This document shows, piece by piece, positions 1 through 64,000 of a DNA stretch of 64,000 nt (positions are counted from its first letter, which is position 1; each line of letters opens with the position of its first letter). A program made the translations under genes and the position numbers. Source of the DNA: Arthrobacter pullicola. GTDB taxonomy: Bacteria > Actinomycetota > Actinomycetes > Actinomycetales > Micrococcaceae. The stretch lies in NCBI RefSeq assembly GCF_014836875.1, contig NZ_JACSQC010000008.1, positions 62,001 through 126,000 of the forward strand. The letters run 5' to 3'. The notes under the pieces are model-generated. The model had not been told where the DNA came from and made no database searches. It was given only the letters and a program-made list of their open reading frames with translations.

Positions 1-14
1 TCAACGGCAGTCAC

Positions 15-88
15 GCCTCCGTAGCTCAGTAGGATAGAGCGGCCCTCTCCTAAAGGGCAGGTCGTCGGTTCGATTCCGGCCGGGGGCA
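15..88 (+). tRNA. tRNA-Arg (anticodon CCT)
   Basis: The cloverleaf closes with a 7-bp acceptor stem (GCCTCCG, 15-21, against CGGGGGC, 81-87, with one T-G pair) and discriminator A88. The D-arm reads AGCTCAGTAGGATAGAGC, and the T-arm carries the canonical GGTTCGATTCC core. The anticodon loop CTCCTAA sits on a CCCT/GGGC stem and gives anticodon CCT, which decodes the rare arginine codon AGG. No CCA is encoded; CT follows the discriminator. Confidence 0.95.
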
Positions 89-157
89 CTTTTTTGTTTG
101 TGCGGCCGTCCAGCTCCTGCTGGACGGCCTGCTGCCGGCCGGCTTGCCAGCGGCGCG

Positions 158-1012
158 TCAGGAGCAGTTGAACAGGCTTCCCCCGCTGGTGGGGCTGGAC
201 GCTGCCTTACCCTGCACCCACACCGTTACGGTCTTGCCGCCGCCGACGTATTTGGTGCTCACGCTCTCCTGCCCGCGCAGCTTCACCAGCGGCATCTCTG
301 AGCAGGACCAGCCCGGGGCCAGGGTCACGCCGTTGTTGCTGTCCGCCACGTTGGCGTTCAGCTTGTATCCGGGATCCGCCAGATTGAGCGTGAGTTCCCA
401 TTCAACGTCTTCAGCCTCGGAGGGAGAGGTGACGGTTGCGTAGAAGTTGAAGTTGTCCGGTTCCGGATAGCCCCAGGCATCCACCCGCACATCGGTGACG
501 TCGCAGGTTTTGGTGCCCGTCGGGTCATTGAGCACAGTGCAGCTGACCATCGGAGCCTCGATAGACGGCTCGTACGTCCAGATTCCGGGGACCCCCCAGG
601 TTCCGATGGTCAGCGCTACGCCCGCGACGTCGTCCGGGTTATAGGCGGGCACCGCTACGGTTGCCGAGCCGCTGGCATCCGCCGCCAGATCCGTGGAGCC
701 GGCCGCCAACGCGGCACCGTCTTCATCAAACAACGTCAAGGCGAGTTCCTTGCCTGCGCAGGCGGTGCCCAGGCCGGACACCGTCACCGTGGACGCCTGG
801 CCTGCGGTGGTGGTCCCGTTGGTCGCCTTGACTGCTGGCGTACACCGCTCGGCGACAGAGGCGCTCGGGACGCTTCCGGGCAGAAGCGGAAGCTGCGCGG
901 CTGCGCCCGGGTGCACGGCGAGGACCAAAAGCAGAACCAGCGCTGCGAGGAGGACAGCCGCGGACAGCGGTCGACGCCGTGAGGGCGCGTTACGGTACCC
1001 CTGACGGTTCAG
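158..1012 (-). CDS. Secreted protein of unknown function downstream of a SipW-type signal peptidase
   Basis: The reading frame ends FNCS and carries a clear signal peptide: basic RRR, then about 20 hydrophobic residues (AAVLLAALVLLLVLAV), then an A-rich cleavage zone. The first ordinary start codon (TTG, 928) lies inside the hydrophobic core, so it cannot be the start. The only start that restores the full signal peptide and has a ribosome binding site (AAGGAAGGAG, 7 nt away) is a CTG at 1012, giving about 284 residues. The mature part is rich in Ser, Thr and Gly, with several cysteines, and looks like beta-rich extracellular domains. The gene lies 29 bp after the signal peptidase gene, so it is probably co-transcribed and may be its substrate. 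No family is recognised. The CTG start is inference from the sequence. Confidence 0.7.
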   Translation of the reverse strand: MNRQGYRNAPSRRRPLSAAVLLAALVLLLVLAVHPGAAAQLPLLPGSVPSASVAERCTPAVKATNGTTTAGQASTVTVSGLGTACAGKELALTLFDEDGAALAAGSTDLAADASGSATVAVPAYNPDDVAGVALTIGTWGVPGIWTYEPSIEAPMVSCTVLNDPTGTKTCDVTDVRVDAWGYPEPDNFNFYATVTSPSEAEDVEWELTLNLADPGYKLNANVADSNNGVTLAPGWSCSEMPLVKLRGQESVSTKYVGGGKTVTVWVQGKAASSPTSGGSLFNCS

Positions 1013-1041
1013 TGCAGGACTCCTTCCTTTGCGCGGGCAGA

Positions 1042-1743
1042 TTATGAGGTGGGCAAGTTTGAGGCAGGCAGGCTGAGGGCGGGCAGCTTCTCCGTCCCGG
1101 GGGCCGCATCGGACTCCGGCCTTGCCTCGTGATCCTGGCTTGCCTCGTGATCCTGGCTAGCCTCGTGATCCTGGCCGGCCGCGGAATCCTGGCTGGCCGC
1201 GGAATCCGGACCCTCGGAGGCTTCGGCGGCCTCTTCCTCGCCGGACTGGGGCCACAGGAAGAACGCTGCGGCGAGAATGAGCAGCGACCCCCAGACGCCG
1301 GGGTTGCCAAAGCTGTAGAGGATGTTTCCCAGCTGCGGGATGTGCACCGCGGCAATTCCGACGATTTGTGAATTATCCGGCTTCCACGGGTCAAGGAAGT
1401 CGTTGTTGTCCCCCTGCAGGATCCATCCTGACTCAGCGTCTCCGCCGACAATCCGGTGAATCACCTGCGCACCGTTGGTGTCCGCCGGGCTGTACACAAC
1501 GATGTCGCCGACGGAAGGCTCCCCACAGCGGGACCATACGAGGTCACCTGTGGCGTAGGTGGGGTCCATGGAGTGTCCTGAAACGATCGTCAGGGTGCTG
1601 CATCCTCCGAGGGAGGACGGCCAGAGGAAGTACAACAGGCCCGCAACAAAGGCTGCCAGGACGGCGCCCGTAAACCATGACCGAAGCCGGCGTGCGCGGG
1701 GCACGCCGGCGGTCGTCCCATCATCTGAGGACGGTTCGGCCAT
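1042..1743 (-). CDS. Signal peptidase I of the SipW / archaeal-ER (Ser-His) type
   Basis: About 233 residues counting from MAEPSS; a further upstream start would overlap the preceding gene. A first membrane segment (residues 22-42) is followed by the catalytic serine in SGHSMDP (S58). Where bacterial LepB has a lysine, this protein has histidine in VIHRIVG (H96), followed by GDNND (D112), the arrangement of SipW and eukaryotic/archaeal signal peptidases. A second membrane segment lies at about 150-167. The cytoplasmic or linker tail contains five 6-residue repeats of the DHEASQ type. It sits 10 bp after a TasA-like secreted protein gene, the classic context of SipW, which processes biofilm matrix proteins in Bacillus. 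Its substrates here are inferred to be the two flanking secreted proteins. Confidence 0.85.
   Translation of the reverse strand: MAEPSSDDGTTAGVPRARRLRSWFTGAVLAAFVAGLLYFLWPSSLGGCSTLTIVSGHSMDPTYATGDLVWSRCGEPSVGDIVVYSPADTNGAQVIHRIVGGDAESGWILQGDNNDFLDPWKPDNSQIVGIAAVHIPQLGNILYSFGNPGVWGSLLILAAAFFLWPQSGEEEAAEASEGPDSAASQDSAAGQDHEASQDHEASQDHEARPESDAAPGTEKLPALSLPASNLPTS
1124..1213 (-). repeat. Five 18-bp tandem repeats in the signal peptidase tail
   Basis: Five in-frame units of 18 bp, read on the plus strand as GCCTCGTGATCCTGGCTT and variants, start at 1124, 1142, 1160, 1178 and 1196. They encode the acidic hexapeptides DHEARP, DHEASQ, DHEASQ, DSAAGQ and DSAASQ. The three nearly identical central units suggest recent slippage, and the unit length preserves frame. 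Confidence 0.85.
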
Positions 1744-1753
1744 CACACTGCGG

Positions 1754-2188
1754 TTAGGAGTGGATGACAACCGCAACGTTGGAGACCTCCGAGGCCGGGA
1801 CATCGGTCAGCGGAACGGTAACAGAGGTTCCGGACACGGTCCCGGTTGCCTCTGCACCGAGCGCGGTGCCGTCAGCATCAGAGAGCGTCACCTTGTACTT
1901 CAGGCCCTGGCAGGCTGAGGAGATCGACGTGAGGTTGAGGCTGGACGCCTTGTACCCCGCGTCAGGTCCCGGCGCGAAGCTGGTCTCGAAGTTGACGCCG
2001 ATCGGCGTCCCCTCGTCCTGGCAGCTGGCGACGACGGTGGTGCCCGCGCCCAGGCTGCCGGTGCCGAGGTTCAGCTGAGCAGCGGCAGCGAGGGACAGGC
2101 CTGCTACACCTGCGGCAGCGAGGGCAGCGGCAGCGGCCTTACGGACATTGCGGTTCTTGCGGGTATTGCGGGTATCGGTAGAAGGCAT
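1754..2188 (-). CDS. TasA-like / SipW-dependent secreted protein
   Basis: 144 residues. The N-terminus is strongly basic (residues 1-16, RNTRKNRNVRK), then a long alanine-rich hydrophobic stretch (17-38, AAAAALAAAGVAGLSLAAAA), a signal peptide typical of SipW-processed proteins. The mature region of about 105 residues has two cysteines and alternating beta-type sequence (FETSFAPGPDAGYKASSLNL). The start is supported by GGAG 7-8 nt upstream. The following gene encodes the SipW-like peptidase, and a second secreted protein follows that, so the three form a likely operon. By analogy with TasA and camelysin systems it may be a surface or matrix subunit; that role is inference. Confidence 0.65.
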   Translation of the reverse strand: MPSTDTRNTRKNRNVRKAAAAALAAAGVAGLSLAAAAQLNLGTGSLGAGTTVVASCQDEGTPIGVNFETSFAPGPDAGYKASSLNLTSISSACQGLKYKVTLSDADGTALGAEATGTVSGTSVTVPLTDVPASEVSNVAVVIHS

Positions 2189-2342
2189 GTAGTCACTCCG
2201 TGTTCGAAAGGGCGCTCACTTCAGGAGCGCGCAGACAAACTCCGACCACGCCAGCACCGCCGACAGGGCCGCCTGGGCTCAGCACCCAGGACGAGGACCA
2301 CCGCGGCAGGGGGAATCACCCACCGGTGCGGCGCTACAAACA

Positions 2343-2371
2343 TTAATAAAAAATTTGTGTGGATCATGCAA
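2343..2371 (-). promoter_or_regulatory. Predicted promoter of the SipW/TasA-like operon
   Basis: On the minus strand TTGCAT (2366-2371) is separated by exactly 17 bp from TATTAA (2343-2348). It lies in an AT-rich island about 155 bp upstream of the TasA-like start, in otherwise GC-rich DNA. The rest of 2189-2430 shows no gene. Confidence 0.5.
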
Positions 2372-2430
2372 ACTGAACGCACGAGACGGCGGACACGCCC
2401 ATTTCCCGGCGAAGAGCCGCCCAGCCGGTC

Positions 2431-4350
2431 CTAGGCCGTGGCCCCTGCGGAGGCGCCGGGCTCCGCAGCGGTGCCGGCAGCGGCAGCGTCACCATCGGCG
2501 AACTGGGTGCGGTACAGCTCGGCGTACCGGCCTTCCTGCGCCAGCAGCTGCGTGTGCGTGCCCTGTTCGGCGATCCGCCCGTCCTCGATCACCAGGATCC
2601 GGTCCGCGTTGCGGATCGTGGAGAGCCGGTGGGCAATAACGACGGCGGTACGGCCTTGCAGCGCCTCTGTCAGGGCAGCTTGGACGGCTGCTTCCGAGGT
2701 GGAGTCCAGCGCAGCGGTGGCTTCATCGAGGACCACGATGCGTGGCTGGGCCAGGAGCAGGCGCGCAATGGTCATGCGCTGGCGTTCACCGCCCGAGAGC
2801 CGGTAACCGCGCTCCCCCACCATGGTGTCCAGCCCGTCCGGCAGCGACCGGATGAGTGGCTCAAGCCGTGCCCGGCGCAGGGCATCCCAGATCTCCTGCT
2901 CACTGGCCCCCGGATTAGCAAGCAGCAGGTTGGACCGGATGCTCTCGTGGAAGAGGTGCCCGTCCTGCGTGACCATGCCCAGGGCAGAACGCATTCCCGC
3001 GAAGCTGAGGTCCCGGACATCCGTCCCGGAGAACGTGACGGAACCGGCGTCGACGTCGTACAGCCGCGAGAGCAGCTGGGCGATGGTCGACTTCCCTGCA
3101 CCGGAACTGCCAACCAGGGCAACGGTCTGCCCGGGTTCCACCCGGAAAGAAATGCCATGCAGCACATCTTCGCCGCCGCGGCTGTCCAGGACGGCCACGT
3201 CCTCCAGGGAGGCAAGGGAGACCTTGTCCGCCGTCGGGTAGGCGAACCTCACGTCATTGAACTCCACGCCGAGCGGACCTTCCGGGACCGCAGCCGGCTG
3301 TTCCTTTTCCGAGATGAGCGGTTTGAGGTCCAGGATCTCGAAGACCCGCTCAAAGCTGACGACGGCGCTCATAATCTCTACCCGCGCGTTCGCCAGCGAG
3401 GTCAGCGGTGCGTATAGGCGGGTCAGCAGCAGCGCCAGGGTCACGACGTCGCCGGCGTTCAGTGTCCCGGTCATGGCCAGGTAACCGCCCAGTCCATACA
3501 CCAGCGCCAGCGCGAGGGCGGAGACCAGGGTAAGGGCCGTGACAAAGATGGACTGCATCATCGCCGTCTTCACGCCGATGTCCCGCACCCGGGCGGCGCG
3601 GACCGCGAACTCGGTGGATTCCTGGTCGGGCCGCCCAAAGAGTTTCACCAGGGTGGCCCCCGGAGCGGAGAACCGCTCGGTCATCTGGGAGCCCATGGAA
3701 GCGTTGTGGTTCGCCGCTTCCCGGCGCAGTGCCGCCAGCTTGCCGCCCATCCGGCGTGCCGGAATGAGGAACACCGGCAGCAGGAGCATCGCCAGTACGG
3801 TCACCTGCCAGGACGTCGTGAGCATGACTATCAGAGTCAGAACCAGCGCCACGATGTTGCTGACCACGCCGGAGAGAGTTCCGCTGAACGCCTGCTGCGC
3901 CCCAATGACGTCGTTATTCAGCCGGCTCACCAGGGCACCTGTGCGGGTGCGGGTGAAGAAGGCAACCGGCATCCGCTGCACATGGTCGAACACGGCTGTC
4001 CGCAGGTCCAGGATCACCTGCTCGCCGATCCGGGAGGAGAACCAGCGGGTCGCCAGGGAAACACCGGCGTCGGCCACCGCCACCACGGCGATCAGGCCGG
4101 CCAGCCACAGGACCCTGTCCACCGCGGTTCCGGCGACAATCGCGTTAACAACCTCACCGGCTAAAACCGGTGTCGCAACGGCAAGGAAAGCGCCGCCGAT
4201 GGAGAGCAGCAGGAACCCGATGAGCTGCCGCCGGTAGGGTGCGGCAAACGCCACGATCCGTTTCAGCGTTGCCCGGGAAATTTTGTTGTCTGATCCTTTG
4301 GCGGTGGAGATCTTATAGAGGGAACTCCAAGCCGCGCCTTCCATGCTCAT
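2431..4350 (-). CDS. ABC transporter, fused permease and ATP-binding half-transporter
   Basis: 639 residues with the standard exporter half-transporter layout: an N-terminal six-helix membrane domain (about residues 35-340), then a nucleotide-binding domain. The ATPase motifs are present: Walker A GSSGAGKS near 415, signature LSGGERQ near 518, Walker B IVVLDEATAALD near 538 and the H-loop IAHRLS. The start is the first of two nearby ATGs, with AAGGAAG 7 nt upstream. The C-terminus is a low-complexity Ala/Gly/Glu tail. It would work as a homodimer exporting a lipid, drug or peptide. The gene stands alone, so no substrate can be assigned. Confidence 0.9.
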   Translation of the reverse strand: MSMEGAAWSSLYKISTAKGSDNKISRATLKRIVAFAAPYRRQLIGFLLLSIGGAFLAVATPVLAGEVVNAIVAGTAVDRVLWLAGLIAVVAVADAGVSLATRWFSSRIGEQVILDLRTAVFDHVQRMPVAFFTRTRTGALVSRLNNDVIGAQQAFSGTLSGVVSNIVALVLTLIVMLTTSWQVTVLAMLLLPVFLIPARRMGGKLAALRREAANHNASMGSQMTERFSAPGATLVKLFGRPDQESTEFAVRAARVRDIGVKTAMMQSIFVTALTLVSALALALVYGLGGYLAMTGTLNAGDVVTLALLLTRLYAPLTSLANARVEIMSAVVSFERVFEILDLKPLISEKEQPAAVPEGPLGVEFNDVRFAYPTADKVSLASLEDVAVLDSRGGEDVLHGISFRVEPGQTVALVGSSGAGKSTIAQLLSRLYDVDAGSVTFSGTDVRDLSFAGMRSALGMVTQDGHLFHESIRSNLLLANPGASEQEIWDALRRARLEPLIRSLPDGLDTMVGERGYRLSGGERQRMTIARLLLAQPRIVVLDEATAALDSTSEAAVQAALTEALQGRTAVVIAHRLSTIRNADRILVIEDGRIAEQGTHTQLLAQEGRYAELYRTQFADGDAAAAGTAAEPGASAGATA

Positions 4351-4556
4351 ATGACGGCTTCCTTACGTAATGGCACCCTCCAGCTTAGGTGCTGGCGCAG
4401 TCCTTCCGACGCGGGGCATAACGGCCTGGCCTGCCGGCGAATTCCCCGGACCAGACACGCCCGCCATCTGTGTCCTGCACCACGGATAACCCGGCGCCGC
4501 TGCGATACACTGCAAACGGTCCGCACCCGGCCGGGCAAACAGAACGAAAGGCCCCT

Positions 4557-6227
4557 ATGTCTACGGCGCCGACCCATCAAGGCTCACTCACCGACAGCCG
4601 CAGCGATGACTTTCCGGCGCTGGTTGCTGTCAGTGACTCCGGGCTGCGGGCGGCAGTTGAGGAAGCGCTGGTGCGGGCACAGCTGCGGCCGGTGCCCGCC
4701 GGGACCGGGGCTGATTCCGCGCTTCCCGTCCTCGCCGTCGTCGACACTGCAGCCGTGGAAGCCGCCGGACCGGATCTGCGGCGCTGGCTGCTCCCGGCCG
4801 CGGAAGGTTCCGGCCCGCCGGTCATCCTGATCACGCCGGGTGAACTGCTTGACGTCGAGGACATGGTCCGGCGCGGCATCACCGACTTTGTGCTGAGTCC
4901 CCTCACCGGTAACGAGCTCGCCTACCGGGCTGCGCTGATCAGGGCGGAGTCACTGGCCCTGCGCAGGCGCCGGGAAGCCAACAACCTTCTGAGGGGAAAA
5001 ACGCGCGTCATCTCGGCCGCAGTACGGGCCACAAACGACCCGCATATTATGGCTGAGGCCGTGGTCTCAGGTCTGGGAGATGCCTTTGGCGCGGACCACG
5101 TCCTGCTGACCATTTTTCCGGATGAACGGGTTCCGGAACTGCGGAACTCCTGGAGCCGCCCGGGCGCGGCCGCTTCCATCCCGTCGCCCGACCCCGGCCA
5201 GGCAGCCGCAGTAGCCGACATGCTGTGGGACAGCGGCCAGATGCTGGCGGCCCGGGACCATCTTGACCCGGAGTGCGACACCCACCCGATTCTCCACCCG
5301 GCACCGCGGAACGCCGGGCTGCGCACATCGGTGATCGTTCCGCTGGGCCACGGCGACCGCCCGTTCGGCATCATCTGGCTCGCCGGGGAGAACACCGCCC
5401 GGTTATGGACACCCACCGAGCTCGCACTGATCCAGCACGTCAGCGGCAACCTGGCCCACGGCTTGGTTCAGGGCCACCTGATCACCGCCCAGCGGATGGT
5501 CCTGGCCCGGCAGCGTGAACTTGACCGGGAGAAGACAGACTTCGTGGCCACCATCAACCACGAACTGCGCACCCCGCTGACCTCCATCACCGGTTACCTG
5601 GACCTCATCCTGGATGGCTCAGGCGGCGGAATCTCCCCGGAGACAGCCCAGATGCTGGAGATCGTGGGACGAAACGCCAACCGGCTGAACCATCTCATCG
5701 GTGACCTGCTCACCATCTCCCGCAGCGACGCTGAAGAAGACCGCATGGATGTCGAGGACATCGATCTGCAGGACCTGCTGCAGCAGGTCATCGCTTCCTT
5801 GACTCCTGCTGCGGCGAGCCGGAACGTCGGGCTCTCGCTGACCTGTGCCGACGTCGGGCTTCGACTGGACGGGGACAGGGAACAGCTTGAACGGGTTTTC
5901 ACCAACCTGGCCTCCAACGCCGTGAAGTTCACTCCGTCCAACGGCTCAGTCCAGCTCCTTGCCGATCTGCTTCCGGGAATGGACGGCGCTCCGACCATGG
6001 CCCGTGTCCGGGTCCAGGACACGGGAATCGGCATTCCGGCGAAGGATCAGCCGAAACTGTTCAGCCGCTTCTTCCGTGCCTCCAACGCGACGGCTGCGGC
6101 AATTCCCGGCACCGGGCTGGGCCTGGCAATCGTCCAGGACATAGTCCACCAGCACGGCGGGCGGATCACCCTGAAGTCCATCGTGGACGAGGGCACCTGC
6201 GTGGAGGTGCTGCTGCCCAGCAGCTAG
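4557..6227 (+). CDS. Soluble GAF-containing sensor histidine kinase with degenerate receiver domain
   Basis: 556 residues and no membrane segment. Residues about 20-125 resemble a response-regulator receiver: the strand ending in D63 (LAVVDTA) matches the phosphoacceptor position, but the conserved lysine is replaced (VLSPLTG, S114), so it is probably a pseudo-receiver. A GAF-like domain spans about 150-305. The HisKA dimerisation helix has H335 in INHELRTP. The ATPase domain has the N box NLASNAVKFTP and the G boxes QDTGIGIP and GTGLGLAIV. The start ATG is preceded by GAAAGG. No response regulator gene is adjacent, so it is an orphan kinase. Its stop codon overlaps that of the convergent fdhD. 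Confidence 0.88.
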   Translation: MSTAPTHQGSLTDSRSDDFPALVAVSDSGLRAAVEEALVRAQLRPVPAGTGADSALPVLAVVDTAAVEAAGPDLRRWLLPAAEGSGPPVILITPGELLDVEDMVRRGITDFVLSPLTGNELAYRAALIRAESLALRRRREANNLLRGKTRVISAAVRATNDPHIMAEAVVSGLGDAFGADHVLLTIFPDERVPELRNSWSRPGAAASIPSPDPGQAAAVADMLWDSGQMLAARDHLDPECDTHPILHPAPRNAGLRTSVIVPLGHGDRPFGIIWLAGENTARLWTPTELALIQHVSGNLAHGLVQGHLITAQRMVLARQRELDREKTDFVATINHELRTPLTSITGYLDLILDGSGGGISPETAQMLEIVGRNANRLNHLIGDLLTISRSDAEEDRMDVEDIDLQDLLQQVIASLTPAAASRNVGLSLTCADVGLRLDGDREQLERVFTNLASNAVKFTPSNGSVQLLADLLPGMDGAPTMARVRVQDTGIGIPAKDQPKLFSRFFRASNATAAAIPGTGLGLAIVQDIVHQHGGRITLKSIVDEGTCVEVLLPSS

Positions 6228-7087
6228 GCACCCGCCTCTGTACCGGCGGCAACCGGAGACTTCGCTTCGATCCGCTCCGGGAAGCAGTAGCAGTTCAGGG
6301 AGGTCCCGCGGCTGAAACCCACCAGCGTCATCCCAGCGTCCCGGGCCAAATCCACGGACAGCGCGGAGGGCGCGGAGACGGCTGCAAGGACCGGGATGCC
6401 TGCCAGCTGTGCTTTTTGAACAAGTTCAAAAGACGCTCGGCCGGAGACCTGGAGCACGGTGCCGCGCAGAGGCAGGAGCCCGGCGCGCAGCGCCCACCCC
6501 ACCACCTTATCCACCGCGTTGTGCCGGCCCACGTCTTCGCGCAGGCACAGCAGGTCGCCCTCGGCGCTGAACAAGCCTGCCGCATGGACTCCGCCGGTCT
6601 TCTCAAAAAGTGCCTGCTGGCCGCGGAGCTTATCCGGCAGCGAAGCCAGCACCTCGAGGGGAACCCGGACACCGTCGGAAGCCACGTCGAAATGTGAAGA
6701 CTTGCGGACAGCCTCAATGGACGCCGTTCCGCAGATACCGCAGGAACTGGAAGTGTAGACGTGCCGCTCCATGCCAGTGTCGGGAAGCGGGGTCCCGGGA
6801 CGCAGCTGGACGTCAACCACATTGAATGTCTGCTGCCCTTCCTCATCCACCCCGGCGCAATAACGCAGGCTGATGAGCTGCCCGGCCTCCCAGATCACGC
6901 CCTCGGAGACCAGGAAACCTGCCACCAGGTCAAAGTCATCACCGGGCGTCCGCATCGTCACGGTGAAGGAACGTCCCTCGAATCGGATTTCCAGTGGTTC
7001 TTCACCTGCCAGCACGTCATCGCGCCGGCTAACCGTGCCATCCGTGCGGTACCGCGTGACGCGGCCACGCCGTGAAACCCGTCCCAT
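6224..7087 (-). CDS. fdhD: Formate dehydrogenase accessory sulfurtransferase FdhD
   Basis: 287 residues. FdhD carries sulfur from a cysteine desulfurase to the molybdenum cofactor of formate dehydrogenases. The family's catalytic cysteine pair is seen in SSSCGICG (C116 and C119). The N-terminus (EEPLEIRFEG, TPGDDFDLVAGFLVSEG) and the LCLREDVGRHNAVDK segment are typical family signatures. The start is supported by AAGGAG 7 nt upstream. It is divergent from the molybdoenzyme gene across about 70 bp, so the two probably share regulation and function. Its 3' end overlaps the kinase gene by four bases. Confidence 0.95.
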   Translation of the reverse strand: MGRVSRRGRVTRYRTDGTVSRRDDVLAGEEPLEIRFEGRSFTVTMRTPGDDFDLVAGFLVSEGVIWEAGQLISLRYCAGVDEEGQQTFNVVDVQLRPGTPLPDTGMERHVYTSSSCGICGTASIEAVRKSSHFDVASDGVRVPLEVLASLPDKLRGQQALFEKTGGVHAAGLFSAEGDLLCLREDVGRHNAVDKVVGWALRAGLLPLRGTVLQVSGRASFELVQKAQLAGIPVLAAVSAPSALSVDLARDAGMTLVGFSRGTSLNCYCFPERIEAKSPVAAGTEAGA

Positions 7088-7157
7088 GCCATAGCTCCTT
7101 GATAAGTCCTAGACTGGCCCTAGCAACAGACTAGGTGATTTCCTACACAAGGACGTG
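7088..7157. promoter_or_regulatory. Divergent fdhD / molybdoenzyme control region with phased CTAG motifs
   Basis: This 70-bp region between divergent genes contains three CTAG tetramers at 7109, 7120 and 7131, spaced exactly 11 bp apart. The outer pair forms the inverted repeat CCTAG...CTAGG (7108-7135). Both ribosome binding sites lie at its edges. Helical phasing suggests a regulator binding one face of the DNA; no known box is recognised. Confidence 0.35.
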
Positions 7158-9515
7158 ATGGCTGTGCCAAGCAAGGCTCCGAAAGATGGGATCGACGAAT
7201 CCGAGCTGCGGATCGGTGAACCGAAAACACATGCTGTCGGCCTGCCAGCCGTCATCAATTCCCTCCGCATCTCCATCGATCAGATGGGGCCGCTGCGCAG
7301 TGCACAGACGCTGATACAGGTGAATCAGAAGAAAGGCTTCGACTGCCCCGGGTGTGCGTGGCCGGAAGGCGACAAGCGGCATGCCGCAGAGTTCTGCGAA
7401 AACGGCGCCAAGGCCGTCGCGGAGGAAGCCACCAAGCGCCGGGTTCCGCCGGAGTTTTTTGCCCGGCATTCGGTGGCGGAGATGCTGGAGAAGGACGACT
7501 ACTGGCTGGGCCAGCAGGGCCGCCTCACCCATCCCATGCTGCTCGACGCCGGCGCTGCGCATTACCGGCCGGTCACCTGGGACGACGCGTACGAGATCAT
7601 CGTCGAGGAGCTCGCGGCCATGGACTCCCCCGACCAGGCCGTGTTCTACACCTCCGGGCGCACCTCCAACGAGGCAGCGTTCCTGTACCAGCTGATGGTC
7701 CGGGGAATCGGCACCAATAACCTGCCGGACTGCTCAAACATGTGCCATGAGTCATCCGGCTCCGCCCTCACCGAGACCCTCGGCATCGGCAAGGGTACCG
7801 TCAGCCTGGATGATGTCCAGAACTCGGAGCTCATCATCGTGGCCGGACAGAATCCCGGCACCAACCATCCCCGCATGCTTACCGCCCTGGAGCGCGCGAA
7901 GAAGAACGGTGCCACCATCATCGCGGTGAATCCGCTGCCCGAGGCCGGGCTGCTCCGGTTCGACAACCCGCAGAAGGCTTCGGGGCTCCTGGGCACCAGG
8001 TTCGGCGGGGGCACCCAGCTGGCTGATGACTTCCTGCAGATCCGGCTCGGCGGGGACCAGGCCCTCTTCCAGGGCCTGGGCAAGTACCTGCTGGAGCAGG
8101 AAGAAGAACACGGCAACGTCTTTGACCACCAGTTCATCGCTTCCTACACCGACGGACTGGACGGGTACCTTGCCGCCATCCGCCAGGTTTCCTGGGACGA
8201 AATCTGCACGGCCAGCGGCCTGACGCGGGCCCAGATCGAGTCTGCCGGTGCGCGCATGATTGCCGCCAAGTCCACGGTGGTCTGCTGGGCCATGGGACTG
8301 ACCCAGCACAAGCACTCGGTACCCATGCTGCGCGACATCGTCAATGTACTGCTGCTCCAGGGCAACATGGGACGTCCGGGTGCCGGTGTCTGCCCCGTCC
8401 GGGGGCACTCCAACGTTCAGGGTGACCGCACCATGGGCATCTTTGAGCGGATGCCGGAAGCCTTTCATGACAGGCTCGACGGCGAATTCGGCTTTGCATC
8501 ACCGCGCAGGCACGGTTTTGACACGGTCAACGCGATTCGCGCCATGCGCGATTCCAAGGTGCGCGTCTTTATGGCCATGGGCGGCAACTTCATCCGTGCC
8601 ACGCCTGACTCCGACGTCACGGAAGAGGCCCTGCGCAACACCGCCCTGACCGTGCAGGTATCGACGAAGCTGAACAAGTCCCACTTGGTGCACGGGCGCC
8701 GCGCGCTGATTCTGCCGGCCCTTGGCCGGACCGACAGGGACACCCAGGCCGGGGGTGACCAGCGCGTCACCGTGGAGGACTCCATGAGCGCCGTCCACGC
8801 CTCCCAGGGCAGGCTGGATCCGCCCGGTCCGCAGGTCCGCTCGGAAGTGGCCATAGTGTGCGAGCTCTCCGAACGGCTCTTCACCGGCACCCGGGCTCCG
8901 TTCCGCTCGAACGCACCAAAGCTGGACTGGATAGCCGCCCGGGCAGACTACTCGGTAATCCGCAGCCACATCGAAAATGTGATCCCCGGATTTGAGGGTT
9001 TCGAGGCAAAGCTCAAGCACGGCGGCGGCGGGTTCGTGCTGCCCAACGGCCCCCGGGACGGGCGAAAGTTCGCCACGGCCACCGGCAAGGCCCGCTTCAC
9101 GGCAAATGAGCTTCAGTATCCGAAGGTTCCCGCAGGCAGGCTCATCCTGCAGACACTGCGTTCACACGACCAGTACAACACCACGATCTACGCCAAGGAC
9201 GACCGGTACCGCGGCATTTACGGTGGACGCCGCGTTGTGTTCGTCAACGCCGCCGACCTGGCTGCGGCGGGTCTGCAGGACGGAGACATGGTGGACATGG
9301 TCTCCGAGTACGAGGATGGCGTAGAGCGCCGGGCGCCGGGCTTCCGGGCGGTCGCCTACAGCACTCCCGTAGGCTGTGCGGCCGCGTACTACCCGGAGGC
9401 GAACGTGCTGGTGCCGCTGGACTCCGTCGCCGATGTCAGCGGCACCCCCACCTCCAAGTCGGTCATTATCCGGCTGGAGCCTGCTGCACCTGCCACGGCA
9501 GGGGAAGCGCGGTGA
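7158..9515 (+). CDS. Molybdopterin oxidoreductase, FdhF/YdeP-type formate dehydrogenase-like alpha subunit
   Basis: 785 residues. The N-terminus has the cysteine pattern of the YdeP-like branch, DCPGCAWPEGDKRHAAEFCENGAKA in short segments (DCPGCAWP, then FCENGAKA), likely binding one Fe-S cluster. Molybdopterin-binding features include SNMCHESSG, the GQNPGTNHPRML loop and a C-terminal dinucleotide-binding domain with RSHDQYNTTIY. It lacks the extended ferredoxin-like N-terminus of large formate dehydrogenases. A GTG immediately precedes the ATG chosen; AAGGA lies just upstream. Divergent fdhD and convergent moeA/mobA indicate maturation in this block. The exact substrate, formate or another small molecule, is not proven for this family. 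Confidence 0.88.
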   Translation: MAVPSKAPKDGIDESELRIGEPKTHAVGLPAVINSLRISIDQMGPLRSAQTLIQVNQKKGFDCPGCAWPEGDKRHAAEFCENGAKAVAEEATKRRVPPEFFARHSVAEMLEKDDYWLGQQGRLTHPMLLDAGAAHYRPVTWDDAYEIIVEELAAMDSPDQAVFYTSGRTSNEAAFLYQLMVRGIGTNNLPDCSNMCHESSGSALTETLGIGKGTVSLDDVQNSELIIVAGQNPGTNHPRMLTALERAKKNGATIIAVNPLPEAGLLRFDNPQKASGLLGTRFGGGTQLADDFLQIRLGGDQALFQGLGKYLLEQEEEHGNVFDHQFIASYTDGLDGYLAAIRQVSWDEICTASGLTRAQIESAGARMIAAKSTVVCWAMGLTQHKHSVPMLRDIVNVLLLQGNMGRPGAGVCPVRGHSNVQGDRTMGIFERMPEAFHDRLDGEFGFASPRRHGFDTVNAIRAMRDSKVRVFMAMGGNFIRATPDSDVTEEALRNTALTVQVSTKLNKSHLVHGRRALILPALGRTDRDTQAGGDQRVTVEDSMSAVHASQGRLDPPGPQVRSEVAIVCELSERLFTGTRAPFRSNAPKLDWIAARADYSVIRSHIENVIPGFEGFEAKLKHGGGGFVLPNGPRDGRKFATATGKARFTANELQYPKVPAGRLILQTLRSHDQYNTTIYAKDDRYRGIYGGRRVVFVNAADLAAAGLQDGDMVDMVSEYEDGVERRAPGFRAVAYSTPVGCAAAYYPEANVLVPLDSVADVSGTPTSKSVIIRLEPAAPATAGEAR

Positions 9516-10758
9516 CGGACTCGTCAGCGGTGCAGCCGGCTTCGGGGATCACCATCACGGCGTCGGCGTCAGCAAGGCCGCGGAGCATCCCCGACCGGTA
9601 GTACTGCGAGGGTACGGAGCGTCCGTCCTGGATCCGGCTCGGAACCAGCCGGGTCCGGCCAGGCAGCGGATCGATGTCGACGCCGGCCAGGACGTGGCGC
9701 TCCCTGGGGAACTCTGCGCCCCGCAGCCCGGCCAGCAGCGGCTGCAGCACGGTGAAGACGGCCATCATGGCGGCGAGCGGGTTCCCGGGGAGCGCCACGA
9801 CGAACCGTCCGTCCGGCAAGCGGGCCAGCAGGGTGGGATGGCCGGGGCGCATGGCAATCCCGTCGATCAGCAGTTCAGCCTCGACTTCGCTGAGCGCGCG
9901 CCGGAGATGATCCGCTGCGGACGTCCCCGTACCGCCGGTGGTCACCAGCACGTCCCCGGAGGACATGGCCAGCGATGCTTCGTCCACAGCGTCCGTGCTG
10001 AGCGCAGCTGTGACGTCCTCCAGCCGGTCGGCGAGGCGGCGAACGGCGTCGACCCGGCCTCCCAGCATGCCGATCAGCTGCGGCAGCTGCGGTCCGAAGG
10101 TGTCCCGGACCTGACCCGAATCCGGCAGCCCGGCTTCGATGACTTCATCACCGGTCAGCAGCAGGGAAACGCGCGGAGCACGCAGCACGGGCAGGGTGTC
10201 ATGGCCGCAGACGGCTGCAAGCGCAATATGCGCCGGGTTGAGTACGGTCCCGGCCGCGATGACCGTCTCCCCTGCCGCTGCTTCTTCACCTGCCGGCCGG
10301 ATGTGTTCACCGGGGCGGGGTTCATCGCTCCGAGCCGTGGGTCCCGGGACCAGTAGTGCGGGGTCCCCTGGGCTCAACTGGCCGTTTTCAGACCGCAGGA
10401 TGGCTTCTCCGCCCACCGGAACCAGCCCGCCGGTAAGGATGGGTACGGCTTCGCCGGGCTGCAGCGGCCGGCGGCCGGACTCTTTATGGATCTGCCAGCG
10501 TTCGTGCTCTGGTTCCTCCGAGCTGACGATTCGCCAGGGCGGGGGTCCCGCCACGGCCCAGCCGTCCATGGCCGAGGACGCATAGTGCGGAACCGGCTGG
10601 AGAGCGGGGGCATCCACCGCCAGGGTCAGTCCCAGCGCCTCAGCGAGAGGGACCGTTTCAAACGGCAGCGGACGGGCGGCAGCGTAAGCCGCTTTGCGGG
10701 CCTGGTCCCAGGAGGTGTTGGGCTGCAACGGAAGAATTACCGGTGCCGGCCCGTTCAC
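9466..10758 (-). CDS. moeA: Molybdopterin molybdenumtransferase MoeA
   Basis: 430 residues. MoeA inserts molybdate into adenylylated molybdopterin. Motifs seen: HYASSAMDGWA, ILTGGLVP, LLTGDEVIEAG, VLVTTGGTGTSAADHL and LPGNPLAAMM. The start is GTG at 10758, with GGAGG 7 nt upstream and a GTGA overlap with the preceding gene's stop, which indicates translational coupling. Its last 50 bp lie antisense to the end of the molybdoenzyme gene, an unusually long convergent overlap. It belongs to a minus-strand run: HNH, mobA, DUF6457, moeA. Confidence 0.95.
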   Translation of the reverse strand: MNGPAPVILPLQPNTSWDQARKAAYAAARPLPFETVPLAEALGLTLAVDAPALQPVPHYASSAMDGWAVAGPPPWRIVSSEEPEHERWQIHKESGRRPLQPGEAVPILTGGLVPVGGEAILRSENGQLSPGDPALLVPGPTARSDEPRPGEHIRPAGEEAAAGETVIAAGTVLNPAHIALAAVCGHDTLPVLRAPRVSLLLTGDEVIEAGLPDSGQVRDTFGPQLPQLIGMLGGRVDAVRRLADRLEDVTAALSTDAVDEASLAMSSGDVLVTTGGTGTSAADHLRRALSEVEAELLIDGIAMRPGHPTLLARLPDGRFVVALPGNPLAAMMAVFTVLQPLLAGLRGAEFPRERHVLAGVDIDPLPGRTRLVPSRIQDGRSVPSQYYRSGMLRGLADADAVMVIPEAGCTADESVTALPLPWQVQQAPAG

Positions 10759-11039
10759 TTGCCTACCTCCGGAGTGGCGGCGTCGCACTCACGCTGGGCA
10801 GCGCGGATAGCCGCGCGCATGGCGAGGTTCTCATCGGCCTGTCCGCTTCCCGCGGCCAGGCCGGCTGCGAGGCCCGCAATGAACGTCGTCAGCGGAGCCG
10901 CCGGACGGACAACGTTGTGGGCTGCCGCTGCCGCAAGGTCCAGGACGGCGTCGATGTCCACTGCTGTTCCCTCAAGTTCAAGGGACCGCAGCAGCTGCTG
11001 CGTCCACGCCTCGAGTGTTTCCTGCTGGCTTCCCATCAT
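10755..11039 (-). CDS. DUF6457 domain protein linked to molybdenum cofactor genes
   Basis: 94 residues, mostly helical, with an N-terminal WTQQLLRSLELEG segment and an Ala/Gly-rich middle (FIAGLAAGLAAG). It resembles the DUF6457 family, which in actinobacteria occurs beside or fused to MobA. Position between mobA and moeA, with a GTGA overlap into moeA, supports a role in molybdenum cofactor synthesis or delivery. No catalytic residues are recognisable and the function is unknown. Confidence 0.7.
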   Translation of the reverse strand: MMGSQQETLEAWTQQLLRSLELEGTAVDIDAVLDLAAAAAHNVVRPAAPLTTFIAGLAAGLAAGSGQADENLAMRAAIRAAQRECDAATPEVGK

Positions 11040-11081
11040 GGCTCCTTTTGTTCCTGGGGCGTCGCTGGAACCGGCAGGGCC

Positions 11082-11729
11082 TCAGACAGTGCGGTTGCCC
11101 GGCCTGATCCCCCACTTTCCGGCATCAGCCCAGGTGTCCACATCAGCAGTGCTTCCCTCCGGCACGGCAACCTCTCTCCACTGCACCCTAGCAAGGAGGC
11201 GGAACATTGATAGATTCTCCAGTCCCCCGGGCTGTTGGATCACCGCACTGCGCAGGTCTTCGGTGCGGTAAAGCGCCGCCAAAGGCTGCAGAGCCCCGCT
11301 GCTGTCCCTGGCCATGACGGACTGCCCAGGATCCCGGCCTGCCTCGGCCAGGAGCGTCTGGACGGCGCCGGCAGCGCCGGGCATGTCGCAGGCCAGCACC
11401 ATGGTCCACGGCGGCGCACTGCCGTGCGCGGCATCAGTACTGTAAAGCGCGCTCACGGCGGCCCCGACAGCTGCCGCAGGGCCAGAGAAAGCGGGCTCCT
11501 CCCGGACAAAAAACCCGTGCTGGGGTACGGCGGGCAGAAATTGTTCCAGATCCGCGGGCCCGGCGATGGCCACGCTGCGGGCCTGCCGTACGGCACCCAA
11601 GGTGCGCTCGAGCAGGGTCTGCCCATCAAAAAGGAGTCCGGCCTTGGGCACCCCACCCAGGCGCGATGACCGTCCGCCGGCGAGGACTACCGCGTTGAAG
11701 GCCGGCGGCTGTTCCGTTTCACGTTCCAT
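11082..11729 (-). CDS. mobA: Molybdenum cofactor guanylyltransferase MobA
   Basis: 215 residues. The nucleotidyltransferase signature AVVLAGGRSSRLGGVPKAGL is at residues 13-32, and MVLACDMPG provides the metal-binding aspartate. It attaches GMP to molybdopterin, giving the bis-MGD cofactor used by the neighbouring oxidoreductase. The start ATG overlaps the stop of the HNH gene (TGATG), so the two are translationally coupled. A longer in-frame start exists upstream but would run into the HNH gene. Confidence 0.92.
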   Translation of the reverse strand: MERETEQPPAFNAVVLAGGRSSRLGGVPKAGLLFDGQTLLERTLGAVRQARSVAIAGPADLEQFLPAVPQHGFFVREEPAFSGPAAAVGAAVSALYSTDAAHGSAPPWTMVLACDMPGAAGAVQTLLAEAGRDPGQSVMARDSSGALQPLAALYRTEDLRSAVIQQPGGLENLSMFRLLARVQWREVAVPEGSTADVDTWADAGKWGIRPGNRTV

Positions 11730-12226
11730 CAGGCAGCCGTGTCGCCAAGGAAAGGGCTCCACTGCGCGGCCGGCTGGTCGAGTTCACGGATCTGCCAGCG
11801 GGCACCGTTTGGCGGCCTGGGGGTGAACCGGAGCTTCCAGCCGAGCTGGTTCAGTGTTTTGTCCCCTTTATTGTTGTTGCACCGAAGGCAGCACGCGACC
11901 AGGTTCTCCCAGCTGGCCTCCCCACCGCGGGATTTGGCGACCACGTGGTCCACGGTGGCGGCCTGCTTGCCGCAGTAGGCACATGCATGGCCGTCGCGCC
12001 GCAGGACTCCCCTGCGGGTGGCAACGGTCTCCTCCCGGTAGGGAATGTTGACGTAGCGGTTCAGCAGGATGACCGAGGGCCGTCCGAAGACATCAGCCGG
12101 GCTAACCACGGGCACCCCGCTCTCCGCCAGCACGCTCGCTTTTCCGGTTAGCACCAGAACCAGTGCACGCCGGAAGGTGACAACGGCCAGCGGTTCGTAG
12201 CCCGCATTCAGAACCAGCGTTCGCAT
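11729..12226 (-). CDS. HNH endonuclease, small actinobacterial type
   Basis: 165 residues from MRTLVLNAGYEPL, with AGAGGA 6 nt upstream. The C-terminal half holds an HNH motif with zinc-binding cysteines: CAYC (82-85), VDHVV (D93, H94), N108, CCLRC (112-116) and N117. The N-terminal part (YEPLAVV, AL.L...GKA) is characteristic of a widespread stand-alone HNH family in actinobacteria whose role is unsettled. It is translationally coupled to mobA, a curious link because no molybdenum-related nuclease function is known. It is not part of an intron or phage here. Confidence 0.88.
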   Translation of the reverse strand: MRTLVLNAGYEPLAVVTFRRALVLVLTGKASVLAESGVPVVSPADVFGRPSVILLNRYVNIPYREETVATRRGVLRRDGHACAYCGKQAATVDHVVAKSRGGEASWENLVACCLRCNNNKGDKTLNQLGWKLRFTPRPPNGARWQIRELDQPAAQWSPFLGDTAA

Positions 12227-12392
12227 GCACGTTCCTCTTCGCCTGCCCGCGGGTCCGGCGAGGGTAAAGTTCACCGTTCCACTGCGGTACTTCGAATCTT
12301 CATTGCAAGGGTAAGCCGGGATCGGGGATTCCCGCTATTTAAGCAGCACGAAATACCGGCTGGATTGCCGCGCATCCGTGGTTGGAAACAAC

Positions 12393-12422
12393 AAAGGACC
12401 CTCCCGGGCGGGAGGGTCCTTT
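12393..12422 (-). terminator. Rho-independent terminator after the NlpC/P60 pair
   Basis: A perfect 13-bp stem (AAAGGACCCTCCC 12393-12405 with GGGAGGGTCCTTT 12410-12422) and a 4-base loop. Read on the minus strand it is followed by TTTGTTGTTT. It lies about 30 bp past the stop of the 12452 gene. Confidence 0.9.
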
Positions 12423-12451
12423 GGCGAACTGTGTCAGGTTCTGGTTTGCTG

Positions 12452-13216
12452 CTAGCCGCCTACGCGGATGTATACGCCGCCGGAGCCAAGCTCGGCCGGA
12501 GCAACAACGGTCTGGTTGCCGAAGAAACCGCCGTGGACGGCCTGACCATTGCCGACGTAAACAGCAATGTGGGCCATGCCCATGCCGCCGTCTGCGTAGT
12601 AGATCAGATCACCGGGGATTGCTTCGCCCGCGCTTACGGTGCGGCCCAGGGAGAGGTAACCCGCCGGCCATCCGTGGAAGTTGATGCCCGCCGCTGCCAG
12701 GGCGTTGGTAGCGAGCATGGTGCAGTCCTGCATCACACCCAGCTGGGCGTAGGCAGCTGCGGCAATTGTGGCGGCAATCCCGGAGGAGGCAACCGGGGCA
12801 GCGGAAGCCGCCGGAGCAGTTGCGGTCTGGGCGGTTGCTGCCTGGGCGGGAGCCTCAGCTGCCGGGGCGTTGATTTCCTGCGACTGCACGGTCACGGCCT
12901 CAACTACCGGCTCCTCGGCCACGATGACGCCCGGGACCGGAGCGAACGTGAGCTCAGGGCCAACAGCATCTGCGGGAACCTGCAGTGGGATAGAGGACAG
13001 ATCCAGCTTGCTGGTCTGCACATCGCGGGAAAGTTCCGGTCCGGCTGCATTTGCGGCGACGCCGGTGCTGAGCACCAGGCCGGAGGCAGCGGCGATGACG
13101 GCAGCCTGGCGGCCGACCGTTCCGGCGTTGGAGGTGACGGCGTCGGCCAGTGCAGTCAGTGAGCTGGTGCGCTGGACGGGCGCACGGTGACGGGCGCGCT
13201 CAGTTGTCGAGGTCAT
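12452..13216 (-). CDS. Exported NlpC/P60-type peptidase (second of pair)
   Basis: 254 residues. A basic N-terminus is followed by a hydrophobic export segment (residues 37-58, RQAAVIAAASGLVLSTGVAANAA) nearly identical to that of the next gene. After an Ala/Pro/Glu-rich linker comes an NlpC/P60 fold with likely nucleophile C165 (MQDCTMLATNAL) and H216 (MAHIAVYVG). The active-site surroundings differ from the usual DCSG, so activity should not be assumed. It follows its paralogue by 28 bp with GGAG before its ATG, so it is probably transcribed from the same c-di-AMP riboswitch leader and ends at the terminator at 12393. It would cleave wall peptides. Confidence 0.85.
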   Translation of the reverse strand: MTSTTERARHRAPVQRTSSLTALADAVTSNAGTVGRQAAVIAAASGLVLSTGVAANAAGPELSRDVQTSKLDLSSIPLQVPADAVGPELTFAPVPGVIVAEEPVVEAVTVQSQEINAPAAEAPAQAATAQTATAPAASAAPVASSGIAATIAAAAYAQLGVMQDCTMLATNALAAAGINFHGWPAGYLSLGRTVSAGEAIPGDLIYYADGGMGMAHIAVYVGNGQAVHGGFFGNQTVVAPAELGSGGVYIRVGG

Positions 13217-13244
13217 GGCAGTGTGCTCCGTTTATCTGTCAGCG

Positions 13245-14042
13245 TTAGCTGACGCGGACGAAGCTTGCGCCGGGAAGGTCGGACAGGGAGTGGAGACCGG
13301 TGTTCATACCGTTCAGGCCACCGCTGATGACCTGGCCGTTGCCGACGTAGATCGCAACGTGTCCGCCGGTGATAACAAGGTCGCCGGCCTGCGGGGACCC
13401 GACTACGGCACCGAAGGCGAAGAATTGGGACGGAGCGAGGTCGCCAACGGACTTGCCGACGGAACGCAGTGCCTTCTCGACCATCGCGGTGCAGTCCTGC
13501 GCCACGCCGATCTGTGAGTAGGCGGAGGCAACCAGGCCTGCAGCGACGCCGCTGGCGCTGACAGCGGGTGCAGCTGCCGGTGCGGAGGATGCGGTGGTGA
13601 CGCCGGAAGAGGCCGGTGCCTGTGCCGGTGCGGCTGCGGCCTGCTGGGCAGCGTATGCCTCCTGCTGGGCGGCAACAGCGGCAGCGGCTTCTTCTGCTGC
13701 GGCCAGCTCGGCGGCAGCGATCTGGGCGCGGGTTTCGGCCCCGGAGAGCGATCCCGCAAGGGGAGCTACCGGAAGGTCGAAGGGTGCCTGCTCGGAGACC
13801 GTTACGGTCCCGTTGGAGGTCACAACGTTGAGGGGGGTTGCTTCAAGTGCCTGGCGGTCGGTGGAAACCGGTGCAGCCTGGGCCGGCATGCCAGCGGCCA
13901 GAACAAGGCCGGAAGCTGCGACGACGACGGCGGCCTGGCGGCCGACGGTTCCTGCGTTGGCGGTTACGGCCTTGGAGAAAGCCGTAAGCGGGCTGGATTG
14001 AACCGAGGCAGCACGATGGCGGCCGGAATTGATTGATGACAC
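13245..14042 (-). CDS. Exported NlpC/P60-type peptidase (first of pair, riboswitch-controlled)
   Basis: 265 residues from GTG at 14042 (MSSINSGRHR), chosen because GGGAGAGG lies 8 nt upstream; an in-frame TTG further up has no binding site. The export segment is about residues 34-57. An Ala/Glu/Gln coiled-coil-like linker (about 105-145) precedes the NlpC/P60 domain, with C184 (AQDCTAMVEKAL) and H228 (GGHVAIYVG). Like its neighbour, it has DCT instead of DCSG. A ydaO-type riboswitch lies directly upstream, as is known for many actinobacterial wall hydrolase genes. Likely role: peptidoglycan remodelling during growth. Confidence 0.87.
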   Translation of the reverse strand: MSSINSGRHRAASVQSSPLTAFSKAVTANAGTVGRQAAVVVAASGLVLAAGMPAQAAPVSTDRQALEATPLNVVTSNGTVTVSEQAPFDLPVAPLAGSLSGAETRAQIAAAELAAAEEAAAAVAAQQEAYAAQQAAAAPAQAPASSGVTTASSAPAAAPAVSASGVAAGLVASAYSQIGVAQDCTAMVEKALRSVGKSVGDLAPSQFFAFGAVVGSPQAGDLVITGGHVAIYVGNGQVISGGLNGMNTGLHSLSDLPGASFVRVS

Positions 14043-14061
14043 AGTTTTTGCCTCTCCCAAT

Positions 14062-14200
14062 GCCTACGAGGTGAGCTGTCGGATTCGGATGGGAGTCACC
14101 CGGTTGCTGGACTGCTAAGTCCGGCAACTTAACCCCTAGGGCTTCTTGCGAAACCCGAAATTGGTTCCCCCGCCTCTGCCATGCGATTTTGCGAACGGAT
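14062..14200 (-). promoter_or_regulatory. c-di-AMP riboswitch (ydaO type)
   Basis: On the minus strand the leader contains the conserved ydaO blocks in order: GGCAGAGGCGGGGGAACCAA, then GGGTTTCGC, then GGGTGACTCCC and ATCCGAATCCGACAGCTCAC, followed by CTCGTAGGC just before the ribosome binding site. These motifs and the position in front of a wall hydrolase match the RF00379 class, which senses cyclic di-AMP. The exact ends are estimated. A covariance-model search would confirm it. Confidence 0.85.
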
Positions 14201-14236
14201 CTCAAACGGTGGCAGAGCTCGGCGATCTGTTTGAGA

Positions 14237-14299
14237 GTGCCTGATCTTTGGCCAATCAGGCACGGTGACGAGAATATAACAACATCAAGGAAATGTCAC
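14237..14299 (-). promoter_or_regulatory. Predicted promoter and leader hairpin of the NlpC/P60 operon
   Basis: On the minus strand GTGACA (14294-14299) and TATATT (14273-14278), 15 bp apart, make a plausible promoter in an AT-rich pocket. Immediately downstream is a perfect 9-bp hairpin, GTGCCTGAT...ATCAGGCAC (14237-14263), at the very 5' end of the predicted transcript and before the riboswitch. It may protect the RNA end or bind a regulator. Confidence 0.5.
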
Positions 14300-14328
14300 G
14301 CTCAGGTCACGAAAGGATATTGGAGCGG

Positions 14329-15096
14329 TCACAACCAGCCGAGGGGGTCGACAGGAGTGCCGTTGACGAGTACCTCAAAATGCAGGTGGCAGCCCGTAGA
14401 AGCCCCCGTGGTGCCGCTGGCTCCCACCAGGTCACCGCGCTGGACTTCGTCGCCCACGGAGACGCTGATGGCCGACAGATGGTTGTAGGTGGTTTCCACC
14501 CCGTTGCCGTGGTCCACCACTACGCGGTTTCCCCCGCCGTAGGCATGCCAACCGGCGGACTTGACCTTGCCGCTGGCGGCCGCGGTTACCTGGGTGCCGC
14601 AGGCCGCGGCGAAGTCCTGGCCGGTGTGCAGTTCACCCGCCGCTCCCGTGATCGGGCTGACCCGGTAACCGAAGGATGAAGTCTGCACCAGTTCGGAGTC
14701 CAGCGGGGTCGCGAGCGTACCCTGTGCTGCTGCCGGAGTGACGTCCGCGCCGGCGACGGTTAGCCCCTGGAGCTTCGCGTCCGGATCGAACTTGCTGGTC
14801 AGAGCGGCCCGGTCAAACTCCAGGGTTGCATTGGGATCAGCCGAAACCGGAGCGGGAGCCGCGGTGGCTTCCGGTGCCGGTACGGGATCTACGGCCGCTG
14901 CTGTCGTCGGCAGTGCCACGGTCAGCACCAGCCCGGAGGCGGCGGCCGTGATGGCGAATTTCTGGGCGGATCCCCCCAGCGGGCGGCGGACAGTTTCAGC
15001 GCGTCGCCGGCCAGTAGTCCCGGCGGCGGCACGTGGACGCAGTTGGGTGGCCGTGGTTTCGGCCCTGCGCCTGCCCGAAGCAGTGTGCTTCGACAA
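14329..15096 (-). CDS. Exported M23-family metallopeptidase
   Basis: 255 residues. The N-terminus is basic, then comes an export segment (about 45-68, KFAITAAASGLVLTV) that resembles those of the two downstream NlpC/P60 proteins. The C-terminal LytM/M23 domain has the zinc and catalytic residues H157 and D161 (LHTGQDF), H206 (YNHLS) and HLHFE (H237, H239). M23 enzymes cut peptidoglycan cross-bridges. The start is TTG at 15096 with GAGAGGG 6 nt upstream. A second c-di-AMP riboswitch precedes it. The predicted NlpC promoter lies downstream of this gene's stop, so the genes are separate units under the same signal. Confidence 0.9.
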   Translation of the reverse strand: MSKHTASGRRRAETTATQLRPRAAAGTTGRRRAETVRRPLGGSAQKFAITAAASGLVLTVALPTTAAAVDPVPAPEATAAPAPVSADPNATLEFDRAALTSKFDPDAKLQGLTVAGADVTPAAAQGTLATPLDSELVQTSSFGYRVSPITGAAGELHTGQDFAAACGTQVTAAASGKVKSAGWHAYGGGNRVVVDHGNGVETTYNHLSAISVSVGDEVQRGDLVGASGTTGASTGCHLHFEVLVNGTPVDPLGWL

Positions 15097-15107
15097 GTGG
15101 TTCCCTC

Positions 15108-15285
15108 TCTACAAAGCCTGCGAAGTTAGCTGTCGGATTCGAGTAGAGAACTCGGCCCACGACGCACTGGCCTACCGCTGTGCGGATATTCCTGTGCTGC
15201 TCGGAGGCTTCACCCCAAGACAGTGCTGCCACTGCCGCTTGATGGGTCCTCCGCCCCTGCCCGCGAACGGTTACACCTGCGGTCC
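15108..15285 (-). promoter_or_regulatory. Second c-di-AMP riboswitch (ydaO type)
   Basis: The leader of the M23 gene holds the ydaO blocks GGAGGACCCATC, TTGGGGTGAAGCC, CGAATCCGACAGCTAACTTC and GCAGGC in order. The CCGACAGCTAAC core matches the consensus better than the first copy does. Two riboswitches of one class lie 0.9 kb apart in front of wall hydrolases. Ends are estimated. Confidence 0.85.
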
Positions 15286-15342
15286 AGTGGCAGGGTTCGG
15301 CTGTCGGACCGGTGATCAGTGTTGTTGCTGTAGTCAGAAGTC

Positions 15343-15348
15343 ACTATA
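15343..15348 (-). promoter_or_regulatory. -10 element of the M23 / riboswitch transcript
   Basis: On the minus strand TATAGT lies in an AT-rich stretch (GGGATTTTTCCCCTATAGTG) about 60 nt before the riboswitch core. The -35 is poor. The remainder of 15286-15447 holds no gene; a small GC hairpin near 15430 may end the dtxR transcript. Confidence 0.45.
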
Positions 15349-15447
15349 GGGGAAAAATCCCAAAAGATACCATTCCGTTATCCGCGGCCGGGTCCGGAGC
15401 GGTCAGCGCCGCCAACGCCGGTCAACGGCTGCGGGCAGCCGGCGGGG

Positions 15448-16155
15448 TCAGGCCGGGAGAGCCTGACCGGTGACGAAAACGTGTGCGGCCACTTCGGTGG
15501 GCAGTTCCAAGGCGCCCTCAATTCCGGGAACGCGGACTGAGATGTAGCCTCCGACGACCTCTGCGGTAATGGAGGCCCCAGGACGCAGCCCGGCCTCATC
15601 CAGCTGTGCCAGCAGCTCGGGGTCCACCTGGATCGGTTCGGCCAGCCGAAGCAGGTTCATCTCTGTCCCGGGGGCGGCCGCGCTGACGGCTGAGACCAGG
15701 TCCATATAGCCGCCGGCAGGAGCCAGGGATGTTGTTCCGCCCAGTGCCTCCAGGCCCGGGATGGGATTGCCGTACGGCGACTCCGTGGGGCGCCCCAGCA
15801 GGTCATAGAGCCGGCGTTCGACGCGTTCGCTCATCACATGCTCCCAGCGGCACGCTTCATCGTGGACGTAGGCCCAGTCCAGTCCGATCACGTCGGCCAG
15901 CAGCCGCTCGGCAAGACGGTGTTTACGCATTACCTCCGTGGCGCGGCGCCGGCCCAGTTCGGTCAGTTCCAGCTGCCGGGTACCCGACACCACAACCAGC
16001 CCGTCGCGTTCCATCCGCCCAATGGTCTGGGAGACCGTCGGACCGGAATGGCGCAGGCGCTCGGCGATCCGGGCGCGCAGGGCCACAATGTTCTCCTCCT
16101 CGAGCTCAAGGATGGTTCGAAGATACATCTCAGTTGTGTCGATGAGGTCCGTCAT
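15448..16155 (-). CDS. DtxR/IdeR-family metal-dependent transcriptional repressor
   Basis: 235 residues. A winged helix-turn-helix occupies residues 1-65 (SGPTVSQTIGRMERDGL is the recognition region). The metal-binding and dimerisation domain has the DtxR ligands H79, E83, H98, C102, E105 and H106 in HRLAERLL...VHDEACRWEHVMS, the iron-type arrangement with cysteine. A C-terminal SH3-like domain covers about 145-230. It would repress iron uptake genes when Fe(II) is plentiful; a siderophore-interacting reductase at 32814 is a possible regulon member. The start has AGGAG 9 nt upstream. An MntR-like role is less likely given C102. Confidence 0.93.
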   Translation of the reverse strand: MTDLIDTTEMYLRTILELEEENIVALRARIAERLRHSGPTVSQTIGRMERDGLVVVSGTRQLELTELGRRRATEVMRKHRLAERLLADVIGLDWAYVHDEACRWEHVMSERVERRLYDLLGRPTESPYGNPIPGLEALGGTTSLAPAGGYMDLVSAVSAAAPGTEMNLLRLAEPIQVDPELLAQLDEAGLRPGASITAEVVGGYISVRVPGIEGALELPTEVAAHVFVTGQALPA

Positions 16156-16340
16156 GACCAGCCGCTCCTAGAATTCGTGCGGAAGAGAAAGGGTTGAAAA
16201 CCACGGCGGCGCAAACTGCGCCGCAGGTTCGTTTCCACGTTAGCCCATGCCGCCAATTCGGAGGCAATTATCCACTTTCGGAGCCCATTGCCAACTCCCG
16301 TTCACAAATACCTGCCGCAGGGGGCAGAGGTGCAGAATAG

Positions 16341-17513
<1,173 letters not shown>

Positions 17514-17549
17514 GCCTGGAGGCAGGCTGAGCACCGGGCAAGACCCGGG

Positions 17550-17586
17550 ACAGGACCCCATGCGCTACTGCGCGTTGGGGTCCTGT
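17550..17586. terminator. Bidirectional terminator between serC and MFS gene
   Basis: An 11-bp inverted repeat, ACAGGACCCCA (17550-17560) and TGGGGTCCTGT (17576-17586), with an inner GCGC stem and trailing TCTGTTTCC on the plus strand. It covers the MFS stop codon. Confidence 0.8.
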
Positions 17587-18839
17587 TCTGTTTCCCGGCT
17601 CGTGACTACCAGCCGGCGGCGCACCGTGCGGTCATAGTGCAGCCGCAGGTGGTGGGACCGCCAGGCCCAGACCAGGCCGATGACGGCGGTGATCAGTCCG
17701 GAAGCCGCGGCGACACCCAGGCTCCACCGGGGTCCGAAGGAGTTGGAAACCCAGCCGACGATTGGAGCGCCCAGCGGTGTTCCGCCCATAAAGATGGCGA
17801 AATACAGGGCCATGACCCGCCCGCGCATGACCGGCGCCGTCGTCGTCTGCACGTAGGCGTTGGCACTGGTCATCAGGGTGAGGGCGAACAGTCCGGTGGG
17901 AATGAGGGAGAGCGCGAAGATCCACAGGGTGGGCGAAACCGCCGCCACCGCGCAGGAGAGGCCGAAGGCGCCGGCAGCGCCGAAGATGAACCGCAGCCTC
18001 GGTTTATCCCGGCGTGCGGAGAGGAGCGCTCCGGCAACCGAGCCGATGGCCATGATCGAGTTCAGCAGTCCAAAAATCCCGGCGTCCTGCCCAAACTCGG
18101 TCCGGGCCATCGCCGCGATGTAAACCGCGAAGTTCAATCCGAACGTGCCCACGATGAAGATGGCCACCAGCACCATGATCAGGTCCGGCCGGTACCGCAC
18201 GTATTTCAGTCCGGCGCGGATCCGTCCCTTCCCGGGCGGTGCCTTCGGCAGGATCCGGAGTTCTCCGGACCTCATCTTCAGCAGAGCCAGGATCATGGCA
18301 GCGAAGGTCACCGTGTTGATCAAAAAGACCCACCCGGGCCCAACAGCCACGGTCAGCAGGCCGGCAACGGCCGGACCGATCATCCGGGCGCCGTTGAAGG
18401 AGGCACTGTTAAGCGCGACGGCGTTGGGCAGGTTCTCTTCGCTGACCACTTCCGAGACGAAGCTCTGGCGTGCCGGGGCGTCGATGGCGGACACAATGCC
18501 GAGGGCCAGGGCGAACGCGTAGACATGCCAGAGGTGCGCATGGCCGGAAAGGACCAGCAGGCCAAGTCCCGCACCCAGGGCAGCCATTGCCAGCTGAGTG
18601 GTGAGGAGGACCCTGCGGCGGTCATATGTATCCGCAATGAGTCCGGCCCACGGCGCCAGCAGCAGCTGGGGACCGAGCTGCAGCGCCATCACGATGCCCA
18701 TGGCCGCCGCATCCTGATTCGTCAGGATGTCATAAACCAGCCAGTCCTGGGCGGTGCGCTGCATCCAGGTGCCGATGTTGGAGACCAGTGCCCCAATGAA
18801 CCAGATGCGGTAGTTGAAGATGCGGAGCGAACGGAACAA
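17565..18839 (-). CDS. MFS transporter, EntS-like (MFS_3) exporter
   Basis: 424 residues with about 12 hydrophobic segments. The opening FRSLRIFNYRIWFIGALVSNIGTWMQ and ADTYDRRRVLL loop are typical of the EntS/MFS_3 exporter group. TTG start, with GGAGGGG 9 nt upstream. The substrate is unknown; relatives export siderophores or drugs. A second member of this group lies at 37927. Confidence 0.87.
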   Translation of the reverse strand: MFRSLRIFNYRIWFIGALVSNIGTWMQRTAQDWLVYDILTNQDAAAMGIVMALQLGPQLLLAPWAGLIADTYDRRRVLLTTQLAMAALGAGLGLLVLSGHAHLWHVYAFALALGIVSAIDAPARQSFVSEVVSEENLPNAVALNSASFNGARMIGPAVAGLLTVAVGPGWVFLINTVTFAAMILALLKMRSGELRILPKAPPGKGRIRAGLKYVRYRPDLIMVLVAIFIVGTFGLNFAVYIAAMARTEFGQDAGIFGLLNSIMAIGSVAGALLSARRDKPRLRFIFGAAGAFGLSCAVAAVSPTLWIFALSLIPTGLFALTLMTSANAYVQTTTAPVMRGRVMALYFAIFMGGTPLGAPIVGWVSNSFGPRWSLGVAAASGLITAVIGLVWAWRSHHLRLHYDRTVRRRLVVTSRETEQDPNAQ

Positions 18840-18893
18840 TTGGGTTCACCCCTCCCATCCGGGATGATGAACCGCGTTCCAAACACTCACCTG

Positions 18894-19412
18894 TTATTCG
18901 TCCTCCGTCGCCGCAGTCCGGGGTGCGGTGCCCTGCTCTGCTTCCCCGGCCTCTTCCGGTTTCTCTTCCGCGGCTGCGTCAGCGGTGGCCTGCGCCGCAG
19001 CAGCCTCGGCCGCTGCCTGGGCTGCCTCGGCGGCAACATCCTCGGGCCGGATCCGCTCGGACCAGGGAACCCATTCGGGTGCCAGCACCGAACCTTCGGA
19101 AGGCAGCAGCCCCACTTCGCAGACCGTGGCCACCTTGCCGCGCGGAACGCGGGCCAGGGTGGCGTACCACTGCCAGCCGCGGTAGCCGGGCCGGTTGGCC
19201 TGGAACCGGTGGGTCACCAGCCGGTCGGCTTCGGGAACGGCGCCAATGTACTCGCCAATCTGCGATTCGGGCACGACCTCCAGCAGGCCGGCCCGTGCCG
19301 TTTCGATGGCAGCAGCCAGCACAGCATCCGGCTTCGTCGGCCGGCGGGGTGCCTTCCGGGCAGCGGACTTTACGGGCTGTTCTTCGGGAGCAGTCGTGTC
19401 GTTGGTGTTCAC
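18894..19412 (-). CDS. DUF3027 domain protein
   Basis: 172 residues. The core (residues about 25-120) contains GEYIGAVPEADRLVTHRF, GYRGWQWYATLAR and VCEVGLLPSEGSVLAPEWVPW, hallmarks of DUF3027. A C-terminal Ala/Glu-rich tail follows. In actinobacteria this family is regularly found beside a cold-shock-domain gene, as here (19428). The GTG start has no Shine-Dalgarno sequence but TAGAAC lies exactly 6 nt upstream, so it may also be made from a leaderless transcript. Function unknown. Confidence 0.85.
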   Translation of the reverse strand: MNTNDTTAPEEQPVKSAARKAPRRPTKPDAVLAAAIETARAGLLEVVPESQIGEYIGAVPEADRLVTHRFQANRPGYRGWQWYATLARVPRGKVATVCEVGLLPSEGSVLAPEWVPWSERIRPEDVAAEAAQAAAEAAAAQATADAAAEEKPEEAGEAEQGTAPRTAATEDE

Positions 19413-19427
19413 TCGGAGGTTCTACCC

Positions 19428-19811
19428 CTAGGCGTCAAGGTCGTCGGCCACGGCCCGCAGGACCGCGGCGACCTTGGTTGCGTGCTTCTTCTCCGGGTAC
19501 CTGCCACGGCGCAGGCCATTGGAAATACCATCCAGCAGCTTAATCAGGTCTTCCGTAATCACGGCCATGTCATCCGCAGGCTTGCGGGTGGCCTTGGCGA
19601 CCGACGGCGGAGCCTCCAGTATGCGGGCCGACAGCGCCTGCGGGCCGCGGCGTCCGTCTGCCACGCCAAACTCCATGCGTGTTCCGGGCTTCACCTCGGT
19701 CACACCGGAGGGAAGCGCTGAGGCATGCAGGAACACTTCCTGGCCGTCGTCAGTGGCCAGGAATCCAAATCCCTTACCAGTGTCGAACCACTTGACCTTG
19801 CCGATGGGCAC
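19428..19811 (-). CDS. Cold-shock-domain protein with C-terminal extension
   Basis: 127 residues from GTG at 19811, with GAGG 8 nt upstream. Residues 1-65 form a cold-shock domain with RNP1 (KGFGFLATDD) and RNP2 (EVFLHASAL), binding single-stranded nucleic acid. The last 60 residues (AVITEDLIKLLDGISNGLRRGRYPEKK, given in part) are a helical extension typical of the longer actinobacterial form. It precedes the DUF3027 gene by 15 bp and is probably co-transcribed with it. Divergent from a small membrane gene. Confidence 0.9.
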   Translation of the reverse strand: MPIGKVKWFDTGKGFGFLATDDGQEVFLHASALPSGVTEVKPGTRMEFGVADGRRGPQALSARILEAPPSVAKATRKPADDMAVITEDLIKLLDGISNGLRRGRYPEKKHATKVAAVLRAVADDLDA

Positions 19812-20126
19812 TTCGCTTACCTCGTTCTTGTGTAATGGGTGCGGCGCGCTCGCCCGCACGATGTTACTGCTTGCCGTACTGCATCCGGGGTGCCTCAGTG
19901 CCGCACCGGTACTGGTTACATTAATACGGCACGTCCCCGTTGCTGCACAGCCCCGGTTGCTGCGCTTTCCCGGTTGGTACGCATCTGCTGCACCCGCCGG
20001 CAACGGCCGGGCACCAACAGAGATACTACGGTGAAGTCTGTTCCCTTTAGAATATCCCCTGCACGGGTTCCTGCCTCAGGGTATGGCTTCGTGGGCGTGG
20101 GTTTTTAGCTGCTAGCGTTTAAGACC

Positions 20127-20438
20127 ATGGACCCACGCCTGCCAATCACCGGGAAATCAACCGGTCGAACTGCCGATTCCGCACCTGGAACCACTTCCAC
20201 GGGCCCAGGCGTTCCGCCCCGGTCCAGGCGTTCCTCCATCCGGCTGGTTTTGACCGTACTGGCCGCCGTCCTGGCCCTGGCCGGTGTCGCCAGCCTGGGG
20301 GTCCTCCTCCTGCAGGCGCTTCAGGGAGCGGAGATCTGGCCCGGGTTCGCTGCCGGAGCTTTCTACGCCCTGCCGGTGGCATTCCTGCTGATGGCCGGGC
20401 TGGTAATTGACTCAATCGTGCACCGGCGGCGCGGCTAA
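20127..20438 (+). CDS. Small membrane protein, two predicted helices
   Basis: 103 residues. A proline/serine-rich cytoplasmic start (1-36) is followed by two hydrophobic segments (about 38-62 and 72-95) and a basic end (HRRRG), suggesting an N-in hairpin. No family recognised. There is no Shine-Dalgarno sequence; TAGCGT lies 8 nt before the ATG, so a leaderless mRNA is plausible. It lies 40 bp upstream of the helicase-associated gene and may be cotranscribed. Confidence 0.7.
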   Translation: MDPRLPITGKSTGRTADSAPGTTSTGPGVPPRSRRSSIRLVLTVLAAVLALAGVASLGVLLLQALQGAEIWPGFAAGAFYALPVAFLLMAGLVIDSIVHRRRG

Positions 20439-20478
20439 CCCGTTTGTTTTTGGTCCCACTCGGGTAACGTATTGGACG

Positions 20479-22914
20479 ATGTCCGCGATCCGAGCCTTGG
20501 CTGAAGACCTTGCAGCGCGCAGTGACGAACAACTGCGTGAGCTCCTGACCGCCCGGCCAGATCTGGCCCTTCCCCCGGTACCGGATTTCCAGGCCCTGGC
20601 GGCCCGGGCCTCAACGCGCATCAGCGTACAACGTGCCCTGGAAAAACTCACGGCTCCTCAGCTGCAGGTCCTGGAAGCACTGGATCTGACCACCAACGAG
20701 GATTCCCATCTGAGCACCACGGCATCCTGGCTCAAGGCGGCCATTGCCGGTTCCACCATCAAGGCCCTGGACTCGATCCTGAGCTATTTGCACAGCCTCG
20801 CGCTCCTTCGCCGGGCCACGCCGCACCCGGGTGCCCCGAAGGCCGACGCCGGACGCCGGTTCTATCTGCCCGTCTCCGTCCTCGGGGACGCGCTGGGCGC
20901 CTATCCGGCGGGACTCGGAAGGCCCTATTCCACCCTGGCAGCCCAACAGCCTGAGTTCGGCCAGCGCCTGGTGGGGATCGTTGAGGACCTGCGCGAGCGC
21001 GGGCTTCCCCTTGAGAAAGCCGACACTCCGGCGACCGCCGCCCATTCCCTGCATCATCTGGTCTCCGACCCGGCAGGCTGGGAGGCACTAATCGCTGACG
21101 CCCCGCCGCAGACCGGCGAACTGCTCCGGCGCTTCAAGTACTCGCCGGTCGGGACGATCCCCAAAAAAGCCGCAATCAGCCGGGCGGTCCTCGACAATCC
21201 CTCCCCAACGCCGGTGGAATGGCTCGTGGCACACGGCCTGCTGGTTCCGCTCGACGCACTGCACGTGGAGCTGCCCCGGCCGGTGGGCCAGGCGTCACGC
21301 GGCCATGTGATCGTCTCGGATTTCCAGCTGGCACCCGTGACTCCGGAACCCCGGCCCGTGCCGCACACCCTGCGGGACAATGCCGCCTTCGGCGCGGTGG
21401 CTGAGACGCTGCGCCTGCTCACCGAGCTGCTCGCCCTGACAAGTACGGCACCCGTTGGCACCCTGCGTTCAGGCGGAGTCGGGGTCCGGGAAGTCCGCCG
21501 GGTCTCCGAAGCGCTGCGGCTGGATATCGGGGCCACCGCCTGGCTGCTGGAACTGGCGGCGCTCTCCGGGCTTCTGGTCCTCGACGCCGCCACCGCCCGC
21601 TGGGGAACCGCGGAGAACGACTGGCTGACCCTGGACCGTGAGGTGCAGTGGCGCCGCCTGGTGGAGTCCTGGCTGGAAGCGGAACGCGCACCGTCCCTGG
21701 TGGGGGGCCCGCTGCCCGGCGGCGGGTCGCTGAATGCCCTCGCCGGGGAGCTTTCCCGCCCGGATGCTCCCCTGGTCCGGCGTCGAACCTTGGAAATGCT
21801 CGCGGCCCTTTCCGCGGACGGCGAAGGCCACGAATCGCATTCCGGCGCCTTCGATGTCGAGGATCTGCTCAGCGCCCTCACCTGGCACCAGCCGCGGCTG
21901 CAGCGGCGCTTCGCCCGCCTGGTGCCGGGGATCCTCAAGGAAGCCGCCCAGCTCGGCCTGATCGGGTCCGGCGCCCTGACCGAGCTCGGCGAGGCAGTCG
22001 CCGCGTCCGACTTTGACCGGGCGGCCAGCCGGCTCCGCGAAGCCCTGCCCGAGCCGCTCAGTTCCTTCCTGCTGCAGGCCGACCTCACGGCCGTTGCTCC
22101 CGGCTACCTGGAGCCGTCAGTGGCCCGCCAGCTTGCCCTGATGTCCACCCCCGAGGGCCAGGGCCCCGCGGCAATCTACCGGTTCTCTGCCGACTCGATC
22201 CGGCGGGCGCTGGACGCCGAGATGGATGCGGCGTCCATTCTGGAGTTTTTGGCCCACTATTCCGCCACCGAGATCCCGCAGCCGCTGCGGTACCTGGTGG
22301 AGGACACCGCTGCCCGGCACGGACGCCTGCGCATCGGGGCCGCGTGGAGCTACCTGCGCAGCGACGACGAAGCCGGGCTGAATGCCCTGATGGCCGATCC
22401 GCGCTCCGCGTCCCTGGGGCTGACCCGGCTTGCACCCACCGTCATCTCCTCGGCAGCGACTCCCCAGGAGCTGGCCCTGGCGATCCGGGATCTCGGGTAT
22501 GCGCCGGTGATGGAGGGACGGGCACGCGAAGCCAACGGCTCCCACGCCCGCCCGCCCGTGCCCGCGCCGTCGTCATCCCGTACCCGGGTGAACCAGTGGG
22601 AACTGACCGACGCCGACCTCGATGCTCAGATAGCCGCCCTGCGCGGACGCGGACCTGCCGGTGCCCAGAAGCACGATGAGTCGATGCCGCTGGTGGGGCT
22701 GGAAACCCTGCGCACGGCCATCCGGACCAAGAGTTCAGTCCGCATGGGTGTGGTGGACAGCCAGGGGAATGAGCGGCAGGAGATCTTTGTTCCCCTGTCA
22801 GTGGGAGAAGGCCGGGTACGGGTCTTCGATCCGCGCCGCGACGTTGAGCGCGTAGTGTCGATACATCGGATAATGGACGTGGAATTAGTGGAGGGCAGCC
22901 CGGCACATGGTTGA
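20479..22914 (+). CDS. Helicase-associated protein with C-terminal WYL-like region (XPB partner)
   Basis: 811 residues. In actinobacteria a protein of this type is encoded next to the XPB helicase (Rv0862c beside Rv0861c in M. tuberculosis). The N-terminal region (AEDLAARSDEQLRELLTARPDL) and a long helical middle match that family. Residues about 735-805 (LETLRTAIRTKSSVRMGVVD, VPLSVGEGRVRVFDP) resemble a WYL-type ligand-binding domain. The ATG at 20479 has no Shine-Dalgarno sequence but TAACGT 8 nt upstream. The gene overlaps the helicase gene by 8 bp, so the two are coupled. A role in helicase loading or control is inference. Confidence 0.85.
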   Translation: MSAIRALAEDLAARSDEQLRELLTARPDLALPPVPDFQALAARASTRISVQRALEKLTAPQLQVLEALDLTTNEDSHLSTTASWLKAAIAGSTIKALDSILSYLHSLALLRRATPHPGAPKADAGRRFYLPVSVLGDALGAYPAGLGRPYSTLAAQQPEFGQRLVGIVEDLRERGLPLEKADTPATAAHSLHHLVSDPAGWEALIADAPPQTGELLRRFKYSPVGTIPKKAAISRAVLDNPSPTPVEWLVAHGLLVPLDALHVELPRPVGQASRGHVIVSDFQLAPVTPEPRPVPHTLRDNAAFGAVAETLRLLTELLALTSTAPVGTLRSGGVGVREVRRVSEALRLDIGATAWLLELAALSGLLVLDAATARWGTAENDWLTLDREVQWRRLVESWLEAERAPSLVGGPLPGGGSLNALAGELSRPDAPLVRRRTLEMLAALSADGEGHESHSGAFDVEDLLSALTWHQPRLQRRFARLVPGILKEAAQLGLIGSGALTELGEAVAASDFDRAASRLREALPEPLSSFLLQADLTAVAPGYLEPSVARQLALMSTPEGQGPAAIYRFSADSIRRALDAEMDAASILEFLAHYSATEIPQPLRYLVEDTAARHGRLRIGAAWSYLRSDDEAGLNALMADPRSASLGLTRLAPTVISSAATPQELALAIRDLGYAPVMEGRAREANGSHARPPVPAPSSSRTRVNQWELTDADLDAQIAALRGRGPAGAQKHDESMPLVGLETLRTAIRTKSSVRMGVVDSQGNERQEIFVPLSVGEGRVRVFDPRRDVERVVSIHRIMDVELVEGSPAHG

Positions 22915-24553
22915 CGGACCTTTGATTGTCCAGAGTGATAAGACCATCCTGCTGGAAGTGGATCACGCACAGGCCACCGAAGCGCGGCACGCGATCGCCG
23001 CCTTTGCGGAGCTTGAACGCGCCCCTGAGCACATCCACAGCTACCGGCTGACGCCGCTGGGGCTGTGGAATGCCCGGGCCGCGGGTTTGGATGCCGAGCA
23101 GGTGCTGAACACTTTGCTGACCTATTCCCGTTTCCCCGTGCCGCACTCGCTGCTGATTGACATCGAGGAAACGATGTCCCGGTACGGACGGCTGCGCCTG
23201 GAGAAGGATCCGCAGCACGGACTGGTGCTGCGGACCAACGATTACCCGGTGCTCGAGGAAGTGCTGCACGCCAAGAAGATCCAGCCCCTGCTCGGGCCGC
23301 GGATCGACGGCGAAACCGTGGTGGTGCAGTCGGCCATGCGCGGCCAGCTGAAGCAGCTGCTGCTCAAGCTTGGCTGGCCCGCTGAGGACTTTGCCGGCTA
23401 CGTTGACGGAACCCCCCATCCCATCCTGCTCAATGAGGACGGCTGGGCACTGCGCCCGTACCAGAAGCTCGCCACGGAGAATTTCTGGGCCGGTGGCTCC
23501 GGCGTGGTGGTGCTGCCGTGCGGCGCAGGGAAAACCCTGGTCGGGGCGGCCGCCATGGCGACCAGCTCCACCACCACCTTGATCCTGGTGACCAACACGG
23601 TGTCCGCCAGGCAGTGGAAGGACGAGCTGCTCAAACGCACCTCCCTCACCGAGGATGAGATTGGTGAATATTCCGGTGCCGTGAAGGAAGTCCGGCCGGT
23701 GACGATCGCCACCTACCAGGTTCTGACCCTCAAGCGCGGCGGGCTTTACCCGCACCTGGAGCTCCTGGATGCCAATGACTGGGGCCTGATCATTTATGAC
23801 GAGGTCCATCTGCTGCCGGCCCCGATCTTCCGGATGACCGCGGATCTGCAGGCCCGCCGCCGGCTCGGCCTCACCGCTACCCTGGTGCGCGAGGACGGAC
23901 GGGAGGGCGAAGTCTTCTCCCTCATTGGGCCCAAGCGCTACGACGCGCCGTGGAAGGACATCGAGGCGCAGGGCTACATTGCGCCTGCTGACTGCATCGA
24001 GGTCCGGGTGGACCTGCCCCGGGACGAGCGGGTCACCTACGCCATGGCCGAGGACGGGGACAAGTACCGGCTGTGCTCGACGTCGGAAACCAAGTCCAAG
24101 GTCGTTGAGCAGCTGGTCCGCCGCCACGACGGAGACCAGATCCTGGTGATCGGACAGTACATTGACCAGCTGGACGAACTGGCTGAACGCCTGGACGCCC
24201 CGGTAATCAAGGGCGAGACCCCGGTGAAGGAACGCCAGCGGCTGTTCGCCGCCTTCCGCGAAGGCGAGCTCAAGACCCTGGTGGTTTCCAAGGTCGCGAA
24301 CTTCTCCATCGACCTGCCCGAAGCCTCCGTGGCCATCCAGGTCTCCGGGTCCTTCGGCTCACGCCAGGAGGAAGCGCAGCGGCTGGGACGCCTGCTGCGC
24401 CCCAAGGCCGACGGCCGGGCCGCGCACTTCTACACCGTCGTCGCACGCGACACCCTGGACCAGGACTTCGCAGCGAAGCGGCAGCGGTTCCTTGCGGAGC
24501 AAGGTTACGCGTACTCCATCCAGGACGCGGCGGACATCGAAAAGCCTGTGTAG
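22907..24553 (+). CDS. DNA repair helicase of the XPB/ERCC3 family
   Basis: 548 residues. An N-terminal damage-recognition-like region of about 180 residues precedes two helicase domains: Walker A LPCGAGKTLVG near 204, DEVH box YDEVHLL near 298, motif III LTATLVREDG and motif VI QEEAQRLGRLLRPK near 485. Bacterial XPB unwinds DNA 3' to 5' and is thought to act in repair. Start ATG inside the end of the preceding gene. The 24554-24734 gap to the next gene holds GC-rich palindromes but no further gene. Confidence 0.93.
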   Translation: MVDGPLIVQSDKTILLEVDHAQATEARHAIAAFAELERAPEHIHSYRLTPLGLWNARAAGLDAEQVLNTLLTYSRFPVPHSLLIDIEETMSRYGRLRLEKDPQHGLVLRTNDYPVLEEVLHAKKIQPLLGPRIDGETVVVQSAMRGQLKQLLLKLGWPAEDFAGYVDGTPHPILLNEDGWALRPYQKLATENFWAGGSGVVVLPCGAGKTLVGAAAMATSSTTTLILVTNTVSARQWKDELLKRTSLTEDEIGEYSGAVKEVRPVTIATYQVLTLKRGGLYPHLELLDANDWGLIIYDEVHLLPAPIFRMTADLQARRRLGLTATLVREDGREGEVFSLIGPKRYDAPWKDIEAQGYIAPADCIEVRVDLPRDERVTYAMAEDGDKYRLCSTSETKSKVVEQLVRRHDGDQILVIGQYIDQLDELAERLDAPVIKGETPVKERQRLFAAFREGELKTLVVSKVANFSIDLPEASVAIQVSGSFGSRQEEAQRLGRLLRPKADGRAAHFYTVVARDTLDQDFAAKRQRFLAEQGYAYSIQDAADIEKPV

Positions 24554-24734
24554 CCGCTGCGGCGTTTCCATCCGCGCAGCGCCGCGGCGCTGGACCCCGG
24601 TTCCAAGCCGCGCCGGCCGAAGGATTCTGTACCCTCTGGACGGCGCGGCTGCCCCAGCTGTCACATTGGATGTTTCCAGCCCGCTTAAGGCCGGCCTACA
24701 GACAACGTCCAGCTAAATGTAAGAAACTAGGCGG

Positions 24735-25448
<714 letters not shown>

Positions 25449-25452
25449 AACG

Positions 25453-27108
25453 TTGACCCGACGCTGGAGATCGGCCTCACTGCGATCGCAGCTGGTGGCC
25501 ATTATGGCCGTGCTTATGGTCGTGACGGTAACCATCACCGGACTGGCCACTATCTATGTCCTGCGGCAAATCCTGGTCAGCCGCCTGGACGCCGATATCC
25601 AGGACAACGCCACAGCAATCTCCCGTTACCTCATTTCGGGCGGTCCAGCCGTGGATACCTCACTCTTCCGTTTCTACGGCCTCTATCTCAACGAGGACGG
25701 CGAACACGGTCCGGAAACCCATTCCGAGGACAACTTCGATACCCCGATGCTCGGCACCATCGACTCGGAAACCGTCGACGAAATTAACGCGCGCGGGTTC
25801 GACGTCCCGGGCACCGCGCCCGGCAGCAAAGGCTGGCGGGTACAGGTCTTCCATATCGCCAATTTCCCGGGGTCTGTGGCTGTCGCCGTTCCGCTGGACT
25901 CGGTGGCGGAGACTGTGGACGAGGCAGCCTCCCTGGTCTTTTCTGTGGGGCTCCTTGGCACCCTTGGCGCGACGGGCATCGCCTACTGGGCTGTGACCCG
26001 GCAGTTCCGTCCCCTCAGCCAGGTCGAGAAAACGGCTGCGGCCATCGCTGCCGGTGACCTGTCCCGGCGCGTCGAGGTAGGCAACCCCGCCACTGAGATC
26101 GGCCGGCTCTCACGCTCCCTGAACGCTATGCTGGCGCACATCGAAACCGCCTTCGCTGCCCGTACCCAGTCCGAGCAGAAGATGCGCCGCTTCGTCCAGG
26201 ACGCATCACATGAACTCCGCACTCCCCTCGTCACCATCCGCGGCTTCTCCGAGCTCTACCGGCACGGAGCACTGCAGAAACCTGAAGACGTGGAGGCGGC
26301 AATGGGCCGGATCGAGAGCGAAGCGAAGCGGATGGGCCAGCTCGTCGAGGACCTGCTGACGCTGGCCCGGGTCGATGAACAGCGTCCGCTGGAATACCGT
26401 CCCGTGGACCTCATGATCCTGGGTAATGATGCCGCCCTCGATGCCCGGGCCAGCGCGCCGGACCGGGAGATCAGAGTTGTCGGGCTTGATGGCCGGGCTC
26501 CGCGGACCGCTCCCACGATGGGCGACGAAGCCCGCCTGCGGCAGGTCGTGGCCAACCTGATGACCAACGCCTTGCGTTACACCCCCGCCGGCTCACCCAT
26601 CGAGGTGGCCGTCGGCGTCGCTCCGGTGATCCATGACCGCATGGACGCCGTCCTTGAAGTCCGCGACCATGGACCGGGCATTTCCGACGAAGACGCGGCC
26701 AGGGTTTTCGAGCGCTTCTACCGGGCCGATTCCTCACGGTACCGGGAGACGGGCGGAACCGGTCTGGGCCTGGCCATCGTGGCTGCCCTGGTGGCACAGC
26801 ACGACGGCACCGTCCGGCTGACCGAAACGGAAGGCGGCGGGGCCACGATGTCCATCCGGCTCCCCTACCAGCAGCCCGAAAACATCCCGGAGCATGAGGA
26901 CGACGGCGGCTCCCCCTCCCCGGCCGGCAGCGGCGGGACCGGCGAAGCAGATGGCGGGACCCGTGAACCAGACGGCGGGACCGGCGAAGCAGACGGCGGA
27001 GCCCGCGGAACCGAAGCTCAGGACGGAACCTCCGGTGTGGGCGGGAGCGAGCCGCATCTCCGGGATACCGGCAGCCAAACCCCTCCCGAAGATCCGCCGC
27101 GCCCCTAG
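25453..27108 (+). CDS. Membrane sensor histidine kinase, partner of the upstream regulator
   Basis: 551 residues from TTG. Two membrane segments (about 14-40 and 155-178) flank an extracellular sensor domain of about 115 residues. HAMP follows, then HisKA with DASHELRTPLVTIRG and an ATPase domain with LMTNALRYTP, RDHGPGISDEDAA and GTGLGLAIV. The C-terminal 70 residues are a repetitive Gly/Thr/Glu/Asp tail without known function. Its stimulus is not evident from sequence. Confidence 0.92.
   Translation: MTRRWRSASLRSQLVAIMAVLMVVTVTITGLATIYVLRQILVSRLDADIQDNATAISRYLISGGPAVDTSLFRFYGLYLNEDGEHGPETHSEDNFDTPMLGTIDSETVDEINARGFDVPGTAPGSKGWRVQVFHIANFPGSVAVAVPLDSVAETVDEAASLVFSVGLLGTLGATGIAYWAVTRQFRPLSQVEKTAAAIAAGDLSRRVEVGNPATEIGRLSRSLNAMLAHIETAFAARTQSEQKMRRFVQDASHELRTPLVTIRGFSELYRHGALQKPEDVEAAMGRIESEAKRMGQLVEDLLTLARVDEQRPLEYRPVDLMILGNDAALDARASAPDREIRVVGLDGRAPRTAPTMGDEARLRQVVANLMTNALRYTPAGSPIEVAVGVAPVIHDRMDAVLEVRDHGPGISDEDAARVFERFYRADSSRYRETGGTGLGLAIVAALVAQHDGTVRLTETEGGGATMSIRLPYQQPENIPEHEDDGGSPSPAGSGGTGEADGGTREPDGGTGEADGGARGTEAQDGTSGVGGSEPHLRDTGSQTPPEDPPRP
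26932..27012 (+). repeat. 21-bp in-frame repeats in the kinase tail
   Basis: Three 21-bp units (26932-26952, 26953-26973, 26974-26994) encode GGTGEAD, GGTREPD and GGTGEAD; a partial fourth (GGARGT) follows. The first and third differ by one base, so the array is recent and prone to length change. It lies outside the catalytic domain. Confidence 0.8.
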
Positions 27109-27299
27109 GTTCCGCCACCGGTACGCCACCGGCGCAGGGCCACTCCCGTCAACTCTTCCTCCACATCCCGCTGCCGTGCTGCCGCTGCTGGAGGGTTTGC
27201 TCCCACGGGCGGCACCTTCCAGTCCGCACGGGGCGGTCCGGACCTAGAGTCTGGCGCCAGGGCACGCATCGCGCGGGCCACGAGGATCGGAGGATTTCC

Positions 27300-27590
27300 A
27301 TGGCGGGTTTTTTTGTAGACAGCGACATCCTGGCGGCTAAGAGCGCTGAGGTGCGCGGGACGATCGACCGCCTGCAGGCGGACGTCAACGTTATGCAGGC
27401 CGGGCTCCAGTCGCTGGGCGAATCCTGGCAGGGACAGGCATCAGCGAACTTCCAGCTCCTGATCGCCGATTGGCGGGCCACCCAGGCACGGGTGGAGGAG
27501 TCCCTGGCCAGCATCAACCAGGCGCTGGCGTATGCCTCCGCGCAGTACGCCGAGACGGAGGCAGCGAACACCTCGCTCTTTATGCGCTGA
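27300..27590 (+). CDS. WXG100-family (ESAT-6-like) protein
   Basis: 96 residues, two helices with the turn motif at W43-Q44-G45 (SLGESWQGQAS), the size and layout of WXG100 secreted proteins. The end (AQYAETEAANTSLF) carries a YxxxE-like signal for ESX/type VII secretion. Start ATG with GGAGG 6 nt upstream. No EccC, EccD or other secretion gene, and no second WXG100 gene, is in this window, so it is an orphan substrate here. It stands between a kinase gene and convergent groEL. Confidence 0.9.
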   Translation: MAGFFVDSDILAAKSAEVRGTIDRLQADVNVMQAGLQSLGESWQGQASANFQLLIADWRATQARVEESLASINQALAYASAQYAETEAANTSLFMR

Positions 27591-27636
27591 ACAGCCTTGG
27601 ACTGCCAGCGGAGGGGCTAACCCATAACATGAAAAA

Positions 27637-27664
27637 GGCGCGGCACCCGGTTGGGTGCCGCGCC
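27637..27664 (-). terminator. Terminator of groEL
   Basis: Perfect 12-bp stem GGCGCGGCACCC (27637-27648) and GGGTGCCGCGCC (27653-27664), loop GGTT. On the minus strand it is followed by five T residues (27632-27636 read as TTTTT). It may also stop the convergent WXG100 transcript. Confidence 0.9.
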
Positions 27665-27711
27665 CATTCAGCGTTGCTTAGGCTCGCCGGCGCTGGCCGG
27701 CGGGGTGGGGA

Positions 27712-29436
<1,725 letters not shown>

Positions 29437-29498
29437 CTATTTACGTGCACCCCGACCCCTCACCCCAGTGGCTTGCTGGTTCACTCAACACCGGTGAC

Positions 29499-29525
29499 TT
29501 AGCAGTCAACCCGTAAGAGTGCTAA
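29499..29525. promoter_or_regulatory. CIRCE element 1 (HrcA operator)
   Basis: TTAGCAGTC, 9-bp spacer, GAGTGCTAA. It differs from the CIRCE consensus TTAGCACTC-N9-GAGTGCTAA at a single position. Confidence 0.92.
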
Positions 29526-29530
29526 GTCAA

Positions 29531-29559
29531 TAATTAGCACTCCCGCTCCTTGAGTGCAA
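29531..29559 (-). promoter_or_regulatory. Predicted groEL promoter
   Basis: On the minus strand TTGCAC (29554-29559) and TAATTA (29531-29536) are 17 bp apart. CIRCE element 2 covers it, and element 1 lies just downstream, near the transcription start, which is ideal for repression. Confidence 0.75.
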
Positions 29560-29560
29560 G
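29534..29560. promoter_or_regulatory. CIRCE element 2 (HrcA operator)
   Basis: TTAGCACTC, 9-bp spacer, GAGTGCAAG. The left arm is perfect and the right arm has two changes. It is 8 bp from element 1. Confidence 0.85.
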
Positions 29561-29750
29561 CAGTCACGGGGGCTTGTGACCCGGGTTTCAGTGCTATTTC
29601 TTCCCCTCGGCGAACACGGACGGACAATCTGCCTGGAGCCTCACCCGATTGACCGCGGGGCGGCGTAGATTGGTTCTGCAGCAGCTCCCAGGCGCCCGCC
29701 CGGCACAGCAAAGCCGGCCGGCACTCCCCCGACCCCGTGAGGACCGGACC

Positions 29751-30323
29751 ATGTCCATGAACCAGCCGCCAAACCAGCATCCTTCAGAGGAAGGGGACGA
29801 CGGCACCGGAGCAGCGCCCGGGCCGGCCACCCATGGCGCCAGCGCTGCTCCGCCGCCACCGCCGTACGGGCGCGCACCTGGGGAATACGGTGCGCAGGGA
29901 CCGGAGGGTAACGACCGGCAGCAGGGGCCGGGCCCCGCTTGGAACCAGCAGGCCCAGCCTGGCAACGGTACGCAGGGACAGCCGCCCTTCCCGCAGGGTT
30001 ACCCGCCGCAGGGTACCAATCCACAGGGACCCCCCGGCGGTTACTACCAGTCCGCACCGCAGGGGCAATACCCTCCCGGTTACTACTACGCCGTGGAACC
30101 GCCGAAGTCCCGGCTGGCGGCCGGACTGCTCGGGATCTTCCTCGGCGGCTTCGGCATCCACCGGTTCTACCTTGGTTACACCAGCATTGGTGTGGTGCAG
30201 ATCGTGGTCACTGTGTTCACCTGGGGTCTCGGTGCGGTGTGGGGGTTCGTGGAGGGCATCATGATCCTGGCAGGCGCACAGACATTCCGCACCGATGCCC
30301 GCGGAGTACCGCTGCGCGAATAA
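29751..30323 (+). CDS. TM2-domain membrane protein with proline/glutamine-rich N-terminus
   Basis: 190 residues from MSMNQPPNQ, with GAGGA 7 nt upstream. The first 120 residues are Pro/Gln/Gly rich (QGYPPQGTNPQGPPGG). A TM2 domain follows: AAGLLGIFLGGFGIHRFYLGYT and TVFTWGLGAVWGFVEGIMIL are two helices joined by the characteristic GIHRFYLG motif. Family members are of unknown function. It is divergent from groEL across about 400 bp that includes the CIRCE region. Confidence 0.9.
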   Translation: MSMNQPPNQHPSEEGDDGTGAAPGPATHGASAAPPPPPYGRAPGEYGAQGPEGNDRQQGPGPAWNQQAQPGNGTQGQPPFPQGYPPQGTNPQGPPGGYYQSAPQGQYPPGYYYAVEPPKSRLAAGLLGIFLGGFGIHRFYLGYTSIGVVQIVVTVFTWGLGAVWGFVEGIMILAGAQTFRTDARGVPLRE

Positions 30324-30369
30324 CCGCTGCGCGAATAACCGCGGCGCGAACAACTGCAGCCGGGCAAAA

Positions 30370-30405
30370 CAGTGCCGGCGGCCGTGATTCCGGCTGCCGG
30401 CACTG
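30370..30405 (-). terminator. Terminator between TM2 and cold-shock genes
   Basis: CAGTGCCGGC (30370-30379) pairs with GCCGGCACTG (30396-30405), with a further GCCG/CGGC inner stem. On the minus strand TTTTGCCC follows, so it ends the cold-shock transcript; it may stop the TM2 transcript as well. Confidence 0.8.
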
Positions 30406-30437
30406 ATGATGGTCCCGGTTCTCACCGGGAGGGCGGA

Positions 30438-30641
30438 CTACACAGTCCGGACGTCTTCTGCCTGCGGCCCTTTCTGGCCCTCACCGATGTCAAATTCGAC
30501 CCGCTGTCCCTCTTCCAGCGTCCGGTATCCTGCGGACTGGATCGCTGACCAGTGAACAAAGACATCGGTCTGGGCCTCGTCAACGGTGATGAATCCGTAG
30601 CCCTTTTCCCCGTTGAACCATTTGACGATCCCCTGCGCCAT
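30438..30641 (-). CDS. Cold shock protein, CspA type
   Basis: 67 residues, a single cold-shock domain: RNP1 KGYGFITV and RNP2 VFVHWSAI, ending EDVRTV. Binds single-stranded RNA and DNA to relieve structure. GGGGAG lies 6 nt before the ATG. The 200 bp upstream to the next gene contain no gene; a -10-like TAAAGT near 30757 on the minus strand would give a leader of roughly 110 nt, as is usual for csp genes. Confidence 0.95.
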
Positions 30642-30842
30642 GCTTCTCTCCCCTTTTTCGGTTCCGTTCCAGCGGACGTGGGTCCACCGGAACAGCCGCC
30701 GGATTGAGCCGGGCCGATGTATGGCCAGGTCTCTGTTTCCGGGCGGCTGGCCCTTACTTTAGCCACAGGTGGAAACAACACCCATGGGCCGGGAGGATAG
30801 TTATCGAGATTTTACTTATGGCTGGGCACCGGCCGCGCCGGC

Positions 30843-31463
30843 CTACTGGAATCCGGGTCCCGCCACGACGGTGACGTTGGAGAACTCGGGTGATTCGCTC
30901 AGCGTAGGAATCCCCAGGAGTGCGGACAGCTCCTCGGCGTTGGCCAGCTGGGCTTCGCCGTTGTAGAAGATCACCGAGGTCTGCAGCGGGGTCCCTGCCC
31001 AGTTACCCACCTGGGCCGTCGTCCAGCCGTCGGCTCCGATGCGAGTCGAGATGCCGGCACCCAGGCCGGATATCCCGCTGGCGTTGAGGACCACCACCGG
31101 CTGCGTCCTGTCCGCCACCGGGGCCGGGGGCGTCGGTTCAGGAGTTTCTGACGGCGAAGCCGATGGCGTCGACGACGGAGACGGAGCGGGAGACGGAGAG
31201 TCACTCGGGGAATCGGACGGGGATTCGCTTTGCTCCGCGGCGGGTGTCTCCGAAGCGGCCGGGCTGGCATTGCCCTCAGCACCGATCCCGAGCCGCGGCA
31301 GCACGAAGTAGGCAGCGAGTCCTACAAGGAGAGCAAGGACACCAACGGTGATGATCAGTCCGACGCCGCTGGAGCGGGCGGGAATAAGGCGTTCACGGTG
31401 GACACCCTGCCGCGTCGAGGTCTCGGGGACCTTGTCGAACTCGTCCCTGGGATATTGGCTCAT
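30843..31463 (-). CDS. LytR C-terminal domain (LytR_C) membrane protein
   Basis: 206 residues. One membrane segment (about 34-55, GLIITVGVLALLVGLAAYFVL), a Ser/Pro/Glu-rich spacer (about 65-115), then a LytR_C domain starting VVVLNASGISGLGAGIS and including VIFYNGEAQLANAEELSALLG. Stand-alone LytR_C proteins accompany LCP wall-polymer ligases in actinobacteria, but no LCP domain is present here. A role in wall assembly is inferred. The next gene upstream (DUF3263) ends 34 bp away on the same strand. Confidence 0.85.
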   Translation of the reverse strand: MSQYPRDEFDKVPETSTRQGVHRERLIPARSSGVGLIITVGVLALLVGLAAYFVLPRLGIGAEGNASPAASETPAAEQSESPSDSPSDSPSPAPSPSSTPSASPSETPEPTPPAPVADRTQPVVVLNASGISGLGAGISTRIGADGWTTAQVGNWAGTPLQTSVIFYNGEAQLANAEELSALLGIPTLSESPEFSNVTVVAGPGFQ

Positions 31464-31496
31464 GGTTGTGTTGTTGTCCTTGGTCTTTGGCTCGGC

Positions 31497-31805
31497 CTAG
31501 GCGTCTGAACCGATACGGCGGGCGGTCCTCGCACGCTGGCGTGTAGTACGTAGTCTACGCAGCCGCTTTACCAGCATAGGATCGTGCGCGAGCGCTTCCT
31601 CGGTATCGATCAGTGCGTTGAGGATCTGGTAGTAGCTGGTGGCAGAGAGTCCGAACAGGTCGCGGATGGCCTGTTCCTTGGCACCGGCGTACTTCCACCA
31701 GGAACGCTCCAGGGAGAGCATCTGCTGCTCCCGTTCGCTCAGGGGACTGTCAGGATCGACGGCACCGTCCAGTGAAAATTCCCCGGCTTCGGCTGATCCT
31801 GCCAC
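31497..31805 (-). CDS. DUF3263 domain protein
   Basis: 102 residues from GTG at 31805, chosen for GGGGA 7 nt upstream; a longer frame reaches 31964 but its first 50 codons look non-coding. The core (SPLSEREQQMLSLERSWWKYAGAKEQAIRDLF, given in part, and SATSYYQILNALID) is the DUF3263 signature. It resembles a helix-turn-helix, so a regulatory role is possible; function unknown. In actinobacteria it often lies beside LytR_C, as here. Confidence 0.85.
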   Translation of the reverse strand: MAGSAEAGEFSLDGAVDPDSPLSEREQQMLSLERSWWKYAGAKEQAIRDLFGLSATSYYQILNALIDTEEALAHDPMLVKRLRRLRTTRQRARTARRIGSDA

Positions 31806-31974
31806 TGAGTTGTCCCCGTTTCCGTGCCGTTCCCTGGGCACAGCCGCATGGCGCGGGTTCCAGGGAAAAAGAGTCTGCTTCCTGCAGCAATCGTAAACCG
31901 GAATAACAGGGTTGTCATTTGAGCGGACCAGGCCCCAGCTGGGATCTTTCCCGCAAATAGCCAAGACTGGGAGG

Positions 31975-32784
31975 GTGACAAGCAGCGATGAACCCGCCCT
32001 CTTCAGCTACGACCCCCCGGCCGCCGGCTGCCCCGCAGAGCCTGGCCCAGGCCAGTCCGAAGGCGCGGCAATCCCCTTTACCAGCGGCACGCCGCTTGCG
32101 GAGGTGATGGCCGCGGATTGGGCCCGGGCGCTGGAGCCTGAGGCATCCCGGCTCTATGCCCTCGGAGACGAATTGGAGCGGCAGCGCCTCGCGGGAGCCC
32201 GTATCCTCCCTGGCCCGGATAACATTCTCCGTGCCTTCCAGCGCCCGATGGCAGAGGTCAGGGTGCTCATCACCGGCCAGGATCCGTACCCGACCCCGGG
32301 GCACGCCGTCGGGCTTTCCTTCTCTGTTGATGCAGGTGTGCGGCCGCTGCCGCGGTCCCTGGCCAATATCTACAAGGAACTCGCCGCTGACCTGGATATT
32401 CCTCCTGCACCGCACGGAGACCTCAGCGCCTGGACCAACCAGGGAGTGCTGCTGCTTAACCGCGCCCTGACCGTAGAGGCCGGAGCGGCAAACTCGCACC
32501 GGGGACACGGCTGGGAAGCCATTACGGACCTGGCGGTGCGCGCCCTGGCTGCGCGGCGCCGCCCGGACGGCAGCCGTCTTCCGCTGGTGGCAATCCTCTG
32601 GGGCCGCCAGGCGCAGGCCCTGGCTCCCCTGCTTGATGGTGTTCCGCGCATTGAATCGGCACATCCGAGCCCACTCTCTGCGTCCCGCGGCTTCTTTGGC
32701 TCCCGACCCTTCAGCCGGGCCAACGAGATGTTACTTGCTCAGGGCGCAGCCCCCGTGGACTGGCGGCTGCCCGGGGTACGGTAG
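31975..32784 (+). CDS. ung: Uracil-DNA glycosylase (family 1)
   Basis: 269 residues if the GTG at 31975 is used. The water-activating motif [13 protein letters not shown] has D103, NQGVLLLN forms the uracil pocket, and [19 protein letters not shown] carries the catalytic H230 and the minor-groove loop. It removes uracil from DNA. The N-terminal 40 residues are not conserved and the start is uncertain; there is no well-spaced Shine-Dalgarno sequence. It is 29 bp from the siderophore-interacting gene and may be cotranscribed with it. Confidence 0.95.
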
Positions 32785-32813
32785 AGGCAAACCCACCAAG
32801 GAGAAAATCCGCT

Positions 32814-33656
32814 ATGCCTGATGTCCCTACCACCCGTGTCGAGGCCCCGGCGAGGCGTCCACGCCCGGTCCACACCATGCAGGTGCTGCGCCGTGAACAG
32901 CTTTCCCCGCACATGGTCCGCATCGTTGCCGGCGGCCACGGCTTCGATTCCTTCGAACCGAACGGGCGGACAGACGCCTACTGCAAAATCTGGTTCGGGC
33001 CGGATGGCCGACCCCTGGATGGCTCCGTAAGCCTGGAGGACCTCCGGGAGCAGACCGAGCGCGAAAACTGGCCGGTCTCCCGGACCTACACGGTGCGCTG
33101 GGTGGATATGGAAAAGCGCGAACTGGCGATGGACTTTGTGGTGCACGGCGCTGACGGCCTCGCTGGCCCGTGGGCCGAAACGGCACAGCCCGGCGACATG
33201 CTTACGTTTGGCGGTCCGGGCGGCGCCTTCTCCCCCGATCCCGATGCCGATTGGTATCTCTTCGCCGCAGACGAGTCCGCGCTGCCTGCCACGGCAGCAG
33301 CCCTGGAAGCGCTCAGCGCCGACGCTGCCGGCCACGCGCTGATCGAGGTGGGTGGCCCCGCTGACGAACTGCCGCTGGCAGCCCCCGAGGGCATGACTGT
33401 CACCTGGGTGCACCGGGGGGAAGCCGCACCCGGGGCTCCCCTCTCGGAGGCTGTGGGCGCACTGGCCTGGCGTGCCGGACGGGTCCAGGTCTTCGCGCAC
33501 GGCGAGCGTGAGGCAATGAAGTCCCTGCGGGAAATATTCTTCACCCGGCATGGACTCGAACGCAGCCAGGTGTCCCTGTCCGGTTACTGGGCGGCGGGAC
33601 GAACCGAGGACGCTTTCCAGGCCGAGAAGAAAACCCCTGCCGGAAAGGTCCTGTAG
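32814..33656 (+). CDS. Siderophore-interacting protein (ferric-siderophore reductase)
   Basis: 280 residues with an FAD-binding domain (about 15-135, containing RTYTVRWVD) and an NAD(P)H-binding SIP domain (ADWYLFAADESALPA at about 142-156; SLSGYWAAGRTEDAF near the end). This family reduces Fe(III)-siderophores in the cytoplasm to release iron. AAGGAG precedes the ATG. It is a plausible target of the DtxR-type repressor at 15448, but no clear DtxR box was found. Confidence 0.93.
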   Translation: MPDVPTTRVEAPARRPRPVHTMQVLRREQLSPHMVRIVAGGHGFDSFEPNGRTDAYCKIWFGPDGRPLDGSVSLEDLREQTERENWPVSRTYTVRWVDMEKRELAMDFVVHGADGLAGPWAETAQPGDMLTFGGPGGAFSPDPDADWYLFAADESALPATAAALEALSADAAGHALIEVGGPADELPLAAPEGMTVTWVHRGEAAPGAPLSEAVGALAWRAGRVQVFAHGEREAMKSLREIFFTRHGLERSQVSLSGYWAAGRTEDAFQAEKKTPAGKVL

Positions 33657-33663
33657 CTCCCCA

Positions 33664-33696
33664 CCCGGTTCCGGAACCTGCCGGACCGGAACCGGG
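33664..33696. terminator. Intergenic hairpin between convergent genes
   Basis: Perfect 11-bp stem CCCGGTTCCGG (33664-33674) and CCGGAACCGGG (33686-33696). No T-run follows on either side. It lies between the SIP gene and the convergent exporter gene. Confidence 0.6.
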
Positions 33697-33705
33697 ATCC
33701 CGGGG

Positions 33706-35544
33706 TCAGCGGCGGCGGTTGCGCCGGTCGTTGCCGTTCAGGTTCCGGGTCAGGGGACGGGCCAGGTTATCGCCGAAGACCACCCCGCCCGCGATCGCCA
33801 GGATCACGGTCAGCGCGTTGAACAGGCCTATAACGCCTAGGGAGACGTCGTCCAGGCCGATGCTCAACCCGTACATGGAGCGGAAGATGCTTAGCCCGGG
33901 GAAAAGGAAAAGAACCGCGGGCACGGCGATCACCAGCTGCGGTGCCCCCATCCGCAAGGCCACGATGCGCGCGGCCATGCCGATCACTATGGCGGCGATC
34001 GCCGGAGTCAGCCGCGGGCCCACGCCAATCGCCTCGGAGAGGTTTCCGACCAGGAAACCGCCCAGCCCGATCAGCACCGTGGGCAGCACCAGGTTCACCG
34101 GGGACTGCTCCGTGACGCTGATGGTTGCCAGGGCCACAGCCAGCATGAGCACCGTCACCGCGAAGGGGTACTGGGACGATGCCACTTCGGTGACTTCCAA
34201 GCGGGGCACGCCCATCAACGCGCCCACCACCAGGGCGACGGCGATGCCCGCCACGATGGCACCAAAGGTCAGGAATGCGGACAGGAAACGCCCGGCCGCC
34301 GTGACCGGGAAGCCGTTGATGGCATCCTGCACCGCCGAAACGAGCCGGCCGGTTGGCAGCAGCAGCAGGATGCCCCCGGCCACCACAATTCCCGGCGCGA
34401 TGTCCAGCTCCAGGGAATCCGTGGCATCCAGCGCCCAAAACAGCATGGCCAATGCCGTGACCAGGAAGCCGCTGGCAGCCGTGGTGAAGAAGTCCGGCAC
34501 GCGCCAGCGCCCCAGCAGCCGCTGCAGCAGGCTGACCAGGATGGTGCTGAAGAAGGCCACGGCGGAACCCAGCGGACCGCTGCCGATGAAGGCAACTATC
34601 GCCGCGGCGAACAATCCGGCGGAGAACGTTACCGCCCACCGCGGGAAGGGCTTGGGCTGGTGAACTATGGTGTTCAGCTGCTGTGCCGCCTCGGGGCGGG
34701 ATACATTGCCGTCCACGATGTCCGTGACCAGCCGGTGGACCAGGGCCAGTCCGGCGTAGTTGTTCGTCCAGGAGCGCACAACCCGCATCACGGTAATCGG
34801 CGTCTGGTCCTTGGGCGAGTAGTTAAGCAGGACGGACTGGTTGGTGATGTCCACCTCGATATTGTCCAGGCCGTAGGCTGCGGTGACTGCGATCATCGCC
34901 GTCTCAACCTCCAGGGCACCCGCACCGTAGCGGAACATCGTTTCCGCCATGCTCAGCGCCAGGTCCAGCGTCTTGCGGGCACTGGCATCCGGGCCGCCCG
35001 AGCGGACCCGGGGGTTCGCGTAAGGACTCCCGGCCAGACGTTCAACGATCGACATGGCCTGGGTCGGCGGAGTCTCACCCTGGACCAGCCGGCGCAGCAT
35101 CCTGCGCGCCGCGGCTGAAGAGGAATCCGCGCGCTGAGCGGCACTCTGGCTGTGCTGACGGGGAGTGGTTTTGCGGGCACGCGGCTTCCCGGGCCGGGCT
35201 GGTGCTCCAGGCCGCGGCGCAGCTGGGGCTCCCGCACCCTGCGAAGCCGCAGTCTTCCGGGCGGCAGCCTTCGCCAGGCGGACTACCGATGTGGTGGCCG
35301 GCGGCGGCTTGGGTTTGGTGCTGCGCAGCCCGCCCGTTCCGGGCACGGAAAGCGGAGCCGTCTCCTCCGGAGGCTCCGGGCGTGCGCCCGGTGCTTCTCC
35401 GGGGCGGGGCGGTGCTTCCCCGGGGCGGAGCCCGGCTCCCCGGCCGTTGCGTTCCGGGACCTTGATGACCGGAATCAGGCCTGCCACAGGCTCAGGATTC
35501 GAGGCAGGCTTGTGGCGGTCGTCGTCGTTATCCACGGTGTCCAC
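33706..35544 (-). CDS. Threonine/serine exporter family protein (ThrE type)
   Basis: 612 residues. The first 150 are Pro/Arg/Lys rich and probably cytoplasmic and disordered. Residues about 190-310 form the soluble ThrE-N domain (LDLALSMAETMFRYGAGALEVETAM; given in segments), followed by about ten membrane helices. It exports threonine and serine in Corynebacterium relatives. The start may be GTG at 35544 or the GTG three codons later, which has better spacing from GGGG. Both halves of the permease (N and C) are in one chain. Confidence 0.88.
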   Translation of the reverse strand: MDTVDNDDDRHKPASNPEPVAGLIPVIKVPERNGRGAGLRPGEAPPRPGEAPGARPEPPEETAPLSVPGTGGLRSTKPKPPPATTSVVRLAKAAARKTAASQGAGAPAAPRPGAPARPGKPRARKTTPRQHSQSAAQRADSSSAAARRMLRRLVQGETPPTQAMSIVERLAGSPYANPRVRSGGPDASARKTLDLALSMAETMFRYGAGALEVETAMIAVTAAYGLDNIEVDITNQSVLLNYSPKDQTPITVMRVVRSWTNNYAGLALVHRLVTDIVDGNVSRPEAAQQLNTIVHQPKPFPRWAVTFSAGLFAAAIVAFIGSGPLGSAVAFFSTILVSLLQRLLGRWRVPDFFTTAASGFLVTALAMLFWALDATDSLELDIAPGIVVAGGILLLLPTGRLVSAVQDAINGFPVTAAGRFLSAFLTFGAIVAGIAVALVVGALMGVPRLEVTEVASSQYPFAVTVLMLAVALATISVTEQSPVNLVLPTVLIGLGGFLVGNLSEAIGVGPRLTPAIAAIVIGMAARIVALRMGAPQLVIAVPAVLFLFPGLSIFRSMYGLSIGLDDVSLGVIGLFNALTVILAIAGGVVFGDNLARPLTRNLNGNDRRNRRR

Positions 35545-35571
35545 CCCAGAAGGTCCCTTCGTGCGTGCGGT

Positions 35572-36645
35572 TTAGTAGAACGGCTGGTGGTGACGGCGCC
35601 AGTAGACCTGGCGCGTCACACGCTCGCCAATGGTGTTCCAGATCCGGTAACGGAGCGGATCCAGGACCAGGTCATAACACCCGGCGAAGTCGGTGACAGT
35701 CTTTGAGAAGCTGGTCTTGAACAGTCCCAGCCCGTGATGGGGGTGTTCCTTGTTCTTCAATTCGCTGCTCGGAGGAGTCCCGCAGAAATCGTATTCCTCG
35801 ATACCGAAGTCTTCCTTGAGTTCGGTCAGCGCGGTCCACTGCACCAGATGGGAGTCACCGTACTGCTTACGCCGCGGCTTGGACCCGCCGTCCTTGTAGG
35901 TGCCCTTCTTCCCGTAGGCGATCACGAAGGCACCGACGCTCGGCTCGCCGTCCTCGAAGGCGAAGTAGAAGCGGCCCTGCCCCGCGGCCACGAAGTTGGA
36001 CCAGAAGCGGCGGTAGTACTCATAAGAACGCATCCGTGCGGAGGACCGGTCCTCGATATGGCTCATGAGTTTGTACATCGCCCGCATGTTTTCCTCCGTG
36101 GGCTCCACCCGGCGCACGTCGGCGCCTTCGCGGATGGCCCGGCGGACGGCGTTGCGCGCGCGGGAAGAGATGTTCTTGAGGATCTGCTCCGTGTCCGGAG
36201 TGGTATCCAGCAGTGCGGTGGAGTCGTTGGGCTGCAGGTTGAAGGTCTTGACCAGGCCGGCACCGGTGAACAGCTTCCGCACGTCCTCACCGTCCACCAC
36301 ATCGGGTTCCACCTTGAGGGCAAAGACCCGGCGCCCGGTCAGCTTGATGAAGTCAGCCAGGGCCTCGGCCATGGCGGGGACGTCCTCCGGTGCTGCCGCG
36401 TCCGGACCCTTAATGAGGTACCAGAGGCTACCCAGGACCGGGACCTTCTTTTCGATCGCCAGGTTATAGGAGGTGTAGTCCGCGCAGGTGAAGACCAAAT
36501 ATATTGGGTTCCAGCCGTGGTGCGATTTAACCTCCGCGTAGGCTGCGGATTGAAGGACGTTACCGCCGCCCGGATTCGCCTGAACGTGGCTGTCCCAGTC
36601 CGCTATCTCCTCGGCAGTGGCCAGGCGTGCACTAAAGTCTCGCAA
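35572..36645 (-). CDS. FemABX-family peptidoglycan bridge peptidyltransferase
   Basis: 357 residues. FemX-type GNAT folds add amino acids from tRNA to the lipid II peptide, making the interpeptide bridge. Seen: NVLQSAAYAEVKSHHGWNP near the start, RNAVRRAIREGADVRRVEP, YGKKGTYKDGGSKPRR and the C-terminal GLGLFKTSFSKTVTDFAG, all typical. TTG start (36645): an in-frame stop lies just upstream, and GAGGA is only 3 nt away, so initiation may be weak. Wall bridging varies across Micrococcaceae, so the added residue cannot be told. Confidence 0.92.
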   Translation of the reverse strand: MRDFSARLATAEEIADWDSHVQANPGGGNVLQSAAYAEVKSHHGWNPIYLVFTCADYTSYNLAIEKKVPVLGSLWYLIKGPDAAAPEDVPAMAEALADFIKLTGRRVFALKVEPDVVDGEDVRKLFTGAGLVKTFNLQPNDSTALLDTTPDTEQILKNISSRARNAVRRAIREGADVRRVEPTEENMRAMYKLMSHIEDRSSARMRSYEYYRRFWSNFVAAGQGRFYFAFEDGEPSVGAFVIAYGKKGTYKDGGSKPRRKQYGDSHLVQWTALTELKEDFGIEEYDFCGTPPSSELKNKEHPHHGLGLFKTSFSKTVTDFAGCYDLVLDPLRYRIWNTIGERVTRQVYWRRHHQPFY

Positions 36646-36892
36646 AGTTCCTCAACTAGTCCTCGGTTGGTGGATCAATCCTTTTGCCCCCGCACGGAGC
36701 TCCGGCTCCGGGCCGTTTCCCAGTCTATCCGCAGGCTGCCTGGCACCAGTACGGCCGGCTGCGGCGGGCCGGCACCGGGCAGCCGCAGCCGGCCGCGCGG
36801 TCCGGCGGGTCCCGCCGGGAATAGGTCAGCCCCCGCGCGGGTTGTCCGCAATAATAGATGCATAAGCATACGACGACGGGCGGGTGGAGTGA

Positions 36893-37930
36893 GTGGCACA
36901 GCACATTGAACTTGGACTGGATACCTTTGGGGACGTGACCTATGACGCTGCGGGAGACAAGCTTCCGATGGCGCAGGTAATCCGCAACGTTGTGGCCGAG
37001 GCCGTCCTGGCCGATTCGGTTGGACTCGATTTCATCGGCATCGGCGAACACCACCGTGACGATTTCGCTGTCTCCTCGCCGGAGACGGTACTGGCAGCGA
37101 TCGCCGGGCAGACCAGCCGCATCCGACTCGGCTCCGCCGTCACGGTGCTTTCCTCCGACGATCCGATTCGCGTCTTTGAGCGGTTCGCCACCCTCGATGC
37201 CGTGTCGAACGGCCGGGCCGAGGTCATCCTCGGCCGCGGCTCCTTCACCGAATCCTTCCCGCTGTTCGGCTTCGAACTGGCGGACTACGAGGTCCTGTTC
37301 GAGGAAAAGCTGGAACTATTCACCCGGCTGCTCCGCGAGGAACCGGTGACCTGGCAGGGTTCCACCCGGCCCCCGCTCCAGAACCAGCTGGTCTACCCGC
37401 CCACGGAGAGCGGGTCCATCCCCACGTGGATCGCCGTCGGGGGTACGCCGCAGTCCGTTGTCCGGGCAGCGCATTACGGGCTGCCCCTGATGCTGGCCAT
37501 CATCGGCGGCGAACCGGCCCGTTTCACGCCGTTTGTGTCCCTTTACAAACGGGCACTGAAGGAGTTCGGCAAGCCCGCGCTGCCCATCGGGGCGCACTCC
37601 CCCGGCTATCTCGCCGAGACTGATGAGCAGGCTCTGGAAGAAGCCTGGCCGCACTACGAACGGATGCAGAACCGGATCGGCCGCGAGCGCGGCTGGCCTC
37701 CGGCGACGCGCCGGGACTACGAGGCCATGGCTGGTCCCGACGGAGCCCTGTTCATCGGGTCCCCGCAAACCGTGGCCGCCAAGATCGTGCGCACGGCCCG
37801 GACCCTGGAGCTGTCCCGGTTCGACCTCAAATACAGCCTGGGCACCCTGCCGCACGAGAAGCTGATGACGGCAATCGAGCTCTACGGCACTGAAGTCGCT
37901 CCGCGGGTCCGCGAAGCACTGGCGGCCTAG
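36893..37930 (+). CDS. LLM-class flavin-dependent oxidoreductase
   Basis: 345 residues with a bacterial luciferase-like TIM barrel: LGLDTFGDVTYD at the start, GIGEHHRDDFAVSSPE, LGSAVTVLSSDDPIRVFE and GRAEVILGRGSF. It likely oxidises a substrate using reduced flavin; reaction unknown. GTG start with GGAG close upstream. The stop codon TAG shares a CTAG with the convergent MFS gene (37927-37930). The 247-bp region before it, divergent from femX, holds no gene. Confidence 0.9.
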   Translation: MAQHIELGLDTFGDVTYDAAGDKLPMAQVIRNVVAEAVLADSVGLDFIGIGEHHRDDFAVSSPETVLAAIAGQTSRIRLGSAVTVLSSDDPIRVFERFATLDAVSNGRAEVILGRGSFTESFPLFGFELADYEVLFEEKLELFTRLLREEPVTWQGSTRPPLQNQLVYPPTESGSIPTWIAVGGTPQSVVRAAHYGLPLMLAIIGGEPARFTPFVSLYKRALKEFGKPALPIGAHSPGYLAETDEQALEEAWPHYERMQNRIGRERGWPPATRRDYEAMAGPDGALFIGSPQTVAAKIVRTARTLELSRFDLKYSLGTLPHEKLMTAIELYGTEVAPRVREALAA

Positions 37931-39492
37931 GCTGCAGCGGGGAGGAACCACCGGGTGCGTGGTTCCTCCACCGCCATCGCCGCCGCACGCCGGATGTTGG
38001 TCCTGTCCTCACCGGTCAGGCGCTGGTGTTCCTGCCGCATGTATTCCCGCCAGGTGGGGACGTCGTAAATCTCCCGGAACTCCCGGGAGTCAGTCACCGA
38101 ATGCACCAGTTCCCACATGGTGGCCCCGGTCCGCATCCGGGAGAGCCGGACTTCGTGCATGGCCTCCACGAAATCCGGTATTTTGTCGGGTTCGAGTTCG
38201 TAAGCCACCAGGATCGTCACCGGACCGTCGTTTGGTTTTGGTTCGGTTTCCACTTCCAGCCCCAGCTCCGGATCCGGAACGCTGCGGTCCAGTTTCCCGG
38301 TGCGCGGCAGCAGGGGAAGCACCAGGACGCTGAGGCCCACCAGCACCAGCACGACGGCGGAGGCCTCCAGCACGGGAGCGTACCCGTAGGCGGTGGCCAA
38401 GGAGCCCCAGAGCAGGGAAGCCATCGCCTGGGTTCCTGTGAAAACCATTAGGTAAATGGCAAGTCCCCGGGCCCGGACCCACTCAGGAAGGGTCAGCTGC
38501 ATGGCACTGTTCAATGTCGAGAAAGTGTTGATCCAGGCTGCGCCGGAAAGGACCAGCAGGATGGCCAGCGGCAGCACCGGCAGGTACCCGGCGGCGAAGA
38601 CACCGGCCGCGAAGACCCCTGCGGACAGGCCAAGCAGGGCGTTGTCGTGCAGGATTGCCCGGGTCCGCGAGAGCAGGACGACGCCGAGGATTGCGCCGAT
38701 GCCCAGGGCGGCCAGGAGCAGTCCGTAACCGCTTGACCCCAGCTGCAGGTGCCCGTTGACGGCCACCGGAAGCAGTGCATAGAGGGCACTGGCCGGAACC
38801 ATAAAGAACACGCAGCGCAGCAGGATCCGGCGGATCCTAGGTGCTGCCCGGATGTACCGGATGCCGGCTGCCAGCGCTTCGCCGATCTGTTCGCGGTCTT
38901 CCGGATCATCCGGCGCGTTGCGCCAGATGAAAACGGCAAGTGCTGTCCCCAGGAAGGATGCCGCGTTGATCCCGAACACGAAGGCCGGACCGGCCAGGGA
39001 AACCAGCAGGCCGCCCACCGCGGGACCAATGGCGCGGGCGGCGTTTCCTGCCACCGAGCCAAGCGCGGAAGCCGACCGAATCTGGGTCCTGGGAACCAGG
39101 GCCGGGGTGACGGCCTGCCAGGCCGGGGCACTCAGGGCCACACCGCAGCCAATCAGGAACGTGTAGAGCAGCAGCGAGTCCGGAGTGAGGAGGCCAAGGG
39201 CGGCTATGACGGTCAGGAGGATCGCGGCCCCGGCCGCGAAGAGGTTGCTCCCCAGGATCAGCCGGCGGCGGTTGAACGCATCGGCCAGGACGCCGGCGAT
39301 CAGTCCCAGCAGTAGCGTAGGCACCAGCGACGCCGTCTGCACCAGGGAAACCAGGGCCGGGTTGGCGCCGGTTTCCACCAGATACCACTGTGCCCCAACT
39401 GTCTGCATCCAGGCACCAATGTTGGACCCGAGCTGGGCCAGCCAGAGGATGAAGAACATCCGGTTCCGCAGGGGCGCCCAGGGAGATTCCAT
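37927..39492 (-). CDS. MFS transporter with C-terminal soluble domain
   Basis: 521 residues: about 12 helices (residues 1-410, MFS_3/EntS group), then a soluble tail of about 100 residues. The tail (TILVAYELEPDKIPDFVEAM, RTGATMWELVHSVTDSREFREIYDVPTWREY; given in segments) resembles an antibiotic-biosynthesis-monooxygenase-like fold with its characteristic ferredoxin-like pattern. Such fused tails occur in the EntS/MFS_3 family. The start has GGAGGG upstream. Substrate unknown. Confidence 0.87.
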   Translation of the reverse strand: MESPWAPLRNRMFFILWLAQLGSNIGAWMQTVGAQWYLVETGANPALVSLVQTASLVPTLLLGLIAGVLADAFNRRRLILGSNLFAAGAAILLTVIAALGLLTPDSLLLYTFLIGCGVALSAPAWQAVTPALVPRTQIRSASALGSVAGNAARAIGPAVGGLLVSLAGPAFVFGINAASFLGTALAVFIWRNAPDDPEDREQIGEALAAGIRYIRAAPRIRRILLRCVFFMVPASALYALLPVAVNGHLQLGSSGYGLLLAALGIGAILGVVLLSRTRAILHDNALLGLSAGVFAAGVFAAGYLPVLPLAILLVLSGAAWINTFSTLNSAMQLTLPEWVRARGLAIYLMVFTGTQAMASLLWGSLATAYGYAPVLEASAVVLVLVGLSVLVLPLLPRTGKLDRSVPDPELGLEVETEPKPNDGPVTILVAYELEPDKIPDFVEAMHEVRLSRMRTGATMWELVHSVTDSREFREIYDVPTWREYMRQEHQRLTGEDRTNIRRAAAMAVEEPRTRWFLPAAA

Positions 39493-39626
39493 TGGATCCC
39501 TCCGTCAGCGGCTGCGCTCCGCCGCCCGGTCTTTGCCGGAAGAACGGTCAGCCGCTCCCTGCAGGTTAAGTCCGTGCGGCTGCCGGCGTCCATAGCCTGT
39601 CCATCTCCCACCCCGGACCCGGCGAA

Positions 39627-40583
39627 TCAGGGGAGCTTGGGAAAGTCCTTCCAGAGGCGGCGGAACTGTTTCTCCGCGGCGTCCGCCCTGCCTTCCTCAA
39701 TAGCGTGCAGCCGGCCGTACGTGAAGCCGTCTTCTCCGGAACCGGCGGTGCTGCCCAACCGGCGCAGCAGCGCGCGGGCCACCACACTGTCCTGGTGCTC
39801 GCCGAGGATTTTCTGCAGCGCTTCGGCTGCATCCACCATTGCCTCCGCGGCTTGTCCTCCCGCGGGCCTCCAGGTCTCGGCCGCATAGCGCAGCCGCTTC
39901 GCGTCCTTCCGTGCTTCGTGCAGGATCTCCGCGCGCGCTTCCCGATCGTGTTCCCGCCGGGCCTGGCGGACCCGTGAGCGCAGGCGCGCCCGGTCTTTGC
40001 GGATCATCCGGCCGGCGGTGGACCGGTCCTGGCCTGCTTCCGTCCAGCCCGGGTCCGCGGCCAGAGCCTGGAGCCCTTCCACCGCGCGGTGGTAGCGCTC
40101 CCCTGCCAGTTCTTTGCTGATGGTGCGCAGCGCTGCGTTGTAGTCAGCCAGCAGTACTTCATCGATCCGCGCCGAAACAGAACCCAGGACCAGCTCGGGT
40201 GGTTGGGAAGCCACCAGGTCCTGCAGCCTGTGACGCATAACCTGGGCATCGCGGGCGGCCCCCAGCACCTGTGCCAGCCACTTGAGTTCAGAGCGGAGGA
40301 ACCGGGCAGGCTCAGGGGAAAGCAGCCTGCGGTAACTGGCCAGGGCTGAGCGCAGCCTGCGGGTGCTGACCCGCATTTTGTGGATTGCGTCAGCTTCCCC
40401 GGCCTGGACCCGCTCCTGTTCCCTGAGCAGTTCTTTCAGCTGTTCCTGCAGGTAGTCCAGCAGCAGCTTCCGGGCCGGAACCTCCCCGCCTGGACGGGTT
40501 CCCGGGCCGCCCTGCCGGGGAACGGCAGGTGCTGGATCGTCCCGCCGCTGCGCACCCGCGGCGGGAAGGTCTGGGGAAGCCAT
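39627..40583 (-). CDS. CHAD-domain protein
   Basis: 318 residues. After a proline-rich start (1-35), the CHAD helical bundle begins with AIHKMRVSTRRLRSAL, with repeated basic helices (RLRSRVRQARREHD, ARKDAKRLRYAAE). CHAD proteins bind polyphosphate. No Shine-Dalgarno sequence is present; the ATG lies 5 nt after the -10-like TATACT, so it is probably leaderless. No CYTH or polyphosphate kinase gene is adjacent. Confidence 0.9.
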   Translation of the reverse strand: MASPDLPAAGAQRRDDPAPAVPRQGGPGTRPGGEVPARKLLLDYLQEQLKELLREQERVQAGEADAIHKMRVSTRRLRSALASYRRLLSPEPARFLRSELKWLAQVLGAARDAQVMRHRLQDLVASQPPELVLGSVSARIDEVLLADYNAALRTISKELAGERYHRAVEGLQALAADPGWTEAGQDRSTAGRMIRKDRARLRSRVRQARREHDREARAEILHEARKDAKRLRYAAETWRPAGGQAAEAMVDAAEALQKILGEHQDSVVARALLRRLGSTAGSGEDGFTYGRLHAIEEGRADAAEKQFRRLWKDFPKLP

Positions 40584-40588
40584 GGCTC

Positions 40589-40594
40589 AGTATA
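40589..40594 (-). promoter_or_regulatory. -10 element of a leaderless CHAD transcript
   Basis: TATACT on the minus strand ends 5 nt before the ATG of the CHAD gene. The perfect -10 and lack of a ribosome binding site imply transcription starts at or next to the start codon. Confidence 0.55.
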
Positions 40595-40766
40595 GGTCGG
40601 TGGGATACCGGGCTGGCAGTCCCCGCCGCTCCGGCCAGTTCCCAAGCAGCCTGCAGGTGCATCCCGCGGCCAACTCTGTACCCGGCGGAGCCGTCCCCGT
40701 AGCATCGGCAGTACCGATGCAGGCGCCGGTGCTCCTGCTGTCCAAGGCTTCCTGGAGGCAAGGTCC

Positions 40767-41753
40767 ATGAACTCCATGCGCTACGTCAAACTCGGCCATT
40801 CCGGAGCAACCATCTCCGCCGTCGGCCTGGGGTGCCTCGGCTTTGGCGATCCGCACCGCGGTCCCCATGGCTGGACGCTCAGGGAGGAAGAGGCACGGCT
40901 GCTTATCCGCCGGGCTGTGGAACTTGGCATCAATTTCTTCGACACCGCCAATGTCTACTCGACCGGGGACAGCGAACGGATCCTGGGTCAGGCACTGGGT
41001 GAATATGCCCGCCGTGAGGAACTGGTGATTGCTTCGAAGGTGCACGGGGAGATGGGTCCCGGGCCCAACGGGTGGGGGCTGTCCCGCAAACACATCCTGT
41101 GGCAGGCGGAGGAAAGCCTGCGGCGGCTTGGCACCGACTACATCGACCTGTACCAGGTGCACCGCTGGGACGCGTCCACCCCTCTGGAGGAAACCCTCGC
41201 AGCCCTCGACCAGCTGGTCCGGGACGGAAAGGTCCGTTACCTTGGCGCTTCCAGCATGTACTCCTGGCAGTTCGCCCGCGCCCTCTGCCTCCAGCGCGAA
41301 CACGGCTGGGCGCCGTTTATCACCATGCAGGACCATTACAACCTGATTTACCGCGAGGAGGAGCGGGAGATGTATCCGCTGTGCCTGGACCAGGGCATCG
41401 GCGTCCTCGCGTACTCACCGCTGGCCCGGGGACGGCTGGCACGGGGCTGGGATGAGGTGAGCCGCCGGCGGGTGCAGGACACGCTGGGCGATGCCCTGTA
41501 CGGGATGCAGGAGGCGGCCGACCGCCAAGTGTCCGAAGCCATCGGCCAGGTTGCCGAGGGTCACGGTGTGTCGCGGGCGCGGGTGGGCCTCGCCTGGGTG
41601 CTGGCGCATCCGGTGGTTTCGGCGCCGCTCATCGGAGCCACCAGCGTGAGTCAGCTGGAGGACGACGTCGGCGCCCTTGACCTGGAGCTCACCGCGGAGA
41701 ATCTGGAGCTGCTGGAGGAGCACTACGTGCCGCACGGCGTCGTCGGCTTCTAG
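40767..41753 (+). CDS. Aldo/keto reductase
   Basis: 328 residues with the family's catalytic tetrad visible: D59 (NFFDTANVYS), Y64, K91 (VIASKVHG) and H132 (LYQVHRWD). This opening and the C-terminal SRARVGLAWVLAHP match NADPH-dependent AKRs of the YajO/YghZ type. An aggcaagg-like site precedes the ATG. Substrate not predictable. It lies 23 bp from the convergent malG. Confidence 0.92.
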   Translation: MNSMRYVKLGHSGATISAVGLGCLGFGDPHRGPHGWTLREEEARLLIRRAVELGINFFDTANVYSTGDSERILGQALGEYARREELVIASKVHGEMGPGPNGWGLSRKHILWQAEESLRRLGTDYIDLYQVHRWDASTPLEETLAALDQLVRDGKVRYLGASSMYSWQFARALCLQREHGWAPFITMQDHYNLIYREEEREMYPLCLDQGIGVLAYSPLARGRLARGWDEVSRRRVQDTLGDALYGMQEAADRQVSEAIGQVAEGHGVSRARVGLAWVLAHPVVSAPLIGATSVSQLEDDVGALDLELTAENLELLEEHYVPHGVVGF

Positions 41754-41776
41754 CCCGGTGCCGGATCTCAGGAGAG

Positions 41777-42712
41777 CTAGCCCTTGACTGCGCCCGCGAC
41801 CAGGCCGGAGGCAATGTAGCGCTGCAGGAAGAGGAACAGCGCCATCACCGGCAGCGCCGCCAGCACAGCGCCGGCTGAGAAGACGCCCCAGGTCCGGGAC
41901 TGGTTGTCCCCCACGAAGGAATAGAGCCCTACGGCGAGGGTCTGGGAGTCCGGATCGTTCAGCACGATCGAGGCGATCATAAACTCCCCCGTGGTGGTGA
42001 TGAAGGTCAGCAGGCCGACGATGGCCAGGATCGGGGTGACCAGGCGCAGGATGATCGTGAAGAAGATCTGGAAGTGCCCGGCACCGTCGATGCGGGCGGC
42101 TTCGTCCAGGGTTTTCGGCACGGTGTTGAAGAAGCCGTACATCAGGTAGGTGTTCACGCCGAGTGCGCCGCCGAGGTACACCATGATCAGGCCCAGCTGG
42201 CTGCCCAGTCCCAGCCAGGGCACGACGTCGGAAATCTCGGAGAGCAGCAGGAAGATGGCCACGACGCCCAGCATCTGCGGGAACATCTGCAGCAGGAGCA
42301 GACTCAGCAGTCCAACGCGGCGGCCGGTGAAACGCATCCGGGAGAAGCTGTACGCGGCCAGGGCGCCGAGGAACACCGTCGCCGCGCTGGTGACCAGGCC
42401 GATGACCACTGTGTTGAGGAACCAGCGGCCGAAGGGCTTCTGTGGATCGGTGAAGAGTGCCTGGAAGTTCTCGAAGCCAATATCGCGGAACAATCCGCTG
42501 GAGGCGACCAGGGTGCCGGTCGGACTCAGTGCGGCCGACAAGACATAAGCCAACGGGAGCAGCGCGAATGCCGTCATGACCAGGCCCACCAGATGCCGCC
42601 AGCCGGTGTCCCGGAACCAGGCACCGAAACGGCGCCGCGAGGGGCGGACGGCCGGTCCGGGACCTGGCTCGGGTGAAGTGGAACGGGGCGGAACTGCGGT
42701 GGAGGTACTCAT
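41777..42712 (-). CDS. malG: ABC transporter permease, MalG type
   Basis: 311 residues, six membrane segments with the EAA loop near DEAARIDGAGHFQIFFTIIL (residues about 210-230), the docking site for the ATPase. It is the second permease of a maltose/oligosaccharide importer. The ATG overlaps the stop of malF (ATGA), so they are coupled. No ATPase gene follows; importers of this kind use a shared ATPase (MsiK) elsewhere in the genome. Confidence 0.93.
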   Translation of the reverse strand: MSTSTAVPPRSTSPEPGPGPAVRPSRRRFGAWFRDTGWRHLVGLVMTAFALLPLAYVLSAALSPTGTLVASSGLFRDIGFENFQALFTDPQKPFGRWFLNTVVIGLVTSAATVFLGALAAYSFSRMRFTGRRVGLLSLLLLQMFPQMLGVVAIFLLLSEISDVVPWLGLGSQLGLIMVYLGGALGVNTYLMYGFFNTVPKTLDEAARIDGAGHFQIFFTIILRLVTPILAIVGLLTFITTTGEFMIASIVLNDPDSQTLAVGLYSFVGDNQSRTWGVFSAGAVLAALPVMALFLFLQRYIASGLVAGAVKG

Positions 42713-44316
42713 GAATTCACTTCTTCCAGCGACTTGGTCTGCCTGAAGCTGACGGCGGAAATGACTGCCACGATGATGAAGATCAGGATGGCCAGGGCGC
42801 TGGCGAGGCCATAGTCACGGCCGGTTCCCTGCCCGAAGGCCACCTTGTAGACCACTGTGATCAGCAGGTCGGTGGCCCCGATGTCCTGGCTGGTGCCGGG
42901 GAAGCGCGGACCGCCGCCGGTGAGCATGAAGATCACATTGAAGTTGTTGAAATTGAACGCGAACGTGGAAATCAGCAGGGGTGCCGTGGAGACCAGCAGC
43001 AGCGGAAGCTTGATCGAGCGGAAGATCCGCCACGCCGTGGCTCCGTCCATCCTGGCGGCCTCGTTGACCTCCTCCGGCAGCGACTGCAGCGCCCCGGTGC
43101 AGACCAGGAACATGTACGGGAACCCGAGCCACGTATTGACCAGCAGCACGCTCACCTTGGCCAGCCACGGGTCGTTCAGCCAGGGAATGGACGCACCGCC
43201 CAGCAGGGAGTTATTGATGAACCCGAACTCCTGGTTCAGCATGCCGGACCAGACCAGGCCTGCCAGGAAGGCCGGGAAGGCATAGGGCATGATCATGAGG
43301 ATCCGGTAGGTCCGCTTGCCCTTGAGGGTCGGGTGGTTGAACGTAATGGCCAGGAACAGGCCCAGTCCGAAGCAGAGCGCCACCGAGGCGACGGCGAAGG
43401 TGAAGGTCCAGCCGATCACGCTGAGCAGCGGTCCGCGCAGTTCAGGGTCGGTGACGGCGCGCTGGAAGTTCTCGAAGCCGACGTCGATCTTCCAGCCCGT
43501 GGCCAGGGCTTCTCCGCTGTCGGAGACGAAGGTGCCCTCCCCGCTGTCACGGTAGACCGCACCTGTCTCGGTGTTGGTAAAGGTATCCGCGGCTTCGTCA
43601 TAGACCAGCACCGGTTTGTAGACGTACGCGTTGGACCCGTCGGCGGTCTTGAGCGTGCCGTCGTCGAGGTCCTCGGAGAAGGGAACAGTGAGCTCCAGGA
43701 TCTCCGACTGGCGGTTGAGGAGGTCATTGAAGGCGAGAGTTTCGTAGCCCTCGACGCCGGCCGCCTTGCCGGTGCTGCCCAGCTGCGCGTCCTGGACTTC
43801 TTCGAGGGGCTGTTCGGCGCCGCCGAGCTGGACCCGCCCGTCCGGGTCGGTCACCAGCAGGAAGAGCTCGTTCCCCTTCTCCAGCACGGACACCTGGTAG
43901 GCCGCCGAATCCGGCACCCGCTGCTGGGCTGTCAGCGAGATGGCGGCGACGGCGTCGTCCTTGGTGCTGTTGTGGCCGTCCCCGTAGTTGGTGAAGGCGA
44001 CGTATCCGCTGTACACCACCACGAAGACCTGGAAGATCAGCAGGAACAGCACCCCGGGAGCCAGGTACTTGGCCGGAAGGCCGCCGCGGCGCAGGTAGAT
44101 CCAGTTGATTGCCAGCGTCACGGCTGCGGCGACAGCCAGGACAATCCATTCCTCCGCCAGGAACAGGACAATCAGGACGTAGACCGCAAACGCGTCCACG
44201 AGCCCGAGCAGCAGGATCTTGGCCAGCGTGCCGGCCAGCGAGTCCGGGCCGCGCTTCGGCTTGCGGACGGGTGCGGGTTCGGTGGGGCGGACAGCGGTGT
44301 CCAGGGATACGACCAT
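42709..44316 (-). CDS. malF: ABC transporter permease, MalF type
   Basis: 535 residues. An extra periplasmic domain (about 110-260) precedes the conserved C-terminal permease core, as in MalF. The EAA loop is NEAARMDGATAWRIFRSIKL, within about 420-440. MalF and MalG form the membrane channel for MalE-bound sugars. GGAGGAG lies upstream of the ATG. A strong hairpin separates it from malE. Confidence 0.93.
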   Translation of the reverse strand: MVVSLDTAVRPTEPAPVRKPKRGPDSLAGTLAKILLLGLVDAFAVYVLIVLFLAEEWIVLAVAAAVTLAINWIYLRRGGLPAKYLAPGVLFLLIFQVFVVVYSGYVAFTNYGDGHNSTKDDAVAAISLTAQQRVPDSAAYQVSVLEKGNELFLLVTDPDGRVQLGGAEQPLEEVQDAQLGSTGKAAGVEGYETLAFNDLLNRQSEILELTVPFSEDLDDGTLKTADGSNAYVYKPVLVYDEAADTFTNTETGAVYRDSGEGTFVSDSGEALATGWKIDVGFENFQRAVTDPELRGPLLSVIGWTFTFAVASVALCFGLGLFLAITFNHPTLKGKRTYRILMIMPYAFPAFLAGLVWSGMLNQEFGFINNSLLGGASIPWLNDPWLAKVSVLLVNTWLGFPYMFLVCTGALQSLPEEVNEAARMDGATAWRIFRSIKLPLLLVSTAPLLISTFAFNFNNFNVIFMLTGGGPRFPGTSQDIGATDLLITVVYKVAFGQGTGRDYGLASALAILIFIIVAVISAVSFRQTKSLEEVNS

Positions 44317-44328
44317 GGGGTTCTCCTC

Positions 44329-44368
44329 CAGCAGGGTCCGGGCGGGATGACCCGCCCGGTCCCTGCTG
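44329..44368 (-). other. Intercistronic hairpin between malE and malF
   Basis: CAGCAGGG-T-CCGGGCGGG pairs with CCCGCCCGG-T-CCCTGCTG around loop ATGA: 17 base pairs with one mismatch. No T-run follows. Such structures stabilise the upstream binding-protein message and lower expression of the downstream permeases. Confidence 0.8.
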
Positions 44369-44392
44369 ATGCCTGCGGCGTGTTGTGCGCCG

Positions 44393-45679
44393 CTACTTGC
44401 TGATCTTGGACTGGATGTTGGAGACCATGGCGGCCCACGCTGCAGCGGGATCGCCCTCGCCCTTGATCAGGGCAAGTTCCGTACCGCCCCAGTCAGCCCA
44501 GACAGCTTCCATTTCCGGAATGGCGGGCATCGGCACGCCTTCGGCGCCAATCGCGCCGAAGGCGGCCACGATCGGATCCGAGGCTGCCTTGTCGAACGAG
44601 GCGGTCAGCGCCGGCGGACGTCCGCCGGCTTCGAACATCGCGTCCTGCACGGCCTCGGTGGTGAGGTAGTTCAGTGCGAACTCGTTCGCGGCCAGGGCAT
44701 TCTGGCTCTTGGAGCTGATGAAGAAGCCGTTGACGCCGACGAATGGCTGAGCAGGCAGGTCTCCGGCAGTGGGCAGCGGATCCACCGCGAGGTTAATGCC
44801 CGCGGCTTCGGCGTCCGGGACGTTCCACGGCCCGGTGAGGAAGTACGGCGAGGCGCCGGCGTTGAACTTCTCCTTGGCGATGTCCGGGGTGATGTTGGAG
44901 TTCAGGATGCCTTCTCCTGCTTCGCCCCAGGCAAGCAGCTTTGCTGCGAACTCGGCACCGCCGGGGTTGCCCAGCTCCAGCTTGGATGCGTCGTAGCTGC
45001 CGGTCTCATCGGTGCCGAAGACCGGGGCTCCCATCGATGTCTGCAGCGGGTAGAGATGGTATGGATCGCCCTGCTTGGGATCGAGCCCCACAAGGAAGGG
45101 GAATTCGGCGCCCGCCGCCACGGCTGCCTTGCCGTTGGCGATGACCTCGTCCATGGTCGCGGCCGGAACAGGTGCCAGGTCGGTGTTGCGCAGCAGGCCT
45201 ATGTTCTCGATGGAGTACGGCACGCCGTAGGTATTGCCCTCATAGGTCATGGCCTGCACGGCGGCCTCCTGGAACTGTCCGGCTTTATCGCCCAGTTCGA
45301 CGGGTGCGACCACGCCGTTCTGGACGAACTTGCCCAGCCAGTCGTGCGGGCCGACGATCAGGTCCGGGCCCTTGCCACTGGGAACCTGGGTGATGAAGTC
45401 GTCGGATACCTGCTGGAAGTCCTTGGTGACCAGTTTGACTTCGATGCCGGTGTCTTCCTTGAACTTGGCAGCGACGTCGGTCAGTGCGGGTGAGCGTTCG
45501 GCATCTACCCACATGGTCAGGGTGGTGGCTCCGCTGGAGGCCTGGTCGCTGGGTTCCGCGGACTCACCGGCGTCGGAACCGCCGCAGGCGCTGAGGACCA
45601 GGGCTGCGGCGACCGACGCGGCACCGAGAGTAAAGGTACGCCGGCCAAACGCCGGCGTACCCGTTGTGCGCACCTTCAT
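44393..45679 (-). CDS. malE: Maltose/maltodextrin-type substrate-binding lipoprotein MalE
   Basis: 428 residues. A signal peptide with Arg pair ends in the lipobox LSAC (C32), so it is anchored to the outer face of the membrane. The mature protein has TTLTMWVDAERSPAL, YGVPYSIENIGLLRN and FFISSKSQNALAANEFALNYL, typical of family 1 solute-binding proteins. It delivers sugar to MalF and MalG. AGAGG lies 7 nt from the ATG. A perfect hairpin is encoded in codons 7-15. It shares a 280-bp divergent region with the alpha-glucosidase gene. Confidence 0.93.
   Translation of the reverse strand: MKVRTTGTPAFGRRTFTLGAASVAAALVLSACGGSDAGESAEPSDQASSGATTLTMWVDAERSPALTDVAAKFKEDTGIEVKLVTKDFQQVSDDFITQVPSGKGPDLIVGPHDWLGKFVQNGVVAPVELGDKAGQFQEAAVQAMTYEGNTYGVPYSIENIGLLRNTDLAPVPAATMDEVIANGKAAVAAGAEFPFLVGLDPKQGDPYHLYPLQTSMGAPVFGTDETGSYDASKLELGNPGGAEFAAKLLAWGEAGEGILNSNITPDIAKEKFNAGASPYFLTGPWNVPDAEAAGINLAVDPLPTAGDLPAQPFVGVNGFFISSKSQNALAANEFALNYLTTEAVQDAMFEAGGRPPALTASFDKAASDPIVAAFGAIGAEGVPMPAIPEMEAVWADWGGTELALIKGEGDPAAAWAAMVSNIQSKISK
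45635..45661 (-). other. Perfect hairpin in the malE start region
   Basis: GGTACGCCGGC (45635-45645) pairs with GCCGGCGTACC (45651-45661) around a 5-nt loop, 11 bp, beginning about 18 nt after the malE start codon. Such a position could slow or couple translation initiation. Confidence 0.7.
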
Positions 45680-45910
45680 TGGTGTACCTCTTCTGTGGTT
45701 TAGGTCTGGGATGAAAGCCCTTGCGGGCCGGGGAAATGCTGTTTGCCTGCCCGGGGACCGGACGTCGGCATGGGAGAAAGTGTAAGCGCGTGCACACTGT
45801 GCGTCTAGTCACAGCCCAAATCGATGTTGATGAACCGCTTGCCAGGCGACTCTCGAAGCAACTTTGCAGACAGGAACGGAAATGCCGAGTCCCGACACAC
45901 CACAAAACTC

Positions 45911-45952
45911 TGCGCAAGCGTTTGCATTTTGGCTCGCGGTGTCCCTTAGGAT
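45911..45952 (+). promoter_or_regulatory. LacI-type operator overlapping the alpha-glucosidase promoter
   Basis: TGCGCAAGCGTTTGCA (45911-45926) is a partial palindrome of the LacI/GalR operator type (consensus GCAAACGTTTGC). It overlaps the -35 TTGCAT (45922-45927); a -10 TAGGAT is at 45947-45952, 19 bp further. The layout predicts repression by the LacI protein encoded at 47690. The rest of 45680-45959 has no gene. Confidence 0.6.
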
Positions 45953-45959
45953 GCAAGGC

Positions 45960-47684
45960 ATGCTTAGCTCCGTCGCTGCCCCGTCCGCACTGCTGCCGGG
46001 AGCCTCCCCTGTTCCCGTCCATGAGGCTTCCGCTGAACGTGACCGCCAATGGTGGCGTTCCTCGGTGATATACCAGATCTACCCCCGTTCCTTCCGCGAT
46101 CTGCACGGCGACGGCATCGGCGACCTGCCCGGCATCACCGCCGAAATCCCCGCCCTCGCCGAACTGGACATCGACGCGATCTGGCTTTCCCCCTTCTACA
46201 AATCCCCGCAGAAAGACGCCGGCTACGACGTTGCCGACTACTGCTCCGTAGACCCCATCTTCGGCACCCTCGAAGACTTCGACGCCCTGGTCGCCACCGC
46301 CAAGAAACACGGGATCCGCGTGATCGTTGACCTGGTCCCCAACCACTGCTCCGACCAGCACGCCCTCTTCCAGGCCGCCCTCGCCGCACCGGAGAACTCC
46401 CCCGCCCGGGACATGTTCATCTTCCGCGACGGCACCGGCGAAAACGGCGAAAACCCGCCGAACAACTGGCAGTCCCACTTCGGCGGCCCCGCCTGGACCC
46501 GCATCACCAACCCCGACGGCACCCCCGGCCAGTGGTACCTGCACCTCTTCGACTCCACCCAGCCCGACTTCAACTGGGACAACCCCGCCGTCCACCAGGA
46601 ATTCGAACGGATCCTGCGCTTCTGGCTCGACCGCGGCGTCGGCGGCTTCCGCGTCGACGTCGCCCACGCCCTGATCAAGAAGTCCGGCCTCCCGGACTGG
46701 GGCGGCCGCGCCGACGGCGCCTCCATCGAAGGCTTCCCCGGCCACGAGGCACCCATGTTCGGCCAGGCCGGAATCCACGACATCTACCGGTCCTGGCGGA
46801 AAATCCTGGAGGACTACGACGGCGACCGCGTGCTCTGCGCCGAAGCGACCATCGACCCGCTGGACCGGCTCACCGACTGGGTCCGGTCCGACGAAATGCA
46901 CCAGGCCTTCAATTTCGCCTACCTCCACCACCCCTGGGACGCCGGGGATCTGCGCAGCACCATCGAAGCCTCGCTGAAGGCATTCGATAAGGTCGGTGCC
47001 CCCACCACCTGGGTGCTCTCCAACCACGACGTCGTCCGCCACGTCTCCCGCTTCGGGCTTACCGGCGGTCATGCCCGCTCCGGCGACGGCCTCGGTCCGG
47101 AGGACAACCAGCCCGACCATGTGCTCGGCCAGGCCCGGGCCCGGGCAGCAAGCCTGCTGATGCTCGGCCTGCCCGGCGGCGTCTATCTCTATCAGGGCGA
47201 GGAACTCGGCCTGCCCGACCACACTGCACTGGACCATGGCCACCGGCAGGACCCGACGTTCCACCGGACCAACGGCGAGCGGTTGGGCCGGGACGGCTGC
47301 CGGGTGCCGCTGCCCTGGACGGCGGATGCGCCGTCGTTCGGGTTCAGCAGCACCGGAAAAGCCTGGCTCCCCCAGCCCGAAGAGTGGCGCGGACTCGCGC
47401 GCAACCTGCAGGCCCTGGAGCCGGCGTCGACCCTTAGCCTGTACCGGACGGCCCTGCGGCTGCGGCGGGAGCTCTCCCTCGGTCACGGCTCGCTCGCGTG
47501 GTGGCCGGAATACGACGCCGAAGGCGTTGTCGCCTTCCTGAACAACGGGGTGCTGGTGGTGATGAACATGGGTACCTCTTCCGTGGAACTCCCGGCCGGA
47601 GAACTGCTGGTGAGCAGCGCGCCGGAAGCAGGCAGGGATGGTTTCCTGGCTCCGGACACCGCCGTGTGGCTTCGGTTAGCCTGA
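45960..47684 (+). CDS. GH13 alpha-glucosidase / oligo-1,6-glucosidase type
   Basis: 574 residues. A (beta/alpha)8 barrel begins with RSSVIYQIYPRSFRD and LDIDAIWLSPFY. Catalytic residues: nucleophile D in GGFRVDVAHAL (about 232), acid/base E in CAEATIDP (about 295), and SNHDVVRH (about 356). It cleaves maltose or malto-oligosaccharides imported by MalEFG. The start is uncertain: 45960 has TAGGAT 7 nt upstream and suits leaderless initiation; 45951 is also possible. Stop is 5 bp from the LacI gene start. Confidence 0.92.
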   Translation: MLSSVAAPSALLPGASPVPVHEASAERDRQWWRSSVIYQIYPRSFRDLHGDGIGDLPGITAEIPALAELDIDAIWLSPFYKSPQKDAGYDVADYCSVDPIFGTLEDFDALVATAKKHGIRVIVDLVPNHCSDQHALFQAALAAPENSPARDMFIFRDGTGENGENPPNNWQSHFGGPAWTRITNPDGTPGQWYLHLFDSTQPDFNWDNPAVHQEFERILRFWLDRGVGGFRVDVAHALIKKSGLPDWGGRADGASIEGFPGHEAPMFGQAGIHDIYRSWRKILEDYDGDRVLCAEATIDPLDRLTDWVRSDEMHQAFNFAYLHHPWDAGDLRSTIEASLKAFDKVGAPTTWVLSNHDVVRHVSRFGLTGGHARSGDGLGPEDNQPDHVLGQARARAASLLMLGLPGGVYLYQGEELGLPDHTALDHGHRQDPTFHRTNGERLGRDGCRVPLPWTADAPSFGFSSTGKAWLPQPEEWRGLARNLQALEPASTLSLYRTALRLRRELSLGHGSLAWWPEYDAEGVVAFLNNGVLVVMNMGTSSVELPAGELLVSSAPEAGRDGFLAPDTAVWLRLA

Positions 47685-47689
47685 ACAGC

Positions 47690-48733
47690 GTGGAACGGAA
47701 CGCCCGCGGGGCAGGTATCAAGGAAGTGGCTGCCCTGGCAGGGGTCTCGGCGGCGACTGTTTCGCGGGCGCTCAGCGGAAACGGGAGGGTTTCGGAGGCC
47801 ACGCGCCGCAAGGTCCAGGAAGCGGCAGACGAGCTTGGATTTGTCATTTCCTATAACGCCTCGTCCCTCGCGTCAGGGCGCAGCCGGAACATCGGCATTG
47901 TCATCCCCACGGTCGGGCGCTGGTATTTCTCGCAGGTCCTTGAAGGAGCAGCATCAGCGCTGATCGAGGCCGGCTATGACCTCACGCTCTACAACACCAG
48001 TGACGGACCTGGTCACCGTGAGAGCGTCCTGAAGGAGATGCTGCGCCGCAAACGGCTCGATGCCGTCATTACGGTGGCCCTGCGCCTGACCGATGAGGAA
48101 CTTGGGCAGCTGCGGGAGGTCGGCAAACCAATCGTGGCCATCGGCGGGCCGCTGCCAGAGACACCAACCATCCGTGTCGATGAATTCAGCATCTCGGCGC
48201 TGGCGACACGGCACCTCATTTCCCTCGGCCACACCCGGATCGCGCACATTGGCGGCGGTGAAGAACTCGAACGCGACTTCGGGCTGGGCAGCACCAGGCA
48301 GGACGGCTATCTGCAGGCCATGTCCGAAGCCGGGCTGGCAGTGGATCCGCGCTGGCTCAGCAGTTCCGAATTCAGCGTCGCCGGAGGATTCGCCGCAGCG
48401 AAGCGCCTGCTGGCCGATCCTGCCAGCCGGATCACCGGAATCTTCTGCGCCGCAGACGAGATTGCCGTTGGCTCCATCCTGGCCGCACGCGAGCTTGGCC
48501 TTCGGGTTCCCGAAGACGTCTCGGTGATCGGCATCGACGGACATGAACTCTCCGCGGTTTTTGGGCTGACCACCATCAGCCAGGATCCGGCCGGCCAGGG
48601 CGCCGCCGCCGTCGGTGCTGTCCTGTCCCTGCTGCAGAACCACCCGGTTCCGGAGGATCTGCTGCATGGGTTCTACCCCACGGAATTCGTGGTGCGCTCC
48701 AGCACCGCGGTGCCTTCAACCCTCCGGGCCTGA
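47690..48733 (+). CDS. LacI-family transcriptional regulator of the maltose genes
   Basis: 347 residues. The helix-turn-helix is IKEVAALAGVSAATVSRALSG (residues about 9-29), followed by a periplasmic-binding-like sensor domain (NIGIVIPTVGRWYFSQVLEG to FVVRSSTAV). It is the last gene of the alpha-glucosidase unit and is expected to bind the operator at 45911 and control the divergent malEFG. GTG start with no Shine-Dalgarno sequence; TAGCCT lies 7 nt upstream, so an internal leaderless transcript is possible. A longer in-frame GTG lies at 47666. Confidence 0.92.
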   Translation: MERNARGAGIKEVAALAGVSAATVSRALSGNGRVSEATRRKVQEAADELGFVISYNASSLASGRSRNIGIVIPTVGRWYFSQVLEGAASALIEAGYDLTLYNTSDGPGHRESVLKEMLRRKRLDAVITVALRLTDEELGQLREVGKPIVAIGGPLPETPTIRVDEFSISALATRHLISLGHTRIAHIGGGEELERDFGLGSTRQDGYLQAMSEAGLAVDPRWLSSSEFSVAGGFAAAKRLLADPASRITGIFCAADEIAVGSILAARELGLRVPEDVSVIGIDGHELSAVFGLTTISQDPAGQGAAAVGAVLSLLQNHPVPEDLLHGFYPTEFVVRSSTAVPSTLRA

Positions 48734-48826
48734 AAACCACCAATCGATGTGGAAACCCGGGCCCGGCAGGCGGTATGACCGCGTAGCCCGGCCGGAGTGT
48801 CTACCCCTCCCGGCACAGAAAGACTG

Positions 48827-48859
48827 GCTGCGGCCCCGCCAGGACGGCAGGGCCGCAGC
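48827..48859. terminator. Hairpin between lacI and the convergent surface-protein gene
   Basis: GCTGCGGCCC (48827-48836) and GGGCCGCAGC (48850-48859) form a 10-bp stem, with further pairing GCC/GGC in the loop. It can end both convergent transcripts. Confidence 0.65.
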
Positions 48860-48901
48860 TAATCGTTCACATCGCGGGTTCAGTCCGCTGCGGCGCGGCC
48901 G

Positions 48902-51900
48902 CTACAGTCCGGAGGGAAATCCTCTCCGCCGGGCGATGAGGAGCCCCGCCCCGGCGAGCAGGACGACCGCCGCCGCGCCAAGGGCCAGGGCTCCGAGGTT
49001 CAGCCCGCCGGAGCTGTCGGCCCGCTCCTCTTCAGCCTGCAAACTGCCGGAACCGGTTTCCGTGGTGGACGGGTCCCGCGGCGCTGCGGACGGCTTCCCT
49101 GCGGGGGCCTTCTCCTCGGGTTCCCCGGCAGATTCCTCCTCGGCACCGGTTTCTTCGCCGCTGTCCCCGCCCGCCGGTGCGAAGAGGTTGGGGAGGAGCG
49201 TACCGGCAGGCCACACAGGATAGCTGCGTTGACTCGGCACCGGCTGGGGTGCGGCGGCGCCGGGCAGGATCACTCCCGCTCCCGGTCCGGTGGGACCCGG
49301 AACCGCGGGAGCAGACGGGGCCGGCGTGGGCTCCGGGTCCCGGGTGGGACTCGGATCCGGGGCCGGGGTGGTGGGCTCCGGGTTGGGTTCCGGAGTGGGA
49401 GTGGGATCCGGTTCCTGGCCGGCATCTCCCGTTCCCGTCAGCACCCGGGGAACGGAGCGGACCATGTTGCCGCTGGGGTCGGCGGCCTCAACAAACCACA
49501 AACGGTCCGCCGCGGCAGGCTCAAACTTCACCGAGTGCTGCTTGCCGGATTCGAGCTGCACTGTTTCCAGCACGGACCCGGCACCCGTGAGCGCCCAGGT
49601 TCCGGTGGAAAGGGTGGTGCTGCGCAGCAGCGACACGGCGGCTACGAACTCGTCGTCCGAAGCGTCGTAGCGGGCGGCATCCCCCCGGAAGGCAGGCTCG
49701 TCATACTTCCAGGCTTCGAAGGAATCCAGCGTCGGCGAGTACGCGTTGACGGCCATCAGCCCGGCGTCGAGGTCGAACTGCAGCAGCCGCTGGAAACCGG
49801 TGTCCCGGTCCAGCAGATCACTGCGGGTGGCGGCCGGGTCCTCGAGCAGGGTGGAGCGGTACCCCTGGTAGTCGGCCAGCATCTCCACGACCGTGCGGCC
49901 GGTGGCACCAACGTTCGAGATCGCGTAGGTCTGGTTCGCGACGTCGGTGGCATCCACCTGCCCGCCCGTCACCGGATCGGCGTAGTTGGTCACGGTTCCG
50001 TGGAAGTGGCCGCCGAGCACCAGGAACACGTTGTCATTGGGCGCGACCACCGTATTCCAGAGTTCCTCTCCGGTAGCCGTGTACCGAAGATCGATGTTGT
50101 CGCGGACAGCGCTGGTGTGGATGTAGGAGTGCGTGGCCAGGATGACGTTGTGGTCCGGGTGGGCTGCTGCCTGCTGCGCGGCCCAGGCCATCTGCTCGTC
50201 CGAGGAACGGTAGGGCAGATTGATCACCAGGAAATCCACGCCGCCGGCGGAGAAGTAATCGGTGTGGGCGGAGTTGTCTCCCGCTGCCCAGGCCTCGCCG
50301 TACCAGTCCTTACCTTCATACATGCTGACCGGGAAGTACTCGTTGTACTTGTCGTTGTTGTGCCCCCACATATTGTCGTGGTTGCCCGGCAGCACACCGT
50401 TGGGCACATTGGCATCGTTGAGCAGTCCCATGATGTCCTGGGCGGACTGGAACTCGCGGTTGGCGCGTTCGGCGGAGTTATTGCCGTTGATCCAGTTTTC
50501 GATGATGTCCCCGGTGAGCGAGTTGTACTCGATCTTGCGGGCGTCAGCATTGGCCACCACCCAGCTGGTCATCCGGCGGAAAACATCGCGGAAGCCCTCG
50601 GAGTAGAACTGGGTGTCGGTCATGTGGTTCACGGCAAAGTCGTACTGGCTCGGGTCGGCGAAGGCCTGGTCGGTGACCCCGCCTTCCTCGAGGAGGCCGC
50701 CGGTGGTCCGCGGACCGTCGATCACCAGGACGTCCGCTGTTCCACCGGCCAGGGCCGCGGCCGGCAGCGGGGCGGTCAGGGTGATGTTCCCGTCGGCGCT
50801 CGGAACGGCCGCGTCCAGGGCCTCCCATGCTGTACCCGTCCAGGCGAGCAGCTGGATTTCGTTGCGCGGCTCCGTGGTGCCGCTCCACACGAACTCCGCA
50901 GCGGCGTCGTCCACTGGGATTTCGAAGCGCTGGAACGGGAAACCCGTTGCCGTGCCGGGGGTTTCCAGTCCACGGGCGTCGGGAAGGACCTGTTCGCCTT
51001 CGATCTGGAGGGAGAGCGGAACGGGAAGGCTGCTGATGCCCGCGCGGACCACCGCTTTATCAGTGCCGAGGACCGGAGCCACCCGGGTGCTGACCTCCAG
51101 CTGGCCTCCGTCAGCATCGGAGACGCTGATTTCCGCGGCCAGGCTGTTTCCCTCACCGCCCGAAACCGCGGGAGTGCCGGGGACGGAGTTCGCGGGCAGG
51201 GAAACAGGATCCAGTTCGCCCGGCAGCGGAAGTGCGGGGTCGACGTACACGGCGTCCTGCAGGACACCCGGCGTGCGGGAAGCCATGGCGTAGTCGTTTT
51301 CGTTGTCCCCGGTGTGCCGGGCGCGGGTAACGCTCCCGCCTTCCTCAAATTTGGTGTAGTTGCGCACTTCCTCGCCCTGGCGGCACGGGGTGTAGGCATT
51401 AACGCCCAGATCGTAGACGGCGACGGCGTCGACCCGGGCGCCGTCGGGGTCGGTGAGGTACATGCCGTAGCCATCGGCCTGGTTCAAGCCGGTGGCGTAG
51501 GTTGCCTGGGCCGCTGCGCGCAGCTCCGCCGGGGCGCTGGCGGGTGCCATCAGGTAGGTCTGGCCCGGGTGCAGCACCACGTCACCGAGGTCCGCCACCT
51601 GCGCCTCAGCCCCGAGGCCCGGCTGGCCGGTGCCGTAGCAGCGGTGGGCGGAGAAACCCGAGAGGTTGACCGGAGCCGAACCATAGTTGGCAATCTCAAC
51701 GAATTCGTCGTTGCTGCCTTGCGGACCTGCGGCCGTCAGTTCGCTGAACGCCACATCGGTGTACTCCGAGACCGAGGCCGTCTCCAGCACGGCACCGGGG
51801 TCGTGCGTTCCCGGGGTCCGGGCGGTGGTGACGGCAAAGTCCACGGCGTTGTTCCCGGTGTCAGAGACCCGGTGGTACACCTCGTTGTCGAAGGCATTCA

Positions 51901-52978
51901 GTTTCTGCTCCACCGGCGCACCCGTGGTGCAGGAACTGTTGCGGTTGTCGTAGGCACCCACACCGTCGACGATCTCGTCGTCAGCGGTCAGCAGCATAGC
52001 GCCGAAGTCCCTCCAGTGCATGCCGGTGGCGTACGTAGCGTCCGCCTGGTCCCGGTATGCGCCGGCTGCATGCGCAAAGAGGAAGCTCGCCCCGGGCTGG
52101 ACAACGGACCCGGAAGCAACCGCGCCTACCTGCAGGTACTGCGTGCCGTTCTCGCCGCAGCGGAAGAGCTGGTAGCCGGACATATCCACGGGGGCGTCGC
52201 CGAGGTTGGTAACTTCGACGTATTGGTCCGAGGTGGAGGCGGAGCCGCTGTTGGTCAGCTCCGTGACGCGCAGGCCGTTGCCGGCGCTTTTAACAGTGGA
52301 GGCCGTTGCGTTCGGAGCGTCCACGGTGCGGGTGGCGATCACCCAGTCCTGCTCCAGATCGCCGGTGTTTGAAACCCGCTGATGGGACTCGTCGAGGCGG
52401 TGCTGCAGGGAACGGTGCAGCCACTTTCCGTCCAGCTCACAGTCGGTGGCGACGTCGGGATGGTAGAAACCCACAGCGTCCACCCGCTGGCCGCCGGCGT
52501 CCTCCAGGAAGGCGCCGAATCCGAAGTCATGCAGGCTGGTGCCATAGAAGGCATCGGCGGTGTACCCGGAGGTATCCCTGGCCGCGGTGAACTGGTCTCC
52601 GGGCGAGAGGACGGTGCCGTCCGGAATCACTGCCTGCGGGCCGTAGCCGCCGCCGGTCTGCCCGCAGCGGAAGATCTTCCAACCCGAGATGTCCATCGGG
52701 CCGCTGCCGTAGTTGGTGATCTCAATGAAGTTCCTGGCCGCAGCCCGGTTGGACTGGGGGTTGGCACCCGCCCCGCCGTTGGCCACCTCGCTAATCAGCA
52801 CGTCCGAACCTGGCTGGACGTCGAAGCGCAGGGGCAGCGCCGCTTGGGCAGGCATCACGGCTCCGAGCCCGAGCACTGACGCCAGGAGCGCGGCACCCGC
52901 AGCGCGTGCGGCTAATCGCTGGGAGCGGTGGCGGGATGACCCTGCATCCCGGGTGCTCGCTTGTCTTTGGGGTAACAC
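48902..52978 (-). CDS. Large surface-anchored protein with three lamin-tail domains and a metallophosphoesterase
   Basis: 1358 residues. A signal peptide ends near residue 47. Three lamin-tail-like (LTD) domains follow, each with a EVxNxG / ...SGxxIFRCG pattern (starting about residues 60, 233 and 410). A calcineurin-like phosphoesterase occupies about 786-1000 with NHMTDTQ, TGDIIENW, PGNHDN, ATHS and GGHFHG metal motifs. A Thr/Pro/Glu-rich stalk (about 1190-1245) and a C-terminal membrane helix with RRRG end hold it at the cell surface. Likely an extracellular phosphatase or nucleotide/DNA processing enzyme. GTG start with GAAAGG 9 nt upstream. Confidence 0.85.
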   Translation of the reverse strand: MLPQRQASTRDAGSSRHRSQRLAARAAGAALLASVLGLGAVMPAQAALPLRFDVQPGSDVLISEVANGGAGANPQSNRAAARNFIEITNYGSGPMDISGWKIFRCGQTGGGYGPQAVIPDGTVLSPGDQFTAARDTSGYTADAFYGTSLHDFGFGAFLEDAGGQRVDAVGFYHPDVATDCELDGKWLHRSLQHRLDESHQRVSNTGDLEQDWVIATRTVDAPNATASTVKSAGNGLRVTELTNSGSASTSDQYVEVTNLGDAPVDMSGYQLFRCGENGTQYLQVGAVASGSVVQPGASFLFAHAAGAYRDQADATYATGMHWRDFGAMLLTADDEIVDGVGAYDNRNSSCTTGAPVEQKLNAFDNEVYHRVSDTGNNAVDFAVTTARTPGTHDPGAVLETASVSEYTDVAFSELTAAGPQGSNDEFVEIANYGSAPVNLSGFSAHRCYGTGQPGLGAEAQVADLGDVVLHPGQTYLMAPASAPAELRAAAQATYATGLNQADGYGMYLTDPDGARVDAVAVYDLGVNAYTPCRQGEEVRNYTKFEEGGSVTRARHTGDNENDYAMASRTPGVLQDAVYVDPALPLPGELDPVSLPANSVPGTPAVSGGEGNSLAAEISVSDADGGQLEVSTRVAPVLGTDKAVVRAGISSLPVPLSLQIEGEQVLPDARGLETPGTATGFPFQRFEIPVDDAAAEFVWSGTTEPRNEIQLLAWTGTAWEALDAAVPSADGNITLTAPLPAAALAGGTADVLVIDGPRTTGGLLEEGGVTDQAFADPSQYDFAVNHMTDTQFYSEGFRDVFRRMTSWVVANADARKIEYNSLTGDIIENWINGNNSAERANREFQSAQDIMGLLNDANVPNGVLPGNHDNMWGHNNDKYNEYFPVSMYEGKDWYGEAWAAGDNSAHTDYFSAGGVDFLVINLPYRSSDEQMAWAAQQAAAHPDHNVILATHSYIHTSAVRDNIDLRYTATGEELWNTVVAPNDNVFLVLGGHFHGTVTNYADPVTGGQVDATDVANQTYAISNVGATGRTVVEMLADYQGYRSTLLEDPAATRSDLLDRDTGFQRLLQFDLDAGLMAVNAYSPTLDSFEAWKYDEPAFRGDAARYDASDDEFVAAVSLLRSTTLSTGTWALTGAGSVLETVQLESGKQHSVKFEPAAADRLWFVEAADPSGNMVRSVPRVLTGTGDAGQEPDPTPTPEPNPEPTTPAPDPSPTRDPEPTPAPSAPAVPGPTGPGAGVILPGAAAPQPVPSQRSYPVWPAGTLLPNLFAPAGGDSGEETGAEEESAGEPEEKAPAGKPSAAPRDPSTTETGSGSLQAEEERADSSGGLNLGALALGAAAVVLLAGAGLLIARRRGFPSGL

Positions 52979-53168
52979 GTTGTGTGGCCTTTCACTGGAG
53001 CCCGGCGCGGCGCCTCGGCGTGCCCGGCTGGGGAGGTAGACAGGCCGAGTGTCCCCATCCCAAATGGACGCCGGGTGAACGGAGCGAAAAGTGTTACGCG
53101 CGTCTGCCCGGCTGGATAGGATGGCGGTGCCGGGCTTCCGGCAACTCAGGGGGAATGAAGGATCATCA

Positions 53169-53540
53169 ATGCTGGTGTTTCTATGGGTGGCAGAGATCGT
53201 TATGGCACTGCTCTACTTTGGCTTGGGCGCGATGCGCCTGGTTCAGCCGTATTCGAAACTGGTCCGGGTGCTTCGCTGGCCGGCCGATTTCCCGGCCTGG
53301 GCGGTCAAGCTCATTGGCGTCGCTGAAATCCTCGGAGCGATCGGCCTGCTGCTGCCGGCCGCCACGGACATCGCACCCATTCTCACCCCCATCGCTGCGT
53401 CCGCCCTGGCAGTCATGATGGCCGGCGCCGTCGTGGTCCACATCCGCCGGGGCGAGCGCCAGCGTGTGGCCCTGCCGGCGATCCTGCTGGTGGTAAACGT
53501 CTTCGTGGCGGTCGGCCGGTTCGGCCCCTATCCGGGATGA
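53169..53540 (+). CDS. DoxX-like small membrane protein
   Basis: 123 residues, four hydrophobic helices; ALLYFGLGAMRLVQPY, FPAWAVKLIGVAEILGAIGLLLP (in parts) and HIRRGE fit the DoxX-like family. The ATG at 53169 has AAGGA 6 nt upstream. It overlaps the next gene by ATGA. Function unknown; relatives are linked to redox stress or surfactant export. Confidence 0.85.
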   Translation: MLVFLWVAEIVMALLYFGLGAMRLVQPYSKLVRVLRWPADFPAWAVKLIGVAEILGAIGLLLPAATDIAPILTPIAASALAVMMAGAVVVHIRRGERQRVALPAILLVVNVFVAVGRFGPYPG

Positions 53541-54481
53541 GTACCACCGGGGCTTCCGCCGGAACCGGCCCGGCAGAGACCGTGACCGGCCTCTACGGGC
53601 TGCTGCCCGCGGAATTCACGGCAGCCCGCAACAGCGCCTCGGCTGCGGCTGCCCGCGGCGGCGATAAGGAACTGGGTCAGCGGCTCAAGGCCCTGCCCAA
53701 ACCATCAGCGGCGGCCTGGCTGACGAACCTGCTGGTCCGCGAGCGCAGCCGTGCCATCACGGAGGTCCTGGGCCTCGGTGCTTCGCTTCGGGAGGCCCAG
53801 CAGGATCTGGACCGCGAGGAACTGCGAAGGCTCAATGCCGAACGGCACCGCATGCTGCGTGCCCTGGCCCGTGAGGCGCGGGAACTTGCCGACACAGCCG
53901 GCCATCCGGTCAGCACGGCCGTGGCGGCCGAGGTGGAACAGACCCTGTGGGCTGCGATGACGGACGCGGACGCCGCCGCCGCGCTGGCATCGGGGCGCCT
54001 GGTCCGCAGTCTGGAAGCCAACGGGTGGGAACCGGTGGACCTCGACGGTGCGGTGGCGGACCCGGATTCGGCCTTCCCGCTGGTCGCCGCCGGCAGCAGC
54101 GAAAAACGGGAGCCACGCCGGCAGGCGGCCCCCGCGAAAACCAAGGACAGCGAATCAATCCGGCAGCAGCAGGCCGATCAGGCCAAGGCTCTGGGGGCCG
54201 CCGAAAAGGAGCTGGCTGCGGCGCGGGACTCAGCCGGGCAGGCAGAGGCCCGGCTCACATCCATCCTGGCGGACCTGGAAGAACAAACTGCAGCCCGTGA
54301 CCGGCTGACCGATGAGATAGACGAACTCAAAGAGCGGATCCGTGAACTCGAACGCGGTGTCAGCGCGGTGGACCGGCGCCGCGGCACCTTGGAACGATCC
54401 CGCGATACAGCCCGCCGCGAGGCCCGGGCGGCCCGCCGCGCAGTGGAGAAAGCCGAAACCAAACTGGACTCCCTGCGCTGA
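53537..54481 (+). CDS. Conserved hypothetical coiled-coil protein
   Basis: 314 residues. The first 190 are helical (LYGLLPAEFTAARNSASAAAARGG, in part, and LKALPKPSAAAWLTNLLVRE are conserved-looking), and the last 100 are a long coiled coil (LTDEIDELKERIRELERGVSAVDRR). No catalytic motif or signal peptide. Translationally coupled to DoxX by ATGA. The family occurs in many actinobacteria; function unknown. Confidence 0.75.
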   Translation: MSTTGASAGTGPAETVTGLYGLLPAEFTAARNSASAAAARGGDKELGQRLKALPKPSAAAWLTNLLVRERSRAITEVLGLGASLREAQQDLDREELRRLNAERHRMLRALAREARELADTAGHPVSTAVAAEVEQTLWAAMTDADAAAALASGRLVRSLEANGWEPVDLDGAVADPDSAFPLVAAGSSEKREPRRQAAPAKTKDSESIRQQQADQAKALGAAEKELAAARDSAGQAEARLTSILADLEEQTAARDRLTDEIDELKERIRELERGVSAVDRRRGTLERSRDTARREARAARRAVEKAETKLDSLR

Positions 54482-54490
54482 GCGCCGGGA

Positions 54491-55555
54491 TTACCCCAGG
54501 ACCCAGAGCAGGCCAAAGCGGCTGCGGATCCGGGCAAGGTCAGCCTCGTGCGCGTTGCCGGGGAACACGCCGTCGTAGTCGTTGAAGCCAATCACGTCCA
54601 GGCGGCAGCCCGCGTCGTACAGGACATCCACCAGGTTGCCCAACCGCTGCCAGGCGTCGGGGCCGGCATCGGTGGTTTGGGGAACGGCTGAAACCACCCA
54701 GTGCGGGTGCTCAGCTGCGAGCGCAAGATAGTCGGAAGCCGCAGAACGGGCCCCGCACAGCTCGGCGAAACGGAACCAGATCTGGCCGTGTCCAGCACGG
54801 TCCGCGGTGAGGGGCACGGTGCCTGGTTTCAGGGCCCTGGCCTCCCCCGCCGCGGGAGGGCGCAGGCCCGCAGCGGCCAGCAGGTCCGTCCCGGCGTGGC
54901 GCAGGTGGTGTCCGGAAGCGAACCCGGACCGGCGGCGTCGGCCGTCTGAAAGCGAGCGGTAGTCCACCCCGCCGTCCAGCGCTGCTACGTGCAGGTTCTT
55001 AGTGATGAGTTCGATGCCTGGTTCAAAGAGGTGGTGGAACATCGGGTCAGGGAGCAGCTCCCGCGGCGCATAGTTGGACGTCGCCACCAACACGATCCCG
55101 CGGTCAAGGACCTGCTCCAGCAGACGGGTGACAAACGCAGCGTCGGCGGGCCCGTTGACATGGAACTCGTCGAAACAGAGCAGCCGGGCGTCGCCCAGAA
55201 GCGCGTCCAGTCCGTCCGCAAAGGCTGAACCCTGCCGGTACCCCGGGCGCCCGTAGCCGGCGAAGGTCCGGGCGTGGAGTTCACGGAAGAAATCATGGAA
55301 ATGCAGGCGGCGTTTGCGGGCCACCGGCACGGAGGCATAAAACGCGTCGAGGAGCCAGGTTTTGCCCCGTCCCGGCGGCCCCCACAGATACACGGAACTG
55401 CCCGGAGCAGGCTCTGCGGAACCGCCCGCGGCGGCCCGCCCCGCACGGGCGAGGGCGGGCAGCACAGCCCGCTGCCCGGCGTCGAGCTCCATTCCCGCTT
55501 CCTCCGCCTGCCGGATCAGCGCCTCGATCAGATGGTCCAGCTGCGCAGAGGTCAT
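54491..55555 (-). CDS. zapE: AFG1/ZapE-family ATPase
   Basis: 354 residues from ATG at 55555. AAA+ features: Walker A LWGPPGRGKTWLLDAF (about residues 55-70), Walker B LLCFDEFHV, sensor ATSNYAPRELL and the family hallmark RLHFHDFFRELH. ZapE acts at the division site in E. coli; mitochondrial AFG1 handles protein quality control. There is no Shine-Dalgarno sequence in range, but -35 TTGGAG and -10 TATAAC precede the ATG by 6 nt, so the mRNA is probably leaderless. It converges with the coiled-coil gene, 9 bp apart. Confidence 0.9.
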   Translation of the reverse strand: MTSAQLDHLIEALIRQAEEAGMELDAGQRAVLPALARAGRAAAGGSAEPAPGSSVYLWGPPGRGKTWLLDAFYASVPVARKRRLHFHDFFRELHARTFAGYGRPGYRQGSAFADGLDALLGDARLLCFDEFHVNGPADAAFVTRLLEQVLDRGIVLVATSNYAPRELLPDPMFHHLFEPGIELITKNLHVAALDGGVDYRSLSDGRRRRSGFASGHHLRHAGTDLLAAAGLRPPAAGEARALKPGTVPLTADRAGHGQIWFRFAELCGARSAASDYLALAAEHPHWVVSAVPQTTDAGPDAWQRLGNLVDVLYDAGCRLDVIGFNDYDGVFPGNAHEADLARIRSRFGLLWVLG

Positions 55556-55561
55556 ATACCG

Positions 55562-55590
55562 GTTATACCGACCCTCCGGAGCGGCTCCAA
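55562..55590 (-). promoter_or_regulatory. Predicted promoter of leaderless zapE
   Basis: On the minus strand TTGGAG (55585-55590), 17 bp, TATAAC (55562-55567), then 6 nt to the ATG. The spacing is ideal and leaves no room for a ribosome binding site. Confidence 0.6.
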
Positions 55591-55644
55591 ATGCAGTCCT
55601 GTGGCAGGATTTTGTTGGATATCCATACGAGGGTGGGGGCGAAA

Positions 55645-56499
55645 GTGCGGGAGTTGCTGGCAGTCCTGGATTTTTGGACCGTTGCCCAGGCAACAGCCCT
55701 GGTGTCCGCTCTCTTTGGGGTGTTCATAGTTGCCAGGGCATGCTGGGACAACACCGGACTGCCTGCGCTGCAGGACCGTTATCTTGAACTGGTCTCGGCA
55801 CGCGCCGCGGAACTGCGCACCGGGGTTCCTGCCGGCCGGCAGAATACCGCCGCCTATGCGCGGCAAGCGGTCCGCTCGGTTGCCGATCCGCGGCTGATGC
55901 TGCGCGGGACGGACGGCGGCTGGCTCCGCCGGGTTGAGCGGGCACGGCTGTCACGGCCCGACACCGTGCAGCGCCGCCGGGCGGCCGACTCCCTGGCGGC
56001 ACTGCTCAAACGTCCTGAGCTGGTGCCTGGGCAGGAGGAACTGCTCAGCCGCGCCCTGACAGAGCTGGAACCCGCAGTCCGGAGTGCGGAAACCCTCGCT
56101 GAACTGGCTGCTGTGCGGCCGCTGCACACCAATGCCGCCGGCGCACTGCTGCGCGGCCCCGCTGCCCGCCGGTTCCTGAGCGTCTTCCTGCCAGCCATGG
56201 GCCGCTACCTGGACTTCGTGGGCCGGGGCAGTGCCCTGGGCCTGGCTGTGGGTGTGCTGCTCTCCGGCGGGCTTACGGCGGAGAGCCAGCTGGTGGGAAT
56301 GCTGACCACTGTCTGCGGTGTGGGCGGCGCCATCACCTTTACCATTACGGTTATCCGCTGCGACGCACGCTCCTGGCCGGCACCCAGCGGGCGGCTGCCT
56401 TCCGTGCTGCGGCGCGGCTACCCGGAAGCGTCCTTCCTGCTGCGCCTGGCCCTCACCGTCACGGTGGTGCTGGCTACGGTGACGCTCCTGCGCCAGTAA
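55645..56499 (+). CDS. Membrane protein of unknown function
   Basis: 284 residues from GTG at 55645, selected because GAGGGTGGGG is just upstream; an ATG at 55591 is also possible. A helix near the N-terminus (ATALVSALFGVFIVARAC) is followed by a soluble Ala/Arg/Leu-rich helical region (about 25-185) and three hydrophobic segments near the C-terminus (ALGLAVGVLLSGGLTAES, GMLTTVCGVGGAITFTITVI and LLRLALTVTVVLATVTLL). No family recognised. Confidence 0.65.
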   Translation: MRELLAVLDFWTVAQATALVSALFGVFIVARACWDNTGLPALQDRYLELVSARAAELRTGVPAGRQNTAAYARQAVRSVADPRLMLRGTDGGWLRRVERARLSRPDTVQRRRAADSLAALLKRPELVPGQEELLSRALTELEPAVRSAETLAELAAVRPLHTNAAGALLRGPAARRFLSVFLPAMGRYLDFVGRGSALGLAVGVLLSGGLTAESQLVGMLTTVCGVGGAITFTITVIRCDARSWPAPSGRLPSVLRRGYPEASFLLRLALTVTVVLATVTLLRQ

Positions 56500-56615
56500 T
56501 TAACCGGGTGCCGGGGTGAATTAGGGCCTGAAAATTCGTGCTAATTATTCGCCGTCAACGGTGGTACGTTCGGAATTCAGGCAAGAAGTACTCCGGCAAC
56601 TGCACGGGAGGAACC

Positions 56616-56906
56616 ATGACTAAGCACGTAGCACCCGTCTCCGACTGTTCCGTCCACAACTGCGATTTCAACCACGACGGCTGCACAGCCTACGCGATTA
56701 CCGTCGGCGGCACCCCGGAACACGCCAGCTGCTCGACGTTCATCGATACCTCTGCAACCGGCGGGCTTCCCAAGGTCCTTGCGACCGTTGGTGCCTGCCA
56801 GCGGGGCGAATGCCGTTTCAACGATCACTTGATGTGCGATGCGCATGATGTGCGTGTCGGTCCCGGCGCCGAACTCGCCGACTGCCTCACGTACCAGCCG
56901 CGTTGA
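56616..56906 (+). CDS. Tandem DUF1540 cysteine-motif protein
   Basis: 96 residues from MTKHVAPVSDCSV, GGAGG 4 nt upstream. Two similar zinc-binding-like modules: cysteines 11, 16, 23, 39 and 61, 66, 74, 90, with matching spacing (C-x4-C-x6/7-C-x15-C). DUF1540 proteins are small, cysteine-rich and of unknown function. The two modules look like an internal duplication. It stands alone, 44 bp before an HNH gene. Confidence 0.85.
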   Translation: MTKHVAPVSDCSVHNCDFNHDGCTAYAITVGGTPEHASCSTFIDTSATGGLPKVLATVGACQRGECRFNDHLMCDAHDVRVGPGAELADCLTYQPR

Positions 56907-56950
56907 GACCACTTTGAGGACACATTGAAACGCCGTTTCCGGAGCTGCCG

Positions 56951-57841
56951 GTGACCGCTGTCCTGCTGGGCTGGGACCCGGTGTGGCCGGAGGCCTGGCA
57001 ACCGGACTTTTCCGAGGCGGCAGCGGGCGCTGAGGACGCCGGGTTCTTCCGGGTCGTGTGGGAAATCTCCGGGAACCCCGGCCTGGAACCCGGCTCCGAT
57101 ACCTGGTTCGTGCTTCCCGGCGAGTTTGCGGCCGTAGCCGGTCACGGCGTCGTCGTCTCCTTTCCCTACCAAATCGCTGACCCGGGCGAAGGCACATTCT
57201 TCACCTTCGCGGACGTGGATATTGACCTGCTCCTGCCGCTGGGAGAGCAGATTCCGTTGTCGGAGCTGTTGCCTGACCTGCCACCGGGGGCCTTGGACAG
57301 CGACGCCGGCATCACGGTGCTCGACCGCGGCGCCGGAGATGCGCTGCGCGCCGCATGGGCGCGGCTCACGGCACGCGTTCCAAGCCAGCCCACGTCACCC
57401 ATCCCGGGAACGCTGCCGCAGCAGGCCCTGCGCTGGTCCTTGGCGAGCCGCTATGAGAACGACCCCGACGCTGTCCGGATCTGCCTGGTCCACCACGGTC
57501 CGGTGTGTTCGGCCTGCGGCTTCGATTTTGCCGCCGCCTTCGGCCCTGAAGGTACGGATCTGATGCAGGCCCATCACATTGTGCCGCCGCGCCTGGTGCA
57601 CGAAGACTACGAGCTGGACCCGGCGACGGACCTGGTTCCGCTGTGCCCCAACTGCCATGCCATGGCGCATGCCTGCTCCCCTGATCCCTACACCCCCGCC
57701 GAGCTCCGGCGCCTGCTCGAGGAGCAGCGCGGCACCCTCCCATCCGCAGCCGTGGACGGGATGCTCCTCTCCCCGGAGGCAATGCAGGCGCAGAAAGACG
57801 CGGCCCGGCTGCTCGGGACCCGCAGCCGGCGCCCGGACTAA
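56951..57841 (+). CDS. HNH endonuclease domain protein
   Basis: 296 residues. The first 170 residues match no family I recognise. The C-terminal part has a McrA-like HNH: CSACGFDF (C pair near 186), QAHHIVPPRL and CPNCHAMAH, the full zinc-and-nuclease set. GTG start with GGAG upstream. It might be a restriction nuclease; no methyltransferase is nearby. The stop is 13 bp before the S4 gene. Confidence 0.85.
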   Translation: MTAVLLGWDPVWPEAWQPDFSEAAAGAEDAGFFRVVWEISGNPGLEPGSDTWFVLPGEFAAVAGHGVVVSFPYQIADPGEGTFFTFADVDIDLLLPLGEQIPLSELLPDLPPGALDSDAGITVLDRGAGDALRAAWARLTARVPSQPTSPIPGTLPQQALRWSLASRYENDPDAVRICLVHHGPVCSACGFDFAAAFGPEGTDLMQAHHIVPPRLVHEDYELDPATDLVPLCPNCHAMAHACSPDPYTPAELRRLLEEQRGTLPSAAVDGMLLSPEAMQAQKDAARLLGTRSRRPD

Positions 57842-57854
57842 ACTCGGGACCATC

Positions 57855-58238
57855 ATGAGCATTCCAACCAGCACCCCCAAGAGCGTGCGGATCGACGCCT
57901 GGCTGTGGGCCATCCGTGCCTATAAAACCCGTTCCGCTGCCACCGCCGCGTGCCGTGCGGGCCATGTCAAGCTCAACGGCAACGCAGCAAAGGCCGCGCA
58001 GCCGGTCCAGCCCGGGGACAGCATCCGTGTCCGGCAGCCCGGGTTCGAACGGATCCTCGAGGTCCGGGCCCTCATCTCCAAGCGCGTTGGCGCCGAAGCC
58101 GCTTCACACTGCTTCACCGACCACACCCCGGAACGTCCCCCGGCACCGGCTCTTGGCCTGCCGCAGCGGGACCGCGGCACCGGGCGCCCCACCAAAAAGG
58201 ACCGCAGGGAGATGGAACGCCTCCGCGGTGAGCGCTAG
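57855..58238 (+). CDS. S4-domain RNA-binding protein (HslR type)
   Basis: 127 residues. The S4 fold is RIDAWLWAIRAYKTRSAATAACRAGHVKLNG (in parts) at residues about 12-45, followed by a basic tail RPTKKDRREMERLRGER. E. coli HslR binds stalled 50S subunits carrying nascent peptide-tRNA after heat shock. The ATG has TAAACT 10 nt upstream and only a weak GGGA site. Its neighbour Pth2 (61905) is another ribosome-rescue-type gene, but 3.7 kb away. Confidence 0.9.
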   Translation: MSIPTSTPKSVRIDAWLWAIRAYKTRSAATAACRAGHVKLNGNAAKAAQPVQPGDSIRVRQPGFERILEVRALISKRVGAEAASHCFTDHTPERPPAPALGLPQRDRGTGRPTKKDRREMERLRGER

Positions 58239-58277
58239 TCTCTGACGCAGGATCCGTCCCGGAGGAAGGACCAGCAG

Positions 58278-60104
58278 ATGTCCAGCAGCCGCAGTGTCAC
58301 CGGGCTGCTCGAGCGCCTGGGCGCCATGGGCCAGGAAAAACGGGCCGCGTCCCTGCTTCTTGCCTTTACCCTGCTGGCGCTGCTTTGGGCTAATTCCCCC
58401 TGGGCTTTCACCTACTCAGAATTCTGGGAAACGACCGTTGAGTTGCGGGCGGGCAGCTGGGACCTGGAACTGACGCTCCAGGAAGTCGTGAACGATCTGC
58501 TCATGGCCGTTTTCTTCTTCACCGTCGGGTTGGAAGTGCGCCGCGAATTCGCGCTCGGAGAACTGACCAACCGTTCCCGCGCCGTCGTGCCGGTGGCTGG
58601 CGCAGCCGCCGGTATTGCCGTTCCCGCTCTGATCTTCCTCTTCATAGCCGGAGGTACGGAGTACGCCCACGCCTGGGGCGTGGTGATCTCCACGGACACA
58701 GCCTTCCTGCTTGGAGCGCTGGCCATTGTAGGACCGAGATTCCCCGGCAGGCTGCGGATCTTCCTGCTCACCCTGGCAGTCGTGGACGACGTCGCGGCGC
58801 TGAGCATTATTGCCCTGGTCTACACGGACCATCTGGAGCTGCTGCCGCTCGTTGCCGGTTTCGCCGGGCTGGCCGCCGTCGCCGCCTCCCGGTACCTGCC
58901 CCGCGGCCGGGGCGCGGCCTACGCCGTCCTGGCAGCGGCGACGTGGCTGGCGTTCTACTACGCCGGTGTCCACCCCACCCTGGCGGGTGTCGCCGTCGCC
59001 CTGTTTGTTCCGGTTTTCGCTCCCCGCCGGCACGAGGTGGAACGCGCCTTGGAACTCGCGCAGACGTTCCGGCAGTCGCCCAACTCGGAGTACGCACGTG
59101 CGGCAGCCGGGAGCCTGCGGGAGTCCATTTCCATCAATGAGCGGCTGCAAAGCGCCCTGGCTCCCTGGGTTTCCTACCTGATCCTGCCGCTTTTCGCGCT
59201 GGCAAACGCGGGCGTGGAGCTCGACGGCGGCACGCTCGCCGCAGCTGCCAGGTCCCCGCTCACCTGGGGCGTGGCCATAGGCCTGGCGCTGGGTAAATTC
59301 ACCGGCATCTTCGGTATCTCCGCCCTGCTCCGGCGGCTGGGAGCGGGCGAATTCGGGCCGGGCCTGACACTGGGCCGGATCGCCGGCGGAGCGGCGCTGT
59401 CCGGCATCGGGTTCACCATTTCGCTCTTTATTATCAGTTTGGCCATCGATGACCCCGCAGCTCAGAACGAGGCGCGGGTCGGGGTGCTGTCCGGGTCACT
59501 GCTGGCCTTCGGGCTGGGCACCGTGGTGTTTAAGGTGCTCGAGGCACGGGCACCGATAGAGCCGGTCGGCAAGCATCTGGCGAGGCCGGTGGACCCTGGC
59601 CGGGATCATGTGTTCGGCAACCCGGACGCGCCGCTGACCCTGGTGGAGTACGGAGACTTCGAGTGCCCGTTCTGCAGCAGGGCCACCGGCGTCGTCGACG
59701 AGGTGCGCGAGCACTTCGGCGGGGAGCTCCGCTGGGTGTGGCGGCACCTGCCGCTCACCCGGGTCCACCCCCATGCGGTGCTGGCCGCGGAGGCGGCGGA
59801 AGCTGCCTCCCTGCAGGGGCGCTTCGGGGCTTATGCCTCCGCGCTTTTCGAGGACCAGGATCATTTGAATCCGGAGGACCTGCTGGGCTTGGCAGAGCGC
59901 CTTGGACTGGACCTTGACCGCTTCGAATCGGATCTGCGTTCCGCCGGCGTTGTGAACCGGGTGCGGGATGATGCCCTGGACGCCGAAGCCATGGACCTGC
60001 ATTCAACGCCCACGTTCTTCGTGAACGGTGTCCGGCACCGGGGCCCGTACGACGCCGCCGAGCTGATCCGTTCGCTTGAAACTACCCGCGCAGGCCGTGC
60101 CTGA
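58278..60104 (+). CDS. nhaA: Na+/H+ antiporter NhaA fused to a DsbA/thioredoxin-like domain
   Basis: 608 residues. Residues about 1-430 form NhaA, about 11-12 helices with the ion-binding pair in AVVDDVAALSII (about 170). Residues about 440-605 are a DsbA-like domain with the active site ECPFC (near 462), cis-Pro loop STPTFFVNGV. The domain order places the thiol domain after the last helix; topology decides whether it lies inside or outside. Fusions of this type are known in actinobacteria. GGAGGAAGG precedes the ATG. Confidence 0.93.
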   Translation: MSSSRSVTGLLERLGAMGQEKRAASLLLAFTLLALLWANSPWAFTYSEFWETTVELRAGSWDLELTLQEVVNDLLMAVFFFTVGLEVRREFALGELTNRSRAVVPVAGAAAGIAVPALIFLFIAGGTEYAHAWGVVISTDTAFLLGALAIVGPRFPGRLRIFLLTLAVVDDVAALSIIALVYTDHLELLPLVAGFAGLAAVAASRYLPRGRGAAYAVLAAATWLAFYYAGVHPTLAGVAVALFVPVFAPRRHEVERALELAQTFRQSPNSEYARAAAGSLRESISINERLQSALAPWVSYLILPLFALANAGVELDGGTLAAAARSPLTWGVAIGLALGKFTGIFGISALLRRLGAGEFGPGLTLGRIAGGAALSGIGFTISLFIISLAIDDPAAQNEARVGVLSGSLLAFGLGTVVFKVLEARAPIEPVGKHLARPVDPGRDHVFGNPDAPLTLVEYGDFECPFCSRATGVVDEVREHFGGELRWVWRHLPLTRVHPHAVLAAEAAEAASLQGRFGAYASALFEDQDHLNPEDLLGLAERLGLDLDRFESDLRSAGVVNRVRDDALDAEAMDLHSTPTFFVNGVRHRGPYDAAELIRSLETTRAGRA

Positions 60105-60134
60105 ATCTTCCAGGCCAAAGGCCGGAAGATTCAG
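60101..60134. terminator. Bidirectional hairpin covering two convergent stop codons
   Basis: CTGAATCTTCC (60101-60111) pairs with GGAAGATTCAG (60124-60134), with an inner GGCC/GGCC stem and AAA loop. It includes the nhaA stop (60102-60104) and the minus-strand gene's stop (60131-60133). Confidence 0.75.
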
Positions 60135-60439
60135 GGGTTCTTTGAGTCGCTCTCGCAGGACCTGCACAGCCGGCGGCTGCCGGCGTCCCCGGCGGCACAG
60201 ATTTGCAGGGCTGGGCGGTTGAATTCCCAGGTCCGCTGCACTACCTGGCACCAGCCGGGGTGGTAGGCAGTGCCCTTCCGGGTGACATACACCTGGCCTG
60301 GTTCGAGCGGCCGCAGCACCGGAGCTTCCTGCGCCCCGCAGGCGGATAGCCGCCGGGCTGCGGAGGTGACCATCCCGGGCTGCGGGGTGAAGGTATTCGC
60401 TGCCCAGGTCTTCCGTGAAAGTGTGTTGTAAGTCCCCAT
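60131..60439 (-). CDS. Small hypothetical protein
   Basis: About 102 residues from ATG at 60439; other starts at 60451 and 60373 are possible. The best part is LEPGQVYVTRKGTAYHPGWCQVV with RLCRSC near the end (in short segments), which looks like a small cysteine/histidine domain. No family recognised. Support is indirect: its stop lies inside a perfect terminator shared with nhaA. The 175 bp to the next gene appear empty. Confidence 0.5.
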   Translation of the reverse strand: MGTYNTLSRKTWAANTFTPQPGMVTSAARRLSACGAQEAPVLRPLEPGQVYVTRKGTAYHPGWCQVVQRTWEFNRPALQICAAGDAGSRRLCRSCESDSKNP

Positions 60440-60614
60440 GCACCAGACCATAGGTAGATGCACCTGAAGGTCGGCTGTGGAAATCCACAAGCTTGGCACA
60501 AATCGCAGCGTGTCCTTTCCGGGATCCACTGCAACTCCGGGACCACACCGTATGCTGCCCGCCGGTTGCCCGCATTCCCTGCCGTGATCCAGCTTGGGCG
60601 GCTATCCTGTGGGG

Positions 60615-61367
60615 ATGCTGAAGAGAATAGTCCGGAAAGTGGCTGCGGCTGCGCTGGTTCTTTTCGCCTTCACGGCAGGGATGCTGGTCCTGGCGGTCTA
60701 TGCGCTGATCAGCTTCGCCGCCTGGACCATCTGGGGCGTCGCTCCGCCGGCGTACACCTTCGCCCTCGCGTTTGCCGTGCCGCCGTTGGCGATCGGGGCT
60801 CTCACAGGTCTGGTTATCGGAGCGCAAAGAACTTCCAGGGCTCTCCGGGGCAGGCGCACCGCCCGGGCCGAGGCCCAGGCAAGAGCCGGTTCCTGGGAGG
60901 CCGCGTGCCGCCGGCGGGATTCCTCACTTGTTGCCTGGTCCCGGTATGAAACCGATGTTGCCCTGCTGATCGACTATCCGGTGATGACCGACTACTCCGA
61001 TCCGGTGATCAGGGAGGTCCTCGTGGCCATGCAGGGCATTCGTGAAGCAGAACGAGGTTCCGATCCGGCCCGCCTGCATCTAGCCGTGGACCGCTTCGAG
61101 GTGGCCCTGCGGACGGCGGAAAACTACGCCCGCCGCTGCGGCCAGTCAAAGCTGACGGACCAGGAGCGGAGCAAGCTCGCGACCGCCCGGACAGCCCTGA
61201 ACCTCATCCTCGACGGTGCGGCTTCGCCGTCGGAGGTCGACGGCGCCTACCGCAGCCTGCGCGGGTCGCTGCGCGGCATCATCGACCTGCCTGCTCCTGC
61301 CGAAGCGGGACTTGAAGCCCATGCCCGCCATGCCCGAATGCTCGGAACAGCTCCCGTTCGCGCCTGA
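60615..61367 (+). CDS. Membrane protein of unknown function
   Basis: 250 residues from MLKRIVRKV. Two membrane segments (about 12-35 and 42-68) precede a soluble helical region containing SLVAWSRYETDVALLIDYPVMTDYS and AVDRFEVALRTAENYARR (in parts). No Shine-Dalgarno sequence; TATCCT lies exactly 6 nt before the ATG, so the mRNA is probably leaderless. Arthrobacter relatives carry similar proteins; function unknown. Confidence 0.8.
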   Translation: MLKRIVRKVAAAALVLFAFTAGMLVLAVYALISFAAWTIWGVAPPAYTFALAFAVPPLAIGALTGLVIGAQRTSRALRGRRTARAEAQARAGSWEAACRRRDSSLVAWSRYETDVALLIDYPVMTDYSDPVIREVLVAMQGIREAERGSDPARLHLAVDRFEVALRTAENYARRCGQSKLTDQERSKLATARTALNLILDGAASPSEVDGAYRSLRGSLRGIIDLPAPAEAGLEAHARHARMLGTAPVRA

Positions 61368-61464
61368 TCCGGCAGCACGGGGGAACGTTCCGAATAGGGC
61401 TTCCCCCTCCCGGTTCCCGCCCCGGGGCTGCCCTCGGCGCGGCCAGGCGCGTACGGTTGCCCCC

Positions 61465-61908
61465 ATGACGGCACAGGGACCAAAACAGCCCCGTCCCCGC
61501 GGGCAGCAGCGTCCGGCCGATGACCGGTGGCGGTCCATCGGCAGGGAATTTGGCCTGTACACGGTCAGTGAGCTCGCTGAACGGCTCCGGTTTGGCGCTC
61601 CGGATAACCTGCGGGCCAGGCACCTGACGGGCAAAGCAAAGGTCCTGGCCATCGCGGACAAGGGGACGTTCCTCTACCCGGGGTTCCAGTTCGACGAGGC
61701 GGGGGCCCGGATGGTCCCGGTGGTGAAGGACATCGTGCGGCAGGGCCGGCTGTCCGGCTGGACGGACGAGGAGCTGGTGCTGTGGTTCTGCCGCCCCAGC
61801 AAGGTGCTTCAGGGAAAGCGCCCGGTCGATGTCCTCGGCGACGAGGAAGCAATCCTCAGGGCCGCAGAAGAGGACTTCCCCGGCGGCGGTTCTTCCCGGA
61901 ACAGTTAG
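61465..61908 (+). CDS. Putative MbcA/ParS/Xre-like antitoxin-domain protein
   Basis: 147 residues. The end, WTDEELVLWFCRPSKVLQG and RPVDVLGDEEAILRAAEEDF, resembles the toxin-binding domain of MbcA/Xre antitoxins. The middle (LYTVSELAERLRFG) is helical. No RES-domain toxin is adjacent; the next gene is convergent and unrelated. TACGGT lies 7 nt before the ATG, so translation may be leaderless. Antitoxin role is inference only. Confidence 0.6.
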   Translation: MTAQGPKQPRPRGQQRPADDRWRSIGREFGLYTVSELAERLRFGAPDNLRARHLTGKAKVLAIADKGTFLYPGFQFDEAGARMVPVVKDIVRQGRLSGWTDEELVLWFCRPSKVLQGKRPVDVLGDEEAILRAAEEDFPGGGSSRNS

Positions 61909-62543
61909 CGGACCGGCGCTGCGACAAACGCCGTAGCAGTGCCCGGATCAATTTCGGTCAGACCGGCGTCGACAATCAGCGGCCCCGCACCCCGGTGTCC
62001 GTGCAGGGCGGAAAAGCCGCGCTGCGGAACTTCCTGCACGGCCGCCCCGGGCTGGGCTGCCCAGGCCTGCTGCTGACCGGCGTCCAGCTCCAGGAACCAT
62101 GCCAGCAGGGCGTGCGCAGCCTGCGCAGCCGCCTTGCCTGTGGACATGGACAGATCCCGGTTCAGGATGATCAGGGGCGACCCTGCAGCGGCAGGTGCTG
62201 GTTCCGTGACCGGCAGCTGCGTTCCTGACACCTGCAGCGCCCGCAGTGCCCGTGGCATATCCTCATACCGCTGCGGCTCGAACGCGGCTGCTTCCGCCGC
62301 CCCGATCTGCACGATGCCGGAGGGAGCCTGGGCGCAGAGCTTTGCGAAGGGCTTGGGGCCCGCACGCCGCACGGTCTTTGTAAAGCGGCCGGTCACCCAG
62401 TCTTCCCAGGCCGCGTCACCGGTCCGGTTCGCATACGCCAGCACACCGGCGACGGCGGCTGCGGCTATCGCATCGCAGTGCGCGGCCGGCTCTTCCTTAT
62501 CAACGCGCAGGAGTATCGGCTGGACAGTATCGCTGGGGTGCAC
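61905..62543 (-). CDS. Peptidyl-tRNA hydrolase, Pth2 type, with N-terminal extension
   Basis: 212 residues from GTG at 62543. The C-terminal half is Pth2-like: LIILNRDLSMSTGKAAAQAAHAL and LTEIDPGTATAFVA. The first 100 residues (DTVQPILLRVDKEEPAAHCDAIAAAAVAGV) are a helical extension. The enzyme frees peptides from tRNA; Pth2 is mainly archaeal but occurs in actinobacteria beside ordinary Pth. A GGAGG overlaps the start, so the exact start is uncertain. Shares a TTAG stop overlap with the convergent gene. Confidence 0.8.
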   Translation of the reverse strand: MHPSDTVQPILLRVDKEEPAAHCDAIAAAAVAGVLAYANRTGDAAWEDWVTGRFTKTVRRAGPKPFAKLCAQAPSGIVQIGAAEAAAFEPQRYEDMPRALRALQVSGTQLPVTEPAPAAAGSPLIILNRDLSMSTGKAAAQAAHALLAWFLELDAGQQQAWAAQPGAAVQEVPQRGFSALHGHRGAGPLIVDAGLTEIDPGTATAFVAAPVR

Positions 62544-62648
62544 CCCTCCAGCTTGCCATGGCCGGGGCGGCAGCCGGAGCAGGCGGTCTGCTGTACCCCC
62601 GCAGCGCTGCGCCGGGGTACCGTCCGTGCCCGGATGCCAGGGTGAAGA

Positions 62649-62654
62649 TAGAGT
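62649..62654 (+). promoter_or_regulatory. -10 element of a leaderless lysE-type gene
   Basis: TAGAGT ends 6 nt before the GTG at 62661; no ribosome binding site is present. Confidence 0.5.
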
Positions 62655-62660
62655 TCTTGC

Positions 62661-63299
62661 GTGACCATCGAACAAGCCCTGCTGGGTTTTACCGCTGTTG
62701 CCATCCTGCTGACGATCATGCCGGGGCTGGACTCAGCCATGGTGCTCCGCTCCGCGATCAGCCAGGGCCCGCGGCATGCCGTGGCGACCGGCCTGGGCAT
62801 CAACACCGGAGCCTTCCTATGGGGCGCCGCAGCCGCCGTGGGAATCTCGGCTCTCCTGACGGCGTCGGAAACCGCCTATACGGCGTTGAAGCTCGCCGGG
62901 GCCGCCTACATGCTGTGGCTCGGCGGCTCGCTGCTGTGGAAGTCGTTCCGGCGGCGCCAGGCCGCAGTGGAAGTCGACGGAGCCCTTCCCGCCAGCGGTG
63001 AACGGCTGGTCACATCGTGGGCCAAAGGACTGGGAACCAATCTGCTCAATCCCAAGGTTGGAGTCTTCTACATCGCCATGATTCCGCAGTTCATTCCCGA
63101 GGGCGCCTCCCCCCTCCTGATGGGTCTGGCCCTGGCTGGCATCCATAACCTGCTCAGCGTGGCTTGGTTCGGGTTCATCATTGGGGCGGCCCACCTGGCC
63201 CGGAAAACTCTCCAGGCTCCCCGGTCGGTCAGACTCACCGACCGGCTGACCGGCGTCGCACTGCTGGGCTTCGGCACCTCCCTCGCGGTGCGGCACTAG
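62661..63299 (+). CDS. LysE-family amino acid exporter (RhtB type)
   Basis: 212 residues, six hydrophobic helices; TIMPGLDSAMVLRSAISQGPR and LNPKVGVFYIAMIPQFI are the family hallmarks. Exports basic or neutral amino acids, or homoserine lactones; substrate unknown. GTG start, no Shine-Dalgarno sequence; TAGAGT 6 nt upstream suggests a leaderless mRNA. Its 151-bp 3' intergenic region has no gene. Confidence 0.92.
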   Translation: MTIEQALLGFTAVAILLTIMPGLDSAMVLRSAISQGPRHAVATGLGINTGAFLWGAAAAVGISALLTASETAYTALKLAGAAYMLWLGGSLLWKSFRRRQAAVEVDGALPASGERLVTSWAKGLGTNLLNPKVGVFYIAMIPQFIPEGASPLLMGLALAGIHNLLSVAWFGFIIGAAHLARKTLQAPRSVRLTDRLTGVALLGFGTSLAVRH

Positions 63300-63449
63300 G
63301 CCCGCGCTCCGCTGGAAAGCCTCCGGCCGGTAACGTTTCAGCAGCCCGGCGTTACTGCCGTCTGACTTGGGCAGACACCATCAAACGCGGCTGTTAGGAC
63401 TGAGGGAACGGAGATTCACTCCGCACCCCACTGCCTAGGAGATTCAGCT

Positions 63450-64000
63450 GTGCCCTCCAAACCCCTATCGTCCGTTCTTGCCCTGACCGTCCTGCTTGCG
63501 ACCGGCTGCACCGCACCCACTGCTGCTGAAACTGCCGGTGCAACGAATGGCCATGCCGCCGGTGGCGACACCCCGGCGGAATCACGGCTGGACCTCATCG
63601 AGTCCCGGGGCGCCCTGAAGGTCTGCACCACGGGCGACTACCGGCCCTTCACCTACAAGGACCCGGAAACCGGAGAGTTCTCCGGAATCGACATCGCCAT
63701 GGTCCAGGACCTGGCTTCCCGGCTGGAGGTGGAGGTCGACTACGTGCAGACCTCGTGGAAGAACCTGATGCCCGATTTCCTGGCCGGCTGTGACATCGGA
63801 GTAGGCGGGGTGTCCATTTCACTGGCCCGGGCCGAGCAGGCGTTCTACAGCGACCCGGTCCTGGACGACGGTAAAACCCCGATCACCCTGTGCGGCAAGG
63901 AAGAGCTTTACGACACCGTGGAGGAAATCAATGCACCGGGTGTCCGGTCGATCACCCCGATCGGCGGCACCAACGAGATCTTCGCGGACAAGCACTATCC
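63450..64000 (+). CDS. Periplasmic solute-binding / cyclohexadienyl dehydratase-like lipoprotein (cut by window end)
   Basis: The gene starts GTG at 63450, with AGGAG 8 nt upstream, and is open to the end of the window. A signal peptide ends in the lipobox LATGC. LKVCTTGDYRPFTYKDPETG, FSGIDIAMVQDLASRLE and GGTNEIFADKHY are typical of the PheC-type binding-protein fold, which includes cyclohexadienyl dehydratases and amino-acid binding proteins. The deciding C-terminal part is missing. Location: lipid-anchored, outer face of the membrane. Confidence 0.85.
   Translation, partial: MPSKPLSSVLALTVLLATGCTAPTAAETAGATNGHAAGGDTPAESRLDLIESRGALKVCTTGDYRPFTYKDPETGEFSGIDIAMVQDLASRLEVEVDYVQTSWKNLMPDFLAGCDIGVGGVSISLARAEQAFYSDPVLDDGKTPITLCGKEELYDTVEEINAPGVRSITPIGGTNEIFADKHY

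Follow-up and report, generated by a model that had tools for sequence, protein, structure and literature searches.

We analysed a window of 64,000 nucleotides (the whole stretch of Arthrobacter pullicola DNA presented here) in which three genes for cell-wall hydrolases lie close together on the reverse strand. The first of them, at 15096-14329 (-), encodes an M23 metallopeptidase of 255 amino acids with a signal peptide (Pfam PF01551, E 3.6e-32; start codon TTG at 15096-15094). It is followed by two genes for NlpC/P60 proteins, namely protein 1 at 14042-13245 (-), with 265 amino acids counted from a GTG start at 14042-14040 (PF00877, E 4.1e-6; the open reading frame as listed opens further upstream, at 14060), and protein 2 at 13216-12452 (-), with 254 amino acids (PF00877, E 9.6e-10). 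The gene for protein 2 begins 28 nt behind that for protein 1 with its own ribosome site (CGGAG) and without a riboswitch of its own, and an intrinsic-terminator-like site with a 14-bp stem follows it at 12423-12392 (-). These domain assignments agree with an initial annotation of the DNA, which had placed wall hydrolases behind two regulatory leaders. On its upstream side the hydrolase cluster is adjoined by a gene for a DtxR-like iron-dependent repressor with a FeoA domain (15448-16155 (-)). By a single scan with the M23 protein, the closest named relative is Arthrobacter gallicola (94% identity).

To characterise the leaders, we searched the window with cmscan against Rfam 15 at gathering thresholds and obtained three matches: one tRNA gene at the start of the window (15-88 (+)) and two matches to RF00379, the ydaO/yuaA leader (cut-off 38 bits). 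Specifically, a c-di-AMP riboswitch aptamer of the M23 gene was found at 15312-15100 (-) with 66.6 bits (E 3e-13), and one of the first NlpC/P60 gene at 14203-14047 (-) with 56.1 bits (E 2.6e-10), both covering the model end to end (1-134). The initial annotation had proposed two ydaO-type leaders and a covariance search with RF00379 as a check on them, and both leaders are borne out by that search; its range of 14062-15348 stops short of the 3' end of the second aptamer and omits both NlpC/P60 genes. Elsewhere in the A. pullicola genome (3.62 Mb, 15 contigs) there is one more RF00379 match, which precedes a protein that has a LysM-like part and ends in an NlpC/P60-like one (both recognised by eye, and the NlpC/P60-like protein also by a match to the export module described below). 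Given that every searched genome of the genus (29, A. pullicola included) has three RF00379 matches above the cut-off, chance can be ruled out for the window aptamers. The feature is real and conserved, and the leaders are c-di-AMP riboswitches of an already known class; judged from their sequence, they would bind c-di-AMP.

In both leaders the end of the aptamer coincides with the ribosome site. The tail of the M23 aptamer, AGAGAGG (15110-15104 (-)), is a Shine-Dalgarno sequence from which the TTG start codon is 7 nt away, and the tail of the NlpC aptamer, GGGAGAGG (14058-14051 (-)), is a Shine-Dalgarno sequence with the GTG start 8 nt later. Each aptamer additionally contains a hairpin loop that can pair with its tail to form a pseudoknot: UCUCU (15149-15145 (-)) with AGAGA in the M23 leader, and CUCCC (14095-14091 (-)) with GGGAG in the NlpC leader. 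The predicted pseudoknot helix overlaps the Shine-Dalgarno sequence only in part. We sought terminator-like sites between the window aptamers and the start codons and found none. Compared with the RF00379 ydaO/yuaA leader, the window leaders thus share the whole model, the conserved core, the GAGAGG tail and a wall hydrolase downstream, but differ in that the tail serves as the ribosome site, with the start codon 7-8 nt on and no terminator-like site. Both therefore have the layout of the translational type, i.e., a tail that is the Shine-Dalgarno sequence near the start codon, without a terminator.

The textbook mode of ydaO in Bacillus subtilis is premature transcription termination, and attenuation of this kind would switch both NlpC/P60 genes at once. 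We consider this improbable for the window leaders, because there is no terminator-like site from the aptamers to the start codons and the Shine-Dalgarno sequences lie merely 7-8 nt from the start. Besides the Bacillus precedent, the termination mode is favoured by a Streptomyces coelicolor riboswitch which, as recounted in extracts of PMC9960051, had a transcript-level effect and terminated transcripts in vitro. The same extracts describe the nlpC riboswitch of Corynebacterium glutamicum, which is repressed by c-di-AMP, most likely at the level of translation according to reporters, which in a test operon acted on the first gene only, and for which a CTCC:GGAG pseudoknot was suggested as a theory. 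As far as those extracts go, the window resembles this system in that a ydaO-type aptamer stands in front of an NlpC/P60 gene, a canonical terminator is missing and a pseudoknot between loop and ribosome-binding site is proposed. A. pullicola differs from C. glutamicum in that its genome has three units, of which one encodes an M23 peptidase, and in a tandem NlpC/P60 paralogue without an aptamer. Since the window layout fits the translational type of C. glutamicum, we infer that the M23 and first NlpC/P60 genes are turned off by c-di-AMP. The second NlpC/P60 gene is probably co-transcribed but not directly switched, because it has its own ribosome site and because the C. glutamicum riboswitch acted on the first gene only (PMC9960051, extracts). 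The earlier proposal that two riboswitches control three enzymes is therefore kept for the M23 and first NlpC/P60 genes, but direct control probably does not extend to the third.

The pairing of loop and tail was further assessed in 80 distinct combinations of the two elements. Own partners had a mean pairing score of 11.44, compared with 10.56 for shuffled partners (sd 0.11; highest of 200 shuffles 10.89), a difference that is uncorrected for kinship, as the partner shuffle leaves relatedness in; letter-shuffled loops scored 9.50. Helices of only 2-3 pairs were seen in 11 of the 80 combinations. Dropped from this set were one leader without a recognised hairpin, the leader of locus L142 (without a ribosome site) and leaders that misfitted the extraction rule before the core.

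We then considered how widely the arrangement is conserved. Of 197 genomes sampled across the family, 157 have at least one RF00379 match; these represent 26 of 32 genera. From the matches we assembled 168 distinct aptamer cores, 81 of them from the genus (A. pullicola included) and 87 from the wider family, for which only part of the matches was fetched. An open reading frame of at least 80 amino acids starts 4-11 nt after the tail Shine-Dalgarno sequence in 157 of the 168 cores; of the remaining 11, ten have both a Shine-Dalgarno sequence and a start codon in their tail, these cores being situated no more than 400 nt from where the fetched locus ends, and the L142 core at position 652 has no Shine-Dalgarno site in the expected place. 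The 87 wider-family cores yielded 65 complete downstream proteins, with 11 more cut by locus ends and 11 without an assigned start. Among the 65, Pfam detected NlpC/P60 in 27, M23 in 24, CHAP in 10, LysM in 5 and C92 in 1 (overlapping counts), and the riboswitch is therefore tied to wall hydrolases in the family. These results would extend the translational c-di-AMP riboswitch described for Corynebacterium to a whole family. One variant was observed in a relative, at locus L122, where three aptamer cores stand in a row (at 765, 1830 and 2992) and where, unlike in the window, the second NlpC-type gene with the export module has its own riboswitch.

Upstream of the aptamers, we examined the promoters for MtrA-type sites. 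The NlpC unit has an MtrA-type box, GTGACCTGAGCGTGAC, at 14310-14295 (-), about 90 nt from the aptamer and with all 8 specified bases; its second half overlaps a -35-like GTGACA (14299-14294), with 17 nt to a -10-like TATTCT (14276-14271). The window stretch GTGACC-TGAGC-GTGAC, a predicted MtrA site, fits the consensus GtnAcC-n5-GTnAcn given for Streptomyces MtrA sites in extracts of PMC5650626 and PMC13189361, and an MtrA gene is present in the A. pullicola genome (394 bits, cut-off 300). In a further likeness, C. glutamicum nlpC is published as an MtrA target (PMC9960051 and PMC3353115, both in extracts). The M23 leader has a degenerate box with 6 of the 8 bases at 15381-15366 (-), 17 nt before a -10-like TATAGT at 15348-15343; this box is weak by itself, because 6 of 8 is also attained by 92 of 168 reversed controls. 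Among the M23-type leaders of the genus, 16 of 28 have a box with 7 or 8 of the 8 bases. No convincing MtrA-type box was seen at the third A. pullicola unit.

Across the whole set, the direct repeat GTnAC-N6-GTnAC recurs upstream of the aptamers, the best match having all 8 bases in 70 of the 168 promoters, 7 in 70 and 6 in 28. At least 7 bases were matched in 140 of 168 promoters, compared with 10 of 168 reversed controls (8 bases in none, 7 in 10, 6 in 92 and 5 in the rest); the 168 letter-shuffled controls reached 8 bases in none, 7 in 7 and 6 in 61, the rest being lower. As a single genus (A. pullicola included) supplies 81 of the 168 promoters, these are not independent; in the wider family all 8 bases are present in 36 of 87 promoters and at least 7 in 78 of 87. 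MtrA is a candidate regulator of the hydrolase promoters, through a box that is exact for the NlpC unit and degenerate for the M23 unit. The layout across the family is consistent: an MtrA-type promoter, an aptamer with a built-in ribosome site and an exported wall hydrolase. Between promoter and NlpC aptamer there is also a hairpin, GCCTGATTGGCCAAAGATCAGGC (14261-14239 (-)), and inverted repeats resembling it were seen by eye after the box in several relatives.

All three enzymes of the window had been described as sharing a similar AAASGLVL export module. This wording is literal for the M23 protein and NlpC/P60 protein 2, but NlpC/P60 protein 1 reads VAASGLVL. Judging by its composition, the stretch is the hydrophobic part of a predicted signal peptide with a charged GRHRA or RRRA start. 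We built a profile (A1) from 12 such N-termini and located the module at 15093-14896 (-) in the M23 protein (RRRA ... AAASGLVL, E 9.2e-17), at 14036-13872 (-) in NlpC/P60 protein 1 (GRHRA ... VAASGLVL, E 6e-24) and at 13216-13043 (-) in NlpC/P60 protein 2 (ARHRA ... AAASGLVL, E 1.7e-24). Four A. pullicola proteins match with E < 1e-16 (next best 0.39), values that are inflated because the profile contains these four proteins. Three of the four are encoded immediately after a riboswitch, NlpC/P60 protein 2 being the exception. Searching for the GRHRA motif with a DNA pattern was of no use, as it gave 240 matches in the A. pullicola genome and 184 for the reversed pattern.

The module was present in 159 of 197 sampled family genomes. 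In the sample, the genera here numbered g2, g4, g13, g17 and g22 have modules but no RF00379 match; the reverse holds for the listed genomes of g3 and g6, in which RF00379 is present and the module is not matched. The link between module and riboswitch is loose, not strict; what stands of the earlier claim is the common signal peptide. The shared stretch could simply be an ordinary signal peptide kept in paralogues that says nothing about co-regulation, and we regard the evidence on this as evenly balanced. Its charged, hydrophobic and A-x-A parts (recognised by eye) are those of any signal peptide, and module and riboswitch occur without each other in the genera just named. Against this, only those four A. 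pullicola proteins match the profile, three of them encoded right after a riboswitch, and the proteins that share the stretch belong to different enzyme families, M23 and NlpC/P60.

The occurrence of the enzyme that makes c-di-AMP bears on the ligand. The A. pullicola genome encodes one DAC domain (PF02457, 90.8 bits, cut-off 27), i.e., a predicted c-di-AMP synthase. All 8 genomes examined from eight riboswitch-bearing genera have the domain, and none of the 31 examined from six genera without the riboswitch has it (g2, 1; g4, 7; g13, 9; g15, 6; g17, 1; g22, 7; counts of genomes, not of independent losses). Given that synthase and riboswitch are absent together, c-di-AMP is supported as the ligand in the family, and their joint absence serves as natural evidence for it.

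Considering all of this, we think it very likely that the M23 gene and its neighbour, the NlpC/P60 pair, make up two of the three units of a c-di-AMP regulon for exported wall hydrolases, with an MtrA box at the promoter and a translational OFF switch in the leader. The transcript of the NlpC unit would probably start at the promoter whose -35 element is overlapped by the MtrA box, and would open with a ydaO-type aptamer ending in the Shine-Dalgarno sequence. At high c-di-AMP, the folded aptamer and its loop:tail pseudoknot would hold this sequence, so that translation of the first gene drops; at low c-di-AMP, ribosomes would load, and the hydrolase would be made and exported via the shared signal peptide. 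NlpC/P60 protein 2 would probably be made from the same transcript without being switched directly.

In five of the six genera without the riboswitch, an MtrA-type box is retained upstream of the NlpC gene, which has another conserved leader. We surveyed 16 module genes in ten genomes of g2, g4, g13, g17 and g22; all 8 of those scanned encode NlpC/P60 proteins, and each of the 15 promoters inspected by script or by eye (all 16 but that of L310) has a box with 7 or 8 of the 8 bases. The leaders are not RF00379 and had no Rfam match at E values up to 1, and the Rfam matches elsewhere in these loci were one tRNA and one chance miRNA match. The leaders fall into two types, B and C. Our tentative reading is that these may be two undescribed RNA regulators, possibly riboswitches with a changed signal, occupying a position where a wall hydrolase has to be controlled by RNA. 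Such replacement leaders make it testable what becomes of a riboswitch once its ligand disappears. We found no open-licence paper joining 'c-di-AMP riboswitch' and 'Arthrobacter', and the titles and abstract starts of the open-licence matches listed contained neither an Arthrobacter c-di-AMP riboswitch nor a substitute leader in cyclase-less relatives.

Type B leaders (L295-L300, L304, L319-L336) lie upstream of the NlpC/P60 gene in g2, g4, g17 and g22. They have a stem that takes forms such as CCCCCGC:GCGGGGG, ACUCCGC:GCGGAGU and GCCCCGU:ACGGGGC, with conserved GCAGU and UCAUG or UCGUG stretches inside it, and a tail, GAGAGAGG, that is the ribosome site. Using 7 sequences to construct a model, we found type B in 18 of 395 family genomes (the source genomes of the model being 7 of the 18), at one place each and all in these four genera; the model had no match in the A. 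pullicola genome, and the 16 of these 18 genomes that were examined for a DAC domain all lacked it. A class-wide search gave 0 of 394 genomes, from a set that held no known carrier and is hence uninformative. In 18 sequences all 126 of 126 cells of the stem are paired, in an alignment that was fitted to the tested stem, compared with 42-66% in slid controls, and 19 cells in 3 of the 7 pairs change on both sides. The covariation score was 0.349, compared with 0.130 after shuffling (reached by 0 of 500), and the number of pairs with two-sided change was equalled by 10 of 500 shuffles; the 4 further pair types were not above shuffles (4.6), and 4 of the 7 pairs never vary. As part of the tentative reading above, type B may be an RNA distinct from the c-di-AMP riboswitch, with a covarying stem. 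Type B and C leaders may possibly instead be relics kept by promoter and ribosome site alone, a reading that the compensatory base changes of the type B stem argue against.

That type B descends from the c-di-AMP riboswitch is unsupported: in alignments of 9 of the 18 sequences with 34 of 100 NlpC-type and 23 of 68 M23-type aptamers (the targets used for both types), z ranged from -1.2 to 1.7 for the former and from -1.9 or lower to 0.3 for the latter, and the likeness was confined to the tail and the gene start. On visual inspection an H-type pseudoknot X:X' around the stem seemed convincing, but it failed a cross-partner test, with own and foreign partners at -10.6 and -10.5 kcal/mol in g2, -13.1 and -13.8 in g4, and -23.2 and -11.6 in g17 (16 of the 18 sequences, without L332 and L333).

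Type C leaders (L301-L303, L305-L310), which belong to g13, also lie upstream of NlpC/P60 genes, with four copies in one g13 genome. They have a longer predicted fold, in which 4 of 39 pairs show two-sided change (9 sequences). Over its full length, a type C model weakly matches the window NlpC aptamer (14217-14048, E 0.074) and the third-unit aptamer (E 0.088), but also an unrelated place in the window (17388-17260, E 0.079), and has no match to the M23 aptamer. In alignments against the same targets, all 9 type C sequences gave z of 1.6-8.0 with NlpC-type and 3.0-6.2 with M23-type aptamers, the observed score being reached by 0 to 4 of 60 shuffles. A sequence profile of the NlpC-type aptamers recognises the 5' part of the type C leader in 7 of the 9 loci (E 0.012-0.86; best reversed control 3.1), and local alignments show this part, CUGCCGCUG..CCGG...GUUC...GGCAGGG.GCGGGG, to be shared with NlpC-type aptamers. 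On these alignments, type C has the look of a c-di-AMP riboswitch that was remodelled, in that it would have kept its 5' half and rebuilt the ligand-binding 3' half.
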